A stretch of 64,000 bases of DNA. Origin: a virus. Each line of letters opens with the position of its first letter. Position 1 is the first letter of the stretch. The notes beneath the pieces are model-generated. The model saw nothing but the letters and a program-made list of their open reading frames with translations. It searched no databases and had not been told where the DNA came from. The DNA lies in IMG/VR virus record IMGVR_UViG_3300037322_000275, positions 1 to 64,000 of that record; one strand, 5' to 3'. This document shows, one piece after another, positions 1-64,000 of the stretch. A program made the position numbers and the translations under genes.

Positions 1-2
1 TA

Positions 3-1412
3 TTTGGAAAAAACACCTTTAGTAGTTTTGCTGGAGATTGCTCTATTGTTGCGCAGTCAAACGGAAAAATAGGTGTAAACGTAGTAAACCCAACAGAAGC
101 ACTTGAAGTATTAGGTGGTATTAAACTTTCTAACTTATTAAAACTAGGTCAATTCACAACTGCAACCGAACCAGCATATGTTAAAGGAGCATCTTTTTTT
201 AACACGACTTTAAACAAGTCAAAGATTGGCGGAGAAACAATATACGAAACGCAAATAACAGGTACAGGTACTATTGGTAAAATTCAAAAAACTAGTGTAG
301 AGGGCGTAATTGGAGATAGTGCTATAAGTGAGGATGCAACAAATGCTTTAAGTTCAAAAGTCTTAAGATTAGCGGATGGTTTAACACCAAGTAACGCACA
401 AGATTTAACAACTTTAGGACAAGTCAACACGGCTTTAAATGCTAAAAATAATTTAATTTCACACTTAGAATTTAATGACACCGATTTAACTGTATGGAAT
501 AATGGTAAGGGAAATATATCAAGTAATACATCATTTGGCGATGGAGCTTTACGCTCAAACACGACAGGGAATAGTAACAGTTTTTATGGACTAAATTCAG
601 GGCTTAGCAACACGACAGGAAGTTTCAACAGTTTTTATGGACTAAATTCAGGGCTTAACAACATATCAGGGGTTAACAACAATTTTTATGGAGCAAATTC
701 AGGGCTTAACAACACGACAGGAACTAGCAACAGTTTTTATGGGGCAAATTCAGGACGCAACAATACAACAGGTAGGGACAACGGTTTTTATGGGGTAAAT
801 TCAGGGTTTAACAACACGACAGGTTTTAACAACAGTTTTTATGGACTAAATTCAGGGCTTAGCAACACAACAGGAAATGGCAACAATTTTTATGGGTTAA
901 ATTCAGGAAGGTTTATATCAGATGCGTCAACGCCAAATACTAATTCAAACAATTCTTTGTTTTTTGGCAACGAAACTAAACCGTTAGCTGATAATCAAAC
1001 AAATCAAATTGTAATCGGGAATGGTGCTATTGGATCTGGAAGTAACAGCGTAACCTTAGGAGACACAAATATAACTAAAACAGTTTTAAGAGGTAATGTA
1101 GAAACTAATGGGTTGATAAAACTAGGTCAATTCACAACAGCAACCGAACCCGCTTATGTTAAAGGAGCATCATTCTTTAATACAACTTTAAATAAAATGC
1201 GAATTGGTGGCGCAACCGCTTACGAAAATGTAGATGTTAAAAATTACTCACTAACCGAAGTGAAAACAAGTGGTACTTGGATTGATGGTAAGCCAATTTA
1301 CAGATTGGTTAAGTTAGATAGTGATCCTTTTCCAACGGATACAGAAACAGAGTTTCCGACTATATTTGTAGGACAATATCGTATTTTAGAATATACAAAA
1401 ACAACGGATTAA
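3..1412 (+). CDS. Tail fibre / receptor-binding protein with tandem NTTG-FYG repeats (5' end outside window)
   Basis: The frame is open from the left edge without a stop, so the gene starts before the window; an internal TTG at 957 is not a real start. The visible ~469 residues hold, in order, a fibre-like region, a copy of a segment beginning KLGQFTTATEPAY, a linker, seven 17-residue repeats of the form NNTTG-xx-NSFYG-x-NSG, a low-complexity stretch rich in Asn/Thr, a second copy of the KLGQFTTATEPAY segment and a C-terminal domain ending EYTKTTD. Gly/Asn/Thr-rich short repeats like these are common in phage tail fibres and adhesin stalks and suggest a trimeric beta shaft. Four further fibre-like genes follow on the same strand. 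Role as a fibre is inferred from repeats and context; the receptor is unknown. Confidence 0.7.
   Translation, partial: FGKNTFSSFAGDCSIVAQSNGKIGVNVVNPTEALEVLGGIKLSNLLKLGQFTTATEPAYVKGASFFNTTLNKSKIGGETIYETQITGTGTIGKIQKTSVEGVIGDSAISEDATNALSSKVLRLADGLTPSNAQDLTTLGQVNTALNAKNNLISHLEFNDTDLTVWNNGKGNISSNTSFGDGALRSNTTGNSNSFYGLNSGLSNTTGSFNSFYGLNSGLNNISGVNNNFYGANSGLNNTTGTSNSFYGANSGRNNTTGRDNGFYGVNSGFNNTTGFNNSFYGLNSGLSNTTGNGNNFYGLNSGRFISDASTPNTNSNNSLFFGNETKPLADNQTNQIVIGNGAIGSGSNSVTLGDTNITKTVLRGNVETNGLIKLGQFTTATEPAYVKGASFFNTTLNKMRIGGATAYENVDVKNYSLTEVKTSGTWIDGKPIYRLVKLDSDPFPTDTETEFPTIFVGQYRILEYTKTTD
140..217 (+). repeat. First copy of a 78-bp duplicated fibre segment
   Basis: This stretch is repeated at 1118-1195 in the same frame, 978 bp downstream, with only scattered mostly third-position differences. 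It encodes the segment from KLGQFTTATEPAY through ASFFNTTLNK. The two copies flank the 17-residue repeat region, so recombination between them would delete the variable shaft. Confidence 0.85.
555..911 (+). repeat. Seven tandem 51-bp repeats inside the tail-fibre gene
   Basis: Seven in-frame units start at 555, 606, 657, 708, 759, 810 and 861. The codons for N-T-T-G, F-Y-G and N-S-G are nearly fixed, while codons 1, 6, 7, 9, 13 and 17 vary, mostly by amino-acid-changing substitutions. This is a coding repeat rather than a spacer/repeat array. Confidence 0.9.
1118..1195 (+). repeat. Second copy of the 78-bp duplicated fibre segment
   Basis: Matches 140-217 at both DNA and protein level, in the same reading frame, within the C-terminal part of the fibre gene. 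Confidence 0.85.
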
Positions 1413-1430
1413 TTAATAAATAATAACAAA

Positions 1431-1721
1431 ATGGCAGCATTTACAGAAGAAAGAACACCAAACGAGTTTTTGGTAAGATGGAATAAAGAGGGGTTAATTC
1501 AAGGCGCACACGTTGGTTGGTTAGATACAGTATTGAAAGATGGTGTAGTACTTAGTCAAACAGAAACTAATGTAGAGAGCGTAGCAATGGGATTGCAAGA
1601 AGGTTTTCCTTTAACCGATATACTAACACAATTACAATTAGATTGCGTCTTAGAGCGTGAAACTTTGCTTTTAGAAATACAAACTTTAAAAGCAGAAATT
1701 ACAGAGTTAAAAACACCGTAG
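1431..1721 (+). CDS. Small tail-fibre-associated protein with C-terminal coiled coil
   Basis: 96 residues. I do not recognise a family. The N-terminal half is mixed and contains the stretch GAHVGWLDTVLKDG. The last ~35 residues (LQLDCVLERETLLLEIQ onward) have heptad spacing of Leu/Ile and read as a coiled coil. It starts 18 bases after the fibre stop, behind an A-rich leader, and is followed by more fibre-like genes, so a fibre attachment or chaperone-like role is a reasonable guess. No catalytic motif is visible. Confidence 0.55.
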   Translation: MAAFTEERTPNEFLVRWNKEGLIQGAHVGWLDTVLKDGVVLSQTETNVESVAMGLQEGFPLTDILTQLQLDCVLERETLLLEIQTLKAEITELKTP

Positions 1722-1821
1722 AAATAACTTACAGTAACCCACAATAACCAATAATCAATTATTAAAAAAAACCAGAAATAATTTACAAAAGTAGTTAAAT
1801 TGTTTTTTAATAAATAACAAA

Positions 1822-2058
1822 ATGAGTGAAATAATTATAAACGAAAACATAAATAACGTAATTGTATCAATAAACGAATTAAACGAAGATGTTAATGTTT
1901 TAATTAACGAAACTTTTGAAACCTTTGTTATACAAATTGAAGAAAAAGGACAAAAGGGAGATTCTACTTACGAAATTGCATTATTAAATGGATTTGTTGG
2001 TACAGAGTTACAGTGGTTAGAAAGTTTAAAAGACTTAGACGGAGGAATAATATATTAA
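1822..2058 (+). CDS. Short fibre-tip protein with collagen-like GQKGDSTYE motif
   Basis: 78 residues. The C-terminal half carries the arrangement EKGQKGDSTYEIAL, then NGFVGTELQWLESLK. This matches the widespread phage tail-fibre module in which a short collagen-like G-x-K-G-D leads into a GFxGTExxWLxSLKG unit. The N-terminal half is Ile/Asn/Val-rich with likely beta structure. It ends 13 bases before the next fibre-like gene. Probably a small structural fibre component; its attachment partner is unknown. Confidence 0.6.
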   Translation: MSEIIINENINNVIVSINELNEDVNVLINETFETFVIQIEEKGQKGDSTYEIALLNGFVGTELQWLESLKDLDGGIIY

Positions 2059-2071
2059 ATAAAAAAAAACA

Positions 2072-2512
2072 ATGGCAAATCAGATTTTATTAAAAAGAAA
2101 AGCAACAACAGGTGCTCCTTCTTTAGCACAGTTAACTGTTGGTGAAATGTGCTTAGTTATCCCAGATAACGCAATTTATTGGAAAAAAGACAGTGGTACT
2201 ATTGTAGGTCCAATAATAGTTGGTGGTATTGGAAACATGTCTAAATCTATTTATGACACTAATGACAATGGAATAGTAGATACATCTACAAATGCTTTAG
2301 CGCTGGGGGGTATTGTGGCATCTTCTTATGCATTACAATCCTACGTAACTGCTCAAATTAATGCTCTAGTAAATGGTGCTAGTACAACGTTAGACACACT
2401 TCAAGAATTAGCTGCAGCTTTAGGTAATGATGCTAACTTTTCAGCAACTATTACAAATTTAATTGGTACTAAATTAGATGCTAATTCTGTTATTGATGGT
2501 GGTACAATATAA
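2072..2512 (+). CDS. Phage tail fibre-like protein (N-terminal fibre domain plus helical C-terminus)
   Basis: 146 residues. The start MANQILLKRKATTGAPSL and the following LTVGEMCLVIPDNAIYWKK look like the N-terminal beta domain common in phage tail fibres (a VGE motif followed by a short hairpin). The C-terminal part, STTLDTLQELAAALGNDANF, is the helical repeat found in many phage tail-fibre proteins. It shares a MAN-I-LK-K-TTG opening with the next gene, suggesting the two came from a common fibre module. Role inferred from family resemblance and position. Confidence 0.65.
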   Translation: MANQILLKRKATTGAPSLAQLTVGEMCLVIPDNAIYWKKDSGTIVGPIIVGGIGNMSKSIYDTNDNGIVDTSTNALALGGIVASSYALQSYVTAQINALVNGASTTLDTLQELAAALGNDANFSATITNLIGTKLDANSVIDGGTI

Positions 2513-2522
2513 AGAGTAAATA

Positions 2523-3266
2523 ATGGCAAACATAATTAAATTAAAAAATAAAACAACTACAGGTACTATTGTTGAAAATTTAGAAGATAGAGAAATGTTA
2601 GTTAATAATGTAGATTTAAAAGCTTTTGTACGAATTAATGAAACATTAAAAGAATTTTTATTTGATGAAGATTTAAGAGGTGGTGCTTTAAGTACAAAAG
2701 AAAGAATAAACACAATTTCTAATTTTGCTAGTCCAAATGCAGGAGGTGTAATTTCAGGTCAATTTTACGATAACTCATTTCATGGTGGAGCATCAGGAAC
2801 TTTAGCAAGTAGAGCTAATGGATTTGATTTAGCACCCTATTACACAAGTACTCCTATAACTATTGATACAATTGGCTGTTCTGTTTCTACTGGATTAACT
2901 GGTTCATTATTTAAAATAGTTATTTATAGTTCTAGTACAAACGGTTTTCCTGAAAATTTGTTATATGAAAGTGGCGATTTATCAAGTGCAACTGCTGGTT
3001 TTCTTGGAGCTACATTAAATTTTACATTTCAAAGTGGTACACAATATTATTTAGGAGTACGAACGTCAGGCACTCCTACTTTAAGAACAATACCTATTAC
3101 AAGTGCTGTAAATATGGGATTACTTTCAAGCAGTGCCACAAGTTATACAACAATTTTGAGAAGAACAATTACTTATGCAACTGCAGCCCCTGCTATATGG
3201 AATTTTGTAAATGCAGATAGAATAGCAAATATAACACCGCCATCAATAAGATTTAGAGCAGTTTAA
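2523..3266 (+). CDS. Tail fibre / receptor-binding protein with beta-rich C-terminal domain
   Basis: 247 residues. The opening MANIIKLKNKTTTGTIVENL parallels the upstream gene. After ~75 residues the sequence becomes Ser/Thr/Gly-rich beta (for example IGCSVSTGLTGSLFKIVIYS, then QSGTQYYLGVRTSG), resembling carbohydrate-binding or jelly-roll tip domains of phage fibres. It starts 10 bases after the previous stop. The C-terminal domain is the best candidate in this cluster for contacting a surface glycan, but the ligand cannot be read from sequence. Confidence 0.6.
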   Translation: MANIIKLKNKTTTGTIVENLEDREMLVNNVDLKAFVRINETLKEFLFDEDLRGGALSTKERINTISNFASPNAGGVISGQFYDNSFHGGASGTLASRANGFDLAPYYTSTPITIDTIGCSVSTGLTGSLFKIVIYSSSTNGFPENLLYESGDLSSATAGFLGATLNFTFQSGTQYYLGVRTSGTPTLRTIPITSAVNMGLLSSSATSYTTILRRTITYATAAPAIWNFVNADRIANITPPSIRFRAV

Positions 3267-3315
3267 AAACCTAAAATAAAAAATATTATTTAAAAAAAAA
3301 CATAGTTAATAAATC

Positions 3316-3741
3316 ATGATAGATCCAAATATTGGAGCAGACCTTTTTAAAGAAGTTTTAAAGGTGGATCCAAAAAACAGGTCTTGGGCAATAAATGTAA
3401 TTGTAATATGTATGGCTATTGCTATATGTATTACAGTCTTTTTTGTATTCCAAGCTCAAAAAAGTCAAGCAATACAAGATAAATTAAAAGCAGAGTCTAA
3501 ATTAGAAACGTTACAATTACTTTACGTAGATGAAGGAAAAGAATGTCCTGGATTAATTCAAAATGCTGTTGAAAAAAGAGATCTTTATTGGACTTTAAAA
3601 TTAGATAACCTACAGAACAAATATCTCAAGAAATTTGAAGATGAACACAAAGAATCTATTTTAAAATTTAAATATTTAAATGAAGAAACTAAAAAAGTTA
3701 AAAGAAGAACTGAACAATTAAATAAAAAAATAACAGAATGA
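3316..3741 (+). CDS. Single-TM, coiled-coil membrane protein; inner-spanin-like
   Basis: 141 residues. A hydrophobic span at ~26-46 (WAINVIVICMAIAICITVFF) is preceded by a short positively charged tail and followed by ~95 charged residues with coiled-coil character, rich in Lys/Glu. This is the architecture of an inner-membrane spanin (i-spanin/Rz). The gene overlaps by 4 bases (ATGA) with a small secreted-protein gene that itself overlaps the endolysin, the classical order of a lysis cassette. No family is recognised by sequence; the spanin call rests on topology and neighbours. Confidence 0.5.
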   Translation: MIDPNIGADLFKEVLKVDPKNRSWAINVIVICMAIAICITVFFVFQAQKSQAIQDKLKAESKLETLQLLYVDEGKECPGLIQNAVEKRDLYWTLKLDNLQNKYLKKFEDEHKESILKFKYLNEETKKVKRRTEQLNKKITE

Positions 3742-3974
3742 AAAAACTAAAGATGTTTCCTTTTCTATTTATTTTTGTATTTATGACTTCTGGTAAAACA
3801 ACACACAGTAAAAAAGTTGTACACGAAGAAGAAAAACCTAAATATGAAAAAGAATTAATTGAAATAAATAAAAACTTATACATTTCAAACAAAAACCTAG
3901 ATCATATTTCAAATGTTATCAAAAATAATGATACACTAAAACAAATAAAAACAAGACTTAAAAAAAGTAAATAA
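3738..3974 (+). CDS. Small secreted protein; possible outer-spanin partner
   Basis: 78 residues. Residues ~5-18 form a hydrophobic signal-like segment (FPFLFIFVFMTSG) after a KKLK start, followed by a Lys/Glu-rich helical domain. There is no lipobox cysteine, so a lipoprotein-type o-spanin is not directly supported. It starts inside the end of the TM coiled-coil gene and shares a TAATG junction with the endolysin gene. A lysis role is inferred from that arrangement only. Confidence 0.45.
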   Translation: MKKLKMFPFLFIFVFMTSGKTTHSKKVVHEEEKPKYEKELIEINKNLYISNKNLDHISNVIKNNDTLKQIKTRLKKSK

Positions 3975-4486
3975 TGGCACTAGATATATTAACTGTAGAA
4001 CGAATTAAAACAATGCATCCTGACGAAAGAAAAGAACTTTTGGAAGACTATGCTTATGTAAACGAGAAACTTCTTGGAAAAGGCGTTAGATTGCGTTTTG
4101 CATACACATATCGAACTCCTGCAGAACAAGATCAAATCTTTAAACAAAGACCTAAAGTAACAAACGCAAAAGGTTGGCAAAGTATTCATAATTATGGATT
4201 AGCTTTTGACATTGTTTTATTGTATGATCTAGATAACAATGGTACTTTTGAAACAGCATCTTGGGATATGAAAAAAGATTTTGATAATGACAAAGTTGCT
4301 GACTGGATGGAAGTTACTAATTATTTTAAATCTAAAGGTTGGGAATGGGGTGGTGATTGGAAAAATTTCAAAGATGTACCTCATTTTCAGAAAGTAAAAG
4401 GTTTAACATGGCAAGCATTAAAAGAAAAAGTAGATAAAGGAATTGTCATAAAAGACTGTAATAAAATTACTTATCCAAAGATTTAA
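3974..4486 (+). CDS. Endolysin, M15-type peptidase (VanY/L-Ala-D-Glu peptidase-like)
   Basis: 170 residues. The M15 zinc motif S-x-H-x2-G-x-A-x-D is present as SIHNYGLAFD (S70, H72, D79) and the third ligand lies in DVPHFQ (H137). Upstream RFAYTYRTPAEQDQIF matches the R-[ST]-xxxQ segment of the family. These enzymes cut peptide cross-links of peptidoglycan. There is no signal peptide, so release would need a holin or the neighbouring membrane proteins. A Ca-binding-like DNNGTFETASWD stretch around 87-98 is also seen. It starts in a TAATG overlap with the upstream secreted protein. A lysis role is strongly supported. Confidence 0.88.
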   Translation: MALDILTVERIKTMHPDERKELLEDYAYVNEKLLGKGVRLRFAYTYRTPAEQDQIFKQRPKVTNAKGWQSIHNYGLAFDIVLLYDLDNNGTFETASWDMKKDFDNDKVADWMEVTNYFKSKGWEWGGDWKNFKDVPHFQKVKGLTWQALKEKVDKGIVIKDCNKITYPKI

Positions 4487-4489
4487 CTT

Positions 4490-4810
4490 ATGAATAAATA
4501 CAATCAATATAAAAAAGGAGATACATGGAAAGGTAGAAAGATTACTTTTCCATTTGACCTCACAGGTGTTTCAGTTTTATGTCAATTTAAACCAGACATA
4601 ACGTCTGATTATTCAACATTTGTTTTTAAAACAGAAGATAACACAATTTTAATACCTTTACCTTTAACTGGTGAAATGTTTTTTAAACCAAGAATAATGA
4701 ATTATCCTGTAGGTATGTATTACTATGACGTTCAATTAACTTTTCCAAATGGAGATGTTGTTAGTTACATTCCTGACACACTTACAATATTACAAGATAT
4801 TACAACATAA
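4490..4810 (+). CDS. Small beta-rich protein, BppU N-terminal/Ig-like; likely tail or baseplate accessory
   Basis: 106 residues. The layout is: G-D-T-W, a PFDLTGVSVLCQFKPD strand pair, a hydrophobic turn, YPVGMYYYDVQLTFPNG, and a final TLTILQDI strand. This resembles small Ig-like domains (BppU N-terminal-like) that phages use in baseplates and fibres. It starts 3 bases after the endolysin stop. The family match is by pattern only, and the protein could equally be a capsid decoration protein. Confidence 0.45.
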   Translation: MNKYNQYKKGDTWKGRKITFPFDLTGVSVLCQFKPDITSDYSTFVFKTEDNTILIPLPLTGEMFFKPRIMNYPVGMYYYDVQLTFPNGDVVSYIPDTLTILQDITT

Positions 4811-4891
4811 ATATTTAACAATTTAAAAAAAAACAATAACCGAATATTAAGAAACGCGAAATCTCTTATAATTCTATAAATTAGTAATAAG

Positions 4892-5494
4892 ATGATAAAC
4901 ATAAATAAAGTATACATTTCAATAGGAATTATTTTAATAATTATTTCTTTTTTTATTGGAAGATTTACAGTAGGTACAATTGATACTAAAATAAAAATTA
5001 CAGTTCCTGAAGTAAAAAATACTTCTGAATTAATTGTAAATCCAGAGCCAGTCAAAAACAAAATTAAAGATAGTATTGTTTACAAAGACTCAGTTATTTA
5101 TCACACAAAATTTAATAAAGCATTAGCACAAGATTTTATAAATACAACATCTGACATTGAAAAGTTAAACAAGTTTATTAGTGCTGTTGAATTAAATGAA
5201 TATGAAATCCCTTATGATGATGAATTTTTATCTACAAAAAGTTATATAAAAACAGAAGGTAAGGTTATTTCTTTTAGACAAGATTATGTAATAAAAGAAC
5301 GTAAAATAGGCTTAGATGTAAAAGTTCCTGCAAAAGTTAACTTTTTAATTGGCTCTAGTGTAGAAAACACAATTAAGTTAGATGAATTTAACATAAAAGT
5401 TTTAGGCGGAATACAACGTAAAAATGGAGATATAATATTGGGTGGTTACGGTTTAAATAAAGCAATTGAAGTTGGTTATTTATTTAAATTGTAA
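4892..5494 (+). CDS. N-terminally membrane-anchored hypothetical protein
   Basis: 200 residues. One strong TM segment spans ~8-28 (IGIILIIISFFIGRF). An extended linker with many Val/Pro/Lys follows, then a helical part (~60-95) and a C-terminal beta-rich region ending VGYLFKL. I do not recognise the family. Similar single-TM proteins occur beside lysis genes in phages of Bacteroidota. It is the last gene before a promoter, with an 81-base A-rich gap upstream. Confidence 0.5.
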   Translation: MININKVYISIGIILIIISFFIGRFTVGTIDTKIKITVPEVKNTSELIVNPEPVKNKIKDSIVYKDSVIYHTKFNKALAQDFINTTSDIEKLNKFISAVELNEYEIPYDDEFLSTKSYIKTEGKVISFRQDYVIKERKIGLDVKVPAKVNFLIGSSVENTIKLDEFNIKVLGGIQRKNGDIILGGYGLNKAIEVGYLFKL

Positions 5495-5530
5495 AAATAT
5501 CTAAAATAATTATAAAATAAACCCCAAAAA

Positions 5531-5570
5531 ATTAGGAATTCTGATTTATTTGTATTACCTTTGTATTATA
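5531..5570 (+). promoter_or_regulatory. Bacteroidota-type promoter for the exonuclease gene
   Basis: TTAG at 5532-5535 is followed after 20 bases by TACCTTTG at 5556-5563, a perfect TAnnTTTG -7 element. The conserved stretch TTAGGAATT downstream of the -33 position recurs at three other promoters in the window. The ATG of the exonuclease follows at 5590. Confidence 0.65.
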
Positions 5571-5589
5571 TTAATCTATACATAATAAC

Positions 5590-6525
5590 ATGAATAAAGA
5601 AGAAATTAAATCATTTTTAAGGAATAAAAACGGTTATTTAAAAGAAGGTGGTAAAAGATTAAGAAAAGTTTTGTTAAACAAAGGCTTTACAACAACAATT
5701 AGTCAATGTAAAGACGCAATTAGAGAAGTAAATGCTGAAGTTAAAAAAACAACAACTACGTTTCAAAACAATGAAGGAAAGATTCTTATTTATGATTTAG
5801 AAACTTCTCCAAATCAAGGTTGGTTTTGGAGAGCAGGTTATAAACAAAATATTATGCCTAATCAAATAACTAAAGAAAGAGCAATTATTTGTGTTTCTTA
5901 TAAATGGTTAGGTGAAGATACAGTTTACAACTTAACTTGGGATAAAAACCAGTGTGATAAATTTTTAATTGAACAATTTGTCGAAGTTTTAAATGAATCA
6001 GATATGATTGTTGCCCACAACGGAGATCGTTTTGATATAAAGTGGTTTAAGACAAGAGCATTGTTTCATAGAATACCTACATTACCAAATTACAAACAAT
6101 TCGATACTCTAAAAGTTGCTAAATCTAAACTTTATTTAAATTCTAATAGATTAGATTATATTGCTAAATTTTTAGGGTTTGAAGGTAAGATACAAACTAC
6201 TCCTGATTTATGGAATCAGGTTGTTTCTGTAAACAATAGAGAAGCATTAAAAGACATGCTAGATTATTGTGATGAAGATGTAAGACAGCTAGAAAAAGTT
6301 TATAACGAACTTAAGTATTTAGACAATCCTAGAATTCACGCAGGAGTATTAAATGGTACAGTTAAACAAACGTCACCTGTTACAGGAAGCGTAAATATTA
6401 AACAAGTTAAATCAGTAACTACAAACTCTGGTACAGTTAAACACATTATGATTGATTTAGATACTGGTAGACATTTTGAAATGTCAAACACAAATTACTT
6501 AAAATATTTAGAAATAAACAAATAA
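5590..6525 (+). CDS. DEDDy 3'-5' exonuclease (RNase H-like, DnaQ/PolB-exo type)
   Basis: 311 residues. Exo I motif IYDLET (D69, E71), Exo II AHNGDRFD (D149 in the usual HNxxxFD position) and Exo III YCDEDV (Y226, D230) are all intact, which defines the DEDDy subfamily found in family A/B polymerase proofreading domains. Residues 1-50 form a small Lys-rich helical domain of winged-helix type that may bind DNA. There is no polymerase domain, so this is a free-standing nuclease. It sits between the lysis and tail genes, far from the DNA polymerase at 62.7 kb, and is framed by its own promoter (5531) and terminator (6530). It could act in proofreading, recombination or host DNA degradation. Confidence 0.85.
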   Translation: MNKEEIKSFLRNKNGYLKEGGKRLRKVLLNKGFTTTISQCKDAIREVNAEVKKTTTTFQNNEGKILIYDLETSPNQGWFWRAGYKQNIMPNQITKERAIICVSYKWLGEDTVYNLTWDKNQCDKFLIEQFVEVLNESDMIVAHNGDRFDIKWFKTRALFHRIPTLPNYKQFDTLKVAKSKLYLNSNRLDYIAKFLGFEGKIQTTPDLWNQVVSVNNREALKDMLDYCDEDVRQLEKVYNELKYLDNPRIHAGVLNGTVKQTSPVTGSVNIKQVKSVTTNSGTVKHIMIDLDTGRHFEMSNTNYLKYLEINK

Positions 6526-6529
6526 ACTC

Positions 6530-6561
6530 AAAGCCTTCAAGAAATTGAGGGCTTTTTTTTT
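6530..6561 (+). terminator. Rho-independent terminator after the exonuclease gene
   Basis: An 11-bp stem, AAAGCCTTCAA (6530-6540) with TTGAGGGCTTT (6545-6555), has one G-U wobble and a GAAA tetraloop and runs into a tract of nine T. It lies 4 bases after the stop codon and only ~20 bases before the next ORF, so the downstream virion genes need read-through or another promoter. Confidence 0.88.
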
Positions 6562-6580
6562 GTTATAAACAATTTAATAT

Positions 6581-7267
6581 ATGAGCACAATTGCACAAAT
6601 AACCTATGGTGTCAGAGAAGGTATAAAAGAATATACAGATGACTCAAACATTTCAGATAGATATATTTTATATTTATTTGGTATTAAACGAAGTAAATAT
6701 TTAAGAAATGATTTAAACAATTTACAAAAAACAATTGACAATTCTATTTTACAGACATTGTGTTTAGAACTTGAAGAAGTTTCTATTAACCAATGTAATA
6801 TTGAATATGACTGTGGAACAATAATGAGAACAAAACAAAAAGTACCAAAACCTTTAGAATTACATCTAAAGTCTGCAATAACAAACGTTAAACCTACAAA
6901 CAGAACAGCAGTACCATTTAATTATGTAAATAAAGAAAGAGCAATATGGAGTAAACACTCGTCTTTTGGACAAGCAATATACGCTTTTTTAGATGATGAT
7001 CAATATGTTTATCTAGTAAGTGAATCCAAAAGTGTAAAATTAATTGAGTGTGTAAGTGTTTCAGGAATTTTTGAAGACCCTTTAGAACTTAGACAATATA
7101 AAAACTGTTGTGGTTGTGAAATACCTAAGGTATGTTTTAATGACTTAACTACAGACTATCCTTTACAAGCACATCATGTAGATAACATTAGTGAAGAAAT
7201 TATAAAAAAGTTAATAGGTAGAATACAGTTACCTGAAGATGAAACAAATAACGCAGATGACAATTAA
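6581..7267 (+). CDS. Conserved crAss-like tail/connector structural protein (ring or P22 gp4-like)
   Basis: 228 residues. The N-terminal region (VREGIKEYTDDSNISDRYIL, then KRSKYLRNDLN and QTLCLELEEVS) is a pattern I associate with a conserved crAss-like virion protein directly upstream of the muzzle gene. A Cys cluster, YKNCCGCEIPKVC, lies near 179-191, suggesting metal binding. The last residues are acidic. The next gene overlaps its 3' end. A tail-ring or tail-adaptor role is inferred from the conserved gene order; the exact ring number cannot be assigned from sequence. Confidence 0.6.
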   Translation: MSTIAQITYGVREGIKEYTDDSNISDRYILYLFGIKRSKYLRNDLNNLQKTIDNSILQTLCLELEEVSINQCNIEYDCGTIMRTKQKVPKPLELHLKSAITNVKPTNRTAVPFNYVNKERAIWSKHSSFGQAIYAFLDDDQYVYLVSESKSVKLIECVSVSGIFEDPLELRQYKNCCGCEIPKVCFNDLTTDYPLQAHHVDNISEEIIKKLIGRIQLPEDETNNADDN

Positions 7268-7772
7268 AAGAACTAAAGGTAAAATTAAAGTAGATTATGG
7301 TATGAGTGATTACTATAAACACTATATTAAAAACTCAAAAAATCCAATAAAATCAGTATCCCAGTTTAATCATATTGTTTCAGAATTTAATAAAAAAATT
7401 GCAGAAGCCATTATAAATGAAGAATTAGAATACAACCCAATAATGGTTCAGATAACTTTTGCAATTAGAAAACACAAGCAGGTAGTTAAGATTGTAAACA
7501 ATAAACTTTTAAACAAAAATCCTGTAGATTGGAAAACAACAAATCAACTGTGGTCAGAAGACAGTGAAGCAAAAGAAAAAAAGTTATTAATAAGATATCA
7601 AAACAATCATTCTTCTAAATATATCTTTAGAATTAAAATGATGAAAACAGGATATTCTTACACAAATAAAAAGTACTATAAATTTAAACCTTGTCGTTCT
7701 TTTGCAAGGAATTTAGCAAAAAGAATACTTAATGAAGACCTGGAACCTTTTCAGGCATATAATCTATATTAA
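7257..7772 (+). CDS. Conserved crAss-like tail-region protein
   Basis: 171 residues from the ATG at 7257 (MTIKRTKG); an in-frame ATG at 7239 would add six residues and increase overlap with the upstream gene. It is basic throughout. The sections PVDWKTTNQLWSED, KKLLIRYQNNHS and FKPCRSFARNLAKRIL recall a small conserved protein of crAss-like virion clusters. The first start shares ATGACAATTAA with the stop of the preceding gene, so translation is probably coupled. No enzymatic motif. Probably a tail-ring or assembly protein. Confidence 0.55.
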   Translation: MTIKRTKGKIKVDYGMSDYYKHYIKNSKNPIKSVSQFNHIVSEFNKKIAEAIINEELEYNPIMVQITFAIRKHKQVVKIVNNKLLNKNPVDWKTTNQLWSEDSEAKEKKLLIRYQNNHSSKYIFRIKMMKTGYSYTNKKYYKFKPCRSFARNLAKRILNEDLEPFQAYNLY

Positions 7773-7773
7773 A

Positions 7774-8484
7774 ATGGTATCAGGAAAAATGGTCAGCATT
7801 GGTCAAATCATGTACAAGGTTTTAAGAAATCCCTTATGTAATGACTTAAGTTACGAACAATGTGCAGAGTATGCGTTAGAATATTTAAAATTAATTGGTG
7901 CACCACTATCTTTAGAAAGTATTGTGAGTGATCCACCAATAGAAATAGAAAATCACAAAGCTCTATTACCAAATAATATCTTTAATATTAGAGGTGTAAG
8001 ATATATGGGTGAAGAAATCTGTAAAAAAGGAAAAGGCATACCAATGGTTTACGGCAGTGGAATATACAAAAACGAATTAGATGGTTGTGACACTAATTAC
8101 AGCTATGTTGTTAATGCTTGTGTAATACAAACTTCCGTTAAAGAAGGGTTTTTAGAAGTATCTTACACTGCAGTAGCTCAAGATAAAGAAGGTTACCCTT
8201 TAATCCCAGATAATGAATCATTTAAAAAAGGATTAGAATATTATGTTTTACATTTACATTTAGAACCACTTTGGATGATGGGTAAAATACAAGACAAAGT
8301 TTTTCAATACATAGAACAAAAAAGACATTTTTATACAGGACAAGCAAGCACTTCACTAATGGTTAAAAATCTAGATCATTTAGAAACAATGATGTCTTCT
8401 GTAAATCGTATGATAATTGACAGAAACCCTCAACAGAGTTCTTACAATAACTTTGGAATAAAAGAACAACTATACAGACATTAA
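7774..8484 (+). CDS. crAss-like tail ring/hub protein
   Basis: 236 residues from the ATG at 7774, one base after the previous stop; an upstream in-frame ATG at 7732 lies inside the preceding gene and is less likely. A helical N-terminus is followed by a beta-rich domain with the section VAQDKEGYPLIPDNESF, then YVLHLHLEPLWMMGKI. The D-x-E-G-Y-P-L-I-P-D motif is one I associate with a conserved crAss-like structural protein encoded just before the muzzle gene. Likely part of the tail-ring stack; the assignment is by motif and order. Confidence 0.6.
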   Translation: MVSGKMVSIGQIMYKVLRNPLCNDLSYEQCAEYALEYLKLIGAPLSLESIVSDPPIEIENHKALLPNNIFNIRGVRYMGEEICKKGKGIPMVYGSGIYKNELDGCDTNYSYVVNACVIQTSVKEGFLEVSYTAVAQDKEGYPLIPDNESFKKGLEYYVLHLHLEPLWMMGKIQDKVFQYIEQKRHFYTGQASTSLMVKNLDHLETMMSSVNRMIIDRNPQQSSYNNFGIKEQLYRH

Positions 8485-8485
8485 T

Positions 8486-11400
8486 ATGGAAAACAAAAAT
8501 GTAAGACAGTCATTTCAGAAAGCAATGAATAAAGATATTGCAAAATCAATATCACCTAATGAATTTTATTTTCACGGTCAAAACATAAGAATTGTTTCTA
8601 CAAATGCACAATCAACAGGAGCTGTCACAAATGAAAAAGGAAATTCTTTAGTAATTTCTTTACCTATTCCTATAATAGAACCTTTAAATAAAAGAATAAA
8701 ATATGCTGTAAATGGTATTGATAAATTTTTACCATATTTTGTAGAGTCTGGGCTACAACTGTATCCTAGAAATGAATTAGAGTCAAATTACTATGACATT
8801 GGTGTAAATACAAACGTTTTTTATGCATCAGGTAATCAAAGATTAATCGGTAATGCTTTAGTTAGAGATAACATTATTTTATTTTCTACAGATAACAATG
8901 GATATGATTGTATCTGGAAAGTAAATGATTCTACATTTAACATTGAATTGTTGTACATGAGAAATTTGGGATTTAATACTTTAAATTTAATACAATGTAT
9001 CAACAACTTTGAAAATGAAGAAATTGACAAGATATACTGGGTTGACGGTAAACATCAAACAAGATTTGTAAATATTCATCATTCTGTTGAAAACCAAGAT
9101 ATTGAAGAATTAATAGATTTAAGTTTTAACAGTATTCAATTTGTAGGAAGTTTTAGATTAAGTCAACCTAAAGTAACAGATGTAATTCAAGGAGGACTTC
9201 ATAAATCAGGAGTTATTCAATATGCATACAGCCTGTATAAAATTAATGGTGCTCAAAGTAAAATAAGTCCACTAAGTGATTTAATTGCTTTAAATAAAGG
9301 TGTTACAAATGGTGGTGGTGAAGTTAATGAAATCGTTGGTGCTGTACCTGTTGTAAGTGTAGAAAACCTGGATCAAACATATACAAATATTAAACTATAT
9401 GCGATTAAGTATACTTCTTATAATGAAACCCCTGAAGTAGCAGTTATCTTAGACAGAAGTATTGTAGGTGAAGATTCTATTCTTTACTATGATGATGGTA
9501 ATATTATAAACACACTTTCACAAGAAGAATTACTATTTATTGGTTCAGATATAATTATACCAAAGCATATAAATAGTAAAAAAAATATTTTGTTTTTTGC
9601 AAACTATAAAGAAAGAAATTTTGATGTAGATAACTACGGTAACGTAAATAGTATTGATACAAGAGCTTATAGTTTTCCAACATTAAGTACAACTACAAAT
9701 ATCTACAAATCTTTATATGATAACAGTGGTGTCATTGATTCAGAAGAACCTGCAACAGAAATAAATGCAGATGTTGTCAATGGTACAGAAACTGTTGAAA
9801 CTAAACATTCTGCAATAAACATTAACTATGACATCAATAACAAACAATATAATAGTAATGTTATAGGTGGTGAAGGAGCATATCTAAAGTACGAAATTGT
9901 CAGAAATCAAGTAGGTGTAGCTAACTTTACAACTAAAGACAGTGAAGGTAAATTTTTAAAAGATAATGAAATATACAGATTAGGAATTCAGTTTTACAAC
10001 AAGTATGGTCAAAACAGTTTACCTAAATGGATTTCTGATTTTAAAACAATTGTACCTACTGATAACAAATGTAATTTAAAAGGGTTTTATGCTTCCTTAA
10101 AATTGACATTAAAGTCTTCATTTTATGATTGGTTACTTAATGACAATAACTTTCTAGATGAAAATGGTCTGTTAGATGAAGAACTTAGACCTGTTGGTTA
10201 TCGTATACTACGTTCTGAACGAAGTCTTTTAGATAGAACAATTGTATGTCAAGGTTTAATTAATGGAATGATTTCTCAAGTTTCTGGAGATAGAACACAA
10301 GCAAATGAAACATCTCCTTTAACACAGGCTTATGTAGATAAAGTAAACAATGGTATAAAGATGCCATCAATGATGCGAAGATTTGATAATAACTTATGCC
10401 CAATGTTTCTTAATCAGTCATACAAAAGACTTGACAGATTTGATTTATCACATCCTCAATTTATTAACAACTTTGACACAGGTCCTGTACCCCCTGTAAA
10501 ACAGGATGCAGCAAATGAAGTATTTAAGGTAGCTCCTTCAGAAGACAGTACTGCAGGAACATATCAGTTTACAACATTAATGCAGATGTTTTCTCCTGAA
10601 ATAACATTTAACACTGTACAAAATTTAAGTTCTTCAAATCTAAATATTGTAGGAGGTCTAGAAAACAATTACAATTCTTCATGGTTACAAGCAAGAAGTA
10701 CTGAAACAAAAAACACACTACACGAAGTTAAAGTTTTTAATAGTATATCTCCTCACGACGTAAAATCAACATTGCCTGGAAATATTGAAATTATTAAAGG
10801 TGAAAAAAGATATATACAAGCACACGGTTTTTTTGGTTACCAAGATAACGAGGAAATGATGTTTGTACAAACAAACAGAACTTACACAAGTAATTTTAAT
10901 TATATTACAAATGCTCCATATGAAGTATATGGTAATCCTGAAATATCAGAAATAGGTCAAGATAGAAGAGTTTACAATAACGATGCTACAATGGCTTACT
11001 TTAATAATTTAAAACCTTTAGCTGCTGACTGGGTGTTAAACACAGTTAATAGTTGGGGTGCAAGAAATATAACTTTTGCTCTAGGATTTCCTGGTATGCT
11101 AACTACAAACAGACCTTCTTTAGAAGCTTTATTTTCAAACACAGGTATTTCTGATACAGGTGTAGGTTTAGTTGGTGAATTTAGAATTCCGAGAAACTTG
11201 ATTTATTTAGGTAACATTTATGGTGGTAACTCTTACGAATCTAAAAAAAGAAGTGCATATATTGAAGTAGGTAATTATAATAGCATTAATAACAACGTTT
11301 ACAACTGTTTACATTTTGGTGACACTTTTGTAAACAACTTTAAATTTACAAAGCTAGTTAAAACAACAACTGAAATCTATAGTGAAAATGTAGAACAAGT

Positions 11401-12646
11401 AACTGAAATTGTTGAATTTAAAGTTGAAACAACTGTTGATTTAAAAAACAGAAATGATATTTCTATAGATAGTTGGGATTCACGATTTCAACCAACAAAT
11501 GAAGAATTTCAAAAATACAATAAAGTTTATTCTCAAGAACCAAATTTAATTCTCAGAAGAGATTTAGATTATAAATTTAAAAGAATAAACTCTTTTGACA
11601 CAAATATAATTGCAAGCAAGCCTAAAATACCAGGTGAATTAATAGATAGTTGGACAGACGTGCTTTCTAACGAGACATTAACGTTAAATGGTAGATATGG
11701 TCCAATAAACTCATTACATAACTTTAAAGAAGAGCTGTACAGTTTACAGGACTCTGCTGTAGCTCTTTTGTCAATACAACCAAGAGTTCAAATAAATGGT
11801 TCAGATGGATTAGAAGTAGAATTAGGTTCAGGTAAAGTGTTACAGGAATATAGATATGTTAGTACAGAGTCAGGTACTAAAAACAAATGGTCTGTAGTAA
11901 GTTCACCACAAACATTTTATTACTTTGATGTAATCAACAAAAGTATAAACATGATGAACCAAAGTATCGTTAATTTAACAGATACAAAAGGACTACATAC
12001 ATTTACTACAAACGATTTAGTTACAACATCTCTCATTAAAGATAATCCTATATTAAAAGAAGGAGTTTCAGTAGGATATGATTACATAAATAACTGTGTA
12101 TTTTTTACATTTTTACAAGGTGAAAAATCAACAACATTGTCTTACAACGAATTGTTACAACAGTTTGAAAGTTTTTATGATTATCTTCCTAGCATGTATG
12201 TTGGTAGAGGAAATAACTTTTTAGCTTTAAATCCTGGAAACACACAATTATTTAAACAATATGCAGGTAATTATAATCAGTTTTTTAATATCTACTATCC
12301 TAGTTATGTTACTGTATTAGTAAATCCACAACCTGATTCAGATACAATTTTAGACAATATTAAATATAAATCTGAATTATATTTAAATGGTGTTGATCAA
12401 CCAAATAATACATTAACACATGTTCAAGTGTATAATGAATATCAAAACTCAGGACTTATTCCTTTAGCTTTTAATAGAAGTGGTAATTTAAGACGTAAGT
12501 TTAGAGATTGGGATATTATCTTACCAAGAAACAGTAACACAAGACAGCGTATAAGAAATCCCTGGAATTATTTAAAGTTGCAGTACTCGCACACAAATAA
12601 TTATCAATTAATCTTACATAATCCAATTATTTCATATACATCTTAA
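8486..12646 (+). CDS. Giant tail protein, crAss-like muzzle
   Basis: 1386 residues. The N-terminus (VRQSFQKAMNKDIAKS, then SPNEFYFHGQNIRI) and long beta-rich body, with Asn/Thr-rich loops and no transmembrane or enzyme motif, fit the large muzzle/tail-tip protein that crAss-like phages encode between ring proteins and cargo proteins. In the PhicrAss001 virion structure this protein plugs the distal end of the short tail. The gene begins 1 base after the ring-protein stop and ends just before a strong terminator. Identity is inferred from size, position and N-terminal pattern rather than from a recognised domain. Confidence 0.6.
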   Translation: MENKNVRQSFQKAMNKDIAKSISPNEFYFHGQNIRIVSTNAQSTGAVTNEKGNSLVISLPIPIIEPLNKRIKYAVNGIDKFLPYFVESGLQLYPRNELESNYYDIGVNTNVFYASGNQRLIGNALVRDNIILFSTDNNGYDCIWKVNDSTFNIELLYMRNLGFNTLNLIQCINNFENEEIDKIYWVDGKHQTRFVNIHHSVENQDIEELIDLSFNSIQFVGSFRLSQPKVTDVIQGGLHKSGVIQYAYSLYKINGAQSKISPLSDLIALNKGVTNGGGEVNEIVGAVPVVSVENLDQTYTNIKLYAIKYTSYNETPEVAVILDRSIVGEDSILYYDDGNIINTLSQEELLFIGSDIIIPKHINSKKNILFFANYKERNFDVDNYGNVNSIDTRAYSFPTLSTTTNIYKSLYDNSGVIDSEEPATEINADVVNGTETVETKHSAININYDINNKQYNSNVIGGEGAYLKYEIVRNQVGVANFTTKDSEGKFLKDNEIYRLGIQFYNKYGQNSLPKWISDFKTIVPTDNKCNLKGFYASLKLTLKSSFYDWLLNDNNFLDENGLLDEELRPVGYRILRSERSLLDRTIVCQGLINGMISQVSGDRTQANETSPLTQAYVDKVNNGIKMPSMMRRFDNNLCPMFLNQSYKRLDRFDLSHPQFINNFDTGPVPPVKQDAANEVFKVAPSEDSTAGTYQFTTLMQMFSPEITFNTVQNLSSSNLNIVGGLENNYNSSWLQARSTETKNTLHEVKVFNSISPHDVKSTLPGNIEIIKGEKRYIQAHGFFGYQDNEEMMFVQTNRTYTSNFNYITNAPYEVYGNPEISEIGQDRRVYNNDATMAYFNNLKPLAADWVLNTVNSWGARNITFALGFPGMLTTNRPSLEALFSNTGISDTGVGLVGEFRIPRNLIYLGNIYGGNSYESKKRSAYIEVGNYNSINNNVYNCLHFGDTFVNNFKFTKLVKTTTEIYSENVEQVTEIVEFKVETTVDLKNRNDISIDSWDSRFQPTNEEFQKYNKVYSQEPNLILRRDLDYKFKRINSFDTNIIASKPKIPGELIDSWTDVLSNETLTLNGRYGPINSLHNFKEELYSLQDSAVALLSIQPRVQINGSDGLEVELGSGKVLQEYRYVSTESGTKNKWSVVSSPQTFYYFDVINKSINMMNQSIVNLTDTKGLHTFTTNDLVTTSLIKDNPILKEGVSVGYDYINNCVFFTFLQGEKSTTLSYNELLQQFESFYDYLPSMYVGRGNNFLALNPGNTQLFKQYAGNYNQFFNIYYPSYVTVLVNPQPDSDTILDNIKYKSELYLNGVDQPNNTLTHVQVYNEYQNSGLIPLAFNRSGNLRRKFRDWDIILPRNSNTRQRIRNPWNYLKLQYSHTNNYQLILHNPIISYTS

Positions 12647-12650
12647 ATAC

Positions 12651-12697
12651 AAAAGGTATAGTTTATTTCAGAAAGATATATTCTATACCTTTTTTTA
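12651..12697 (+). terminator. Rho-independent terminator after the muzzle gene
   Basis: A perfect 11-bp stem, AAAAGGTATAG (12651-12661) with CTATACCTTTT (12683-12693), encloses a 21-base loop and ends in an uninterrupted T tract. It separates the tail operon from the cargo/RNA-polymerase operon. Confidence 0.88.
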
Positions 12698-12720
12698 TTA
12701 TAAAAAATCCAGTAATTTAC

Positions 12721-12758
12721 TTGGATTATGTCACAAAATACATTATATTTGTATTTAT
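12721..12758 (+). promoter_or_regulatory. Promoter for the cargo / virion RNA polymerase operon
   Basis: TTGG at 12721 lies 19 bases before TATATTTG at 12744-12751, a perfect Bacteroidota -7 box. The stretch TTGGATTATGTCA matches the extended TTAGGAwTTGTsA element seen at the three other promoters. It sits immediately after a terminator and 37 bases before the next ATG. Confidence 0.7.
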
Positions 12759-12795
12759 ACAAATATGCTTAACAATATATATATATCGATAAATT

Positions 12796-14538
12796 ATGAA
12801 TCAAAACGATTTAACACAAATAAACGAAGGCGGTACTCACTCACAGAATAGCTTAGGTGGCGTTCCAATGGGTAATGGTAACTCTGTAGAACAAGGTGAA
12901 ACAAAACAAGATAATTTTATTTATAGTGATAGAATTATTCTAGATGCAAACATGGTAAAGCAATTTGACTTACCAAAATCTTTTATTAATAAATCAATAG
13001 CAGATGCTACAAAAATAATTGATAAAAAGTTTATAGACAGAAATGATAAGATATCACAGTCTACTAAAGATTCAATGTTAGCAAAAATTGCTCAAGTTCA
13101 AGAAGCAATGAAACCTCAACCACAAGAACCACAAGAACCACAACAATCGCAAGAACAGTTTACACAGGATTCTGAATTAAATATGGACCCTGGTGGTCAA
13201 ATGTCAATGGGTGGTGAATTAGATGGTGCTGAAGGAATGGACCCTCGTCTTTCTGCTGCGGTAAGTGTGTTACCTTCATTACTAAGTGGTAATAAAAAAA
13301 GTATTATTGAAAGTGGTAGTCAAGCAGGCTTAGGTCTTGCAGGTACTCTAATTGGTGGACCTGTAGGTGGAATGATTGGGAGTACTATTGGAAAAACAGT
13401 GTCTCCTTTAATTTCTAAAATGATTTTAGGTAACAAAACTACAGAAGCAGAAAGAAATGAACGTATTGTACAAAATTCTCAATACAACAGTGATTTTGCT
13501 TACGGTGGTAAAATGTATGCTGATGGTGGTATTTTAGATAAACTTGGACCTGTCCCAACTGCAGATGATTTAGTTCAACCACGATCAATTGAACAAATAA
13601 AGGCATATCAAGCATCAAAAGGTTTAGCAGTAGATGGTGATTTTGGTAAAAATAGTAAAAAACAATTTGCATTAGATCAAAAAAATTATCAAACACCTGC
13701 ACCAAATCTTAATGGTTTAGGTACGTCTACTTCTAGATTTGATAAAATAGTTAATCCAGGAATTTCAGACAATAAAATAATAGGTAGTACACCAATAAGT
13801 GAACAATATTTAAGTCAATCTTTAATTGACGGTGATCAAGGAAAAATAAATACTTTTGATTCGTCAAAAACTTTAAATAAAGTTGGTGATACACTTGGAC
13901 AAGCTGCAAGATATGCACCTATAGCAATGAATGCTTATCAACTATCTCAATTAAAGAAACCTAAAGGACAAACTTTAGATAGACTTAACAATAAATTTAC
14001 ACCTGAATATGTAGATGAACAATCATTACAAAACAAAGTAAGCAATGAATATGATAACACTGTTAATGCAGTAACTCAAATGGGTGGTAGTCAAGGCGCT
14101 ACAAGAAATGCGATATTAGGTGCAGGATTGAATAAATCAAAAGCAATGAGTGAAGCATATATGAATGCAAATGCTCAAAATAGACAAATGAATCTTACAG
14201 GTCAACAATTTGATTTAAGTGTAAATCAAGCAAATTTAAATCAATCAAATTCTGAAATGGACATTAATGACAGAAATTCCGCAGCTTATAGAAACGAAAA
14301 ATCTAAATTTCTTTCTGAAATAGGTAATGGTATTGGTGATGTTGGTAAAGAAGAAGTATATAAAGACATTGCAAAGAAAACTACTGGTTATAAATGGACT
14401 GGTGAATATGTTAAAAGTCCAGATGGTAAAGTTGTAACAGATCCTGATACAGGTAAACCAATGACACAAGAAAAATTAAAATTAATCCAAACCTCTAAGA
14501 AAGCATTAGGTGGTTATCTAGTAAATAACAAAAAATAA
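12796..14538 (+). CDS. Virion cargo protein with peptidoglycan-binding-like and Gly-rich membrane segments
   Basis: 580 residues. In order: a Gln/Pro-rich linker near 105-120 (repeated QEPQ), a Gly/Ala/Ile-rich hydrophobic stretch at ~170-215 (for example LGLAGTLIGGPVGGMIGS) able to enter a membrane, a GGKMYADGG motif at ~235-244, and a peptidoglycan-binding type 1-like repeat at ~260-300 (IKAYQASKGLAVDGDFG). The C-terminal half is Asn/Gln-rich and helical. Position as first gene of the RNA-polymerase operon fits a crAss-like cargo (ejection) protein that would cross the envelope with the polymerase. No enzymatic residues are recognised. Confidence 0.6.
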   Translation: MNQNDLTQINEGGTHSQNSLGGVPMGNGNSVEQGETKQDNFIYSDRIILDANMVKQFDLPKSFINKSIADATKIIDKKFIDRNDKISQSTKDSMLAKIAQVQEAMKPQPQEPQEPQQSQEQFTQDSELNMDPGGQMSMGGELDGAEGMDPRLSAAVSVLPSLLSGNKKSIIESGSQAGLGLAGTLIGGPVGGMIGSTIGKTVSPLISKMILGNKTTEAERNERIVQNSQYNSDFAYGGKMYADGGILDKLGPVPTADDLVQPRSIEQIKAYQASKGLAVDGDFGKNSKKQFALDQKNYQTPAPNLNGLGTSTSRFDKIVNPGISDNKIIGSTPISEQYLSQSLIDGDQGKINTFDSSKTLNKVGDTLGQAARYAPIAMNAYQLSQLKKPKGQTLDRLNNKFTPEYVDEQSLQNKVSNEYDNTVNAVTQMGGSQGATRNAILGAGLNKSKAMSEAYMNANAQNRQMNLTGQQFDLSVNQANLNQSNSEMDINDRNSAAYRNEKSKFLSEIGNGIGDVGKEEVYKDIAKKTTGYKWTGEYVKSPDGKVVTDPDTGKPMTQEKLKLIQTSKKALGGYLVNNKK

Positions 14539-14539
14539 T

Positions 14540-16363
14540 ATGGCTAATAGATATGACTCAGGGACAGTTTCGAAATTTAATCCTCTTAGTTTTCAAGAAA
14601 TAATGTTTGCACCTACAGCTATGAGGGTAAACCACGATGCTAGTATTAAACGTGCTGAAGAAAATGCACTAAAAATAGATTCTTTAGACGAACATTTAGA
14701 AGAATCCATGAAGTTAAAACAAGACATGAACAATAAAATTAGAACTCAAGTTGATTTAATTAATCGCGAAGGTTTTAATCCAAACACAACACAAGGACTT
14801 ACAACGTTAAATAGAGAATTTCAAGACTTAAGTTCTTCTACAGGTAGAGCAGGACAAATTAATGCTGCTAAAGTTATTGAGGCTATTGCAAAAAAGAAAT
14901 TTTATGATTCTGATGATGCCAAAAGTAATTCAGAAGAAGTAAATCAAATGAACTGGGAAAAATTTAGAAACAAATATACAGGTTATAATGAAGACGGTAG
15001 TATTAAAAATATTGGAGATCTTTCTGCTGTAAAATATGTAGATGAACAAAAAATGGTATCTGAATTAAGAGTTGATTTAGGTATGACAGAATCTGAATTT
15101 AAACAAGCTTCTTCAATGTTAAACGATACAGGTAATCAAAATGGTACAAGATTTACTGTTAATACCGCTCAAGCAACTTCCGAAGGTTCTAATCAAATTC
15201 AATTACAGCAAATGGCAGATTACTTAAACAGAAGAGTCTCTGACACTACAGATCCTTTTAGAAAATCTTTAGAATATACAGGTAGAGATGTAAATAAAGT
15301 ATGGAGTCAAATGACTTCTCACATGAACATGATGAAGAAAGATTTGACATCTAATGCTTTTTCACGTGAACTCAGTAATGTAGATTACTATACTCCTGAT
15401 AAAAGTGGAAATGAAGATCCTGATTCTGGTGATTACGAAGGAGTTAATGTAGAAACTGTAGATATAACATCAAACACAGATTCTTTAAACATTTTGACAG
15501 GAAATATCACATCTAAGTTAGTAAATCCTCCAAGAAATCTAAATACAATGAGTGGTGAGGATATAACAGAATATTATCAGAAGGTAAGAAACAACAATCC
15601 TAAAGCAATAAAAACTCAGTATATAAAATCAAATCAGTACAGAGTTTTAGCAAATAATGTCAGAAGAACACTTAACATGCAAGATAAAGCATTAGATAGC
15701 CAAGAAATTCAAGATGCAGTAGTAGAATATTTAAGAGAAAATAAAGATGCTGCAATAACAAACAGATATGTTGATCCAAATACAAATAGAAAGGCACTGT
15801 TGTTTGCAAGTAAAGAACTTACAGGTAAAGAAAATAAAGCAAATGCGAGTAGTCTGATTATGGAAAGAGCACAACAAGGTTCTTATTCTATAAGAACTGT
15901 AGAAGGTGAAGAAATAAAACAAGAAGATTTAGGTGATTACGAATTTACATATAGTGGAGATATGACTGCTAAATCTGTTATTAGAAAAGAGAACGGTAGC
16001 CCTATATTTAATAATCCCAAACAAAATATTGGAGCAAGAAGAGGTTTATTGAAAAATACAGAAACAGGAAAGACAGTTCCTGTCTATGTAAGTAGAAGTG
16101 ATGATGACTTTAACACACCTCAATGGAAAGGTATGAATATTGTTAACGGTATTACAAAAATAACAGACTCTCAGCCTGGAATATATCACGCTATTTCTGT
16201 AAAAGCCTTTAAAAAAGACTTTGGTATTAAAAAGTTTGAAGTTAAATATAACAAGAATTCAGAAACGTATAACGTTTCTTATACAAAAAGAAACGGAGTT
16301 CCTGTTGACAAAGAATTTTCAGATACTGATTTTCAAGAATATATTTTAAACACCCAATTATAA
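14540..16363 (+). CDS. Virion cargo protein, helical
   Basis: 607 residues. The opening (YDSGTVSKFNPLSFQEIMFA) followed by a long alpha-helical/coiled-coil region (~35-130) fits a crAss-like cargo protein encoded between muzzle and RNA polymerase. The C-terminal third is more globular. No signal peptide, TM segment or catalytic motif. It starts one base after the previous stop, so the operon is tightly coupled. The name of the exact cargo subunit cannot be decided from sequence. Confidence 0.5.
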   Translation: MANRYDSGTVSKFNPLSFQEIMFAPTAMRVNHDASIKRAEENALKIDSLDEHLEESMKLKQDMNNKIRTQVDLINREGFNPNTTQGLTTLNREFQDLSSSTGRAGQINAAKVIEAIAKKKFYDSDDAKSNSEEVNQMNWEKFRNKYTGYNEDGSIKNIGDLSAVKYVDEQKMVSELRVDLGMTESEFKQASSMLNDTGNQNGTRFTVNTAQATSEGSNQIQLQQMADYLNRRVSDTTDPFRKSLEYTGRDVNKVWSQMTSHMNMMKKDLTSNAFSRELSNVDYYTPDKSGNEDPDSGDYEGVNVETVDITSNTDSLNILTGNITSKLVNPPRNLNTMSGEDITEYYQKVRNNNPKAIKTQYIKSNQYRVLANNVRRTLNMQDKALDSQEIQDAVVEYLRENKDAAITNRYVDPNTNRKALLFASKELTGKENKANASSLIMERAQQGSYSIRTVEGEEIKQEDLGDYEFTYSGDMTAKSVIRKENGSPIFNNPKQNIGARRGLLKNTETGKTVPVYVSRSDDDFNTPQWKGMNIVNGITKITDSQPGIYHAISVKAFKKDFGIKKFEVKYNKNSETYNVSYTKRNGVPVDKEFSDTDFQEYILNTQL

Positions 16364-16367
16364 TAAA

Positions 16368-19300
16368 ATGGAAGACGAAGATATAAATTTAAATTCCTCA
16401 CCTGGTGAGGTTCACAAAAAGATATTTAAAAATAAAACTCTTGCATTTAAAGATAGACCCTTTAAAAATTTAACAGACCAATCAGGAAATAGAGTTGTTC
16501 ACAATACAGGATTTGGTAAATCTAAGTATGACAAAGATATAATATGGGATGCTGAAGTAGACGATAAAGATATTCAAAGCTCTCTTAACGAACATCGTGC
16601 TCAAAGACAAAGTGGTTTAGAACAAACAGGATTTGGTTTATTAAGAACTACTGCAAAAGTGGCTACAGAAGTTGCAAAATTACCGTTTGTTATTGGTGGG
16701 CTTGCTGTAGCACCATTTGCTGAAGAAAATCAAGGATTAGAAACAGCTTTTAATAATCGATTTATTAAATTTTTTGATGGACTTAATGAAAATATCAAGG
16801 AACAACTACCTGTTTATACTAAAGAAGCTGTAGAAAAAGGTGGTTTTATGGACCATATTGCCTCTTCTGCTTTTTGGGCAAACGATGGTGCTGACGGTTT
16901 AGGTTTTATGTTATCAATGTTAGTACCAGGTGGTGTATTTAAAGCTCTCGGTGGATCTGCTAAATTATTTGGAGGATCTGTAAAAGCTCTACAATATGCA
17001 AGATTTGGTAAAGGTATTGAAGGTGCTCGAAAAGCAATAACTGCCACAGGACTTACAATCAATAAATTAGACAATATAATGATTCCTTTGTTCAACACTG
17101 TTGCAGAATCTGGTGCTGAAGCTAAAGGTGTATCTGATGATTTAATGTCTAGAAAGAAAGAATTTATTGCTGAACAAATAGAGATGTATGGGCAAACACC
17201 CGAAAAAGCTGAGGAACTGTTTAATGAACAAAAAGCTCTTGCAATGCAGAATACATTTAATTCAAATCTTGCAATATTAGCAATACCTAATTATTTACAA
17301 GCAAAATTGTTATTTGGTAAAACACCAAGTAAAGTATTGTTAGATAAAGTTAAATCTGAAGTAGGTAAAACAACTGTGAAAAATACAGTATTAAAAGCTG
17401 GGAAAAGAATTGCAGGTGCGTTTGCATCTGAAGGTTCTGAAGAAGTTGCACAGACTTCAACTGAACATAGAAACGTAGAAAAAGCTTTAAACAATAAACT
17501 TGGTAAAAGCTTTACTGACGACTATAATTTAATTACAGCAGGTGAAGATTTTATTAGAACATTAGGTACAACAGAAGGTCAAATTGCTGGTTTTTTAGGT
17601 GGAATTTTAGGTTCTCCTATTTCAGTAGTTGGTGGTTATAAACAAGATCTTGCTGATACTGTAGAAACTGCAAGACTTAGAGAAAAAATTAATGGTCAAT
17701 CATCAGCGTTTAGAGATATTTACGACACAGACATATATGAACAAGAAGAATATCTAAATCCTGAAACAAACGAAAAAGCTTTTAGACCAAAGGAAGTTGA
17801 TGGTAAAAAAGTAATTATTCCTGAAAATGTAGTTAAAATGAAAAAAGCTCTTGATTTAAATGAAGGGCTTTCTGAAAGATATGACAAAGCTGTTGAAGAA
17901 GGAGATTTAGAAACAATTGAAAAGCTTAAAAAACAAGGAGAATTTAATTTAATTACTAATTTTATAGGAGAAAATAAAGTTACTTTAGATGCTTTAAATG
18001 AAAATTTAAAAACATTATTTCCTGTTGTACAACCCGTAAATGGTGAAAAGTTAAGTCCTGAACAACTTTCTTCTAATTTAGAAAACAAGACAAGAGCAGA
18101 CAATATTATTAAAAAAGCAACACAGTTACAAACTGATTTAGTTTCTTTTAAAGACATGTCTACATCTTTAATAAAATTGAATAATCCTGAAAGCACAGAA
18201 ACACAAGTAAGTGAGTTTTTAAATAATCTTGCTTTTGCCTTTATTTCTGAACGTTCTGAAGAATTTGATGTAAAAGAAAAGTTAGATATTTTAATAAAAC
18301 AAAAAGCAGAATTAGAAAAAGGTAGTAGTACTGTAATTGAAGAAGTCCTAAATCCTAATTTTGTTGAAAATATAACTTCTGAATTTGATAGAACTGTTAC
18401 AACAAGAAGTACTAACCCAAGACTTGAATTACTTGATAAACAAATAAAGAATTTAAAAGAAGAATTAAAAAGTTCTGAAAAAGCAATTAACTCAACAATT
18501 TGGGATAATAAATTTCTTAATAAACAATTTAATAACCGAATTATTGCAGACAAAAAAAGTAAGGAAAACTTTGAAGTTAAAAACACAAAAAAAGCAGATG
18601 AAATTATTAAAAAAATTAATAGTGCTACAACTGTTGAAGAACTAAATAATTTGCCAAAAGTTAATGAAGATATAGATAAGGTTATTCAAGAAAAAGTTAA
18701 AAAAAAGAAAGAAGAATTAAAAAAACAAAAAGAAGATAAAGAAAAAGAAAAACGTAAAAAAGCAAAACAAGAAGACGAAGATTTTAATACACCTTCTGTA
18801 ACAGATATCGTGTCTACAGAAGGTTCTGTTATTACAGATGTCATTATACCTAAAGATAATGCAAATAATACTGTAGAAGAGCTAAAAGACATTGAAAATG
18901 GTACTGTTGATAGTGGCAAAGGTGTTAAAGTAATAAGTGCTGACAGAGAAACAGGTGAAGTTATTCCATTCATTGAAGAATTTTTCCCTTTGTATATGGC
19001 GTATGAAAGAACACCTGTTAATAAAAAAGGTAATGAAGTTGGCTTTCAAATAAATCAAAATCCTGGAAAAAATCCAAAAGTATTAGAAGCCCTTACTGCG
19101 TATAATAAAGGAGACTTTTCAAACATACAGTTGTTGCTTGATTATTTACCTATTAATGTACAATTTACTACTGATGTAAATGCACCAATTGAAACTAAAA
19201 GAAAAACAAATGAGACAGATCCTGCTACTCAAATACTAAGAGAAAGTCTTATATTCGCTTTGTCTAAAGGTGTTCCAATTGAAAACATTACAACCACAAT

Positions 19301-21266
19301 ACAAGATCAATACAAAGGACTTTTAAAGGTAGAATCTGATACTGCTGAAAACAATTTATTAGATTTAGATGGTGTTACTGATTCAAAATATATTAGAGAT
19401 AATTTACACGTTATAGATATTCATGGTGAATTACAAAACATAATTACAGGAAAAACTACTAAATTTAAAAATTTACTTACAAGTGAAATAGATAGAACTA
19501 AAAACAATGGTGCAGGTGAAATTTATTTAATGATTCCTCAAGCTAATGGTACAATGTTTCCTTTAAAATTAAACATTAAAAAACTATCTAATGAAAAAGC
19601 AATTGGTTTAGCAGATATATATAAAGAAATGTTAATAAACAAGTTGTCTTATGATACAACTATTTCTGAAGTTAGTGAAGACTTGAGAAATTTTTTGTTA
19701 AGTGAATTTAAAGAAGAACTTAAGATAGTTGGAGGTAATCAAAATGACATAAAACTTAGTGAAATTGTTGATTTGTTAGTTTATGAGTCTGAAAATATAA
19801 AATCTCAAATTAGACTTGAAGATGGTGTTTTGTACTATGGTGACGAAACAGTAGATGCTAACTCAATTGAGGAAAACTTTACTGGCGTTGTAAACTTTTT
19901 AACAGAACAAAAAAGACATCAAATTAAAATTTCTCCAAAGTCTGAGACAGACAACAAAAAAACAAATATTCAATCTAATTCATCTGATTATCTTAACTAT
20001 CTTGTAGAAAACAAAATATTATCTACAAATGCAGTTGTCAATGAACCTACATTTCAAGGTTATTCTAATATTTATTTAAATACTCTTGTTAAAATTGAAG
20101 GTCTTGCACAAGCATTTTCACAAAATAATAAAACAGAACTTGATAAAATTAATAAAGCAGAGCAAGAAGCGTTAAAACTTTTAATAAAAGAAAAAGAAAA
20201 GATTGAGAAAAAGATTGAAAAAATTGAAAAAGGTGCTACAGAACTACAACAATTAATAGATACACTTAATGCATTAAATACTATAATAAATAAAACAAAA
20301 GTCAAATACCAAACACAAAGAGATGCTTTAAATAACCTATCCCAAAATGAAGTTGATGTAGCTAACGAAGTAAAACCACAAATAAATACTCCTGTTATAA
20401 AAGAAGATATTCTTGATTCTAATCAAGCAAAAATTGATGAATTAGAGGTAGAGAGAAAAGAAGAGTTAAATCCTGAAACATTAGATATTGATAATATTAT
20501 TTTTGGTAAATCTATTTCTGGTTTTCATGGAGGAGCAAAAGTTTATGATGAATTTAGAGTAATACCTAATGATGAAAACACATTAGGAAATGGAGTTTAC
20601 TTCTTCCCTACAGACACTAACGCAAAAGGATATGCAGAAGCTATTGGAGGAGGGGTTAGTAAAGCTACTATAGCATTAAAAAAACCATTTGTTATTGATT
20701 TTAGAAAAAGATTTTACGAAGATGCAGATGCTATTGAAAATAAATTTTACGAGAATAAAACAGCACAACAAAAAACAAATTGGTTGGTAGAAAACGGGTA
20801 TGATGGCGTTATAAACATTCCCTTTAATGGAAATATTAACAATGTTGAAGTAATGGTTGTAAATATAGAGGATGTACAGTCAGTAAAAGAGATTAATACC
20901 AAATACGATGCAAAAATTAAAAAACTAAATGAAGCAACACTTACTTTAAAAGAAAATAAATCAGATAATACTAGGAATTCTAATAATAATTCCGTATCTT
21001 TACCAAATATAACACCTGAAAACATTTCTACATTTCAATCTACTTCAGATATTCCAGGAACTGTTGAAAATATAGAAAAAATAAAAACACAAACTGAAGT
21101 ATTCAAAGCTTCTACTAATCCTAGAGAAAAAGCACAAGATATTAAAAGAATGTCTTTATTGTTTAATAAAAAAATAAATGGTACTTTAACAAAAGAAAAT
21201 GAGATTGCAAGTTTTGAGAATTTCAAAAATGCTTATCCAAATGAGTACAAAAAAATATGTAAATAA
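16368..21266 (+). CDS. Giant virion protein with membrane segments, coiled coils and C-terminal ADP-ribosyltransferase-like domain
   Basis: 1632 residues. Residues ~95-120 (TEVAKLPFVIGGLAVAPFA) and ~170-215 are hydrophobic and Gly/Ala-rich, as is ~405-425 (GFLGGILGSPISVVGG), suggesting membrane-active regions. Long Lys/Glu coiled coils occupy ~640-810 and ~1240-1350. Near the C-terminus a compact domain (~1380-1505) has FHGG (H1387), GNGVYFFPTD (Y1411), A-x-x-YAEA, a KPFVIDF strand, NGYDGVINI and VEVMVVN (E1494). This H-Y-E layout matches phage MuF-type ADP-ribosyltransferase folds. The gene ends 2 bases before the RNA polymerase gene, so the protein is probably packaged and injected with it. 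ART activity is inferred from motifs only. Confidence 0.65.
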   Translation: MEDEDINLNSSPGEVHKKIFKNKTLAFKDRPFKNLTDQSGNRVVHNTGFGKSKYDKDIIWDAEVDDKDIQSSLNEHRAQRQSGLEQTGFGLLRTTAKVATEVAKLPFVIGGLAVAPFAEENQGLETAFNNRFIKFFDGLNENIKEQLPVYTKEAVEKGGFMDHIASSAFWANDGADGLGFMLSMLVPGGVFKALGGSAKLFGGSVKALQYARFGKGIEGARKAITATGLTINKLDNIMIPLFNTVAESGAEAKGVSDDLMSRKKEFIAEQIEMYGQTPEKAEELFNEQKALAMQNTFNSNLAILAIPNYLQAKLLFGKTPSKVLLDKVKSEVGKTTVKNTVLKAGKRIAGAFASEGSEEVAQTSTEHRNVEKALNNKLGKSFTDDYNLITAGEDFIRTLGTTEGQIAGFLGGILGSPISVVGGYKQDLADTVETARLREKINGQSSAFRDIYDTDIYEQEEYLNPETNEKAFRPKEVDGKKVIIPENVVKMKKALDLNEGLSERYDKAVEEGDLETIEKLKKQGEFNLITNFIGENKVTLDALNENLKTLFPVVQPVNGEKLSPEQLSSNLENKTRADNIIKKATQLQTDLVSFKDMSTSLIKLNNPESTETQVSEFLNNLAFAFISERSEEFDVKEKLDILIKQKAELEKGSSTVIEEVLNPNFVENITSEFDRTVTTRSTNPRLELLDKQIKNLKEELKSSEKAINSTIWDNKFLNKQFNNRIIADKKSKENFEVKNTKKADEIIKKINSATTVEELNNLPKVNEDIDKVIQEKVKKKKEELKKQKEDKEKEKRKKAKQEDEDFNTPSVTDIVSTEGSVITDVIIPKDNANNTVEELKDIENGTVDSGKGVKVISADRETGEVIPFIEEFFPLYMAYERTPVNKKGNEVGFQINQNPGKNPKVLEALTAYNKGDFSNIQLLLDYLPINVQFTTDVNAPIETKRKTNETDPATQILRESLIFALSKGVPIENITTTIQDQYKGLLKVESDTAENNLLDLDGVTDSKYIRDNLHVIDIHGELQNIITGKTTKFKNLLTSEIDRTKNNGAGEIYLMIPQANGTMFPLKLNIKKLSNEKAIGLADIYKEMLINKLSYDTTISEVSEDLRNFLLSEFKEELKIVGGNQNDIKLSEIVDLLVYESENIKSQIRLEDGVLYYGDETVDANSIEENFTGVVNFLTEQKRHQIKISPKSETDNKKTNIQSNSSDYLNYLVENKILSTNAVVNEPTFQGYSNIYLNTLVKIEGLAQAFSQNNKTELDKINKAEQEALKLLIKEKEKIEKKIEKIEKGATELQQLIDTLNALNTIINKTKVKYQTQRDALNNLSQNEVDVANEVKPQINTPVIKEDILDSNQAKIDELEVERKEELNPETLDIDNIIFGKSISGFHGGAKVYDEFRVIPNDENTLGNGVYFFPTDTNAKGYAEAIGGGVSKATIALKKPFVIDFRKRFYEDADAIENKFYENKTAQQKTNWLVENGYDGVINIPFNGNINNVEVMVVNIEDVQSVKEINTKYDAKIKKLNEATLTLKENKSDNTRNSNNNSVSLPNITPENISTFQSTSDIPGTVENIEKIKTQTEVFKASTNPREKAQDIKRMSLLFNKKINGTLTKENEIASFENFKNAYPNEYKKICK

Positions 21267-21268
21267 TT

Positions 21269-24200
21269 ATGGCTTGTAAATTTATAGTAAACGGTCAAGA
21301 GTCAGTCTTGTACAACAAAATATTAGAAGCTTACAATGGTGATGAGGAATTGGCAACAGTTCTTCATTCCTATTTTAAGAATGATAATCAGTTCATTAAA
21401 AACTTTGGTAATTGGGAACAGGACATGGTTTCAGAAATTAAATCTGTAGACTATGTTTTTAACAAAGATATTTCTAGAATTGAAGAAAACGGTGAACCTC
21501 AACTTTTTAAGAATGAAACATTACGTGATTATTATTACATAGATAAAGATAATAACAAAGTTTACATTATCACAAACACAAAAAGTTTAAATTCTTTATT
21601 TGAAAATTCTGAGATTGAACAATTAACTAAAGTTCTTGTACGTGACTTTTTTAAAAATAACTTAAAGATTGATTTTGAAAATATTGACTTAGCTAATAAA
21701 TCCGCAGATTTAAAAAGTGTCATCACAAACAAGATTAACGAAAGAATTAGTGTTTTTAGAGCGTCTGAAGACATTTTATTTGAAGAAAGAGCAGATTTGT
21801 TAGAGCAAGCTTTAGCAAACAACCTAGACGAAATTTTAAAGAATGTAGTTGATTCTTTTGAACAAAGTAAAATCAAATATAGAGAACAACTACAAAATAC
21901 TGATGAAGATTTAACATTATCTGAAATTGAAGAAATTGAAAATGAAAAAAATCCTACATTTGGAAAGGCTTCATTTGAAAGTAGTACTAAAGGAAACATT
22001 TCAGCAAATGTTAAATTTAGATTGTCTTTAATTGAAGACCTTACAGAAAAAGATTATTTTCTAAATGATGTTGTTTACAAAAGTTTTGATTCAATATATA
22101 ACGATTTATTAAAAGTTTTAAATAATGTTGTTGCTATAGAATTAAATGGTGTTCAAGAAGACAAATTTGAATTGTTAAAATCAGAAATTTTAAAGCTTGT
22201 AAATAAAAAACCTTATTTTAAGGAATTATACAGAATTTTATCTCAAGAAGATATTTCTGAAAACATTAAAAATGAATTTACTGTTGCTTTTAATTTAAAT
22301 AGTAACAATTTTAATACAACAGAAATTACTGAAACAATTGTTGACAAAGCTAAAGTAATTGATATTACTGTAAAAAATGTTGCAAAGTCTTCTAGAAAAG
22401 AATCAGATGTGTTATTCATATGGAACAAGAACTTTAAAGAAGATTTTGTAACACTAAATGACAAGGGTAGACTTGTAGTTAATGAACAAGACAAGTTAGT
22501 TTTATTAGCTTTAAAAAAGAAGTTAGATAAAATTAATGTATTTCAGCAGGAAGCTGTTAACAATTTTGTGGAAATATTAAGAGATTTAGGTGTAGAGTCT
22601 ACAGAAAAAGGATTTCTACATTTTTTAGATAATTCAGAACTAGTTAACAATGATAAAGGTTTATCTGAAAAATTGTTTAATAATGCAATTCGTAATTTAA
22701 AATTCTTTTTGAGAGATATAACAACAGATCAAATAAAAAATCTAGATAATTCTTTTTTAACACAAAGTTTATTTAAAGAACTTGCTATTGCAGAATCTTT
22801 TTATTTAGTTGAACAATCAGATTCTTCTGTATTTACTGCAGGAAAACAAAAATGGACGTTTTCATATCCTTCGTATTTATCTAATACAATATTGTCTTGG
22901 AAAAAAGACAGAAGTATTTTGGAAAATCATTACTATTCTTCTAAATCAAATGAAAGTTCTCACTGGATAAAACACTTTCTTGCTTTAGGAGATACCTATG
23001 AAGTAGATGATTTTTTACCTAGAGGTCAGCAAGAACTTTTAAGAATTGAAGAATCAAAGAAAAGAATCAATGCTATTGAGTTGGGTTCTTTTAATGTATT
23101 ACAAACTTCTGACAATTCTTCTGAATCAAAAGATGGTAAACAAATAGATAAAAAAGCATATATTCTTGATACTGTAAACAAAGCTATTGCATTTAACAAA
23201 AACGTACCTTCATATCACAGAACAACTACTCCTGGAGATAAAGCAACTCAATACGAGTTAAATGTTGGTGTAAATGTACCTACAAATGCACGATATGGTG
23301 GAGAACACGGTATTGTGTTAAATGCAAATGTTATTGACATAGTATTTGAATACTTTAATGGTGAATATAAAAGAATGAAGTTTGAACGAGCTTTCGTGAA
23401 TAATGAAAAAAATAAAAACAAACTTATTACTTACTATCATTTAGGTGCGGGTAATGCTTTTAAATCTCAATTTTTTCCAGGTTTAAGTAATTCTTCAATT
23501 AACGCTACAGCAAAAGATTTTGGTTCTGATTTTAACTTAATTTACAATGAAAACGGAGATGCATATTTAGAAGATTTAAAAGGCTCAGTATTTGAAGAAT
23601 CTATAAAGTCATATATTGCAAAACAACTTTCTGAAGATATTTCAAATACAGTTGGTGAACTAACTGAAAAAGGATTGTTTAAACAGAAAGCAGATAGTTC
23701 TTATGAAAATTTAGGTATAGACAGTAAAGTTTGGTCTTCATACGGTTCAAATCCTGAGTTAAAGGTTGCTTCAGATTTTTTTATTAATGGTTTAATTTCT
23801 CAAGTGGAATATTCAAAGATGTTTGCAGGAGATATTGCTTATTACAAAAATCCTGTAGATTATAAAAAACGTATTCCTGCAACTTATACTGATGGTCTTT
23901 ATCAACGATTAAGTGAAAAAAACAAAAACATAAATATTGCTGTTATACAGAGTGTTAATATAGGAAGTCCCTTTCACAGCGAAATTGAAGAATTAATTGG
24001 TGAAACAATTGCTAAAAACTATGCTGAAGGTGAAATTAACTCTGCTGATGCTCAAGCATGGATTACTCCTGCTAGATGGAAAGATGTATGGACAACTTTA
24101 GGTAAGTGGAACAATGTTCAATCTGCTTATGAAAAAATGATGGGTGAAAATAGAGAGCCTTTTACTAACGAAGAACTTAAAAAAGTAGCACAACCTATAA

Positions 24201-27200
24201 AAGGTGTGTATTTTCAGAATGTTAATGGGCAACCAATATTTTTAAAATATTCTCAAGCAGTATTGTCACCAAGATTAAGAAAAGGGAATGATTTAGAAAT
24301 CTTGTATAACAAGATGGTTAATAATAAAGATGCAAACGGAGAACTAGCCCCAATTGATGAAATATTAACGTTTGACGCAATTAAAGTAGGTTCTAACTTA
24401 CCATCTTTATCTCACAATGCAGAAGGTCGTATTGTAGAAGATTTTGAATTAAATGTGATGACAATACCTGCTAACGGATGGAAATTACAACAGGATTTAC
24501 CAACTAAATCATTTAAACAAACAGATCTAGGTTCTCAGTTACAAAAAAACATATTTCAAGGATTAGCTTTTAATCTAGAGAAACTGTTTGAAGTAAGTGA
24601 TGACGAAGAACTTACAGGTAATGAAATGATTCAAGCAATTTCTGAAGTTGTTGGTGATCTAACTGAAATGGGTTATGAATCGATACTTAAAGAATTTGGT
24701 ATAGATGATAATTCTGTTATTTCAAATATCAATGGGTTCTATGGTTTGATAATTTCTGAATTAAAGAGTAGAAATGGTTCTAAAAACGTAATTAAAGCAT
24801 TAGAAGCTGAAACTACGATTTATGGAATACCTCAAGCACAAAAGAAATTACAAAATATATTTAGTTCAATTATGACTAAACGTATTTTAAAAATTAAAAC
24901 AAATGGTGGCTCATTTATTCAAATGTCTAATTACGGTTTAAATAAAGAAAACGCAGAAAATCAAAAAGTCATATGGAGTCCTAATGCATTGTCTACAGTA
25001 CATGAACCTCAATTTTTAAAAGATGAAAAAGGTGAATATGTATTATCTAAGTCAGGTAAAAAAATAATAAGACCAGGTGGTATACTAATCTCAGGTTCTT
25101 TTTTAGCTAAATATATTCCTAATTATGCAGACTTTGATGCAATTGATTTATTTGTAGGTCGTGATGGTAAACCACCAATGATAGATAAACAAATACAAGA
25201 CAATATTATAGGATACCGTATTCCAAACCAAGGTTTATCTTCTAATGATGCGTTACAGATTGTAGGAATTCTTCCAGAAGAAAATGGTGACACTATTGTA
25301 GCCTATACAGGTATTACAAAGAAAACAGGTTCAGATTTTGATATTGATAAAATGTATATTATGTTTCCTTCTGTAAGACCTGTCTACAATAAAACAGACG
25401 AAGTTTACAACTACGTTAATCAAACTTTAAAAGGAAATAACTTTTCAGAAACAACATTAAATTATTTTAATTTTTTAAATAAGTTTAAAGGTAGTGATAC
25501 AGAAATAGATATTGAATTAATAAAAAATGAATTTGAATCATTAAAAACTGATGAAGAAAAATATGAATTTTTTAATAATCAAAAGCAAACTGTTTTAGAC
25601 ATTCTACTAAATAAAGAAAATGCAGATGTAGATATTGTAAAAGAAGTCTTTAAAAAATTTGATATAAAAGTTAAAAGATTACAGTATATTAAGTATGACA
25701 GTAGTAAAAAAACTAAAGAAGGCTTACAAAACAGATTAATAGAATTATATAAAACAGTTCTACTCAATGAAAATGTAATTGCAGATGTCATGACTCCAAT
25801 TGACTTTAATTTTATGGAAGATGACATTAAAAATATCTACAGAGAAGAAAGATCAACAAACTTAAGTATTGTAAATCCTTTAAGAGATATTGATGTTAAA
25901 TACAGTTTTTTAGCAGGTAAAGCAGGTGTTGGACAACAAGCTAATGCATTAATGGATTACGTTTTGGGTAGTTTATCTAATTTAAGTATTACAAATTTAA
26001 ATATTCCAAAATCAAACATTCGTTTTGACTCAGAGTTTTCAACTGAATTATCTAGTGAGGATCTTGCTTATTATAAAGAAAAATTAGATCTTTCAGATGA
26101 ACAACTAAATCAAGTTAAATCCATTAAAATTGGTAATTCACTGTCTGCAGTTTTGAATGCATTTGTAGATATTGCTAAAGATCCTTTTATCACTAAAGCA
26201 GGATGGGTTACAATGACCACTAACACAGGTAACTTGCTGTTACGTGCAGGACTTCATCCATTTTATGTAAATGCTTTACTGTCACAAACTGTCATTAAAG
26301 ATTATGTAGAATTTAGTGAACAATATGAACAATCTAATAGCCAAGGTCTTTCTACTTTAGATGCTTTTATTAAACAAGAATTTGGTAAAGATACATGGGA
26401 AAACACAAAGAAAAAGAATGTACTAAATTTACCATTAAAAAGTTTAAGAGAATCCATTGGTAAAGAAGGTTTACAAAATGATAGAATGAATACACTGTAT
26501 ACCTTTCTAAACTATCAGGGAGCTTCTAAAGTTTTAAAAGAAAATATAGATGCTTCTAAATTTATGGTTAATGGTTTAGGTCAAAATGTCACATCGTTGC
26601 GTATTTCTAAAAATTTAGTAGATTCTATTAATCAAAAAGAAGAAAGATACAACAACGGACTTGAACTGAATCCTAATAAAAATGTAATTCAGGGATTTGA
26701 AACTAAGTTTGTAAATCCTAATGGTACTGAAAGTTCTTTTTCAAAGATATATAATTTTGTTATTACAAAACCTTTGAAAATTGTAAAAGCAAATCCTAAA
26801 TTATTTTTATCTGCAAATGAAACAATACAGCAAACATTTAACGAAATTTCTCACAGTATTTCAGGTGACATTTTAACAAATGACGAATTAGGTGTAAAAC
26901 TTGAAAGTAGTTTTTATAGTTATACAATGTCTGGATTTAAGCAATTAAGAATGAATATTGATGAAAAAAGATATTTATTAACAACTTTTGTGAAAGAGTT
27001 TGAAAAATTTCAAGTTGACAATGATGGAATATATTCTCTTGTAAATGAATTAATTGTAAAGTCAGGTGAAAAGAAAACAAATTATATTTCATTAAATAAC
27101 AGAAGTAAATCTAATGAATTTGAAGACAAAATGACAGGCTCTTTTATGGACTTGTTAAACAATGAACCTGAGTTTGCAGAAAATTTAATTAAGTATTCTT

Positions 27201-29062
27201 ATTTAACTTCAGGTTTTACAATGAATTCAAATCAATTTTTTACATATATTCCTACAGAATGGTTTATTAGAAATCAAATCAATAGATTTATAATCGACAC
27301 AGGTAGAGAGTACGATAACTATGGAAAAATTAATGACAACACTTTTATAGATCAATTCTTTTTAGATAGACTAGAAGATAAAAAAATTGTTAAAAACATT
27401 GGTGAAAAGCAAATTACAACTGTACTTGGAAAAAAAGACATCAAAATGAATGGTTTTGTAACAAAAAAACAAGGTAAAGCACCTTACTACTTTACTAAAT
27501 CTACAGAAAATGGTAAAATACATTACAAGTTAATAGGTTATACTGCTGGTTTTGAAGGAATTTATTCTAGATTTACATTAAATACTAAAGGAGAATATGT
27601 AGATATTCAACCATTAAATGCAAAAGATAAACAAGGTAATAAAATATTTAGTTTTAGTAAAGATGGTTTAATATTAAAAGCAACAAGTTCTGGTGTCGCT
27701 AAGTTAGCAGACAAAGCAATTCAAGATTTTATGCAAGACAGTGTTTTTTATAATAGAGATTACTTTTTTAGAGGTAGTATTGTTAGTGATGAATCTGCTT
27801 ATGATGATCTTGTTTATGACAAAATAGATAATTCTAAAGAACCAATGTTTGTTGAACCTATTGCTAAAGATGAAACTGAAAAAATTGACACTGTAGAATC
27901 ATTAAGAGCTGAAGAACAAGTTGAATTACAGCAAACTTTTCCAAATATTATTCCTGTTAACGGAAAAATTATCAAAGAAAGTTTAAATACAGATGAAGAT
28001 ATTGCAACTTTTGAAAAAATTTACGATAGGTATGATAAGTTAATAACTCCTTTATTAGATAATCAATTACAAGAGTCAGATTCTATTTCAGAAGTTAAAA
28101 CTGAAACTATGGTTAAAGAAAGTGTTTCTAAGCCAACAACTAAATCTGAATTATTAAAACAACTATTTACTAAAGACACTATTTCAGATGTAGTTAAAGG
28201 CTCTGTTGTTGATTATAATGATAAAAAATGGATTGTTTGGAATATTTCAGATACTGGTAAAGCACAGTTAATAGATACTGAAGGTAATAAATTTAGTGGA
28301 ACTCCTAATTTAGATAAATTAACTAAAATTGGTGATTATATTACAACTGATTTTGATGGTACTGATTACATTGTAACTGGAAATGAAAATATATATTCAT
28401 TAGCTACAGGTAAACAAGTATTTACAAATGGTGACGGATCTACAGTTAGTAAAAAAGCTAAGATTATTAATCAAATAATGAAAGAAAATGATTTAGTATT
28501 ACCTGAAAATACTCTTAAAGAAATTAAAGAAACTGTTAATTCAGAATTACCTACAAGATCATTTGAAGATATTGATAAAGAAAATACCAGAAGTCGTTTA
28601 ATTAAAGAAGGTTATGAAATAGTAACATATGACAAAAATGAAAAAGCTTCCTATGAAAGAGTTACTGAAGATAATGTTGATAACGTAACAGATGATAATA
28701 TTTCTTTTAATGAAAGAGAAACGGATTTTCCATTAGGATATAGTGTTATAATTGATAGTTTATCTTCAATTGACTATGGGGATGCAAGTATTAAAGATAT
28801 TTATGAAGATTATAGAGTTGAAAAAGATCAAGAAACTAAAGAGGTAATGAGATTGTTTTTAAACAGTAAAGGGTTTAATTTAAAAACACAAGAAGAAATT
28901 GATTTTGAATTTGTAGATCCCAATCAAATAGATATGTTTTCATCTGCCGCAAATAATTTTGAACAAGTTAAAGAGCAGTGGTTAAATAGCGGTAGAACTG
29001 AAAAAGATTGGAATAATATGGAAATAGAAGAAAGAGAATACGTAATTAAAAACTGTTTATAA
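21269..29062 (+). CDS. Giant virion RNA polymerase (crAss-like, single-chain)
   Basis: 2597 residues. The catalytic Mg-binding motif is DFDID (D1356, D1358, D1360) in GSDFDIDKMYIMF, equivalent to DxDxD of multisubunit-like single-chain RNA polymerases. Downstream, LAGKAGVGQQANALMDYVLG (~1548-1567) is another signature I associate with crAss-like polymerases. The protein is one of three consecutive giants, as in PhicrAss001 and phi14:2, where the polymerase is packaged in the virion and transcribes early genes after injection. A KOW/SH3-like segment (KGSVVDYNDKKWIVW, TEGNKFSG) lies near residues 2310-2350. It overlaps the next gene by one base (TAATG). Early-gene transcription is established for the family and inferred here. 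Confidence 0.85.
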   Translation: MACKFIVNGQESVLYNKILEAYNGDEELATVLHSYFKNDNQFIKNFGNWEQDMVSEIKSVDYVFNKDISRIEENGEPQLFKNETLRDYYYIDKDNNKVYIITNTKSLNSLFENSEIEQLTKVLVRDFFKNNLKIDFENIDLANKSADLKSVITNKINERISVFRASEDILFEERADLLEQALANNLDEILKNVVDSFEQSKIKYREQLQNTDEDLTLSEIEEIENEKNPTFGKASFESSTKGNISANVKFRLSLIEDLTEKDYFLNDVVYKSFDSIYNDLLKVLNNVVAIELNGVQEDKFELLKSEILKLVNKKPYFKELYRILSQEDISENIKNEFTVAFNLNSNNFNTTEITETIVDKAKVIDITVKNVAKSSRKESDVLFIWNKNFKEDFVTLNDKGRLVVNEQDKLVLLALKKKLDKINVFQQEAVNNFVEILRDLGVESTEKGFLHFLDNSELVNNDKGLSEKLFNNAIRNLKFFLRDITTDQIKNLDNSFLTQSLFKELAIAESFYLVEQSDSSVFTAGKQKWTFSYPSYLSNTILSWKKDRSILENHYYSSKSNESSHWIKHFLALGDTYEVDDFLPRGQQELLRIEESKKRINAIELGSFNVLQTSDNSSESKDGKQIDKKAYILDTVNKAIAFNKNVPSYHRTTTPGDKATQYELNVGVNVPTNARYGGEHGIVLNANVIDIVFEYFNGEYKRMKFERAFVNNEKNKNKLITYYHLGAGNAFKSQFFPGLSNSSINATAKDFGSDFNLIYNENGDAYLEDLKGSVFEESIKSYIAKQLSEDISNTVGELTEKGLFKQKADSSYENLGIDSKVWSSYGSNPELKVASDFFINGLISQVEYSKMFAGDIAYYKNPVDYKKRIPATYTDGLYQRLSEKNKNINIAVIQSVNIGSPFHSEIEELIGETIAKNYAEGEINSADAQAWITPARWKDVWTTLGKWNNVQSAYEKMMGENREPFTNEELKKVAQPIKGVYFQNVNGQPIFLKYSQAVLSPRLRKGNDLEILYNKMVNNKDANGELAPIDEILTFDAIKVGSNLPSLSHNAEGRIVEDFELNVMTIPANGWKLQQDLPTKSFKQTDLGSQLQKNIFQGLAFNLEKLFEVSDDEELTGNEMIQAISEVVGDLTEMGYESILKEFGIDDNSVISNINGFYGLIISELKSRNGSKNVIKALEAETTIYGIPQAQKKLQNIFSSIMTKRILKIKTNGGSFIQMSNYGLNKENAENQKVIWSPNALSTVHEPQFLKDEKGEYVLSKSGKKIIRPGGILISGSFLAKYIPNYADFDAIDLFVGRDGKPPMIDKQIQDNIIGYRIPNQGLSSNDALQIVGILPEENGDTIVAYTGITKKTGSDFDIDKMYIMFPSVRPVYNKTDEVYNYVNQTLKGNNFSETTLNYFNFLNKFKGSDTEIDIELIKNEFESLKTDEEKYEFFNNQKQTVLDILLNKENADVDIVKEVFKKFDIKVKRLQYIKYDSSKKTKEGLQNRLIELYKTVLLNENVIADVMTPIDFNFMEDDIKNIYREERSTNLSIVNPLRDIDVKYSFLAGKAGVGQQANALMDYVLGSLSNLSITNLNIPKSNIRFDSEFSTELSSEDLAYYKEKLDLSDEQLNQVKSIKIGNSLSAVLNAFVDIAKDPFITKAGWVTMTTNTGNLLLRAGLHPFYVNALLSQTVIKDYVEFSEQYEQSNSQGLSTLDAFIKQEFGKDTWENTKKKNVLNLPLKSLRESIGKEGLQNDRMNTLYTFLNYQGASKVLKENIDASKFMVNGLGQNVTSLRISKNLVDSINQKEERYNNGLELNPNKNVIQGFETKFVNPNGTESSFSKIYNFVITKPLKIVKANPKLFLSANETIQQTFNEISHSISGDILTNDELGVKLESSFYSYTMSGFKQLRMNIDEKRYLLTTFVKEFEKFQVDNDGIYSLVNELIVKSGEKKTNYISLNNRSKSNEFEDKMTGSFMDLLNNEPEFAENLIKYSYLTSGFTMNSNQFFTYIPTEWFIRNQINRFIIDTGREYDNYGKINDNTFIDQFFLDRLEDKKIVKNIGEKQITTVLGKKDIKMNGFVTKKQGKAPYYFTKSTENGKIHYKLIGYTAGFEGIYSRFTLNTKGEYVDIQPLNAKDKQGNKIFSFSKDGLILKATSSGVAKLADKAIQDFMQDSVFYNRDYFFRGSIVSDESAYDDLVYDKIDNSKEPMFVEPIAKDETEKIDTVESLRAEEQVELQQTFPNIIPVNGKIIKESLNTDEDIATFEKIYDRYDKLITPLLDNQLQESDSISEVKTETMVKESVSKPTTKSELLKQLFTKDTISDVVKGSVVDYNDKKWIVWNISDTGKAQLIDTEGNKFSGTPNLDKLTKIGDYITTDFDGTDYIVTGNENIYSLATGKQVFTNGDGSTVSKKAKIINQIMKENDLVLPENTLKEIKETVNSELPTRSFEDIDKENTRSRLIKEGYEIVTYDKNEKASYERVTEDNVDNVTDDNISFNERETDFPLGYSVIIDSLSSIDYGDASIKDIYEDYRVEKDQETKEVMRLFLNSKGFNLKTQEEIDFEFVDPNQIDMFSSAANNFEQVKEQWLNSGRTEKDWNNMEIEEREYVIKNCL

Positions 29063-32000
29063 TGAGTTGTATAAATTTTAAACATCCTGAGATTTTAAGA
29101 ATGGCGGAGGAACTTAATGTTTCTCCTGCTGTTTTAGGAGCTAAAGTAGGTGTGTGGCAAGAAAAAAATAATGTAGAAGATAGATTTCCTACAAGTGAAG
29201 AAGTGTTAGCTTATAATGAAGTAAACATGTCTTTAAAAGCTGTAGATATATTGTTATCCGATAAAGCTAAACAAGTATTTGATAAAGGCAAAAAATCCAA
29301 TTGGGATTTAAATAAAACATTAACAGAACTTCAAATACCTAAAGATCAAAAACAATTAATATTAGATAGCGGTAAAACGACAATTGATAATATTGTTACA
29401 GATTTATTAGCTAATTATAGCTATACAGTAGAAATAAATACTGCTAAATACTATAATAGGAATAATGAAAATAATTCATCTTTTTCTGTTGAAGAAGATA
29501 TTGGAATGGAAGGTCAATCTTTTGGATGGACAATTGTAAGCAATGGAGAACTTGGCAACGTAAGCGGTTTAACAGATAATTCATTTAAAACCAAAGAAGA
29601 AGCAGAAGCGTATTTAAAATCAACAAAGAAAGAATCGTTGTTAAACACTAAACATTATTCTAATCTTACAGTTCCAGGTGGTACTAACTATACAGAAAAT
29701 GAAATAGCTACACCTGCAATTACTCCTAGTATTAAAGGTCATGCTCGATTTGCTACAGATAATGGTATAGGTTGGTTTAGAAGTGATGATAAAGCACGTA
29801 TTGAAGAAGTAAGAATAGGAAAAGCTTTTGATAAAGGTTATTTAACTGAAGAAGAAAAAGAAGAATACTTTGCGGAAGGTAACAGTCAAAGAGATTTAAA
29901 TGAAATGTTAAAAACACATAAAGGGATTGAAACTTCTAAAGCACAAACAGGTATCACTAAAACAAGACGTATTCTTGAAGTACAATCTGATTTATTTCAA
30001 AAAGGTAGGGATAAAAAAAGTATAGTTAAACCTAAATATAATAATATAGGTGTTAGAGAAGATGAGATTAATCATAATAATAAGACTTATATATTATTAC
30101 CTCAGGGTTATTTTGAAGATTCTGATGATAATTTAGTTATAAGTTCAAAATTAAATGATACTAATTCGTCGGATATCCAATTAGTTAGAGCTAAGGAAAA
30201 TAATTATCTTACTATTGATGATAACTTGTATGAAATATTAGAAAGTAAATCTTTACAAGTTAAAGATAGAAATAATGCAGAAAATGAAATTAAACCTCAA
30301 AACCAATTCTTACAACTTCTAAACAAGGACAATAATTGGGTTAACTTCTTTATAAAATCTATCATACAAAATAGTGCTAAAAAAGGTTATGAAAAAGTGT
30401 TATTTCCTAGTGGTGATACAGCAGCTAAAATAGAAGGACATGAAACTGTACAAGGGTTTATAGATACTAAAGAAGCTAGAATCAGGATTTTAAAAGAATC
30501 TCCATCTATATATTATAGATTTTTAGATAAAGATGGTTTTACTGAAACTCAGTATTTAAATATTAAATATGCAGAAGAATATAAAAAAAATCATAATAAA
30601 AATTGGAAAGTAATTGATTTAACTAAAGAAAATAATATAAAAATAGCTCAATTAGAAAAAGAAATAGAAGATGCTAAAGCAGGTAAACTTAAAATATCCA
30701 GTGTAGCTAAATTTTATGAAGAAACTGTATTTAATGTATTAAAAAAACAAGGGTATAATCCTGTAAGAATTACTGATGAATATGGTAACAGTTGGTATAA
30801 AGTAAATATTGAAAGCAAAAGAGACAACTCTATGATATTTATGAATAGAGCTAAACTCAAGACTCTTGAAGGTTCTAAAGAAAATAAATTAGATTGGACA
30901 GACAGTACAGAACAATTAACAACAGTTAAAGAAGAATTTGTAGATTATAGCAAAGAAAATGCATATGTATTGTTTGCTAATAAACAGGGTAAAATTACAG
31001 CTGACGAAGTTTTGGATAATATCTTAAATAATTTTTCAGATTTTTCTGAAATTGGTTTAGAATTTATTCAGAAAGCTAAAAATTTAATTAGTAAATCTGG
31101 AGTTAAAATTCAGTTTGTTAACGAAAGTGTGTTTAGTGATAAAGACGTAATTATGGACTTTGATGCAAGTAGTAACACAATACGTATCTCTAGAACTAGA
31201 TTGTCTGAATTTGATACACAAACAGTTGTCAGTACTTTTTTACATGAACTTGCACATAGTCAAACAGCTGAAGCATTGTTAAATCCTGTAACTTTTGAAC
31301 AACAAGAATTTAAGTTACTTATTGATAAAATGTTTTTAAAATACAAAACTCAATCTAACAACAGTGGAAGTTATGGTTTTAAAAATACAATGGAATTTGT
31401 TGCTGAACTATACTCTAATCCTGAATTTAGAAAAGAAGTTGAAGCTTTAGATAAAAGTTTTTGGAATAAATTTATTGATGCTGTACGCAGATTATTTGGT
31501 TTTAAAAAGAATAATGAATATACAAAACTAATAAACGAAATTACTGAAAAAGTAGAATCCGATCAATCTGAATTTAAAGGTATTAGAAATCAAGTTATTT
31601 TTGAAAAAAGAACTACCTCTAGAAACAAAGCTCAAACTATTGAAGACAAATTACAAAAGACTTTAAATAAAGCTAAAGACAATTTAGACAATCTTTTAAA
31701 TCAAAGTAAAGCCTACAAACGTAAGAATGAAGAAAAAGGAAAAGCTTTTGAAAAACACATACAGGAATTGATTGATGAAATTGAAAAAGTTAGTTTAATT
31801 GATCAATGGAAAGGTGTTTCTATATATGTAAAATCAATGCTTAATACAATTAATCAATTAAACGATAGATTAGACAAAGAAGATTTTACTAAAGAAAATG
31901 GTTTAGAATTGATAGATTCATTTAGAACATACATGTCTACATACGATTTAGTAGAAGATGTTAAAGATTTAGTTACTAGTTTAACTAATGAAAAAATTGA

Positions 32001-34713
32001 CGAAGTAGGTTTAGAAGAAATCAGTCAGTTAAAAGCAATTTTGAAAGACACTGTTGGTGGACATGCTATTTTAGAAAGTCGTTTTAATTCTAAACTTTCT
32101 GTAATATTAAAAACTACAATAAATAACATCAGATATTTACCTGAAATTGAAGACGATTGGAGAAAAAAGTTAGCTGTTGAATACGCTAAACAAGGTATTA
32201 CAGGTATCAGTAAGACAGAATGGGTTGCTCAACAAATGAATAATGCATACAAAGACGAAATACAAGAAGATCTAGATAACTATGTAGATAACTTGTTAAC
32301 AGGTGTTGGTACAGACATTTCTGCTGCCTCTGCTTTAATTTTAGATGGTATTAATAATAATTCCAGACTTGTTAGTATTGTAATGAATTTTATCACTCAA
32401 GCCAGAAATAAAATTATTGAACAAACTACTGAAGGAGATATTAAAGAAAACAAACTGTTTACTGCATTAACTAATGAAAAAGGAAAAAATGCTTCTACTA
32501 AAAAACTTTATGGAAACATTTATGACCAGGATTCTGCAGGTAACACAACTCTTAAAGGTGAATATTCAATCAAGTTTAAAGAAAAGTTTGATCTCTTAAG
32601 AAATAAAGTAAGTAGTACTTTAGAAGAACGTGGTAGATCGTCTAAAGAATTTAAAGCCGTATTAGTTGAATATCGTAAATGGTTAAAAGAAAATACAGTT
32701 TACAAAAATAAAAAAAGAACACCTGTTGCTAAATGGAAAAATGACCTGTCTAAATTAACTAAAGTTGAAAAAGAAATTTTGGATTACTTTATTGAAACAA
32801 CTAAATTAGTTGATGAACAAACCTATGGCATACAGTCTTTAATTGTAGATGTTAAAGGTGCAACATTTTATACATTACCCGCAGTAACTAAAAGTGATTT
32901 AGAAAGAGTTGTAGACGGTAACGCAAAAGGTTTAATTAAAGATAAGTTAAAAGACATTGGTTCAATTAGACCTGACGATATTGGTTACGATAAAAAGAAT
33001 TTAAACAGTAAAGGTGAAATTGTTAGATATCAAAGAGTTCATTACAGAGGTAAATTATCTTCAGATCAACAGTCTTTAGATTTATTTACAGTTAATCGTT
33101 TAAACCGAGTTAATGGTCTAAATTACAAAGAAAAAAATGCAATTGTATTACAAGTTGAAGCAATTAAGTTAATTGCTAAAAACAAAGAATACTTTCTTAA
33201 AAATCCAGGTGGTAAAAACATACACAATATGTATTCTACTAGAGAAAAGGAAGGAACTCAACGAGGTAATAAATCTAACGAGTTTAAAATGATCGACAAT
33301 ATGATTGAAAAAAATATATACGACATTTTACACATTACTTATGGTAATGTAGGACCTATAGATTTAAATAAGGCAATTAGTATCACTAACGGTTGGGTTG
33401 CATCAGTAGGTCTGTCTTTAAATGCTTTTTCTGCAGGGGCTAACATTTTAAATGGACAAGCTCAGATATTTTTAGAAAGAATTGCAGGTAACCATTTAAC
33501 TAAAGGTTCTGTTACTAAAGCACATAAAATGTATACTTCTGATTTAGGTGGTATAATGAAGGATTTTGGTAATCCAATTAAAACTTCGTTTGTTAATCAA
33601 GTAAATCAAATGTTTGATACTTTTGGTGGGTTTAGTGTAAAGCAACAAGAATTTATCAAAAACACAATTGCTAAAACTGTAATTAATTCAGAAACACTGC
33701 AATTTATGCATGAAGGTGGTGAACACTATCTTCAATCAATAATGGTTATGGCAACACTAGAATCAATTAAGGTAATGGATTCTAACAATAACTACATTGG
33801 CAAAGACGGTAATGTGACAACTAAAGATAAAGCTGCTTCTGTTTTAGATATGTTATCTAAAGATAGTACAGGTTTATTGAAATTAAGTGATAAAGTTGTT
33901 TATTCAGACAGAAATTTAAATTCTAAAATAAATGAAGGTGGTAAAGAGCAATTATTACTCTTTGTAAAAAAGAAACTCTTTGATACGATGGGTAATTATG
34001 ATTCTAATTTACAACCCGAACTTTACAGACACTGGTATGGTAAGTTAGTAATGTTGTTTAGACGTTATTTAATACCACAGTTGGTAACTAGATTTAGAGG
34101 TGTTTCTACAGCTTTTGTTTCTGAAGAAAATTTAGAAGATGGAGATATTCATTTTAATGACGCATTAAGAACAACTGAAGAAGGTTCATACGTTAGTGCT
34201 TTAAGATTTTTAAGACATGGTATATATCCTGCATTAAGAAAGTTAAAATTTGACTTACTCAGTACTAATTGGAATGAACTAGATGATGACAAAAAAGCAG
34301 GAATAAAGAAAACAGTTGTTGAACTAGCATTGACTTCTGCACTTTTACCATTAATAGGTTTATTAGCTGCAGGTGCAGCAGGTGATGACGACGACAAAGA
34401 ATGGTTATTTACAATTGCATTTTTAGCAAGAAGATTAGAATCTGAATTATCACAATTTAGAGATCCTAGAGAAGCAACAAAAATTACTAAATCACCAATT
34501 CCTTCGTTGAGAGTAATAGAACAAACTTTAGATATACTGGATTATTTATTACCTTGGAATATTACGGAAGTAAATGATACTTATCAATCTGGTAAAAATA
34601 AAGGTGAACTCAAAATCAAAGTTAAAGCTATCAAATTAATACCTATAATAAGTAAACTAGAAATAACTTCTGAAGAACTTTATAAAGGTCTTGAATCAAA
34701 GTACGGAAAATAA
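29062..34713 (+). CDS. Giant virion protein with HExxH zinc-protease domain, crAss-like RNA polymerase partner
   Basis: 1883 residues. In order: a small N-terminal helical domain; a conserved phage-polyprotein segment around 225-470 (KGHARFATDNGIGWFR, RRILEVQSDLFQKGRD, KKGYEKVLFPSGDTAAK); a zincin motif HELAHSQ (H728, E729, H732) with a downstream MEFVAELYSN glutamate candidate; long helical/coiled-coil segments; and a hydrophobic, Ala-rich patch near 1755-1775 followed by GDDDDKEW. In crAss-like phages a zincin is encoded beside or fused to the virion RNA polymerase, where it may process virion proteins or act in the host envelope. Last gene of the plus-strand arm, ending before a bidirectional terminator. 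Confidence 0.65.
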   Translation: MSCINFKHPEILRMAEELNVSPAVLGAKVGVWQEKNNVEDRFPTSEEVLAYNEVNMSLKAVDILLSDKAKQVFDKGKKSNWDLNKTLTELQIPKDQKQLILDSGKTTIDNIVTDLLANYSYTVEINTAKYYNRNNENNSSFSVEEDIGMEGQSFGWTIVSNGELGNVSGLTDNSFKTKEEAEAYLKSTKKESLLNTKHYSNLTVPGGTNYTENEIATPAITPSIKGHARFATDNGIGWFRSDDKARIEEVRIGKAFDKGYLTEEEKEEYFAEGNSQRDLNEMLKTHKGIETSKAQTGITKTRRILEVQSDLFQKGRDKKSIVKPKYNNIGVREDEINHNNKTYILLPQGYFEDSDDNLVISSKLNDTNSSDIQLVRAKENNYLTIDDNLYEILESKSLQVKDRNNAENEIKPQNQFLQLLNKDNNWVNFFIKSIIQNSAKKGYEKVLFPSGDTAAKIEGHETVQGFIDTKEARIRILKESPSIYYRFLDKDGFTETQYLNIKYAEEYKKNHNKNWKVIDLTKENNIKIAQLEKEIEDAKAGKLKISSVAKFYEETVFNVLKKQGYNPVRITDEYGNSWYKVNIESKRDNSMIFMNRAKLKTLEGSKENKLDWTDSTEQLTTVKEEFVDYSKENAYVLFANKQGKITADEVLDNILNNFSDFSEIGLEFIQKAKNLISKSGVKIQFVNESVFSDKDVIMDFDASSNTIRISRTRLSEFDTQTVVSTFLHELAHSQTAEALLNPVTFEQQEFKLLIDKMFLKYKTQSNNSGSYGFKNTMEFVAELYSNPEFRKEVEALDKSFWNKFIDAVRRLFGFKKNNEYTKLINEITEKVESDQSEFKGIRNQVIFEKRTTSRNKAQTIEDKLQKTLNKAKDNLDNLLNQSKAYKRKNEEKGKAFEKHIQELIDEIEKVSLIDQWKGVSIYVKSMLNTINQLNDRLDKEDFTKENGLELIDSFRTYMSTYDLVEDVKDLVTSLTNEKIDEVGLEEISQLKAILKDTVGGHAILESRFNSKLSVILKTTINNIRYLPEIEDDWRKKLAVEYAKQGITGISKTEWVAQQMNNAYKDEIQEDLDNYVDNLLTGVGTDISAASALILDGINNNSRLVSIVMNFITQARNKIIEQTTEGDIKENKLFTALTNEKGKNASTKKLYGNIYDQDSAGNTTLKGEYSIKFKEKFDLLRNKVSSTLEERGRSSKEFKAVLVEYRKWLKENTVYKNKKRTPVAKWKNDLSKLTKVEKEILDYFIETTKLVDEQTYGIQSLIVDVKGATFYTLPAVTKSDLERVVDGNAKGLIKDKLKDIGSIRPDDIGYDKKNLNSKGEIVRYQRVHYRGKLSSDQQSLDLFTVNRLNRVNGLNYKEKNAIVLQVEAIKLIAKNKEYFLKNPGGKNIHNMYSTREKEGTQRGNKSNEFKMIDNMIEKNIYDILHITYGNVGPIDLNKAISITNGWVASVGLSLNAFSAGANILNGQAQIFLERIAGNHLTKGSVTKAHKMYTSDLGGIMKDFGNPIKTSFVNQVNQMFDTFGGFSVKQQEFIKNTIAKTVINSETLQFMHEGGEHYLQSIMVMATLESIKVMDSNNNYIGKDGNVTTKDKAASVLDMLSKDSTGLLKLSDKVVYSDRNLNSKINEGGKEQLLLFVKKKLFDTMGNYDSNLQPELYRHWYGKLVMLFRRYLIPQLVTRFRGVSTAFVSEENLEDGDIHFNDALRTTEEGSYVSALRFLRHGIYPALRKLKFDLLSTNWNELDDDKKAGIKKTVVELALTSALLPLIGLLAAGAAGDDDDKEWLFTIAFLARRLESELSQFRDPREATKITKSPIPSLRVIEQTLDILDYLLPWNITEVNDTYQSGKNKGELKIKVKAIKLIPIISKLEITSEELYKGLESKYGK

Positions 34714-34720
34714 AGGGTCT

Positions 34721-34762
34721 AAAAAAAAGCCACAGTAACCAATTAAGGTCGCTGTGGCTTTC
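34721..34762. terminator. Bidirectional terminator at the convergence point of the two arms
   Basis: AAAGCCACAG (34726-34735) pairs with CTGTGGCTTT (34752-34761), a perfect 10-bp stem. Read leftwards it ends in eight T, a strong terminator for the minus-strand thymidylate synthase operon; read rightwards it has only three T, so it is weaker for the giant-protein operon. Confidence 0.85.
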
Positions 34763-34772
34763 TGCATTTAAT

Positions 34773-35858
34773 TTACATAGGTGCTAGCATCTCAGCTTTA
34801 ATTGCTGGATATGATTCATAATCTTTTAATTTAAACATATCTATTCTCAATTCTTTAAAATATTCATCTAGAGTTAAAATTTTCATATTTACAGCATTTG
34901 TTGCTATGTCAAATTCAGGATGAAATTCTAATTTACATTTATTATGTTTATTGACATCTTTATTAAGTTGTTCTTTAATAGCTTCTATATGTGAATCATA
35001 AATATGAACATTAGATAAATCACCAATTAATTCACTAGGAACCATATTAGTTAATTTACCAATTACATTAGCTAATAAACCGTATGATGCAATGTTAAAT
35101 GGTAACCCAAGAAATGTATCAACACTACGCTGATGCCATTTTAAATCAAATGTATACTTAATATCGGTATCTGCTTCTTTTCCCCAATTTCCTGAGTTGT
35201 GAATTCCACTTTTAGAAGAGTTATTAATTTGATATCTTTTTATGTAGTTTAAAGGTCTAGGAATAATCTCAAAAGCCCAATGACAAGGCGGTAAAGCCAT
35301 TTCATCTAATTCAGCAGGATTCCAAGCTGTAACTATATGTCTACGAGACATTGGTTTATCTTTAAGATTCTGAATTAAACTAGATATTTGGTCTAACTTA
35401 ATAGGTAACCATGTTATATTGTTATATAGTATTGGTGCTGACCAACTTTTCCATTGAGCACCATATACGCTGCCTAAATTACCAAATTTTATTTTGTCTA
35501 AATGTTTAACATTATTGTTTTTAATATATTCTATAAATTCTTCTATATTATATACAGGATTATCAGAAGTTTTTAAATACCAATTATAAGCATCTTTATC
35601 CCAAATATGAATATTATTATCTACAAGATATTTAATATTAGTATTACCTTTTAAAAACCAAATTAATTCACCTACAATTCCTTTCCAGTACAATTTTTTA
35701 GTAGTAATAGCTGGAAACCCGTCAGTTTGTAAATTATGCCTAAATTCGTAAGAACTTACTTGTTTGCACATTACATTTCTACTTTCGTCTTTATAATCAT
35801 AACCCTCCTCAAGAATTTTCTCAAGGAGTGTATGATATGTGTAGTCTATTCTAGCCAT
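34773..35858 (-). CDS. thyA: Thymidylate synthase
   Basis: 361 residues. It shows the ThyA folate/dUMP motifs: SRRHIVTAWNP (171-181), the active-site PPCHWAFEI with nucleophile C192, RSVDTFLGLPFNIASYG, and the C-terminal HIYDSHIEAIKEQL. It is longer than the ~264-residue bacterial enzyme because of an insertion between ~80 and 170 and a C-terminal extension. The enzyme makes dTMP from dUMP with methylene-tetrahydrofolate. Its ATG overlaps the stop of the upstream MazG-like gene by 8 bases. It works with the ribonucleotide reductase at 39.7 kb to supply dNTPs for an AT-rich genome. Confidence 0.95.
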   Translation of the reverse strand: MARIDYTYHTLLEKILEEGYDYKDESRNVMCKQVSSYEFRHNLQTDGFPAITTKKLYWKGIVGELIWFLKGNTNIKYLVDNNIHIWDKDAYNWYLKTSDNPVYNIEEFIEYIKNNNVKHLDKIKFGNLGSVYGAQWKSWSAPILYNNITWLPIKLDQISSLIQNLKDKPMSRRHIVTAWNPAELDEMALPPCHWAFEIIPRPLNYIKRYQINNSSKSGIHNSGNWGKEADTDIKYTFDLKWHQRSVDTFLGLPFNIASYGLLANVIGKLTNMVPSELIGDLSNVHIYDSHIEAIKEQLNKDVNKHNKCKLEFHPEFDIATNAVNMKILTLDEYFKELRIDMFKLKDYESYPAIKAEMLAPM

Positions 35859-36243
35859 TATCTTTATCTACTTCTAAAAATTTATTGCCTGACCAATATT
35901 CTTGATGTTTTTCTTCTTCACTATAAACTTCAATTTTATCAATAATACTAGCCATTTTTAATATTAAATAAATAACATTATCTCCAAACTTTTCATTTAA
36001 TACTGCTATTGTAGGTAATTTATTTTCAACCAAATCATTAGTTATATCGGCAATAGATATTTCATGTTTTAATAGAAAACCATCTAATACTTTTTCTCTA
36101 ATTAATCCACTACGTTGTGAACCAATATCAAAATTATGAAAAGGATTATTGTTTCTACGGTATTCTTTACCTTTTACAACTAAAGTTTCTCTAATCCCAT
36201 TTAAAAAGATATCAATTACTTCTTCAAATCTGTTTTCTGTCAT
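35851..36243 (-). CDS. MazG-like / nucleotide-modification-associated (DUF1599-like) phage protein
   Basis: 130 residues, all helical. The KGKEYRRNNNPFHNF segment and the downstream LKHEISIADI and YLILKMASIIDKIE pattern match a widespread phage family related to all-alpha NTP pyrophosphatases (L-x-x-KGxEY...DxFxNF). It lies directly upstream of and overlaps thyA, consistent with a role in dNTP pool handling. The acidic metal-binding residues of active MazG enzymes are not fully obvious, so catalytic activity is unproven. Confidence 0.5.
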   Translation of the reverse strand: MTENRFEEVIDIFLNGIRETLVVKGKEYRRNNNPFHNFDIGSQRSGLIREKVLDGFLLKHEISIADITNDLVENKLPTIAVLNEKFGDNVIYLILKMASIIDKIEVYSEEEKHQEYWSGNKFLEVDKDNG

Positions 36244-36389
36244 TTTATTGTTTTTAAAATATCACACTTTCTGTAAGTAGTTATGTCAAATGTAACCCCA
36301 GATTGTGAATTATTACATCTTGTTTTATGAATTAACTTTCCATTTCTGTAAATGTAAGACTCGTTATCTATTATTTTAGACCACATCAT
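36240..36389 (-). CDS. Small hypothetical protein (49 aa)
   Basis: This reading frame starts at ATG ATG (36389/36386), inside the end of the phosphoesterase gene, and stops with TGA at 36242-36240, sharing ATGA with the start of the MazG-like gene. It fills an otherwise empty 132-base gap, and overlaps at both ends are the rule in this operon. The product has a short YIYRNGKLIHKTRCN hairpin-like stretch and two cysteines. Function unknown; the overlaps are the main evidence that it is translated. Confidence 0.5.
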   Translation of the reverse strand: MMWSKIIDNESYIYRNGKLIHKTRCNNSQSGVTFDITTYRKCDILKTIK

Positions 36390-37068
36390 AATCAATAATA
36401 TTACCATTACTAGTTAACTGATTAAGTTTACCGTGTGTAATGACAGAACCATTGCTATATAAGATGTTGTGTTCTGCTAATTTCAAAATTCCTGCATTTA
36501 CAATATCTTCACTACTGTGAATGTGTCCAAATAAACACATTTTTGGTTGAACTCTTATTACATTGTTTTTTAGGGCTCTGTCACCATTTTGATCTAACCT
36601 GTGTGTTTTATCATAAGAAAGATCTAATATTCCTTTAGGTGGTCCGTGAACAACTAATATGTCTGTTTCAACAGGTATTTGTTTCCAGATATTATCCATC
36701 TTAAATCTACTTTTTTGAAAGTGCCAGTCACCATAACTTGGTGTATATGGAGAACCATAAAAGTTGATACCCTCAATCTGAAGAAATTCATCTTGAAGAT
36801 ATATAATGTTTTCTGTTTGACAAATTGTTCTAAAATCTTCTGTATATCTTGAAACATATGTATCATGATTTCCTGCTACTAATATTTTTGTTGGAATTGG
36901 TAAGCCTGAATACCATCTTATAAAAGAAGCGGTTTCAGTTTCATTTCTATACAGATCTTTATAGTTAGTAAAATCACCTGAATGAATGACAATGTCTATG
37001 TTTTCAGGAATAACCAACAGATCGTGATATCCATGTGTATCACTAATGTGCCATATTTTCTTAATCAT
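36376..37068 (-). CDS. Calcineurin-like metallophosphoesterase
   Basis: 230 residues with the complete phosphoesterase motif set in order: ISDTHG (D10, H12), SGDFT, GNHD, VHGPPKG and GHIHS. These bind two metal ions and hydrolyse phosphomono- or diesters. Its length fits small phage and bacterial MPE proteins, some of which act on cyclic nucleotides or nucleic-acid ends. The gene overlaps the upstream MazG-like gene by 4 bases and the downstream 49-residue gene by 14. Substrate cannot be inferred; the nucleotide-metabolism context is suggestive. Confidence 0.88.
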   Translation of the reverse strand: MIKKIWHISDTHGYHDLLVIPENIDIVIHSGDFTNYKDLYRNETETASFIRWYSGLPIPTKILVAGNHDTYVSRYTEDFRTICQTENIIYLQDEFLQIEGINFYGSPYTPSYGDWHFQKSRFKMDNIWKQIPVETDILVVHGPPKGILDLSYDKTHRLDQNGDRALKNNVIRVQPKMCLFGHIHSSEDIVNAGILKLAEHNILYSNGSVITHGKLNQLTSNGNIIDYDVV

Positions 37069-37349
37069 ATTTTTCCAGGATATTCTTTGTTTTTTAAATA
37101 AGTTTTAAATTTATTTATTTTAAAAACAACACGTTCTTTAATTGATTTTTTGTTAAAAAGTTTTTCAAGAATTTTTATTCTTATTTTAACATCTCCAATT
37201 TCATCAATAATTTCTTTAATTTCTACTCTATCAGGTTTGTTGATATATTGTGTTAGAACTAATGATAATTCTTGAAGTTCTTCAGAAGCTTTCAAGAGAT
37301 TATAATTATAATCATTTGATTTAGCTAATTTTTTTATTGTTTTATTCAT
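37065..37349 (-). CDS. MazG-like NTP pyrophosphohydrolase-type protein
   Basis: 94 residues from the ATG at 37349; an upstream in-frame ATG at 37379 lies inside the helicase gene. The KASEELQELSLVLTQ helix followed by EIIDEIGDVKIRIKIL gives the ExxE...ExxD pattern of the MazG/all-alpha NTP-PPase fold, which binds Mg and cleaves NTPs or ppGpp-like nucleotides. The start overlaps the helicase stop by 8 bases (ATGAATAA). Possible roles are house-cleaning of damaged dNTPs or lowering (p)ppGpp; neither is shown by sequence alone. Confidence 0.65.
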   Translation of the reverse strand: MNKTIKKLAKSNDYNYNLLKASEELQELSLVLTQYINKPDRVEIKEIIDEIGDVKIRIKILEKLFNKKSIKERVVFKINKFKTYLKNKEYPGKI

Positions 37350-38577
37350 CACTTTCTGTGTTTTTTGTGTATTTGACAATACAATCTTTTAAGTCAATAC
37401 AATCTATAATGTTATATTCATTAAAGTTTTCAATAGCTTTATTCAACCATTTTTCTTCTTGAGTATTTTTTGTTTTAAATATAAAAACACTACCTACTTT
37501 ATCTCCGTTTAATCTTGCTCGTCCTAGCATTTGAATAAATTTACCCTCTACACTGTAATAAGAATGTAAGATAACGTTGTCTAAATCGCTTAAATTTGCT
37601 CCCTGCTGTAACTTCTTAAAGCTACCAATAACTTTTATTTTGTTCTTGTCAAAGTTGCTTCTAATGAGCTCGTTTGCGTCTTTACTATTTCTAGATGAAA
37701 CAGTATTTTTAGTTATTTTTAACAGTGAATCAATACTATTAGCAAAAACAATAGACTTGCCATTAATTACATTTAATAATAATTTAACAGCTTTATTTTT
37801 AGATTCTAGAGTGTATAAAAGACTTTTTCTTTTGTTTGAAGATACCAATATTTTTAGGTTTTTTATTTTTTCAAACTCAAAAAAATCTTCATTTTCCTTT
37901 GGTTCTGAAAAAAGCAATCTTTTGAATTGATTGTCCCAATATTCGTAAGCTTTTTCTTCTGTCTGTAAAAAAGGTTTAAATTTACTCCCTGCTTTAACTG
38001 TTTTTTCAACTTTTTCAAGTTCGTGATTAACGATGTAAAGATTAAGTTTCCTACTTGTGTTATTTATTTGTCCTTGATTTACCGTGTATACAAAACAAGT
38101 TGGTGCAAAAGCATCTAAAAGATTACCTTTAGTTACTACTTTGTCATCGATTGTATACTCAATATCTCTATTAATTGTTGCAGACAATCCTAAAATAGCA
38201 TCGTATGTATTGTTTAAATAAAATTGAGAATACACAGGAGTTAAGGAATCGTGAATTTCATCTGCAATAACTAAACCAAAGGATTTATCTTTCCATTTAC
38301 AAACAGTTTGATAACATTGAAATTGTAAGTGATAATCTTGTAAAACATTTCTGTCAAACATTTCGTTGTATTTAACAATATCTTTAATTAAGTCTGTTTG
38401 ACGGTCTACTTGTTCTGCTAAAAATAAGTGTGTTTTACCATCATTTTTAGGCATTGTGTATAATGCATGCAAACTACAAAAAGTTTTACCTAATCCTGTA
38501 ATTAAGTTTAGTGTTCCTTTTTTGTCAGATTCTAACCATTTTTCAACAGCTTTTTCTTGAATTTCATCTCTTGTCAT
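37342..38577 (-). CDS. SF2 DNA helicase (DEAD/H-type)
   Basis: 411 residues from ATG 38577 (MTRDEIQEKA); the TTG at 38613 would add 12 residues but is a weak start. Motif I ITGLGKT (26-32), motif II DEIH (106-109), motif III LSAT (131-134) and motif VI QMLGRARLNG near 350 are present. The Q-motif-like N-terminus (IQEKAVEKWL) matches UvsW/RecG-like phage SF2 helicases, which remodel forks and recombination intermediates. Its MazG-like and phosphoesterase neighbours downstream overlap it. Confidence 0.88.
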   Translation of the reverse strand: MTRDEIQEKAVEKWLESDKKGTLNLITGLGKTFCSLHALYTMPKNDGKTHLFLAEQVDRQTDLIKDIVKYNEMFDRNVLQDYHLQFQCYQTVCKWKDKSFGLVIADEIHDSLTPVYSQFYLNNTYDAILGLSATINRDIEYTIDDKVVTKGNLLDAFAPTCFVYTVNQGQINNTSRKLNLYIVNHELEKVEKTVKAGSKFKPFLQTEEKAYEYWDNQFKRLLFSEPKENEDFFEFEKIKNLKILVSSNKRKSLLYTLESKNKAVKLLLNVINGKSIVFANSIDSLLKITKNTVSSRNSKDANELIRSNFDKNKIKVIGSFKKLQQGANLSDLDNVILHSYYSVEGKFIQMLGRARLNGDKVGSVFIFKTKNTQEEKWLNKAIENFNEYNIIDCIDLKDCIVKYTKNTESDE

Positions 38578-38785
38578 ATTTTTAAATAAAAACAATAGCT
38601 CGGGTACTTTCAAGCATCAATACCCGATATAATAAGCTACACTACTGTTTATTAAAAAAGACACCTACAGCTTCACTATACATTTCACCGCAATTACAAA
38701 TCGCAGTATAGTATTTTGGGTCTTTTAAGGTTTCTGAGTGTCTTTAATTTTGTGCTACTGTAAACCTTTTTTCACACTTTGTCTA
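38578..38785 (-). other. Gap without a complete gene; possible decayed small Cys-containing gene and a hairpin
   Basis: 208 bases between two minus-strand genes. Codons 38743-38642 form a coding-looking frame (RHSETLKDPKYYTAICN, then CGEMYSEAVG) with a CNCG motif but no in-frame start codon. The upstream frame (KVYSSTKLKTLRNL) would join it after a one-base shift. This suggests a frameshifted remnant. CGGGTA (38601-38606) pairs with TACCCG (38621-38626) across a 14-base loop just before the helicase start. The interpretation is tentative. Confidence 0.25.
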
Positions 38786-39007
38786 TTACTTTTTTTTAAT
38801 TCTAGCTTGAGCTTCTTTAAGACCTCTACTAAAAGAATCAGACGCGTTTTGATCTTTATTTGCGTCTTTCATTAACTTTTGAGACATTTCAAAATCTTTA
38901 CTTTGATAAGCTGCTTGCTGTTTACTTGAAGCTTCATAGGCGAGAGAATCTCTTTTTTTTTCAGCTTCTTCTCTAGTAAAAAGTTTTTTCTTTTTTGGTT
39001 GTTCCAT
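38786..39007 (-). CDS. Small highly charged helical protein
   Basis: 73 residues, almost entirely Lys, Glu, Ala, Ser and Gln, predicted to be one or two long helices (FTREEAEKKRDSLAYE, then SKQQAAYQSKDFEMSQ). There is no hydrophobic segment and no known motif. The gene stands alone with gaps of 78 and 208 bases on either side. Function unknown; charge and size would fit a nucleic-acid or scaffold-type protein. Confidence 0.5.
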   Translation of the reverse strand: MEQPKKKKLFTREEAEKKRDSLAYEASSKQQAAYQSKDFEMSQKLMKDANKDQNASDSFSRGLKEAQARIKKK

Positions 39008-39085
39008 ATATATAATTATTAATTAATATTTAACATTGCAAGAGTGTAAATCCAGCATTTTTTTCCTAAATAACTGTAAGTTATA

Positions 39086-39640
39086 TTATTCATTGTTTTT
39101 TGCAATTAACTTGCACATATTTATAAAATATTCGTTATTATAAATTCTTTTCATCATATTTATATCCTTATGAACCCACTGTACATTATTTTCAGTATAA
39201 CCAAGAGAAGAATCTATTCTATCTAAAGAGGCTGTATAAGATTTGTCGGAATTTATTATTGGAAATTTTATTTCCATACCACTTAATTTGCATTTTTTGT
39301 TTTGAGATAAAAATAAATTCCATGCAAATTCCTTTGTAATTAAAAGATCTACAGAAGATCTTCTTCCTTTTTCTCCAGTTGCACTTCTTACAATGTGATG
39401 GTTCCAAAAACTTCCAGATATTTCTCCAATACCAGACCAATTATTTGATTGGTTTCCTTTTTTGTTAGCACAACCGCAAGATATTGTAGATCCTTGTCTT
39501 AAATGCGTTAAAAGAACATTAGTTTTATTTCCACATTCACAATGACAAACATACCTGTAATGACCGTTTCTTGTTTTGGAATGTTCTTCAATTACTGTTA
39601 ACTTATTATACACTTGACTAATAGGATTTATCTTTTTCAT
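39086..39640 (-). CDS. HNH-type homing endonuclease-like protein with N-terminal zinc finger
   Basis: 184 residues. The N-terminal half has a Cys-rich DNA-binding element (C32, C34, C36 in VCHCECGNK and C55, C57 in SCGCANK). The C-terminal part contains SLDRIDSSLGYTENNVQWVH, the typical segment of phage HNH endonucleases with the catalytic Asp and Asn followed by the His. It lies next to the ribonucleotide reductase gene, a common target of homing endonucleases, and has its own promoter. Likely a selfish mobile gene (free-standing homing endonuclease). The reductase gene shows no intron. Confidence 0.78.
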   Translation of the reverse strand: MKKINPISQVYNKLTVIEEHSKTRNGHYRYVCHCECGNKTNVLLTHLRQGSTISCGCANKKGNQSNNWSGIGEISGSFWNHHIVRSATGEKGRRSSVDLLITKEFAWNLFLSQNKKCKLSGMEIKFPIINSDKSYTASLDRIDSSLGYTENNVQWVHKDINMMKRIYNNEYFINMCKLIAKNNE

Positions 39641-39654
39641 ATATTATATATTTA

Positions 39655-39692
39655 ACTTACAATATACAAAAAAGATTTCACAAATCCTAATT
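39655..39692 (-). promoter_or_regulatory. Promoter for the HNH endonuclease
   Basis: On the minus strand TTAG (39690-39687) is followed after 20 bases by TATATTG (39666-39660), one base short of the TAnnTTTG box. The stretch TTAGGATTTGTGA matches the extended element found at the other promoters. The HNH start codon is at 39640. Confidence 0.5.
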
Positions 39693-39725
39693 ATTTCACA
39701 TTTATTTTATATGTTACTAGTGTTA

Positions 39726-41588
39726 TTAAATTTCACAACCATTTGGTCCTCCACAAGCTAAGTTATCTGCAAGTACAGTGTTGTCTTCAATTTCTACAAC
39801 TTTAGTTAAATCAACATCTTTCAATGTTTTCATCATATTGTCGTATACTTCTTTAGTACAATCTTCAAATGGAGTTTGTTTATACGTACCACCATTGTAA
39901 GGTAATACAGATAAACCATTATAGTAATCTTTATTTACCCACATCCATTCTCCTACAATTTTCCATTCATCAGGTCTAACAGATACTGTACATGATACAT
40001 TATGAGTGTTTTGACCTTTTAAATGACCATTTTTAACCCATTCTTTAGAAATTAATTTTACTCTTTCTAATGAATCAATTGTAGATTCATATCTTGTTAT
40101 TGCACCTACAGGAGCTTTCTGAGGAACTGTTATAACAGCTGTTGTTTGAGGACTAAAGTATTCATCTTCAACTAATTCTGGGTGATTCAAACTTAAATAT
40201 TGATAAATACTCTCGTTCTTTGCAACCCTCATTCTTCTTAAATAATAATCATTATGCCAAGCATGAATACCTGAAGACGAACCTACAACTAAAGATGTAG
40301 TTCCTGCAGGTTTTACAGCAGTTGTTCTTGTAGCTTGATTAATATTTAGTTCTAATGCAAGTGCTTTGTTTTGTTCAATAACAATTTCAGTAGCTTCTTT
40401 ATAATTTAGTGTTAAATTATATTCTGAAGCAATACCTGTCATTGACACACCTAATAAAGCATCTTTTTCTGTATTTTTTCTCCATATATCACGAAGATAA
40501 TGAAAATCTGTATACGAAGCTTGTAAGGTAGCTATAAAAGAAGCTGCCTGAGCTCTACTGTTTAAGTCTTCTTGAGATTCAATATTTGACATATTAATTT
40601 CTACAAGATTACAGAATTGATTTGGTCTAAGTGCAATTTCACAACAAGGGTTTGTTCCCCAGTCTTTATCATTAGTTAGATAAATTCCTGGTTCACCACT
40701 ACCTGATGCTTCAATTCTTTCCCAGACCTTATCAAATGTTTTTTTGTCAATTTTATGACGTAGCAACGTAACAGAATTATTTGAACGACCTCTTTGTGGA
40801 TTGTTTTCCCACCAATTACCAGCTTTACAATTTAACATTGCATCACTATCTAGATCAAACAAACTAATCATTGCAGCTCTACGAATTCCACCTGCTAATA
40901 CTGCATCTGCAATATGACACTGAATGTCATGACACTGAATATCTGTTAACCTTGTTCCTGTTTCTTTTTCTCTAAGTATTGCTTCAATTTTAACTAAAGC
41001 AATTCTTAAAGGTTCAGGTCCTGGTGCTTTACCACCTGCTGTTACAAGTACTGCGCCCTTAGGTCTAATATCTGATAAATCAAAGTTTACATGTTGTCTT
41101 ATACCACCTGTATAAGATTTAAACAACATTTTTATTGCATCTGCCCAACCAATAATACTATCCTGAACAACATATCTTTTATTTTTTTGATAATCAGGCA
41201 ATCTTATCTCTGGTAATTTTTCTATATGATGATTTTGGACACTATATCCCACACCTGTACCACCCAATAGCAAAAACATCGTTTCACTGAAACTGTGAAT
41301 GCTATCAACTGGTAAAAAAGCACAATTATAGATTCTTGCATTGTTTAATTCTATTGCTCTACCACCAAACTGCAATGAACGCATTGAAGGTAGTACCTTT
41401 TTTGTTATTACATATTCTTTATAAATTTTTTCAATATTTGATTTAAGTTTTGGATATTTTTTAATATGCATCTTCATGTTTCTATCTACTAATTCTTCCC
41501 AAGTTTCCCTCCTTTCTTTGTGAGGTAAAAACTTTGCGTATTTTGTGTAAATAGTAATTTCTGACAGTATTTTTTTATCTAATTCCAA
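39726..41588 (-). CDS. nrdJ: Ribonucleotide reductase, class II (adenosylcobalamin-dependent, monomeric type)
   Basis: 620 residues. The active-site set is intact: C89 (NCAF), the N-x-C-x-E triad N313/C315/E317 in NPCCEIAL, the second redox cysteine expected downstream, and a C-terminal cysteine pair C612/C618 in ACGGPNGC. LGGTGVGYSVQ, RRAAMISLFD and AVKPAGTTSLVVGSSSG match the monomeric B12-dependent ribonucleoside triphosphate reductase family. There is no radical-generating partner gene, which fits class II. It would need host cobalamin. It reduces (r)NTPs to dNTPs and probably works with ThyA. Confidence 0.92.
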   Translation of the reverse strand: MELDKKILSEITIYTKYAKFLPHKERRETWEELVDRNMKMHIKKYPKLKSNIEKIYKEYVITKKVLPSMRSLQFGGRAIELNNARIYNCAFLPVDSIHSFSETMFLLLGGTGVGYSVQNHHIEKLPEIRLPDYQKNKRYVVQDSIIGWADAIKMLFKSYTGGIRQHVNFDLSDIRPKGAVLVTAGGKAPGPEPLRIALVKIEAILREKETGTRLTDIQCHDIQCHIADAVLAGGIRRAAMISLFDLDSDAMLNCKAGNWWENNPQRGRSNNSVTLLRHKIDKKTFDKVWERIEASGSGEPGIYLTNDKDWGTNPCCEIALRPNQFCNLVEINMSNIESQEDLNSRAQAASFIATLQASYTDFHYLRDIWRKNTEKDALLGVSMTGIASEYNLTLNYKEATEIVIEQNKALALELNINQATRTTAVKPAGTTSLVVGSSSGIHAWHNDYYLRRMRVAKNESIYQYLSLNHPELVEDEYFSPQTTAVITVPQKAPVGAITRYESTIDSLERVKLISKEWVKNGHLKGQNTHNVSCTVSVRPDEWKIVGEWMWVNKDYYNGLSVLPYNGGTYKQTPFEDCTKEVYDNMMKTLKDVDLTKVVEIEDNTVLADNLACGGPNGCEI

Positions 41589-41606
41589 ATATTTTGTTTT
41601 AATTTA

Positions 41607-42164
41607 TTATTTTGTGACAACATAGTCACTTTCTCTAAACGTTTCATTTTTGAGTTCTATAAACTCTCCTAATTCTTGATCTACATTAAGTTTAACTCCT
41701 AATCCTAGTTCTATTTCTTTTTTGAGTTTTTCTTCTTTGTATAAAATTTGTTTTAACTTGACTAAAAATTTAATACCTAACGGATTGCCAGAATATACTT
41801 GTCCCCAAAATCTTAAAATCAGTTGTTTTGCATCTGTTTTAAATTCTGAGTATTTACTGTTTTTTAAACAGTAATATTCATGCAAGTATTCTTCTGGAAA
41901 TTTAAATATATAGAGAACTTTATTTCCTAAATCTATGTTTTTTACAAACAGCTCGTTATTTGTGAGCTTGTTTTCATAATGTGTAAACTTAGGATCTTTA
42001 AAGTTAAATTCATATAGTAAACAAAAACAATCTAAATGCTTGCTTTTTTCAACAAACATATAGGTGTTAATTAAAGACGACATGAATTTTATATCTAAAT
42101 CTAAAACTTCCGACATCAAAGGTAATAGATACGACTTTGATTTAGTGTATTTTTTTTTATTCAT
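41607..42164 (-). CDS. Conserved-context hypothetical protein
   Basis: 185 residues, not recognised. It is mixed alpha/beta with aromatic and Lys-rich segments (for example ILRFWGQVYSGNPLGIKFLV) and a Glu-rich C-terminus. There is no TM segment and no metal motif. It overlaps by one base (TAATG) with the PD-(D/E)XK nuclease gene upstream and is 18 bases ahead of the reductase, so it belongs to the DNA metabolism operon. Confidence 0.4.
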   Translation of the reverse strand: MNKKKYTKSKSYLLPLMSEVLDLDIKFMSSLINTYMFVEKSKHLDCFCLLYEFNFKDPKFTHYENKLTNNELFVKNIDLGNKVLYIFKFPEEYLHEYYCLKNSKYSEFKTDAKQLILRFWGQVYSGNPLGIKFLVKLKQILYKEEKLKKEIELGLGVKLNVDQELGEFIELKNETFRESDYVVTK

Positions 42165-43201
42165 TAATTTACTTCTATAAAATCATCATTTAACATTAGG
42201 TTTCCATTACTTTGATAAACTTCTTGACTAAAGTCGTAAAGTTTATTTTTCCAATGATAATAAATTAAGTCAAGATTTTCATCAAGTCCTTTATATTTAT
42301 AACCCGCCTTAGTTGTAAAACCATTAATTGCCGCATTATGCCATTTATCACCTATTTCAAATACGTGAGGAACTTTTTCACCTCTACCTATGAATATAAA
42401 TTTAAATGGTGCAAGTTGGTAATTAATTAAATCTAACTTTCTACAAATACTATCAAATGCTTTAACATATACTGCTTCTTGAAAATAGTAACAATATTTT
42501 ATAAAACTTTTGGTAAATTCGTCAGCTCTTGAAGATCCTGTCTTAATGTCTTCCATATAAACAATTTTATTTGAATGATCTATTGACATTTTGTCAATGA
42601 TTCCTCTTAATGTAAAATTCTTGTATTCATATGTAAACGTGTATTGATAGTGATTTTCAAAAGTATTGTTGAACAAATGCGTTGTGTGTTTGTGATTCAG
42701 TAATAAACTTACACATTCTTGAGCATCATCATTTTCCCTTTGAGTAACTACAACTTTATCTCTGATTTCAGATTTTATTTTAACATAATTCCAAAATTCT
42801 GGTAAATCAAATTTCTTAATTAAAGTTTCATCTAGTTTGATGTTACTCCAAAAAGCATTATGTTTTACAATCTTTAGAATTGTTTCTTTATCTGGTACAG
42901 TGTCATAGTTTTCTAAAACAATATCACATAACGAACCTAATGTTGCTGTTGGCTTGTTATCATCATAGATAACATATGTTTCTTTAAAAACATTATTTCC
43001 TGTAACTCTATCTACTAATAGATCATCACATAGTGAACCAAACCTTAATCCATTTCCATCTGGATTAGATGGTCTAATTAAAGCCTTAGGTCCATTTCTA
43101 TCAAAATCACTAATTCGTGAATAAGAGAGCTTTAAATCAATTTGCTCTTCTTTATTGAGTAATTGACTTAATTTGTTTTCTTCTGTATTTTCTATTTCCA
43201 T
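42164..43201 (-). CDS. PD-(D/E)XK nuclease, RecB/Cas4-like
   Basis: 345 residues. The nuclease core is at 199-241: LRGIIDKMSID (D203), VYMEDIKTG (D218-x-K220) and the QEAVY motif (Q241), the RecB-family arrangement D-(x14)-(D/E)xK...Q. The N-terminal ~100 residues include a GSLCDDLL and a GSLCDIVL helix with cysteines. Such nucleases are common in crAss-like phages and are thought to act in recombination or DNA-end processing. The RusA resolvase lies two genes upstream and the operon continues with RNR. Confidence 0.82.
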   Translation of the reverse strand: MEIENTEENKLSQLLNKEEQIDLKLSYSRISDFDRNGPKALIRPSNPDGNGLRFGSLCDDLLVDRVTGNNVFKETYVIYDDNKPTATLGSLCDIVLENYDTVPDKETILKIVKHNAFWSNIKLDETLIKKFDLPEFWNYVKIKSEIRDKVVVTQRENDDAQECVSLLLNHKHTTHLFNNTFENHYQYTFTYEYKNFTLRGIIDKMSIDHSNKIVYMEDIKTGSSRADEFTKSFIKYCYYFQEAVYVKAFDSICRKLDLINYQLAPFKFIFIGRGEKVPHVFEIGDKWHNAAINGFTTKAGYKYKGLDENLDLIYYHWKNKLYDFSQEVYQSNGNLMLNDDFIEVN

Positions 43202-43454
43202 TTATTACAATTAGTTCAATTACAATGTCCATTAAACTATCTATTTTTTTGTACTGAACTATAGATGTACCATTGTCATATAGAAACTCTTCTTTTTCTA
43301 AACTATTTTCAAATTTTTCATTAATATAATCTAAAAACAAACGAGCTTCATTGTATTTATTATTAATAATATTACCAATAAATCTAATGTACTCTTTTTC
43401 AGTAAATATAAAAATTGATAACTCTTTAATTCTTTGTAATTGTTTTTTTTTCAT
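43152..43454 (-). CDS. Small hypothetical protein
   Basis: 100 residues, unrecognised. A basic N-terminus (MKKKQLQRIKELSIF) leads into a mostly helical body (IRFIGNIINNKYNEARLF) and a basic C-terminus (NRKYRRKQIK). It lies two bases after RusA and overlaps the nuclease gene by 50 bases, unusual for this genome, so its C-terminal end may have been extended by a recent stop shift. Confidence 0.4.
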   Translation of the reverse strand: MKKKQLQRIKELSIFIFTEKEYIRFIGNIINNKYNEARLFLDYINEKFENSLEKEEFLYDNGTSIVQYKKIDSLMDIVIELIVINGNRKYRRKQIKSITQ

Positions 43455-43456
43455 TT

Positions 43457-43897
43457 TTAATTTATTTTAATCCAGACTCCTGGATTTTCTTTATCAATAC
43501 TATATGCATTATTTTCTATTTTTAAAGCATAAGGTAAAACACAATCCATATTATCATCATCAATAATATTATGTGCTGTAAGTAAATCTAAAATAATTTG
43601 AACAATATTATGAAAATCAATTTTTCTTCTGCTATCTCTAACAAAATGAAAACCTATTTCTAGAGGTAACACTTTTCCTTTGATGTTTTTTTCAAACTGT
43701 GTTCTCAATTGTTCAATTAAGTTAGGTCTATTTACGTAACCCTTTACTTCTTGTTTACTTGAAGAATACGATTGTATTCCTAATTTTGTAATGTAAGCTT
43801 TAGAAGTCTTAGACATAAAACTCCCACGACTTGTGTTTATTCTGCTATTTTTTGAAGATGGTACATTAAAAGGTATCCATATTAAGTTGTCATTCAT
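43457..43897 (-). CDS. rusA: RusA-like Holliday junction resolvase
   Basis: 146 residues. The NVPSSKNSR start and the core RRKIDFHNIVQIILDLLT, followed by DDDNMD, match the RusA family D-x2-N...D-x-L...DD motif (acidic residues for metal binding). RusA resolves four-way junctions in recombination and before packaging. The gene has its own promoter at 43915-43952 and is followed by a PD-(D/E)XK nuclease. Confidence 0.85.
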   Translation of the reverse strand: MNDNLIWIPFNVPSSKNSRINTSRGSFMSKTSKAYITKLGIQSYSSSKQEVKGYVNRPNLIEQLRTQFEKNIKGKVLPLEIGFHFVRDSRRKIDFHNIVQIILDLLTAHNIIDDDNMDCVLPYALKIENNAYSIDKENPGVWIKIN

Positions 43898-43914
43898 ACT
43901 GATTATTATTATAT

Positions 43915-43952
43915 TTCTACAAATATAATCAATATAAATGACAATTCCTAAT
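43915..43952 (-). promoter_or_regulatory. Promoter for the RusA / nuclease / RNR operon
   Basis: On the minus strand TTAG (43951-43948) is followed after exactly 20 bases by TATATTTG (43927-43920). The extended TTAGGAATTGTCATTTAT stretch aligns without gaps to the promoter at 5531. RusA starts ~20 bases downstream, giving a very short 5' UTR. Confidence 0.7.
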
Positions 43953-43966
43953 ATTTAATGACTTAA

Positions 43967-44653
43967 TTACCAGATAATTTCTCTAATACCGTCAGATCTT
44001 AATATACTGTTTACTTGATTAAAAATATTGTTTGTATTACAAAGTTCTTTTTCAGTATTTTCAAAAACATAGTGTTTCTTATTGTCAATGTACTTTTTAA
44101 AATGTTCATTACCTTGTTCTAAAAACAAAAATACAATGTTTTCTTTTTCTTCATTAATTGTGTATATAAACTGTCTTACAAAGTTTTTCCAATATTCAGA
44201 ATGATCTTCACCAAATTTCCATGTTAAAGAAGTATTTAGCATTAGAACACCTTGGTTAGCCCACCATTTCATAGTATTGTCAAATTCCTGTGTGTCTTCA
44301 TAAACTGTATCATTTACACAATTTATGATTTTTTTGTTTATGTCAGGAATTATTTGATTTAAATGTACATCAGAAACACCATAAGCTAAACCGTTTGTTA
44401 AATATGTAGGTCTTAAACCAAAACATACAACTTTTAGTTTATCAAAAGGAGTTTTTCTAAAACAATTAAACAACTCTTCTTTCTTTGGATACACATTAAC
44501 ATGATTTTTGTAATATTCATCTATAAAGACAGCAAGATTATTCATATAAGAAGTACAAAGAAGATTTTTAGACAACGGTTTTGCCCAATCTTTCAGCAGT
44601 ACACTGTAATTTGATTTAAATACAGAAGTTTCTAATTTGTGTTCTATTTCCAT
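43967..44653 (-). CDS. Uracil-DNA glycosylase-fold protein with degenerate active site
   Basis: 228 residues. The fold signature is clear: KVVCFGLRPTY (74-84) aligns to the E. coli Ung GQDPYH loop, NGLAYGV to GLAFSV, and WANQGVLMLNTSLT to WARQGVLLLNTVLT (substrate Asn N140 kept). However, the catalytic Asp is replaced by R81, and the HPSPLS loop with its catalytic His is missing, replaced by ENTEKELC. UDG genes are common in crAss-like phages. This one is probably inactive as a glycosylase and may instead bind DNA or a partner protein. It ends just before the RusA promoter. Confidence 0.75.
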   Translation of the reverse strand: MEIEHKLETSVFKSNYSVLLKDWAKPLSKNLLCTSYMNNLAVFIDEYYKNHVNVYPKKEELFNCFRKTPFDKLKVVCFGLRPTYLTNGLAYGVSDVHLNQIIPDINKKIINCVNDTVYEDTQEFDNTMKWWANQGVLMLNTSLTWKFGEDHSEYWKNFVRQFIYTINEEKENIVFLFLEQGNEHFKKYIDNKKHYVFENTEKELCNTNNIFNQVNSILRSDGIREIIW

Positions 44654-44661
44654 AATTAATA

Positions 44662-46500
44662 TTAAATTGTTTCAGAGTCTAAAGCTAGTGGAGAATCAAC
44701 AAAAAGTGATGCTGCTTGATCTGAAAAACCCATAGAAACTAAAGAAGTTTTTCTGGATTTTTGAGATTTCGCACTACTTTGTATGTAGGACGTGAACTCA
44801 TCACTTTCTAATGGTTCATTAGTATTTAAAGATTGTTTAGGATCATAAATACCTGTAAAAAAGTTATTATCTTTTTTACGAACTTCTGTAGGTGTTTCAT
44901 ATCCTGTAGATTTTTCATAATTTAAACCTATAAATCCAATATAATCAGAACCCTTTGAAGAAATATAATTTGAATAATCTGTTTTAGAATAAAAATCTTT
45001 AGAGTCTTTCCAATTAATAAGTCCTCCATTTTTTATTTTTGATTCATCACCAAGGACAAGTCCATGTTTGTTTTGTGATTCTGTGGAAATTCTTCTGTTC
45101 TGCAAGTATTTAAAAAGTGATTTTCTTAAATAACTTTTTGCAATACCATTAGACAAAGAAATATCTATAATTGAAAATATACCTTTTCTTCCGTCAAAAA
45201 AGTTTTTATCTTCTAAAATCTGATTTTGATATTTTTTTACAAAATTAACTAGAATAGAATTTAACAAAATAAAACTTATAATTTTGTCTATATCATATGT
45301 TGGTGTATGAATTCTAAATTCAATTGTTGTTTTGTTTCCAAAAATTAAAGGAATCAAGTTGTGTATGTGATATCTTGTATGCACATTCCATTTTTGAGAA
45401 CCTTGTGGATCTCTTGGATGAACAGATACATTATCTAAGTTACAACCTACCTCATTAAAACTTTGACCTTCTGACAAATATTGATATAAAACATTAAAGT
45501 TTTGATCAATGTTTGTTGGCGTAATTTGAGTATCTAATTTAGAAACTAAAGAATACGCAGGATAAGGTGCAGAATAGTTCTTGTTTTTTAAACCAAAGTT
45601 ATACTTTTTGTAGATTGGAAAATAAGAAAACATTTCATCTTGTATTTCACAAGTAAACTTAAAAAATGCAAGAATAAATTCCTTTGTTCTTGGTATGTTT
45701 CCTAAATGTAAATGTAAGGAACAAGTGTCATCAAATGTTGTTTTTTCATTTAAGATTTCTAATTGGTCAACAACTGTTTGAAGACCTTTTTCACCTCTTA
45801 ATGGAATTGTAACATATTCAATACCTGAAATAGAACCATCTCTTAAGGGAATTAGTCCTACTCTATCTGTAATTCTTTTAGGTATAAATCCTTTAACTGT
45901 CTCAAATTCTAAACCAAAACTTAAATCTTCTAAAACATTTCCATATTTTTTGATATCTTCTGAAATAACACCATCATACAAGTTGTTATAAATCTCTGAA
46001 TAATGAGAAATAAGACCCTTTGAGTCATAAGGTAAACTTGTCTTATATTCAGATCTTGGTGTTGAAATTCTTCCAAATTCTCTTGCTTGTAATCTAGAAA
46101 TGTGGTAGAAGTTACCATCTGCAAGTCTTTCTCTATAGAAATTATTGTTTTTTAAGGAATCCGCATCAAACAGTAATTTTTGTTCTCCGTTTTCTAACGT
46201 TATCACAGATAGTGTTTCTTCTTGTTTAAAGTAACCTTCAACTAAAGAACCGTCTTCATTCACACAAACAATACCTTTTGTTAAGTGAGGTGTTAAAACG
46301 TCGTAACTGTTGATTGTAAAGTTATAGACAATAGAATCAACACCTAAAATTCGATACTTGTTTTTTACTAAATAACAATCTCCTGAATTTTCAATTAATG
46401 GGTCTCCTACTTTGTAGTAGTTTCCATTAATAAGTCTACAGTCTTGTGCTAATTCAGTATTTCCTAGAGGTGTAATCACTCTCTTTTGTTTATCTTTCAT
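44662..46500 (-). CDS. Amidoligase-family (glutamine-synthetase-fold COOH-NH2 ligase) protein
   Basis: 612 residues from ATG 46500, which is 20 bases after the upstream stop; the ATG at 46578 lies inside the upstream gene and its product would begin with an odd aromatic stretch. The amidoligase core appears as FGLEFET (195-201), RDGSISGIEYV (~220-230), SLHLHLG (261-267) and TIEFRIHTPTYD (~392-403), the E-x-E, DGS, HxHxG and EFR motifs of the family. The N-terminal ~190 residues and Ser-rich C-terminal ~100 are extra. Members join a carboxylate to an amine using ATP. Adjacent genes encode a glutamine amidotransferase and another amidoligase type, so it probably belongs to a multi-enzyme pathway of unknown product. 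Confidence 0.8.
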   Translation of the reverse strand: MKDKQKRVITPLGNTELAQDCRLINGNYYKVGDPLIENSGDCYLVKNKYRILGVDSIVYNFTINSYDVLTPHLTKGIVCVNEDGSLVEGYFKQEETLSVITLENGEQKLLFDADSLKNNNFYRERLADGNFYHISRLQAREFGRISTPRSEYKTSLPYDSKGLISHYSEIYNNLYDGVISEDIKKYGNVLEDLSFGLEFETVKGFIPKRITDRVGLIPLRDGSISGIEYVTIPLRGEKGLQTVVDQLEILNEKTTFDDTCSLHLHLGNIPRTKEFILAFFKFTCEIQDEMFSYFPIYKKYNFGLKNKNYSAPYPAYSLVSKLDTQITPTNIDQNFNVLYQYLSEGQSFNEVGCNLDNVSVHPRDPQGSQKWNVHTRYHIHNLIPLIFGNKTTIEFRIHTPTYDIDKIISFILLNSILVNFVKKYQNQILEDKNFFDGRKGIFSIIDISLSNGIAKSYLRKSLFKYLQNRRISTESQNKHGLVLGDESKIKNGGLINWKDSKDFYSKTDYSNYISSKGSDYIGFIGLNYEKSTGYETPTEVRKKDNNFFTGIYDPKQSLNTNEPLESDEFTSYIQSSAKSQKSRKTSLVSMGFSDQAASLFVDSPLALDSETI

Positions 46501-46520
46501 ACTTTTTAGTAAGTTTTTTA

Positions 46521-48551
46521 TTATTTTAATATAAGTGACGAAATACAATCTACAATTTGTTCTAGTATAACTATACATTCTTGTGCTTTTTCGTTTTCTC
46601 GGTAATCTTGTAAAGACTTCTTTAAATCTATTATTTCTTGAATAGGCTCTGTTAGAGATTCTCCAATTAATTCCAGTATAAAGTCATCCGTTTCTTTATT
46701 ATTGTTAATCTCAGTACTTCCTGAGTCATGTAAACTTTTTAGGAAAGCTTCATCGTTTTGAGCAAGAACTTCTTTCTTTTCTATTTCATTTTCTTTAACA
46801 GTAATTGTTTCTTCAATTGTCAAAATGTTATTTATTGCTTTTTTTATTATAGGATTTTCTTTAGCAAAACTAATTGGAAGTTGAATCACACTTGCTTCTT
46901 TCTTTATAAAAGGAAATTTAACATCTTCTCTGATTACAATTTTGGTAAGTATACCTTTTTCAATAGAATATATTTTTTCACCACCTAAATAACAAACACC
47001 ACCATTTAATGTGTTTGCAGGTTCACCATTAAACAAGATTTTAGATTCTGCACTTGTCTTGTCATTACCTTTGGTAATGTTAATAACAGGATGTTTTGAA
47101 ACATAAGAAAGTTCTCTAAAACTTAAATACTCACCAGCTTTTAAAATTGCTTTTTTGTGATGCATTACAGAATAATCAATTGCAGATTTCATCATAACAC
47201 CTTCAACAAAATAAAAATATGCAGGATTCTTAGATCCATTTTTGTAAGGAATAAAGTCTGTACTTTCTGTTTTTACAGCATTAAATGAGTTTTTTTCTGC
47301 ATTAAAGAATAAACCTTTGTACCATTCAATTTCTTTATCTGCATTAGATATTGTTTGAGAAATGTGTTTAAAACCAAAGTTTTTAATGTAAGTGTAAATT
47401 CCATTTATACTGTGTCCATTTGAATAGTATCTAAATTTATTAAAGTAAATACGTGAACCATAATCTGAAGTATCTTTTATTGTTTTTTCGTTGTGAATAT
47501 TCAAGTCATTTTCAGATCTTAAAGAAGGAAAGTTTTGAACGTATTCGTTTCTTTTGTTTGCTCTAGCATTGTTGTAATTAACAGAATCATTGTAACCATC
47601 GTTATCATAAAATCTTTCATCACAATGACTGAAGTTTTGATTTAAATTTGTAGGTGCCTTATAATTAGCATACGTTTGATTTTGTGTTATTTTTTCTCTA
47701 CTAATTTTCCAAGTCTGTGCTTCTTTAAAATTACCATCAGTAACACAATAAACAACATTGTTTTCAATCTGAAATGAATTTTTATCATCAGCACCAATTG
47801 CTTGTAAACTATCTAAAAGTGAAGAAACAAACATGTTGTTTTTAGACTTTAAATAAACACACAAAGGTCTTTCTAGCTCTACTTTAGAATGCATGTAATC
47901 GTATTCCTTTGAAGCACCTGAAAATAAGTAAATTTTATTAGGTGCTGCAGTATAAGACCACACTAATGCTGCAGTTCCAACGTAGTCACTTAACACTCTA
48001 AAGTTTTGTTCTTTGTAAAGAATTTCAAGTAATACTTCACTATCTATTTTATCTCTTGTACTAACAGGAGTGCTGTAGTTGTCTATTTCCTTTAACTCTA
48101 TATTATACTTTTCAGCAAGTTCTTTATGATTCTTTAAAGTTCCATTATGTACACCTACAAATGCATATCCTCTATTGTGTTCCAGTTCACCAAAACCAAA
48201 GGGATGTGCATTATTTAAAGATATCGCATGTCCTGCACTTGCTTGTCTTGTATGACCTATAATGGTTGGAAAGTGTTTAGGTTTTAAATTTCTGTTTTTT
48301 ATAAAATCTGTATAAAGTTTATCTTGGTTTACACCATGATGTATTTCACCATCAAAAGTCACACCACATGAATTTTTACCTCGTTCTACATTATATATTC
48401 CTAGAATATTGAATTCAGAAGTAGATATTGAACTTGGCAATTTTGTTGCTTGTGCAAAAATTCCACAGTTTAACGTTAAATGTCTTGTTTTTGAAAACAA
48501 GTTTATCAAGATTTGTAAGAATGCAAATATTATTATTCCAAGTATTATCAT
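46521..48551 (-). CDS. Class II glutamine amidotransferase with hydrophobic N-terminal extension
   Basis: 676 residues. The Ntn-hydrolase domain (~29-260) has CGIF (C29), RGKNSCG, GHTRQASAG (99-107) and VHNGTLKNH (134-142), followed by an IDSE segment, as in GATase II enzymes such as PurF and GlmS that release ammonia from glutamine. The nucleophile must become N-terminal, yet 28 residues precede it, including a hydrophobic stretch LGIIIFAFLQILINLF. Either a propeptide is removed or the protein is membrane-anchored. The C-terminal ~400 residues are not recognised. It lies directly upstream (in transcription) of the amidoligase and is probably its ammonia source. Confidence 0.82.
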   Translation of the reverse strand: MIILGIIIFAFLQILINLFSKTRHLTLNCGIFAQATKLPSSISTSEFNILGIYNVERGKNSCGVTFDGEIHHGVNQDKLYTDFIKNRNLKPKHFPTIIGHTRQASAGHAISLNNAHPFGFGELEHNRGYAFVGVHNGTLKNHKELAEKYNIELKEIDNYSTPVSTRDKIDSEVLLEILYKEQNFRVLSDYVGTAALVWSYTAAPNKIYLFSGASKEYDYMHSKVELERPLCVYLKSKNNMFVSSLLDSLQAIGADDKNSFQIENNVVYCVTDGNFKEAQTWKISREKITQNQTYANYKAPTNLNQNFSHCDERFYDNDGYNDSVNYNNARANKRNEYVQNFPSLRSENDLNIHNEKTIKDTSDYGSRIYFNKFRYYSNGHSINGIYTYIKNFGFKHISQTISNADKEIEWYKGLFFNAEKNSFNAVKTESTDFIPYKNGSKNPAYFYFVEGVMMKSAIDYSVMHHKKAILKAGEYLSFRELSYVSKHPVINITKGNDKTSAESKILFNGEPANTLNGGVCYLGGEKIYSIEKGILTKIVIREDVKFPFIKKEASVIQLPISFAKENPIIKKAINNILTIEETITVKENEIEKKEVLAQNDEAFLKSLHDSGSTEINNNKETDDFILELIGESLTEPIQEIIDLKKSLQDYRENEKAQECIVILEQIVDCISSLILK

Positions 48552-48573
48552 TGTTTTTTATTTTTATTTATTT

Positions 48574-49374
48574 TTATACTAATTCTGCAACTTTTGAAAG
48601 AGAAATTAAACTCAATAATTTAGTAGCTAACTCTCTATTGTTTGTGTTAATAGCTTCTACAATTTGATCTGCATACTGACTAGCAATATCTTTTACTTTA
48701 CCTGAATTAACTAATTCAATAGCTTCTAACGTAGAGTAATAAGCCCACGTAAGTAATTCATCATTTACAATCCAGAAGTTACTTAAAACACGGTATTCAA
48801 CACCAAAGTTTGTAAATCTAAAACAACCTGCTTTACCATACATTTCTTTTCTTCTGACATCACTATCTAAAAGAACAGATTGTAAACCTAAAACAATATC
48901 CATTGCTTTAATAAGTTCTTCTTGAACTTCCTCTGTAGGATCATCCCAACCTATTGCAATATGTCCACCTGCACTTCTTAAATTTAAAGAAGCATCTCCT
49001 GCGGGATTAACACTGTATGACCAAACATCAAAGTCAGGCTCACAACCAATTGCTTTTGCTTGATCTGAATCAAGTTGTTTGTCAGAAAGTATTGCAGATG
49101 CTGAAAAGTTTAGTTTACAGCCAATACCTGTAACAAATACATCTAAATAATCTTTTACAAAATTATGTTCTTTAATCCATTGTTGTAGACTATTACAAGG
49201 TGGAATATTATATTCTATTAAAACATTGTCTTCCTGTACTGCATGACCGAGATTTGTAATTTTACGAGGTTTATATTTTGTACCACCAATCAATCCTACA
49301 GAAGAGATAATTTCTCCATCTTTTTCTAAAAACATTTCTGGATCAGAACCTAAAGTTATATTTTTTATTTTCAT
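48574..49374 (-). CDS. COOH-NH2 ligase type 2 (phage amidoligase, phiEco32-type)
   Basis: 266 residues. The family's conserved blocks all occur in order: GSDPEMFL (9-16), GLIGGTKYKP, AVQEDNVLIEYNIPP (45-59), IGCEPDFDVW (109-118), RSAGGHIAIGW (133-143) and GVEYRVLSNFW (191-201). These are glutamine-synthetase-fold ligases predicted to form amide bonds, found in phages such as phiEco32 and relatives. The HxHxG histidine pair appears as HIAIG, so one metal-ligand His may be replaced by Ala. The gene sits in the middle of the amide-bond island. Confidence 0.88.
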   Translation of the reverse strand: MKIKNITLGSDPEMFLEKDGEIISSVGLIGGTKYKPRKITNLGHAVQEDNVLIEYNIPPCNSLQQWIKEHNFVKDYLDVFVTGIGCKLNFSASAILSDKQLDSDQAKAIGCEPDFDVWSYSVNPAGDASLNLRSAGGHIAIGWDDPTEEVQEELIKAMDIVLGLQSVLLDSDVRRKEMYGKAGCFRFTNFGVEYRVLSNFWIVNDELLTWAYYSTLEAIELVNSGKVKDIASQYADQIVEAINTNNRELATKLLSLISLSKVAELV

Positions 49375-49381
49375 TTTTGAG

Positions 49382-50239
49382 TTACTTTTTATTAATTAAA
49401 TATTCTTTTACTAAAGATAAACACATATCTTTTGTTTTTTGAGGACAGTTAGGATATTCAGGGTGACCTTGAATACATAATGCTTTTGTATTAGGATAAT
49501 ATACAATTTCACATTCTAAAAAATCTGCAGATCTCTTTATTTCTTCATCATTTCCATTTAGATATGTTGAACTGTTAAAATACTTAGAATGAGCAATAAT
49601 TTTGTAGTTTAATTGTGACATTTCAAAGGGAAACATCATTTGATGATGTGTTGAAGTTATTTCATAACTCTTTCCTTTTTGGTCTTCTATTTCATGGTTT
49701 CTACCGTGACCTGTAACGTGTTGGATCAACTTACCACCAGAATAAACTGTTAAAAATTGAGAACCTCTACATATTCCTAGTTTTGGTACGTTATAGTAAT
49801 TATTCAATATTGATTCTTCAAGATTATCTCTTGTTTTGTTACAACTTGTATATTTACCTTTATTTTCACCATAAATTTCAGTAGAAACATCTTCACCACC
49901 TGTAAACAAAACTAAATCTACTTTTTCTGAATTTATCTCACCATGTTTTAGAACTGTAATGTCAAAACATTCAGACAACCATTTTATTTCTTCTTCTGCA
50001 GAATTGTTGTTTGCAACTAAAATGTTTAAAGCTATCTTTTTTTTATCTACAGGATTTTCATGTTCTTCATCAAAACCGTTTTCCACAATATATTGTGCTT
50101 TTTCTTTATGCCCAATACCAGGAATTTTTTCATAATCTTGTGCAGAAATACTATGATTAATGTAATTTGCAATTTGTTCTTTATCGTTTTGAAATGCTTC
50201 CTTTATAGAGCAAAGAAACATTTTTAAATTATCTTCCAT
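49382..50239 (-). CDS. Class I glutamine amidotransferase / PuuD-like gamma-glutamyl hydrolase (copy A)
   Basis: 285 residues. The catalytic Cys is in LGICRGSQ (C157), and the His-Glu pair is in QGHPEYPN (H259, E261). FTGGEDVS and STHHQMMF are typical of the gamma-glutamyl-GABA hydrolase (PuuD/peptidase C26) branch. The first ~68 residues form an extra helical N-terminal domain (KIPGIGHKEKAQYIVENG). The enzyme would hydrolyse a gamma-glutamyl amide or supply ammonia. Its neighbour downstream is the COOH-NH2 ligase. Confidence 0.82.
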   Translation of the reverse strand: MEDNLKMFLCSIKEAFQNDKEQIANYINHSISAQDYEKIPGIGHKEKAQYIVENGFDEEHENPVDKKKIALNILVANNNSAEEEIKWLSECFDITVLKHGEINSEKVDLVLFTGGEDVSTEIYGENKGKYTSCNKTRDNLEESILNNYYNVPKLGICRGSQFLTVYSGGKLIQHVTGHGRNHEIEDQKGKSYEITSTHHQMMFPFEMSQLNYKIIAHSKYFNSSTYLNGNDEEIKRSADFLECEIVYYPNTKALCIQGHPEYPNCPQKTKDMCLSLVKEYLINKK

Positions 50240-50240
50240 T

Positions 50241-50603
50241 TTATCTTTTATTTTTTATTATACACATTACTCTTTTACTTCTGTTTGTACTTATATATGC
50301 TTGTTTCAACAAAAAATCATTCTTATCAAAACAGTTTTCAATAGTTTCCAGATATTTTTGACAAAATTCAATTACAAAATTTCTGTTTTTACCAATAACT
50401 TTAGTTATTTCTCTAAATTGTTCAAGTATTTTTTCTCTGTCTTCTAAACTAAACAAAGTTTCAATTCTACCTATTGTACAGTGTTGACAGTTGTAAAAAG
50501 GAGATTCACTAACTAACAAAGCACCATATTTATTTGAGTTCCATGTTCTTGGAAAGGTAGCATTTATTAAAATAAAGTCTTCTTGTTTAATAACATTATC
50601 CAT
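50241..50603 (-). CDS. Hypothetical protein inside the amidoligase island
   Basis: 120 residues, not recognised. It contains a CQHC pair (YNCQHCTIGRIETLF), a helical mid-section (EDREKILEQFREITKVIG) and a basic C-terminus. The cysteine pair could bind zinc, but only two residues are seen. It overlaps the ATP-grasp gene by 8 bases and is 1 base from copy A of the class I GATase, so it is probably part of the same pathway. Confidence 0.45.
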   Translation of the reverse strand: MDNVIKQEDFILINATFPRTWNSNKYGALLVSESPFYNCQHCTIGRIETLFSLEDREKILEQFREITKVIGKNRNFVIEFCQKYLETIENCFDKNDFLLKQAYISTNRSKRVMCIIKNKR

Positions 50604-51444
50604 TTATTTTACGTTTAATAATTTTAGGAATTTCTTCAATATATTTTTTAGCACATACAGACAATTCTCCACTACCATTATCCATAGATGAAGCACTATT
50701 ACATTCTAGTAATATAAAATCTTGATATTCTCTTTTATCACCATTTTTATCTATAGGTGATTGAACTTTTACATCAAAAGAAAGTAAATCAGCACCTATT
50801 GCTACTAAGGCATTTACACAATTTGCAACAATATCATCCCAACTATTTGGTTTGTAAAATTCAACAGAATCTTCTAAAAACCACACACAAATATCATCGT
50901 GTCTTCTCCACTTTTGGTCTTCAGGTACATCTTTTTTTAATGCTTTTCTACAAGTGTAAAAACAACCATCTTCTGTGATGTGTAATCTGAATTCGTGACC
51001 ATAGTTAAAAAACTTTTCAAAGATGTAATTATTTACATTTTTACCAGTTTTCCACTGTTGAAATTCTTCTATAGATTTAATTAATGTGTTACCTCTACCT
51101 TTAGAACCAAAGTGAGATTTTGCAACAATTGGAAATTCTGGAAGATTGTTTTCTTCAGCTGTTAAGTCACTTCCAGAAAGCCACATTGCTGTCTTAATAC
51201 CTGCTTCTGTAAACTTCTTTTTCATCAGTAATTTAGAAGCTGAATTCTTAATTGATTCAACCGTGTTAATTTCTACACGGTTACCTCCATTTGCTATTGT
51301 GTCTCCACATTCTGTTGACGAGCCAAGTCTTATTACAGAACGAACTGAAGACAATTCAATATTTTTTGATTTCAATCTAAGACAATCGTGTGAAGGATGT
51401 CTTGACAAGACTAATGGTCTAAATAAAGTGAGTTTCTTTTTCAA
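50596..51444 (-). CDS. ATP-grasp carboxylate-amine ligase (RimK-like)
   Basis: 282 residues. The ATP-grasp elements are EFPIVAKSHFGSKGRGN (K109 and the Gly-rich loop 113-118), the IFEKFFNYGHEFRLHI strand (141-156), DVKV (D224) and the Mg-binding ILLECNSASSM (E247, N249). The N-terminal segment (VLSRHPSHDCLRLKS) is typical of phage members of these amidoligase clusters. It would ligate a carboxylate, activated as acyl-phosphate, to an amine, for example a gamma-glutamyl or isopeptide bond. Neighbours on both sides are GATase I-like hydrolases and a hypothetical protein. Confidence 0.85.
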   Translation of the reverse strand: MKKKLTLFRPLVLSRHPSHDCLRLKSKNIELSSVRSVIRLGSSTECGDTIANGGNRVEINTVESIKNSASKLLMKKKFTEAGIKTAMWLSGSDLTAEENNLPEFPIVAKSHFGSKGRGNTLIKSIEEFQQWKTGKNVNNYIFEKFFNYGHEFRLHITEDGCFYTCRKALKKDVPEDQKWRRHDDICVWFLEDSVEFYKPNSWDDIVANCVNALVAIGADLLSFDVKVQSPIDKNGDKREYQDFILLECNSASSMDNGSGELSVCAKKYIEEIPKIIKRKING

Positions 51445-51445
51445 T

Positions 51446-52135
51446 TTAGTTGTTTTTTAAAGTTAAAAGATAGTGGATACAGGTTACTGAAAATTTGTCA
51501 TAAATTTCCTCAACGTGCCACTGTGTTGTGATTGCAGGGTAATTTGGTAAATAGGATAAAGCTTCAATTTCTTGAGTATATTCTTTTACTTTAACATCTT
51601 TTGGTGCATAATAACCAAGTACAACAGCATTTTCAGGAACTGAAGCAACTGTTTGATGGTGAATACTGTTTACACTAAAAGTTTGATTTGATAATTCAGG
51701 TATTTCAAACACATTGTTTGTGCAATGTATTTTGTGAACAAGATCTTTCCTAGAAGAAGTATTTTGTTCGTGATGCATATCTTGTTTTATTTTAGCACCA
51801 AAATATACAGCTAATGATTGATGACCTCGACAAGTTCCCCAAATTGGGGTTCTTTGTGCAATGTACTTTGGTAAAAGAACTTGATCAAATCTTTCTCTGT
51901 ACATACATGGTGCACCAGTACTAAAGTTAATGTCTTCACCTGGTTCCAAGTATCTCCACGGTGCAACATCTGGACCACCTGGCAATACCAACAAATCTAA
52001 ATCTCTGACTTCTTTATCAAATGGAGTTATCAATATAACTTCACCAAAGTAACTAAAGAAATTTACATAAGGTAATGTAATTCCAAAACTATTTCCACCT
52101 GTTAATACGTGTCCTACGATTCCTATTTTTTTCAT
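51446..52135 (-). CDS. Class I glutamine amidotransferase / PuuD-like hydrolase (copy B)
   Basis: 229 residues. The nucleophile is in WGTCRGHQ (C102), the catalytic His and Glu in TTQWHVEE (H207, E209), and LPGGPDVAPW and SIHHQTVA are PuuD/peptidase C26-like. It lacks the N-terminal domain of copy A at 49382. Full triads in both copies suggest two distinct gamma-glutamyl substrates. It ends one base before the ATP-grasp start. Confidence 0.83.
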   Translation of the reverse strand: MKKIGIVGHVLTGGNSFGITLPYVNFFSYFGEVILITPFDKEVRDLDLLVLPGGPDVAPWRYLEPGEDINFSTGAPCMYRERFDQVLLPKYIAQRTPIWGTCRGHQSLAVYFGAKIKQDMHHEQNTSSRKDLVHKIHCTNNVFEIPELSNQTFSVNSIHHQTVASVPENAVVLGYYAPKDVKVKEYTQEIEALSYLPNYPAITTQWHVEEIYDKFSVTCIHYLLTLKNN

Positions 52136-52151
52136 CTTTTTTGTATTTTTA

Positions 52152-52322
52152 TTATTTTTTATTTATAATTTTATCTTGCTCTGTTAAAGAAATACCACTA
52201 AGTTTATTAGACAGTAACCCACACGTTACACACCAAGTTACACCAAATTCATTATCTCTTAATTTGTGTTTACCTTTATCACATTGAGATCTTCGTAACC
52301 AGTATATTTCTCTTGTTAGCAT
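52152..52322 (-). CDS. Small zinc-ribbon-like protein (56 aa)
   Basis: ATG at 52322, TAA at 52154-52152. The product has the cysteine/histidine spacing C-x4-H (QCDKGKH) and C-x2-C (WCVTCG) separated by ~11 residues, a plausible zinc ribbon, in a 250-base gap otherwise without a gene. Codon use matches neighbours. Function unknown; presence of a metal-binding arrangement makes a spurious frame unlikely. Confidence 0.6.
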   Translation of the reverse strand: MLTREIYWLRRSQCDKGKHKLRDNEFGVTWCVTCGLLSNKLSGISLTEQDKIINKK

Positions 52323-52384
52323 ATTTTTATTATTTTTAATTGTATTGTACAGCTTTACCTTATTTCTGTAGAATGTTGTCTTTA

Positions 52385-52873
52385 TTAGTCAAATAAAGTA
52401 CATTTTTTATTTTCCCACCAGAACAACAACATTCCTTCGTTTTTTTTGTTAAATTTTTCTACGTAATACTCAGGAGTAAATATGGCATCATCTTGAACGT
52501 ATAAAGAAGCAAATGTAAAGTTTGTAACACTAAAATCTACAAGAGTATCGTATAACGTCTTAAAATTTCTGCCTCTAAGTACACCACTATCAATAAAAAT
52601 GTAATGTGTATCTTTTTGTAAATCAAAGACAAAATCTTTACAATAACTTGGATATTCTTTTTCAAAAGGAGTATTGGGAAAGGGTATATCAAAATTAATC
52701 ATTGTTAAAGGATTATCAAAATATGCATGAATTACTTGTTGCGAAATAATAGACGAATAATCTGGACTACAATTTACAACTATTGTATTTCTAGTTACTA
52801 TAGGTTTTAGCCACTCTATTAATTCTTTAATATCTCTTTTTTCTTTTTTTTGATTTATTTTAAAGTATTTCAT
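52385..52873 (-). CDS. Phosphoribosyltransferase-like protein
   Basis: 162 residues. Residues 92-104, IFIDSGVLRGRNF, resemble the PRPP-binding loop of type I phosphoribosyltransferases (hydrophobic strand, D, then a Gly/Thr-rich loop), and the section FASLYVQDDAIFTPEYYVE ending LFWWE resembles the C-terminal substrate segment of (hypo)xanthine-type enzymes. The loop is divergent: the usual DD-x-x-T-G is IDSGVLRG. It could be a degenerate PRTase with another role. It lies between the GGCT and zinc-ribbon genes. Confidence 0.45.
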   Translation of the reverse strand: MKYFKINQKKEKRDIKELIEWLKPIVTRNTIVVNCSPDYSSIISQQVIHAYFDNPLTMINFDIPFPNTPFEKEYPSYCKDFVFDLQKDTHYIFIDSGVLRGRNFKTLYDTLVDFSVTNFTFASLYVQDDAIFTPEYYVEKFNKKNEGMLLFWWENKKCTLFD

Positions 52874-52885
52874 AGTTTTAGTTAT

Positions 52886-53290
52886 TTAATTATTACTAAG
52901 ACTTCGGTATCGTGTTTTCAAATCTCTAAATTCTTTCCAATCTCCAGATTCTACTAATTGAGACGCGGGTATTTCATCTACATATACATAAGTAGATGCT
53001 TCACCATAAGGTGTGTTAATTTTAATTTTGTCATAAAATGTGGCAGGTCTATCTTGAGAATAACCTTCTAGACCATCTATTCGTGAAGCTTCTAAAGCAT
53101 CTACTTCATAGACTTCCATAACTACAGGTGTTGTACCTTCCTGTTTTAATCCTGGATAGCCTCCTAAAGAATATAAGGAATACTCAGGTTCTGTTGTGAA
53201 GGTTCCTAAGAATTTAGCATGTGTTAAATAATGATCATTTCCCATGTCTTTTCTAAGTGAGCCATAAACACTAACTAATCTTTTTGTCAT
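52886..53290 (-). CDS. Gamma-glutamylcyclotransferase-like (AIG2/GGCT) protein
   Basis: 134 residues. The GGCT hallmark VYGSLRKDMGN (8-18), the small hydrophobic-turn segment SLGGYPGL and the DGLEGY motif with catalytic Glu E75 are all present. GGCT enzymes release 5-oxoproline from gamma-glutamyl amines. Together with two PuuD-like hydrolases this implies turnover of gamma-glutamyl bonds made by the ligases of the island. It starts 11 bases after the paralogous gene ends. Confidence 0.83.
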   Translation of the reverse strand: MTKRLVSVYGSLRKDMGNDHYLTHAKFLGTFTTEPEYSLYSLGGYPGLKQEGTTPVVMEVYEVDALEASRIDGLEGYSQDRPATFYDKIKINTPYGEASTYVYVDEIPASQLVESGDWKEFRDLKTRYRSLSNN

Positions 53291-53301
53291 TTTTTTTATA
53301 T

Positions 53302-53904
53302 TTAAGTTGTTATATTCTTTTTTGAAAGTATATCTGTGTAATGTTCACCAAGAGTTGTTTTTTTTTCAGTAATTGTCTGTAAAAAATCAACCCAATCGCC
53401 ATCTCTAACTAAAACGTCAGACTTAGTAATTGTACCTTCCCAAAAATAAATAAAAATTTCACCAAAAGGTGATCCTACACAGTGTCTTGTAAAGTAGTTG
53501 GTTTCAGGAAATATGTTACCTTCATCAAATCCATTAAATAAATCTAAAGTTTCTAGAACACTTTGTGTAACTGAAAATACTTCAACTAAAATAGAATGAT
53601 CACCTTTAACTAAAGCTGAAATCATATCTATATCAATTTTATACAACGAATATTCAGGTTCTGTGTAATAAGAACCTACAAAAAGAGTATCCATTCCTTT
53701 TCTTGAAATGTCTCGGTGTTCAACAGTTGATTTTCTATAGTCACCATAGAAACCTACTAAAAATCTTTTTTCCATGTTATTATTTGTTGGTTGTTTTAAT
53801 TGTCTTTTTTCTTCTCTTTTTTTAAGTCTATTTTGTGTTTTGGCTTTCGCCATTTCACTGTACTTTTCTTTGTTTTTAGTTTTTGCTCTTTTACTTCTTC
53901 CCAT
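53302..53904 (-). CDS. Divergent GGCT-like protein with basic N-terminal extension and altered active site
   Basis: 200 residues from ATG 53904, one base after the primase stop; ATG at 53961 would overlap the primase gene. Residues 1-43 are strongly basic (KRAKTKNKEKYSE, LKKREEKRQLKQ). The rest is GGCT-like: FYGDYRK (52-58) replaces YGSLR, and the usual LDxLEG reads LDLFNGF with N124 where the catalytic Glu should be. So catalysis by the standard mechanism is unlikely. Another start at ATG 53775 would remove the basic part. It is a paralogue of the next gene; a regulatory or binding role is possible. Confidence 0.65.
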   Translation of the reverse strand: MGRSKRAKTKNKEKYSEMAKAKTQNRLKKREEKRQLKQPTNNNMEKRFLVGFYGDYRKSTVEHRDISRKGMDTLFVGSYYTEPEYSLYKIDIDMISALVKGDHSILVEVFSVTQSVLETLDLFNGFDEGNIFPETNYFTRHCVGSPFGEIFIYFWEGTITKSDVLVRDGDWVDFLQTITEKKTTLGEHYTDILSKKNITT

Positions 53905-53905
53905 T

Positions 53906-54940
53906 TTAAAAAGGTAATAATGTTTCGTATAATAATATTTGTTTTGCTGCATCTTTACCAAAGTTTTTTACTAGATCTGAAGGATCTTTTGACTGATATG
54001 TTGTTGGAATAAAACAATCAACAAGTCCAAAATCTTTAGAAATTTTATCTGCAAACTTTCTTCCCCAGTTAATTTCGGCATCAAAATCATTGTCATATAG
54101 TAATGAAATATCTTTAAAACGATCTTTCAACTGATCAAAAACATGTCTTTTTGGTAAAATGTTTTCACATTGTAATGCTACAGAAGGTAATCCTAATAAA
54201 CTATCGATAACCATAACATCTTTTAATGACTTAGTAATTACTAAATCTGCTCCTTGTTGTGGAAGTTGTTCCCAACCTTGCCATACAGAACTGTCATGAT
54301 TAGTTATCCATTTAAATTTTTCATTAAAAGGTTGATATATTTTGTATGTTTCAACTTTGTCTTTAATTTCTATAAAAACGTAGGCATGCTTATCTGCAAG
54401 ATATGGTGTGTCATTTATAAAAAAGTAATCTATTGCTTCTACTCTATATTTTTCAAGAGTTTTTTTACTTATTTCAAAACTTTCCCAAAATAAAACATCA
54501 TGTACTTGCCACTTGCGATTTCTTTTTTGAATCTTGTAACTTACTGACTTTGCAATTAAATCTGTTCTATTTAGTTTAGAAAAATTGTTGTTTAAAAGTT
54601 TTGTTTTTTCCATTTTTTTTAGAACAAAAAATTCTTCTAACTCAAAATCTACACCAATTTTACTCAATGCTTCCCAATAAGTTAAACTGAATTTCATTTG
54701 TACAAACTTTACAAAGTCTCCACCACCTAATTTAAAGTCGTTAAAACACACTTCATTTCCTTCTCCAATAAAGAAACCAAAAGAAGGAGTTCCTTCATTT
54801 CTAAAAGGAGAAATATTTGGTTTACCACCAATACTAATATCAAAATCAACATATTTTCTGTATATATCAATATCTTGATAATGTTGTAATATTCCTTTTT
54901 TGGAAATCATTTCCTTTTCTACATTTAAATCTATTTTCAT
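53906..54940 (-). CDS. dnaG: DnaG-type DNA primase
   Basis: 344 residues. The N-terminal SPFRNEGTPSF (44-54) is the DnaG zinc-binding-domain turn without its cysteines; TKSLKD (236-241) and LYDNDFDAE (281-289) are the TOPRIM acidic motifs, with KDPSDLVKNFG near the end as in phage primases. The usual TOPRIM Glu is replaced by the K/S pair, which is common in phage TOPRIM primases. It makes RNA primers for the DnaB helicase/PolB replisome. A tRNA-like gene lies 41 bases upstream. Confidence 0.85.
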   Translation of the reverse strand: MKIDLNVEKEMISKKGILQHYQDIDIYRKYVDFDISIGGKPNISPFRNEGTPSFGFFIGEGNEVCFNDFKLGGGDFVKFVQMKFSLTYWEALSKIGVDFELEEFFVLKKMEKTKLLNNNFSKLNRTDLIAKSVSYKIQKRNRKWQVHDVLFWESFEISKKTLEKYRVEAIDYFFINDTPYLADKHAYVFIEIKDKVETYKIYQPFNEKFKWITNHDSSVWQGWEQLPQQGADLVITKSLKDVMVIDSLLGLPSVALQCENILPKRHVFDQLKDRFKDISLLYDNDFDAEINWGRKFADKISKDFGLVDCFIPTTYQSKDPSDLVKNFGKDAAKQILLYETLLPF

Positions 54941-54981
54941 ATTAAACTTTTCATAATTTATTTAACTTTAGTTAATATTGA

Positions 54982-55073
54982 TGTCGAGACAGGATTCGAA
55001 CCTGTACGAGAATAAACCATTCCTTTTATTTCTCTATCTGTTAATTAGCGTCTACCAATTCCGCCACTCGACA
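54982..55073 (-). tRNA. tRNA-Leu-like gene (class II, long variable arm; anticodon uncertain)
   Basis: 92 bases on the minus strand. TGTCGAG pairs with CTCGACA as a perfect 7-bp acceptor stem, the T arm is ACAGG-TTCGAAT-CCTGT, the D arm (GCG...CGC with GGAATTGGTAGA) is canonical, and AATAAA-AGGAATGG-TTTATT makes a long variable arm, as in tRNA-Leu. CCA is not encoded. The segment for the anticodon arm (TAATTAACAGATAGAGA) does not form a good 5-bp stem with a normal 7-base loop, so no anticodon can be assigned with confidence. It may be a decaying or atypical tRNA. Confidence 0.6.
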
Positions 55074-55111
55074 ACCATTATAGATTATTTACTAATCTAC
55101 AATATTATAGA

Positions 55112-55681
55112 TTATCCCCAAGGATCATCACTTTTTTTAGCACTATTTCCATCAGAGTCAGGAAGTGGTGCATCTGCAACAGGTCTTTCCATAATATCTG
55201 TGGCAGAACTTTTTAATCTACTGAATTCTACATTTGTAGGTTCAATAAAATTAAAAGTTCTTAATCCTAGATATTTAGCCAGTTTTTGTTGACCTACATA
55301 ACCGTAGGTTACAAACACATTAACTTTTACACCTTCACAGTTGTCTTTAATAATTTTAAATAAACTATTTACAGCTTCACTGTAACTGTTAACTATAGGA
55401 TACACAAAATCTGCAGGTAAAACTGCTTTTGCAATTGACTTAATTCTTTGAATTGTTTGTGTCTGACGTTTTTCATCATCTGACTCATCAAAGTAAAAGC
55501 CCTGATTGATAGGTGTACCACCTGAATTATCTGTTACAATTAACTTGTAAGGTGGGTTTTTGTCTGGCTCGTCAGCTTTACGTTTTTCTATGCTAACTAA
55601 AACATTTTCTACTTTTCCAGCAGATCCATTGTTGAATACTGAGATTGCAGTATTATCGTAATCATTTAAATTAAAGCTCAT
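55112..55681 (-). CDS. Probable single-stranded DNA-binding protein
   Basis: 189 residues. The N-terminal ~100 residues are beta-rich with small basic stretches (LVSIEKRKADEPDKN) and could form an OB-like fold, and the C-terminal tail is acidic and ends KSDDPWG, as in SSB proteins whose acidic tip recruits partner enzymes. It lies directly upstream of a Sak4-like recombination ATPase, a typical SSB neighbour. No family-specific motif is certain, so the call rests on the tail and the context. Confidence 0.5.
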   Translation of the reverse strand: MSFNLNDYDNTAISVFNNGSAGKVENVLVSIEKRKADEPDKNPPYKLIVTDNSGGTPINQGFYFDESDDEKRQTQTIQRIKSIAKAVLPADFVYPIVNSYSEAVNSLFKIIKDNCEGVKVNVFVTYGYVGQQKLAKYLGLRTFNFIEPTNVEFSRLKSSATDIMERPVADAPLPDSDGNSAKKSDDPWG

Positions 55682-55752
55682 ATATTATATTTTTATTTAT
55701 TTGGCGTGTATGTATTACTTTTTATAGAAGTATAACTATTGTTTATTTATTT

Positions 55753-56514
55753 TTAAATAAAAATTTGTGACCAGTCAATTGTTAGTTTACCAGAATCATC
55801 TGATTCAATTAATGTGATCTTTTTATTTTTTAAATGCTCACTACGTGAACCACAAATTAAAGAGTCTGAAGGTGTAAAGTTAACGATTGTTTTGTTTTCA
55901 TCTCGATATAAATATCCAATCGCATCTACTTGAGAACATAAGATTGACGCGGATTTACCTATTAAATCGAGACCTCTTTCAGTCATTTCTTTTCCTTCTT
56001 TTTCTACAAATTTATCTTTTAAATGTCCTAAAATAATTAGTGTTTCAAAACAATTTTCTAATTCTTCTAAAACCATCCATAAAGCTTTTCTAGTGTATTG
56101 ATAACCTGCTCCATTTGGGAGTTGAGTAACATCATCACCAATCCAATTACGACCTTGAGCTGTTTGAGTGTACAACTTATTTGCGACTACTAAAACCATA
56201 TCTTCAAGTGCTGTAACAGTATCGATTGCACCGTATTTGTAGACATAACTACCTTTTTCTTTGTTTGCTTCTTGTATTTTATTAATTACTTCTTTTAGAA
56301 TGGAAATAGGTGCTTTATCGCTTTCTTTAGCTAATTTTAGAACGTCAATTTTCATTGCTTCTACAAAATTTGCACCTCCTTCTAAGTCTATCAATAAGCA
56401 ATTTTCTAAAGAACTTAAAGCTTGCGTTTTTCCAACTTTAGGTTTACTAAATAAAATCAATTTTTTTGGATTAATTCTATCTATCTTTCCTTTTTTACTT
56501 GGTAATTCAATCAT
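55753..56514 (-). CDS. Sak4-like RecA-fold ATPase (single-strand annealing/recombination)
   Basis: 253 residues. Walker A is LFSKPKVGKTQ (~21-31), with LIDLEGGANF and YGAIDTVTALEDM (Walker B-type) downstream, then FETLIILGHLKDK (sensor strand). The architecture matches phage Sak4-like proteins, RecA-like ATPases that bind ssDNA and assist annealing. It is followed by the SSB-like gene, which supports this. An alternative is a generic phage AAA ATPase. Confidence 0.72.
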   Translation of the reverse strand: MIELPSKKGKIDRINPKKLILFSKPKVGKTQALSSLENCLLIDLEGGANFVEAMKIDVLKLAKESDKAPISILKEVINKIQEANKEKGSYVYKYGAIDTVTALEDMVLVVANKLYTQTAQGRNWIGDDVTQLPNGAGYQYTRKALWMVLEELENCFETLIILGHLKDKFVEKEGKEMTERGLDLIGKSASILCSQVDAIGYLYRDENKTIVNFTPSDSLICGSRSEHLKNKKITLIESDDSGKLTIDWSQIFI

Positions 56515-56585
56515 TTTTTATCTTCCGACCTACCATATACCTCTAATTAATTGTTAATAACTAATTTGTATATTTTTGTAAATTT

Positions 56586-57059
56586 TTAAATATTTTTCAT
56601 TTGTAAATCTAATTTAGGAAACAGATCTGCAATATTATAATCTGCAAAACAACTAGACCTTCCATACCGACATAGTGATCTCAAATTTGATTTTCTTATG
56701 TTTCCACAATAACCAATACTAAGATATACTCCATCTTTGTTTTTTTCCTTTTCCACATTTAATAAATGTGTAATTGATTCTTGTATTGTAATTTCTGGAA
56801 AATAGTTTTTTGATAGCTTAAAGAAATCATCAAAACTACGGTACTTATAATCGTTTTGTGTTTCACAATGTACCTGATTGTCTCTGTAAAAAGTACTTTT
56901 TTGTTCTCTTGGTAATATTCCTCTTAATCCAAGTCCAAAAAGATTTCTAAAAATATCATCTAATGAATCAATAATAACATCTTCTCTAAATTTTATTTTT
57001 CTTACTTTTGAAAAATATATTTCAACATCTTCAATTGTTTTTACATTTCGTTTTATCAT
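56586..57059 (-). CDS. Small phage protein of a three-member paralogous family (member 1)
   Basis: 157 residues, unknown function. The core TFYRDNQVHCETQNDYKYR, then SFDDFFKLSKNYFPE resembles a segment of the proteins at 58822 and 59956 (Y-x-x-C..., YRSF-x-D-h...). It also has a C-rich tail (SLCRYGRSSCFADY). It shares ATGA with the upstream gene. Such small expanded families are common in phages of Bacteroidota. Confidence 0.5.
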   Translation of the reverse strand: MIKRNVKTIEDVEIYFSKVRKIKFREDVIIDSLDDIFRNLFGLGLRGILPREQKSTFYRDNQVHCETQNDYKYRSFDDFFKLSKNYFPEITIQESITHLLNVEKEKNKDGVYLSIGYCGNIRKSNLRSLCRYGRSSCFADYNIADLFPKLDLQMKNI

Positions 57060-57616
57060 TATTTTTTATTAAAGAAATTATGAATTGGTGAGTATTTTTC
57101 TTCACTAAATTTAAAATTTTCTAGTTCTTCTGTTGTTCGTAACTTTAAATCACTTTTTTCATTATTTCTGAGGTCATGATTTGTATTGTTTACAGTAAAA
57201 AAAACTTCGTTATAACTTTCCATAAGACTTAACAAAAAATCTTCACTATCTTTTTTATCTGTAAAACTTTTAAGAAATTTAACAGTTAATCTGTGATTTG
57301 AGTGACCTTGTTCAAAAAGAAACCTAAATAAAGTAGTAAAGATTTTCAACATATAAAAATCTTTAAAATTGCTAACTTTAATGTGATCTTCTGTACACCA
57401 TTCAATAATACATTTGAAAATCTTTTCTAACATTAAGATGTATTCTTTTGTATACGCTAATGTTTCTTTTCTTAAGAAATACTTTAATTCTAAAGCACAA
57501 TCTTTATCAAAGTCTGTTTTTTGAATTCTAGAGTAACACATTGCAGACGATTCTAGACAATTTATAGAACCATATTTAAAATAAACATAGTTTTCAGAAA
57601 AACTATGATCTTTCAT
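57059..57616 (-). CDS. Hypothetical protein between DnaB and the paralogous family member
   Basis: 185 residues, unrecognised. It is mostly alpha-helical with aromatic and charged residues (YTKEYILMLEKIFKCIIEW, then TLFRFLFEQGHSNHRLTV). It shares ATGA with the downstream gene and follows DnaB by 18 bases, so it belongs to the replication operon, but no motif indicates a role. Confidence 0.42.
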   Translation of the reverse strand: MKDHSFSENYVYFKYGSINCLESSAMCYSRIQKTDFDKDCALELKYFLRKETLAYTKEYILMLEKIFKCIIEWCTEDHIKVSNFKDFYMLKIFTTLFRFLFEQGHSNHRLTVKFLKSFTDKKDSEDFLLSLMESYNEVFFTVNNTNHDLRNNEKSDLKLRTTEELENFKFSEEKYSPIHNFFNKK

Positions 57617-57634
57617 TTGTTTTTTTTCTCATTT

Positions 57635-58741
57635 TTATTTGTTTTTTATAAATTTGTATACTTTTTCCATTTTTTCAGTGTTTTTTGAGTCAGGTAATTC
57701 TGAAAAAAAGTTAACTGCGCCATCAAAATATAATGGACAAACATTACCTGCACCACCGTCACGACTACCCATGATTTCTAAAAATCTAATATTGTCTTTT
57801 AATTGTTTAATATCGTATCCAAAGTATTCAGGAATTTCATGACGATAAGGACTAAATAAACCAAGCATGACATTTGCATCTCTACCTGTAAGTTTATTAT
57901 CACCTAGACCATCCATTGTGGGTTTAAGACGATTTGCCTTTTTGTTTTCAATACCTTCCTGTGCAGAACTCTGCTGTTGTATAACTACAGGTATATAATT
58001 AAATCTGTTTCTAAGCTTAATTAAATAGTCTGAAGATAATACTGAAATACTTTGATGAAGATTCATTTGTTCACCATTTCTTTTTTCTGTTGAAATAAGT
58101 GAAATGTGGTCAATAACAATCATTACATATTCATCAGGATCGTTTGCTTCATAATAGTCCTCAATAGTTGTTGTTTTACCTTTAATTTCAATGTCACGGT
58201 AATGTAATTTACCATTAGCTAGAGCATATTCTCTAACTAGGTTGTACATACCAAAACCATTTCTAATATCATCTACAAACTCTACAACTTCTTCAATTTT
58301 GTCAAAGTATTCTTTATATTTTGAAAGAATTTGTAAAACTTCTTCTGAAAGAACCTTTTTTGAATTTGTAGATTTTAAATCTGTTGGTGAAATTCTAATT
58401 CCTTCTTTAACATACAGAATATTTGCAAAACAAGATAACATTTTTTCTTCCTTAGACATTTCAAGACTAAAGTAAAAAACTTTTAATCTTATGTTAAGAC
58501 CATTATCTAGTATTTGTTGTACTGTATTATAAAGAAATAACCAGTCTGTGATTTGTGTTTTACCAACCTTCTGGTTTGCTGAAATTAGGTAATACTTACC
58601 TTGTTCTATTCCTGGTGAACTGTTTTCAAATCGAGGCAATCCCCATGGAATACAGTTCACTTTACCATCTAATATTCTTTCTCTCTTTTGTTTTATATTA
58701 CTATAAACTCTTGAAAATAAACTATCATTTTCTTTTTTCAT
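57635..58741 (-). CDS. dnaB: DnaB-like replicative helicase
   Basis: 368 residues. It shows Walker A SANQKVGKTQ (54-63), Walker B VMIVIDHISLI (~206-216), VVIQQQSS with the sensor Gln and the C-terminal MGSRDGGAGNV loop, as in DnaB/gp4-type helicases. There is no N-terminal primase-binding domain, so this is a short helicase core. It unwinds DNA at the fork with the primase at 53.9 kb and PolB at 62.7 kb. It is the first gene of its block, with an 80-base gap upstream. Confidence 0.85.
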   Translation of the reverse strand: MKKENDSLFSRVYSNIKQKRERILDGKVNCIPWGLPRFENSSPGIEQGKYYLISANQKVGKTQITDWLFLYNTVQQILDNGLNIRLKVFYFSLEMSKEEKMLSCFANILYVKEGIRISPTDLKSTNSKKVLSEEVLQILSKYKEYFDKIEEVVEFVDDIRNGFGMYNLVREYALANGKLHYRDIEIKGKTTTIEDYYEANDPDEYVMIVIDHISLISTEKRNGEQMNLHQSISVLSSDYLIKLRNRFNYIPVVIQQQSSAQEGIENKKANRLKPTMDGLGDNKLTGRDANVMLGLFSPYRHEIPEYFGYDIKQLKDNIRFLEIMGSRDGGAGNVCPLYFDGAVNFFSELPDSKNTEKMEKVYKFIKNK

Positions 58742-58821
58742 TAATTTTATTAGTGTTTACTAATAATCTCTTTGATTTTTGTTTATTTGTATAGTTTTTA
58801 ATAATTATTAAGATTACTAAA

Positions 58822-59331
58822 TTATTTGTTCATCAATTCTAGAATGTTATTCATTGAATAATGTCTATCTCCTTTTTCTTGCAATCTGTTTTCACTTGAA
58901 GAATAATTTATTACAAAATTTTTGTCAATAGACCAGCAGTTATCACTAGAATGCAAGACCCAACCACCTGCTTTACCACAAAACAAAAAACCATATCTCA
59001 TGTTGTGATATGCGTTGAAACGAGTTTCTGAAATAATTTGTTTCAAATATCCTGCAACATCTTTATCTGTAGCGTCAAAGTATGTCTTACAGATGTTTAC
59101 TATATCAAAGAAAGAACGCACTTGGCAACTGCATTGGAGATTCGAAAATTCCTTGTTGTAATACGTTTGTGGCACACCATAAAAAGAATTATATTTTGTT
59201 TTTTTTAAAAGCATGCTTCTTAAAAATAAATCTAAAGTTGTGAGACGAATACCGTTTGATCTAATATCTAGTTCAGAAAGATATAATTTTTCAAAGGGAA
59301 TCTCTTTTTTCTCTACTTGTACATCATCCAT
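58822..59331 (-). CDS. Small phage protein of the paralogous family (member 2)
   Basis: 169 residues. It shares with 56586 and 59956 the pattern F-L-R (LDLFLRSMLLKKTKY), a Cys-containing YYNKEFSNLQCSCQVR, then SFFDIVNICKTYFDA. Several Cys residues (QCSC) might bind zinc. Function unknown. It overlaps the upstream 200-residue gene by 19 bases. Confidence 0.5.
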   Translation of the reverse strand: MDDVQVEKKEIPFEKLYLSELDIRSNGIRLTTLDLFLRSMLLKKTKYNSFYGVPQTYYNKEFSNLQCSCQVRSFFDIVNICKTYFDATDKDVAGYLKQIISETRFNAYHNMRYGFLFCGKAGGWVLHSSDNCWSIDKNFVINYSSSENRLQEKGDRHYSMNNILELMNK

Positions 59332-59915
59332 AACTTAATATTGTTTTCACTGTTGGGATTAATTATTGTTTGTGATACAATGTCTGAAATTTCATCTAAA
59401 GCAGGTAATATATCTTCATCAAAATCTACATTTGTTGAAAACAGAGCTATTGCACACTTTTGTTGACTAACTGAATATTTTATTACCTTTTTGAAAATAC
59501 TTCTTTTTAGTTCAATACGATCACTATCAACAGTTGGTACTTCTTCTTCAATACTTGAAATTAAATCATTAATTCCCTGAAATTCAATAATGCCACAGGA
59601 AATAGTTGATTCTGATGCAGAAAGAAAACACAATTCTAGCTCTACAAATTCTCCATCATTATCTGTAAAAGCAGAACCATCTTCTGAAATACTTGCAATT
59701 ACTTGAGCTTCTGTTAAAGATATAACTACATTTGACTCTTCTTCTAGTGTAATATTATTCTGAACTTCTTCAAAAAAATCTTTAGAATATCTAACAAGTT
59801 TTAAAGAATCATTTTGTAAAAAATAATAATTACCTTCTGTTTTAACTAAGTTATATTCTTTATCTAAAGTTATCTTGTAAGGTCCTTCATTAATACATTT
59901 AATTTTTTTGTCCAT
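59313..59915 (-). CDS. Hypothetical phage protein with SH3-like N-terminus
   Basis: 200 residues. The first ~50 residues (KCINEGPYKITLDKEYNLVK, then YYFLQNDSLKLVRY) resemble a small SH3-like domain seen in many phage proteins. The rest is acidic and unrecognised (for example SISEDGSAFTDNDGEFVELE). It overlaps the downstream gene at ATGGATGATG. A binding rather than enzymatic role is suggested by composition. Confidence 0.42.
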   Translation of the reverse strand: MDKKIKCINEGPYKITLDKEYNLVKTEGNYYFLQNDSLKLVRYSKDFFEEVQNNITLEEESNVVISLTEAQVIASISEDGSAFTDNDGEFVELELCFLSASESTISCGIIEFQGINDLISSIEEEVPTVDSDRIELKRSIFKKVIKYSVSQQKCAIALFSTNVDFDEDILPALDEISDIVSQTIINPNSENNIKLWMMYK

Positions 59916-59955
59916 TTTTTTTTAGTTTTATTGTTTTTTAAATATTTAAAGAAAA

Positions 59956-60363
59956 CTATAATTCTTCATTCATTGTATAGAAATTTTCTAAACTATAGTT
60001 ATCTACACCTTTTTTAGTATAAAAATGCTTTATGCTATAGTCACTGATCCACTGTGCACTCTTGTTTAATGCATACTTTACAACAACTTTGTTTACTTCT
60101 GTGCAATACACTAAAATAACAAATGAAGACTCCTTCATTATTGTGTGTATGATTTTTACAACAGCTTTTAAGCTAGTATTTTCAAATCTAGATAAAACAA
60201 TAGAATGCAATTCAGTAATACTTCTAAATTTACCGCTGTCACACTGTAATTTTGTACATTCTTTATCGTGATAAGATTTATAACTTACACCTCTAAGAAA
60301 AAATCTTATCAGCTGTGTTCTTGTTCTTGTTTTAGGAACGTCTAATTCTTTAACGTAAATCAT
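59956..60363 (-). CDS. Small phage protein of the paralogous family (member 3)
   Basis: 135 residues. It has the same opening as its paralogues: RTQLIRFFLRGVSYK, SYHDKECTKLQCDSGKFRSI, then ELHSIVLSRFENTSL. It shares ATGA with the next gene upstream. Function unknown; the family seems to be amplified within this genome. Confidence 0.5.
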   Translation of the reverse strand: MIYVKELDVPKTRTRTQLIRFFLRGVSYKSYHDKECTKLQCDSGKFRSITELHSIVLSRFENTSLKAVVKIIHTIMKESSFVILVYCTEVNKVVVKYALNKSAQWISDYSIKHFYTKKGVDNYSLENFYTMNEEL

Positions 60364-60770
60364 TTTTCATTTTTGATTATTTTTATTAATTCTTTAAGAC
60401 ATCTTAGTTCTGCTTCTTCGTAGATTTCATCTGTTCTGTAAGGGAATATATCTACAATTAATCCTTTACTAATAGTATCAGGGATTGTTCTACCATGTGA
60501 TATGTAAACAGTTTTACCATCACTTAGCGTTTTTGATGTTATAGAAACATTTATATTATACTTTTTTCTAAACCATCTAAAAGCTTGTTGATAAAGAGGT
60601 ACTGGAAATTTCATCCAATTTAATTTTTTTTCAACTTTACAAGTATGGATAACTAATTGATCTTCTTGAAAATCTTTATTAGCAAAACTATATAAAGCTA
60701 AACAATACTCATCAAATCCTAATTCTTTTAAAGCTAATGCTTCTTCATAAGGAATAAATTCTTTTTCCAT
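60360..60770 (-). CDS. Conserved small phage protein (EEALALKELGF family)
   Basis: 136 residues. EEALALKELGFDEYCLALY at ~9-27, then PLYQQAFRWFRKKY and EEAELRCLKELIKII, match a common small protein of Bacteroidota phages and prophages that has no assigned function. It shares ATGA with the downstream gene. Likely an accessory replication or takeover protein; there is no catalytic motif. Confidence 0.55.
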   Translation of the reverse strand: MEKEFIPYEEALALKELGFDEYCLALYSFANKDFQEDQLVIHTCKVEKKLNWMKFPVPLYQQAFRWFRKKYNINVSITSKTLSDGKTVYISHGRTIPDTISKGLIVDIFPYRTDEIYEEAELRCLKELIKIIKNEK

Positions 60771-60807
60771 AATTATTTATAATTTTATAAACATTTTTCA
60801 TCTTTAT

Positions 60808-61413
60808 CTATTTAAGTGTTGTTGTCCAGTCTTCACTTGAAAAAGAAGATTCATCTATAAAGTTAGATAGTCTACTAGTTTCGTGTTTACCATCTTTTTT
60901 ATATATAAAGTAATCAGCTTGCTGAAGATATTGGTAATTATCTAACGAATCAATGTATACTTTCGCAGCGTTTAAAACATCGTCTTTTGAATAAGAAGGA
61001 TTGCTAAAAAACCATCTAGAAAGTTTATCATAACAACTGTCATGACTACCCATACTACCAATTTTTAATCCTTTCCATAAACTACGATATTCTTCCGTAA
61101 ATCCAGACAAACCATTTTTAACTTCTCTTGTAGATTTCTTAACAACCTTTTTTTCTTTTGTTGTATTTAAACCTTCTATTTCTAAATAATCTATTAATAA
61201 ATTACCTTTTTCTCTAATAATTAATATTTCTTCATTGTTTTCTAATATTATTTTTATAAAGTTTTTATTTTGTAATTCTTTTTTAACACTATCTACAACT
61301 GAATAACCTACAAGAGGATACTTAATTGTAAGTAATGTCAGAAACTCAACTAATGAAATATTAGAATTATCTAGAAAATTAAAATCTAAAATTAATGCTA
61401 ATTTGTTTTTCAC
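60808..61413 (-). CDS. Putative replication-associated protein with conserved C-terminal domain
   Basis: 201 residues. The N-terminal ~80 residues look like a small helical/winged domain. A Lys-rich linker (KEKKVVKKSTREVK) is followed by a C-terminal domain (EEYRSLWKGLKIGSMGSHD, then SCYDKLSRWFFSNPSYSK and RLSNFIDE) of a kind often encoded near replication genes in such phages. It may help helicase loading or origin recognition. No catalytic motif; the call is tentative. Confidence 0.45.
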   Translation of the reverse strand: MKNKLALILDFNFLDNSNISLVEFLTLLTIKYPLVGYSVVDSVKKELQNKNFIKIILENNEEILIIREKGNLLIDYLEIEGLNTTKEKKVVKKSTREVKNGLSGFTEEYRSLWKGLKIGSMGSHDSCYDKLSRWFFSNPSYSKDDVLNAAKVYIDSLDNYQYLQQADYFIYKKDGKHETSRLSNFIDESSFSSEDWTTTLK

Positions 61414-61433
61414 TTGTTTCTAGTTTACTAAAA

Positions 61434-61724
61434 TTATTTTTCTTCAGTTATAATAATACTACTTGGCGTAAGATTTCTAATACCATTTGTAGTGTTGTAC
61501 ACCTGTATTGTATTATTGGTTTTTTCAATAATTTTTGAAGGTGTAAGTTCTTTGATACCATTTGTTGTATTGTATACATTTGTGGTATTGCCGTTTGTTT
61601 GTATTACTTGTGACGGTGTTAAACTTCTAATACCGTTTTCTGTTTTATAAACTTCTGTTGTTTTTTGCTGAGCATTCACGTTACAAAACGTAAATAATAC
61701 AATCAGCAATAATATTTCTTTCAT
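61434..61724 (-). CDS. Secreted small protein with three ~25-residue repeats
   Basis: 96 residues from ATG 61724; the ATG at 61754 would place ten basic residues before the signal. A typical signal peptide (ILLLIVLFTFCNVNAQ) is followed by three tandem repeats of the form T-x-VY-x-T-x-NGI-x-x-LTPS-x-I-I. A phage-encoded exported repeat protein is unusual in a replication operon; it may act in the periplasm or at the cell surface, for example in superinfection exclusion. It starts 1 base after the tiny TM gene. Confidence 0.6.
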   Translation of the reverse strand: MKEILLLIVLFTFCNVNAQQKTTEVYKTENGIRSLTPSQVIQTNGNTTNVYNTTNGIKELTPSKIIEKTNNTIQVYNTTNGIRNLTPSSIIITEEK

Positions 61725-61725
61725 T

Positions 61726-61815
61726 TTATTTTTTTTTACGAAGAAACCACGCAATGGCGATTATCAATAACAGGTAACCAAATACCATGTCAAAGCCATA
61801 AATTGTTTCTTCCAT
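61726..61815 (-). CDS. 29-residue single-TM microprotein
   Basis: ATG at 61815, TAA at 61728-61726. The product has a short acidic N-terminus (MEETIYGFD), one hydrophobic helix (~10-25, VFGYLLLIIAIAWFL) and a basic RKKK tail, the pattern of an N-out/C-in anchored small membrane protein. Start overlaps the stop of the upstream zinc-binding gene (TAATG) and it ends one base before the secreted repeat protein start, so all three are tightly coupled. Function unknown. Confidence 0.55.
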   Translation of the reverse strand: MEETIYGFDMVFGYLLLIIAIAWFLRKKK

Positions 61816-62006
61816 TATAATTCATTTTCAAATTCAAAATCATCTTCATTCATTGAAAAAAGATAATCACTTTCCAGTTCACTTGTAACAACTCCTTCAG
61901 CTTTACATAAAGTACAGTCTTGATACTCAAATCCTTTTTTACCATTTGCTTTAGGTTGCATAATTTCTTTAGCACCTAAACACTTTGGACATCTTTTATT
62001 TTTCAT
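61815..62006 (-). CDS. Small DnaJ-type zinc-finger protein
   Basis: 63 residues. CPKCLGAKE (6-14) and CTLCKAEGVV (31-40) form two CxxCxG-like knuckles as in DnaJ central zinc domains, with an acidic tail (EDDFEFENEL). It overlaps its neighbours at both ends (10 bases upstream, TAATG downstream). Probably binds zinc; partner unknown. Confidence 0.62.
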   Translation of the reverse strand: MKNKRCPKCLGAKEIMQPKANGKKGFEYQDCTLCKAEGVVTSELESDYLFSMNEDDFEFENEL

Positions 62007-62259
62007 AGTTAATTCTTTCTTTTAACATTGATGCGGCTAAAACATATGATCTTTTTGCTAAAGTTTCATGATTTTTTATCATTTCAACTCCTGCAGAAGA
62101 ACCATGACAAGTTGACAACAATCCTTGCATTGCGGAATTTGCAAAATAATCCAGCAAAGTCATTCCTTTCTGAATATCATATATTACGTTTTTTTCTTGT
62201 ACTACAGTTTTATTAACGTCTAATTCAAAACTTGGAAATGCATTAATATTGTTTTTCAT
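61996..62259 (-). CDS. Conserved small phage protein (DYFA family)
   Basis: 87 residues. The GMTLLDYFANSAMQGLLS segment and the C-terminal RSYVLAASMLKERIN match a widespread family of small phage/prophage proteins with a D-Y-F-A motif and an A-x-x-ML-x-R end. Function is unknown. It overlaps both neighbours. Confidence 0.6.
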   Translation of the reverse strand: MKNNINAFPSFELDVNKTVVQEKNVIYDIQKGMTLLDYFANSAMQGLLSTCHGSSAGVEMIKNHETLAKRSYVLAASMLKERINYEK

Positions 62260-62458
62260 AATATTTTATTTTATTTGATTCTAATATCCAATTTTCATTG
62301 TTAATTTCTAAATAATCCATGATTTGAAATATAGAAACTTCCATGTCTAAATCTAATTTAATATGTTCCGAAATTAATATAGGATTAGTAACACTGTGTT
62401 CTTCCATAACTAAATCTATTGCAAAAACATATTCTGGTTGATTAATTGTCATTTTCAA
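62243..62458 (-). CDS. Small hypothetical protein
   Basis: 71 residues, unknown. The helix-rich DLVMEEHSVTNPILISEHI, then IFQIMDYLEIN could be a winged-helix-like fragment, which would make it a possible regulator; there is no solid motif. It overlaps the neighbouring genes by 17 bases on both sides. Confidence 0.4.
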   Translation of the reverse strand: MKMTINQPEYVFAIDLVMEEHSVTNPILISEHIKLDLDMEVSIFQIMDYLEINNENWILESNKIKYYEKQY

Positions 62459-62708
62459 TTATTTTATCAATTCTATAAACTGAATTTAATGTTTCAAATG
62501 TGTTTTCATCAATAATTTTAGTTACTGGTGACGTTGATATACCTCGAAGATGAGGTTTACTATAATGAACTGGAGCTAAATTAAATCTTTTACCAACAAT
62601 AGGTGGTTTGGTAAAAATACCTTCATAGTGATCTTCTAAATCTCCATATCCTGTTTTACCATGAACAGGTTTATCAACAGATCCTAATTTTTTAATTTTG
62701 TACTTCAT
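62442..62708 (-). CDS. Conserved small phage protein, SH3-like
   Basis: 88 residues. The GKRFNLAPVHY, RGISTSPVTKII and FETLNSVYRI segments form a pattern frequent in phages, with a TS-x-V strand and an NS-x-Y end, consistent with a small beta-barrel. It is the first gene downstream of the polymerase in the same operon. Confidence 0.5.
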   Translation of the reverse strand: MKYKIKKLGSVDKPVHGKTGYGDLEDHYEGIFTKPPIVGKRFNLAPVHYSKPHLRGISTSPVTKIIDENTFETLNSVYRIDKIIENDN

Positions 62709-62730
62709 AATTATTTAAGTTTATTAATTA

Positions 62731-64000
62731 TTAAAATAATTTTAATTGATTAAAGTTATTTATCTCATCAATTATTCTCTGTGTTTTACTAATGTAGTAA
62801 GAATAATTAACGTTGTATTCATTAAAAGGTTTCTCTTCATAGTTGTTAAACAATATGACACCTTCACCTACATTTACATGCATCATTGTAGCATCTCCAT
62901 AAATTAAAAGATCGATACTTTTTATTAATTGATCTTCACTTAAAGGTTTCCAATTAGGGTAATCTTCTCTATTGTGTTTAGAAATTAATTCATTTGTTAA
63001 TCTATCTCGATCTGTTTCAGAATAAACTTTTGATTTCTTTTGTTTAAACAAATATAGACCTTTTTTACTAAAATAATATCTATTCAATTGTTGTTGAACT
63101 TTTCCACTATGAAATACAGCAAAATCTTTACCTATTTTATTAGATTTACAATAATCATAGATATGTAGTTTGTATTTTTCAGGATTACTAATAAACTCAC
63201 CTGGTGAAATATTATTAATATAATAGTTGTGTAAAGCTTTTGATATTACTAACTCGTCTGTTGAATCACCTAAAGGAATTTCTTTCTGACCTTTTTCATT
63301 AAAATCTAATTTAAAGAAACCTTTACGTTTGACATCACCAGATTTAGTTTTACATATATAGTTATTTACATTTTTATATATGATTTTATCGTAATGTTCA
63401 TGTTCTAGATCTAATTGAAATTTATTACAAACCATATTAAGAATATCTTTATACTGTTGAATCTGATGTTTTGGAACAATCACTTCAATACCGTCAGTAT
63501 TTGCTGAAACAACTTGCCAGTTATTAATTAAACATGATTCAATACATTTAGTAAGAATTAATTGACCAATTAGTCTCATTCGCATTGCACCTTCAGGAAA
63601 GTATAACCAACCATGTTCCATATCCAGTAAACCTGATGTTGAATTAAGAATTAACTTAAAGAATGTGTCTTTTTGTTTTTCTTTTGCTTTTTTAGCAATA
63701 ATTCTTTCATCTTTTACTTGAATATATTTGTTTAGAACTTCAGGAAATCTAATACATTTATAATTTATTATTAAATTAGGATATAAAGAAGCTACATCAG
63801 AAGTTAAAACATCATAATCATCATTACCTTGATATTGTTCATTTTCATTTATAGAATGTAAACCACCAACACCATAGGTTAATCGTATAGAAGTGTTATT
63901 GTAATTAACTAACAGTTCTCTACTGAATTTATCTTTTGACTTTAATATGTCATTCCACAATTCTTTAAATATAGGAAGTTTAAATTCAGGATCAAAACCT
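62731..64000 (-). CDS. Family B DNA polymerase (5' end outside window)
   Basis: The frame is open to the right edge (bases 63961-64000 read GFDPEFKLPIFKE before the internal Met at 63960), so the gene is truncated by the window. The palm motifs are motif A SDVASLYPNLI, motif B KLILNSTSGLLD (K-x3-NS) and motif C SANTDGIEV, where the first Asp of the usual DTD is Asn. The C-terminal part contains the thumb-like KGLYLFKQKK and ends NQLKLF. The exonuclease part, if present, lies beyond the edge. crAss-like phages use either PolA or PolB; this is the PolB type. Confidence 0.9.
   Translation of the reverse strand, partial: GFDPEFKLPIFKELWNDILKSKDKFSRELLVNYNNTSIRLTYGVGGLHSINENEQYQGNDDYDVLTSDVASLYPNLIINYKCIRFPEVLNKYIQVKDERIIAKKAKEKQKDTFFKLILNSTSGLLDMEHGWLYFPEGAMRMRLIGQLILTKCIESCLINNWQVVSANTDGIEVIVPKHQIQQYKDILNMVCNKFQLDLEHEHYDKIIYKNVNNYICKTKSGDVKRKGFFKLDFNEKGQKEIPLGDSTDELVISKALHNYYINNISPGEFISNPEKYKLHIYDYCKSNKIGKDFAVFHSGKVQQQLNRYYFSKKGLYLFKQKKSKVYSETDRDRLTNELISKHNREDYPNWKPLSEDQLIKSIDLLIYGDATMMHVNVGEGVILFNNYEEKPFNEYNVNYSYYISKTQRIIDEINNFNQLKLF

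Follow-up and report, generated by a model that had tools for sequence, protein, structure and literature searches.

A phiEco32-type amidoligase cassette in a crAss-like phage and the primase-adjacent slot it shares with three unrelated modules

The slot downstream of the primase in crAss-like phages holds one of four unrelated modules: an amidoligase cassette, a ThiF(E1)/JAB ubiquitin-like cassette, the RIIA/RIIB pair or a MoxR/DUF2201 pair. We analysed the first of these in a window of 64,000 nucleotides (the whole stretch of DNA under study, positions 1 to 64,000 of the 93,081-base virus record IMGVR_UViG_3300037322_000275). Judged by its gene families, the gene run found there is a crAss-like member of the already known phiEco32-type amidoligase cassette. 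Its class II glutamine amidotransferase (GAT2) carries a hydrophobic leader that ends directly before the catalytic cysteine. The exclusive four-way slot and the on/off leader of GAT2 are not described in the searchable, mostly open-access literature, and both look new. We tentatively read the cassette as a counter-defence or host-takeover module, at a probability of roughly 40%.

Composition and conservation of the cassette

The phage can be assigned to the crAss-like group, near Cellulophaga phage phi14:2, because its major head protein (MCP) is 61.5% identical to the phi14:2 counterpart and its TerL and portal are of the crAss type, being matched to phage families in the same scan. The MCP also has relatives among the Bacteroides crAss-like phages. 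A first-pass annotation made from the letters alone had called the phage crAss-like, with which all three proteins agree, and had described ten head-to-tail ORFs on the minus strand, all of which are present (Table 1). Profile searches placed eight of the ten products in the families it had named, the exceptions being a supposed zinc ribbon and a supposed PRTase-like protein.

Table 1. Features of the module slot and its borders, with the matches on which each assignment is based.
Feature	Position	Strand	Evidence or remark
UDG-like gene	43967..44653	-	phrog_12143 2.5e-27; annotated UDG in relatives; downstream slot border
Amidoligase_2 (ALIG)	44662..46500	-	PF12224, 23 bits, barely above cut-off; phrog_2443 1.9e-30
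Class II glutamine amidotransferase (GAT2)	46521..48551	-	GATase_6 9.6e-9; model
GAT2 leader, 28 residues, hydrophobic (MIILGIIIFAFLQILINLFSKTRHLTLN)	48468..48551	-	ends directly before Cys29
phiEco32-type COOH-NH2 ligase (COOH)	48574..49374	-	COOH-NH2_lig PF14395 1.7e-7; phrog_3815 1.9e-75 over full length
Peptidase_C26 / class I GAT-like hydrolase a	49382..50239	-	Peptidase_C26 1.2e-15
Accessory phage protein	50241..50603	-	family with invariant NCQ..Y.S.N.S
ATP-grasp ligase, RimK/S6-glutaminyl-transferase-like	50596..51444	-	phrog_2599 'S6 glutaminyl transferase' 1.6e-17; weak PF02222, below cut-off
Peptidase_C26 / class I GAT-like hydrolase b	51446..52135	-	Peptidase_C26 1.3e-22
Orphan protein	52385..52873	-	sole match phrog_29004, unknown function
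GGACT/GGCT-like cyclotransferase	52886..53290	-	PF06094 3.5e-18; YtfP 1xhs 7e-20
GGCT paralogue without catalytic Glu	53302..53904	-	GGACT 1.8e-6
DNA primase	53906..54940	-	phrog_12622 5.3e-59; upstream border of module slot

The cassette is predicted to encode ATP-dependent amide ligases of three families, namely ATP-grasp, COOH-NH2 ligase and Amidoligase_2. The two distinct amidoligase families anticipated by the first-pass annotation were both recovered by their Pfam models with PHROG support, and its ATP-grasp ligase was upheld by the PHROG match despite the low Pfam score. ALIG, whose likely start is an inner ATG (MKDKQ..), comprises a beta-rich N-terminal domain, a GS-fold ligase domain and a disordered C-terminal tail. 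The best PDB match of its AlphaFold model was gamma-glutamylcysteine synthetase (1va6, E 4.9e-4), followed by YbdK and glutamine synthetases. Residues E198, E200, D221, E228, H263, H265, E394 and R396 are invariant in the ALIG family, and D11, E13, E54, H138, R186, E193 and R195 are conserved in COOH; in all three families, ALIG, COOH and GAT2, the residues of catalysis do not vary.

The two proteins described beforehand as PuuD-like class I amidotransferases both match Peptidase_C26 and possess the Cys and His/Glu motifs (GICRGSQ and GHPE in hydrolase a, GTCRGHQ and WHVEE in hydrolase b). For each, the best NCBIfam model was gamma-glutamyl-CDP-amidate hydrolase, far below cut-off. A further two proteins had been labelled GGCT-like, which is correct for both at the level of the family but for only one at the active site. 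A glutamate is the catalytic residue of the GGCT family; it is intact in the cyclotransferase of Table 1 together with the YGSL motif, while the paralogue has YGDY in place of YGSL and N at the catalytic Glu column. Because YGSL and the catalytic Glu are lost throughout its nine-member clade (Y, H or N at the Glu column in 9/9), the paralogue is probably a pseudoenzyme with a binding or regulatory role.

The last two genes lost their initial labels. The presumed zinc-ribbon protein had no Pfam match and lacks two conserved Cys pairs: only one Cys of its CxxC is kept among ten homologues, within an invariant N-C-Q. It belongs to a small phage family defined by this N-C-Q plus Y..S..N..S. The orphan protein, presumed to be PRTase-like, matched no Pfam or NCBIfam model, PRTase included, and the initial set of 91 related loci contained no homologue of it.

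Conservation was assessed in 48 well-flanked loci, which extend 7.5 kb or more to each side of the COOH ligase. The core set of ATP-grasp, COOH, ALIG and GAT2 genes lay on one strand in 47/48 of them, and wherever cassette genes occurred in the 48 they shared a strand. Counted singly, GAT2 was present in 48, ALIG in 47, the ATP-grasp ligase in 47, C26 in 44 and GGCT in 34; co-occurrence of the cassette genes is far beyond chance. Within the crAss-like group the genes keep one order, which is shuffled in other phage groups, and since the genes are kept together while their order changes, the cassette can be regarded as a functional unit. Neighbourhood comparison thus found the genes of close relatives together rather than scattered, as had been expected. 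The view that the studied cassette is unusually complete had to be dropped, as near relatives share its gene order and all of its main families; its completeness is ordinary for the clade, in which two GGCT and two C26 proteins are typical.

The COOH-NH2 ligase is present in 312 phage records. HMM assignment identified the cassette in Pseudomonas phages PaP3 and tf, Escherichia phage ECBP2, Cellulophaga phage phi14:2, the uncultured cr108_1 and Leptolyngbya phage Lbo-JY46; that of tf consists of COOH, ALIG, GAT2, ATP-grasp and a GGCT annotated as BtrG-like. The recorded hosts of carriers are Gram-negative bacteria, one cyanobacterium and one planctomycete, and in every phage group the cassette lies among replication genes. 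Bacterial genomes yielded only six matches, on phage-like contigs. One subset of the bacterial-genome matches comprised COOH, C26 and GGCT with a possible nucleotidyltransferase.

The proposed relation to phiEco32-type clusters was borne out. The cassettes of Kuravirus, LUZ24/PaP3-like phages, phi14:2 and cr108_1 hold the same ligase, GAT and GGCT families and, like the studied run, lie on one strand beside replication genes. In comparison, the studied run has two C26 proteins, two GGCTs (one of them inactive by its residues), two accessory genes and the membrane leader of GAT2, and its slot can be taken by any of three other kinds of module. Our search of the literature on the phiEco32/LUZ24-type cassette found no assigned function or product. 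Mass spectrometry of an SU10 phage preparation detected the ATP-grasp, GAT and GGCT proteins (PMC4281155). We do not count this as evidence for a place in the virion, since other early non-virion proteins were found in the same preparation (PMC4281155).

The hydrophobic leader of GAT2

GAT2, whose class II assignment in the first-pass annotation was confirmed by the GATase_6 match, consists of the leader, an NTN domain (residues 29-282), a second domain (350-540) and a coiled coil (567-676). The modelled NTN glutaminase domain gave Foldseek matches to GlmS, PurF and the gamma-glutamyl hydrolase EgtC. The second domain was also modelled confidently, and had no match among the PDB structures listed. 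Residues C29, R102, H135-N-G137 and D170 are invariant.

Class II amidotransferases require a nucleophilic cysteine at the N-terminus. Cys29 is invariant, yet in the studied phage it is preceded by 28 residues, in which a run of strongly hydrophobic character gives way to a short basic linker (MIILGIIIFAFLQILINLFSKTRHLTLN, followed by CGIF). The mean hydropathy of the leader is 2.7 over 19 amino acids, and residues 2-19 form a helix in the model. As a rule, the other cassette proteins have no membrane segments of note. A lipoprotein signal was considered and rejected, because basic residues separate the hydrophobic stretch from the Cys and the residues at -3 to -1 do not fit a lipobox.

The leader was found in 25 of the 80 GAT2 sequences in our tree (the studied phage and 24 relatives) and was missing from the other 55. 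Where examined, it ends exactly at the catalytic Cys, and leaderless GAT2 proteins begin M-C-G. The tree of the catalytic domain requires 16 changes of leader state, at least nine of them forced by well-supported branches; in one instance two loci with near-identical catalytic domains (L070 and L071) differ in the leader. Because a class II amidotransferase needs an N-terminal Cys, which here lies behind the leader, the simplest reading is that GAT2 is made as a membrane-inserted pro-enzyme, which we infer to be cut before the Cys. Given the hydrophobic leader, a membrane-bound substrate is possible.

A primase-adjacent slot with four occupants

Classification of 144 primase loci gave 69 amidoligase, 53 ThiF/JAB, 11 MoxR/DUF2201 and 10 RIIA/RIIB loci and a single empty one, figures that should not be read as population frequencies, as the loci were picked in part via cassette genes. 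The RIIA/RIIB and MoxR/DUF2201 occupants surfaced when sampling was by primase rather than by ligase. Exactly one module was present in 143/144 loci and two in 0/144, and the number of doubles remained 0 when any module gene was counted regardless of distance. After removal of near-identical primases 101 loci were left (46 amidoligase, 44 ThiF/JAB, 4 MoxR/DUF2201, 6 RII and 1 with none). The tree of these 101 distinct primases requires 11 module changes, and its well-supported branches force at least four gains or losses of the amidoligase type. A Fisher test of amidoligase against ThiF gave 1.4e-18, a value that is illustrative only, since the test takes no account of relatedness and module genes had served to fetch many of the loci.

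The ThiF/JAB cassette takes the same slot in crAss001, cr85_1, cr111_1, DAC15, many Bacteroides phages and the Flavobacterium Fpv phages, in the last of which its genes are placed just after UDG. The usual order is primase, putative ubiquitin-like protein (UBL), putative E2, JAB, ThiF, X and UDG. ThiF is E1-like (PF00899 2.1e-16, above cut-off), and Prok-JAB was the best match of the JAB protein, below the Pfam cut-off. Neither the putative UBL nor the putative E2 had a family match or, by sequence, a PDB match; these labels come from context and from motifs, namely an invariant SG that follows the UBL's first domain and an invariant Cys with a conserved His in the E2. Of the other occupants, RIIA and RIIB correspond to phrog_612 and phrog_609 and in some loci follow UDG instead of standing directly after the primase, and the MoxR/DUF2201 pair couples a DUF2201 metallopeptidase/VWA protein to a MoxR-like ATPase.

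Exclusivity extends beyond the slot. Searches of whole records detected ThiF in 31/31 ThiF-type and 0/28 amidoligase-type records (and nowhere in the studied genome), RIIA in 5/5 RII-type and 0/66 other records, and DUF2201_N in 3/3 MoxR/DUF2201-type and 0/68 other records. The search for COOH was repeated with a profile of our own, as PF14395 is insensitive (19/29 known carriers), and found the ligase in 10/10 amidoligase controls and 0/42 others. Overall, 59 records, most of them long, showed no second module elsewhere in the genome. Outside the crAss-like group, amidoligase phages were likewise negative for RIIA (0/32) and ThiF (0/32), many of these contigs being fragments. A search for a possible common target, in the form of a protein present in both the amidoligase and the ThiF cassette, found none.

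Possible roles of the cassette

Known pathways pair a gamma-glutamyl ligase with an enzyme that removes the group again (a GGCT, an EgtC-like or a C26-type protein): BtrJ/BtrG in butirosin synthesis, EgtA/EgtC in ergothioneine synthesis and PuuA/PuuD in the Puu pathway. The likeness of the studied cassette to these pathways is backed by the fold matches to EgtC and gamma-glutamylcysteine synthetase, while their carrier proteins and tailoring enzymes are absent from it. Since gamma-glutamyl groups are added or removed by relatives of every family in the cassette, we infer a ligate-and-trim gamma-glutamyl chemistry. The ligases would build gamma-glutamyl or peptide amides on a target, either a protein or a small molecule of a defence, and the C26 and GGCT proteins would trim or recycle gamma-glutamyl groups. 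In the studied phage and its 24 leader-bearing relatives, the GAT2 leader would span the membrane until its removal before the catalytic Cys frees the enzyme. With such a predicted membrane-spanning leader on GAT2, part of the cassette's work in these phages is probably done at the inner membrane.

The first-pass annotation had suggested a peptide-like modification, possibly of host peptidoglycan, lipid-linked peptides or a virion protein; the interchange of modules at the locus speaks more for a counter-defence or host-takeover role. Such a role is suggested by the slot itself, which is shared with a pair shown to act in counter-defence. RIIA/RIIB (T4 rII), found there in other crAss-like phages, differ from the amidoligase cassette in being a GHKL ATPase and its partner without amide chemistry; in several phages they act against the abortive system RexAB and can be dispensed with where RexAB is lacking (PMC11879866; also PMC8594841). 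Gordonclarkvirinae, which carry the amidoligase cassette, show remarkable resistance to restriction and are detectably sensitive to only one tested defence system (PMC11990801), a link that is a correlation. The ThiF/JAB occupant resembles the cassette in its ATP-dependent activation of carboxyl groups and its predicted isopeptide hydrolase, although it relies on adenylation by an E1-like enzyme, together with a putative ubiquitin-like protein, and not on ATP-grasp and GS-fold ligases. The logic of building and trimming would parallel the making and trimming of isopeptides by E1/E2/JAB. A narrower version, in which the cassette is a protein-tagging system functionally equivalent to E1/E2/JAB, each crAss-like phage disables one and the same class of host defence with this system, E1/E2/JAB, RIIAB or MoxR/DUF2201, and GAT2 is a membrane-activated pro-enzyme, we consider unlikely.

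The slot might alternatively be a cargo hot spot at which recombination between primase and UDG/exonuclease swaps modules of no common function. Conserved flanks, modular occupants and the RIIAB pairs displaced beyond UDG would all be expected of such a site, and allelic swapping across the conserved flanks could by itself make one module exclude another, without any common function. Free cargo, however, should often be absent or doubled. The rarity of empty slots, the lack of doubles and the lack of a second module elsewhere therefore argue against it without proving the modules equivalent, and we hold the hot spot to be somewhat improbable. Modification of the cell envelope, whereby the ligases would decorate a peptidoglycan precursor or another lipid-linked molecule with amino acids or peptides and so block superinfection, suits the GAT2 leader of the studied clade and the span of carrier hosts, and a proposed cell-wall role for the phiEco32 cassette, credited to Iyer et al. 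2009, is quoted in PMC10580990. Yet the cassette contains no cell-wall enzyme, most GAT2 relatives in the tree have no leader, the genes stand in the replication module beside the primase and not with lysis genes, and interchange with the RIIAB and MoxR modules would go unexplained; we therefore favour counter-defence or host takeover over this doubtful alternative.

Synthesis of a small molecule, a gamma-glutamylated amine or modified amino acid from which the GGCT, C26 and EgtC-like GAT proteins strip gamma-glutamyl groups as in the butirosin, ergothioneine and polyamine routes, would agree with the gamma-glutamyl ligase or hydrolase relatives of each family and with the BtrG-like annotation of the tf GGCT. 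It seems quite unlikely, as the cassette has no conserved companion among carrier proteins, decarboxylases, oxidases or transporters and interchange with the ubiquitin-like and RIIAB modules offers no hint of a metabolite. Hypermodification of DNA or nucleotides, shielding the phage DNA, could be invoked for a cassette found amid replication genes in every group and for Gordonclarkvirinae, which resist RM without a known modification (PMC11990801). The cassette has no DNA-modifying transferase, however, and bulk hypermodification is most improbable because the virion DNA of tf, a cassette-bearing phage, is cut by RsaI, HpaI, EcoRV, SmaI and HaeIII (PMC3517423).

For the counter-defence or host-takeover reading, interchange with RIIAB and with the ubiquitin-like cassette turns an annotation puzzle into a direct experiment. 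The phiEco32/LUZ24-type cassette is carried by hundreds of sequenced phages and, if the occupants of the slot were truly equivalent, two chemically unrelated tagging systems would be tied to one viral task.

Borders and other occupants of the primase-adjacent slot

The UDG-like protein bordering the slot carries GLRPTY at the position of the GQDPYH motif of active family-1 UDGs, and the catalytic aspartate therefore seems to have been lost; GQDPYH is kept in the UDG of related loci, for example L145. In other crAss-like phages (L158, L145, L177, L171 and relatives), the slot beside the primase gene holds RIIA/RIIB and MoxR/DUF2201 pairs. In crAss001-type phages, the putative ubiquitin-like protein and its homologues share an invariant SG immediately past the N-terminal domain, a possible cleavage point for the predicted JAB isopeptidase.

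Extended and reduced amidoligase sets

LUZ24-like and Kuravirus-type phages encode an additional conserved protein of ~200 residues (phrog_4877) between the COOH-NH2 ligase and Amidoligase_2, which might be the counterpart of the N-terminal domain of the crAss-like Amidoligase_2. A smaller set on two metagenomic contigs comprises a COOH-NH2 ligase, Peptidase_C26, a candidate nucleotidyltransferase (possibly CCA-type) and a GGCT-like protein; neither Amidoligase_2 nor the class II glutamine amidotransferase lies near it on either contig.

tRNA and chaperonin genes

A single tRNA-Leu (CAG) lies directly upstream of the primase gene. This phage also has a gene for a GroEL-type chaperonin, located upstream of its terminase gene.

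Locations of the features described (L, locus)
Feature	Location	Match
UDG-like protein	43967-44653
tRNA-Leu (CAG)	54980-55073
PaP3 orf47	L014:6279-6857	phrog_4877
ECBP2_0084	L095:14817-15443	phrog_4877
Smaller set	L088:5174-8880
Smaller set	L089:983-4568
Putative ubiquitin-like protein	L098:11905-12567
GroEL-type chaperonin	L093:13484-14989 (G000, just beyond the window)	phrog_5725, 8.2e-114
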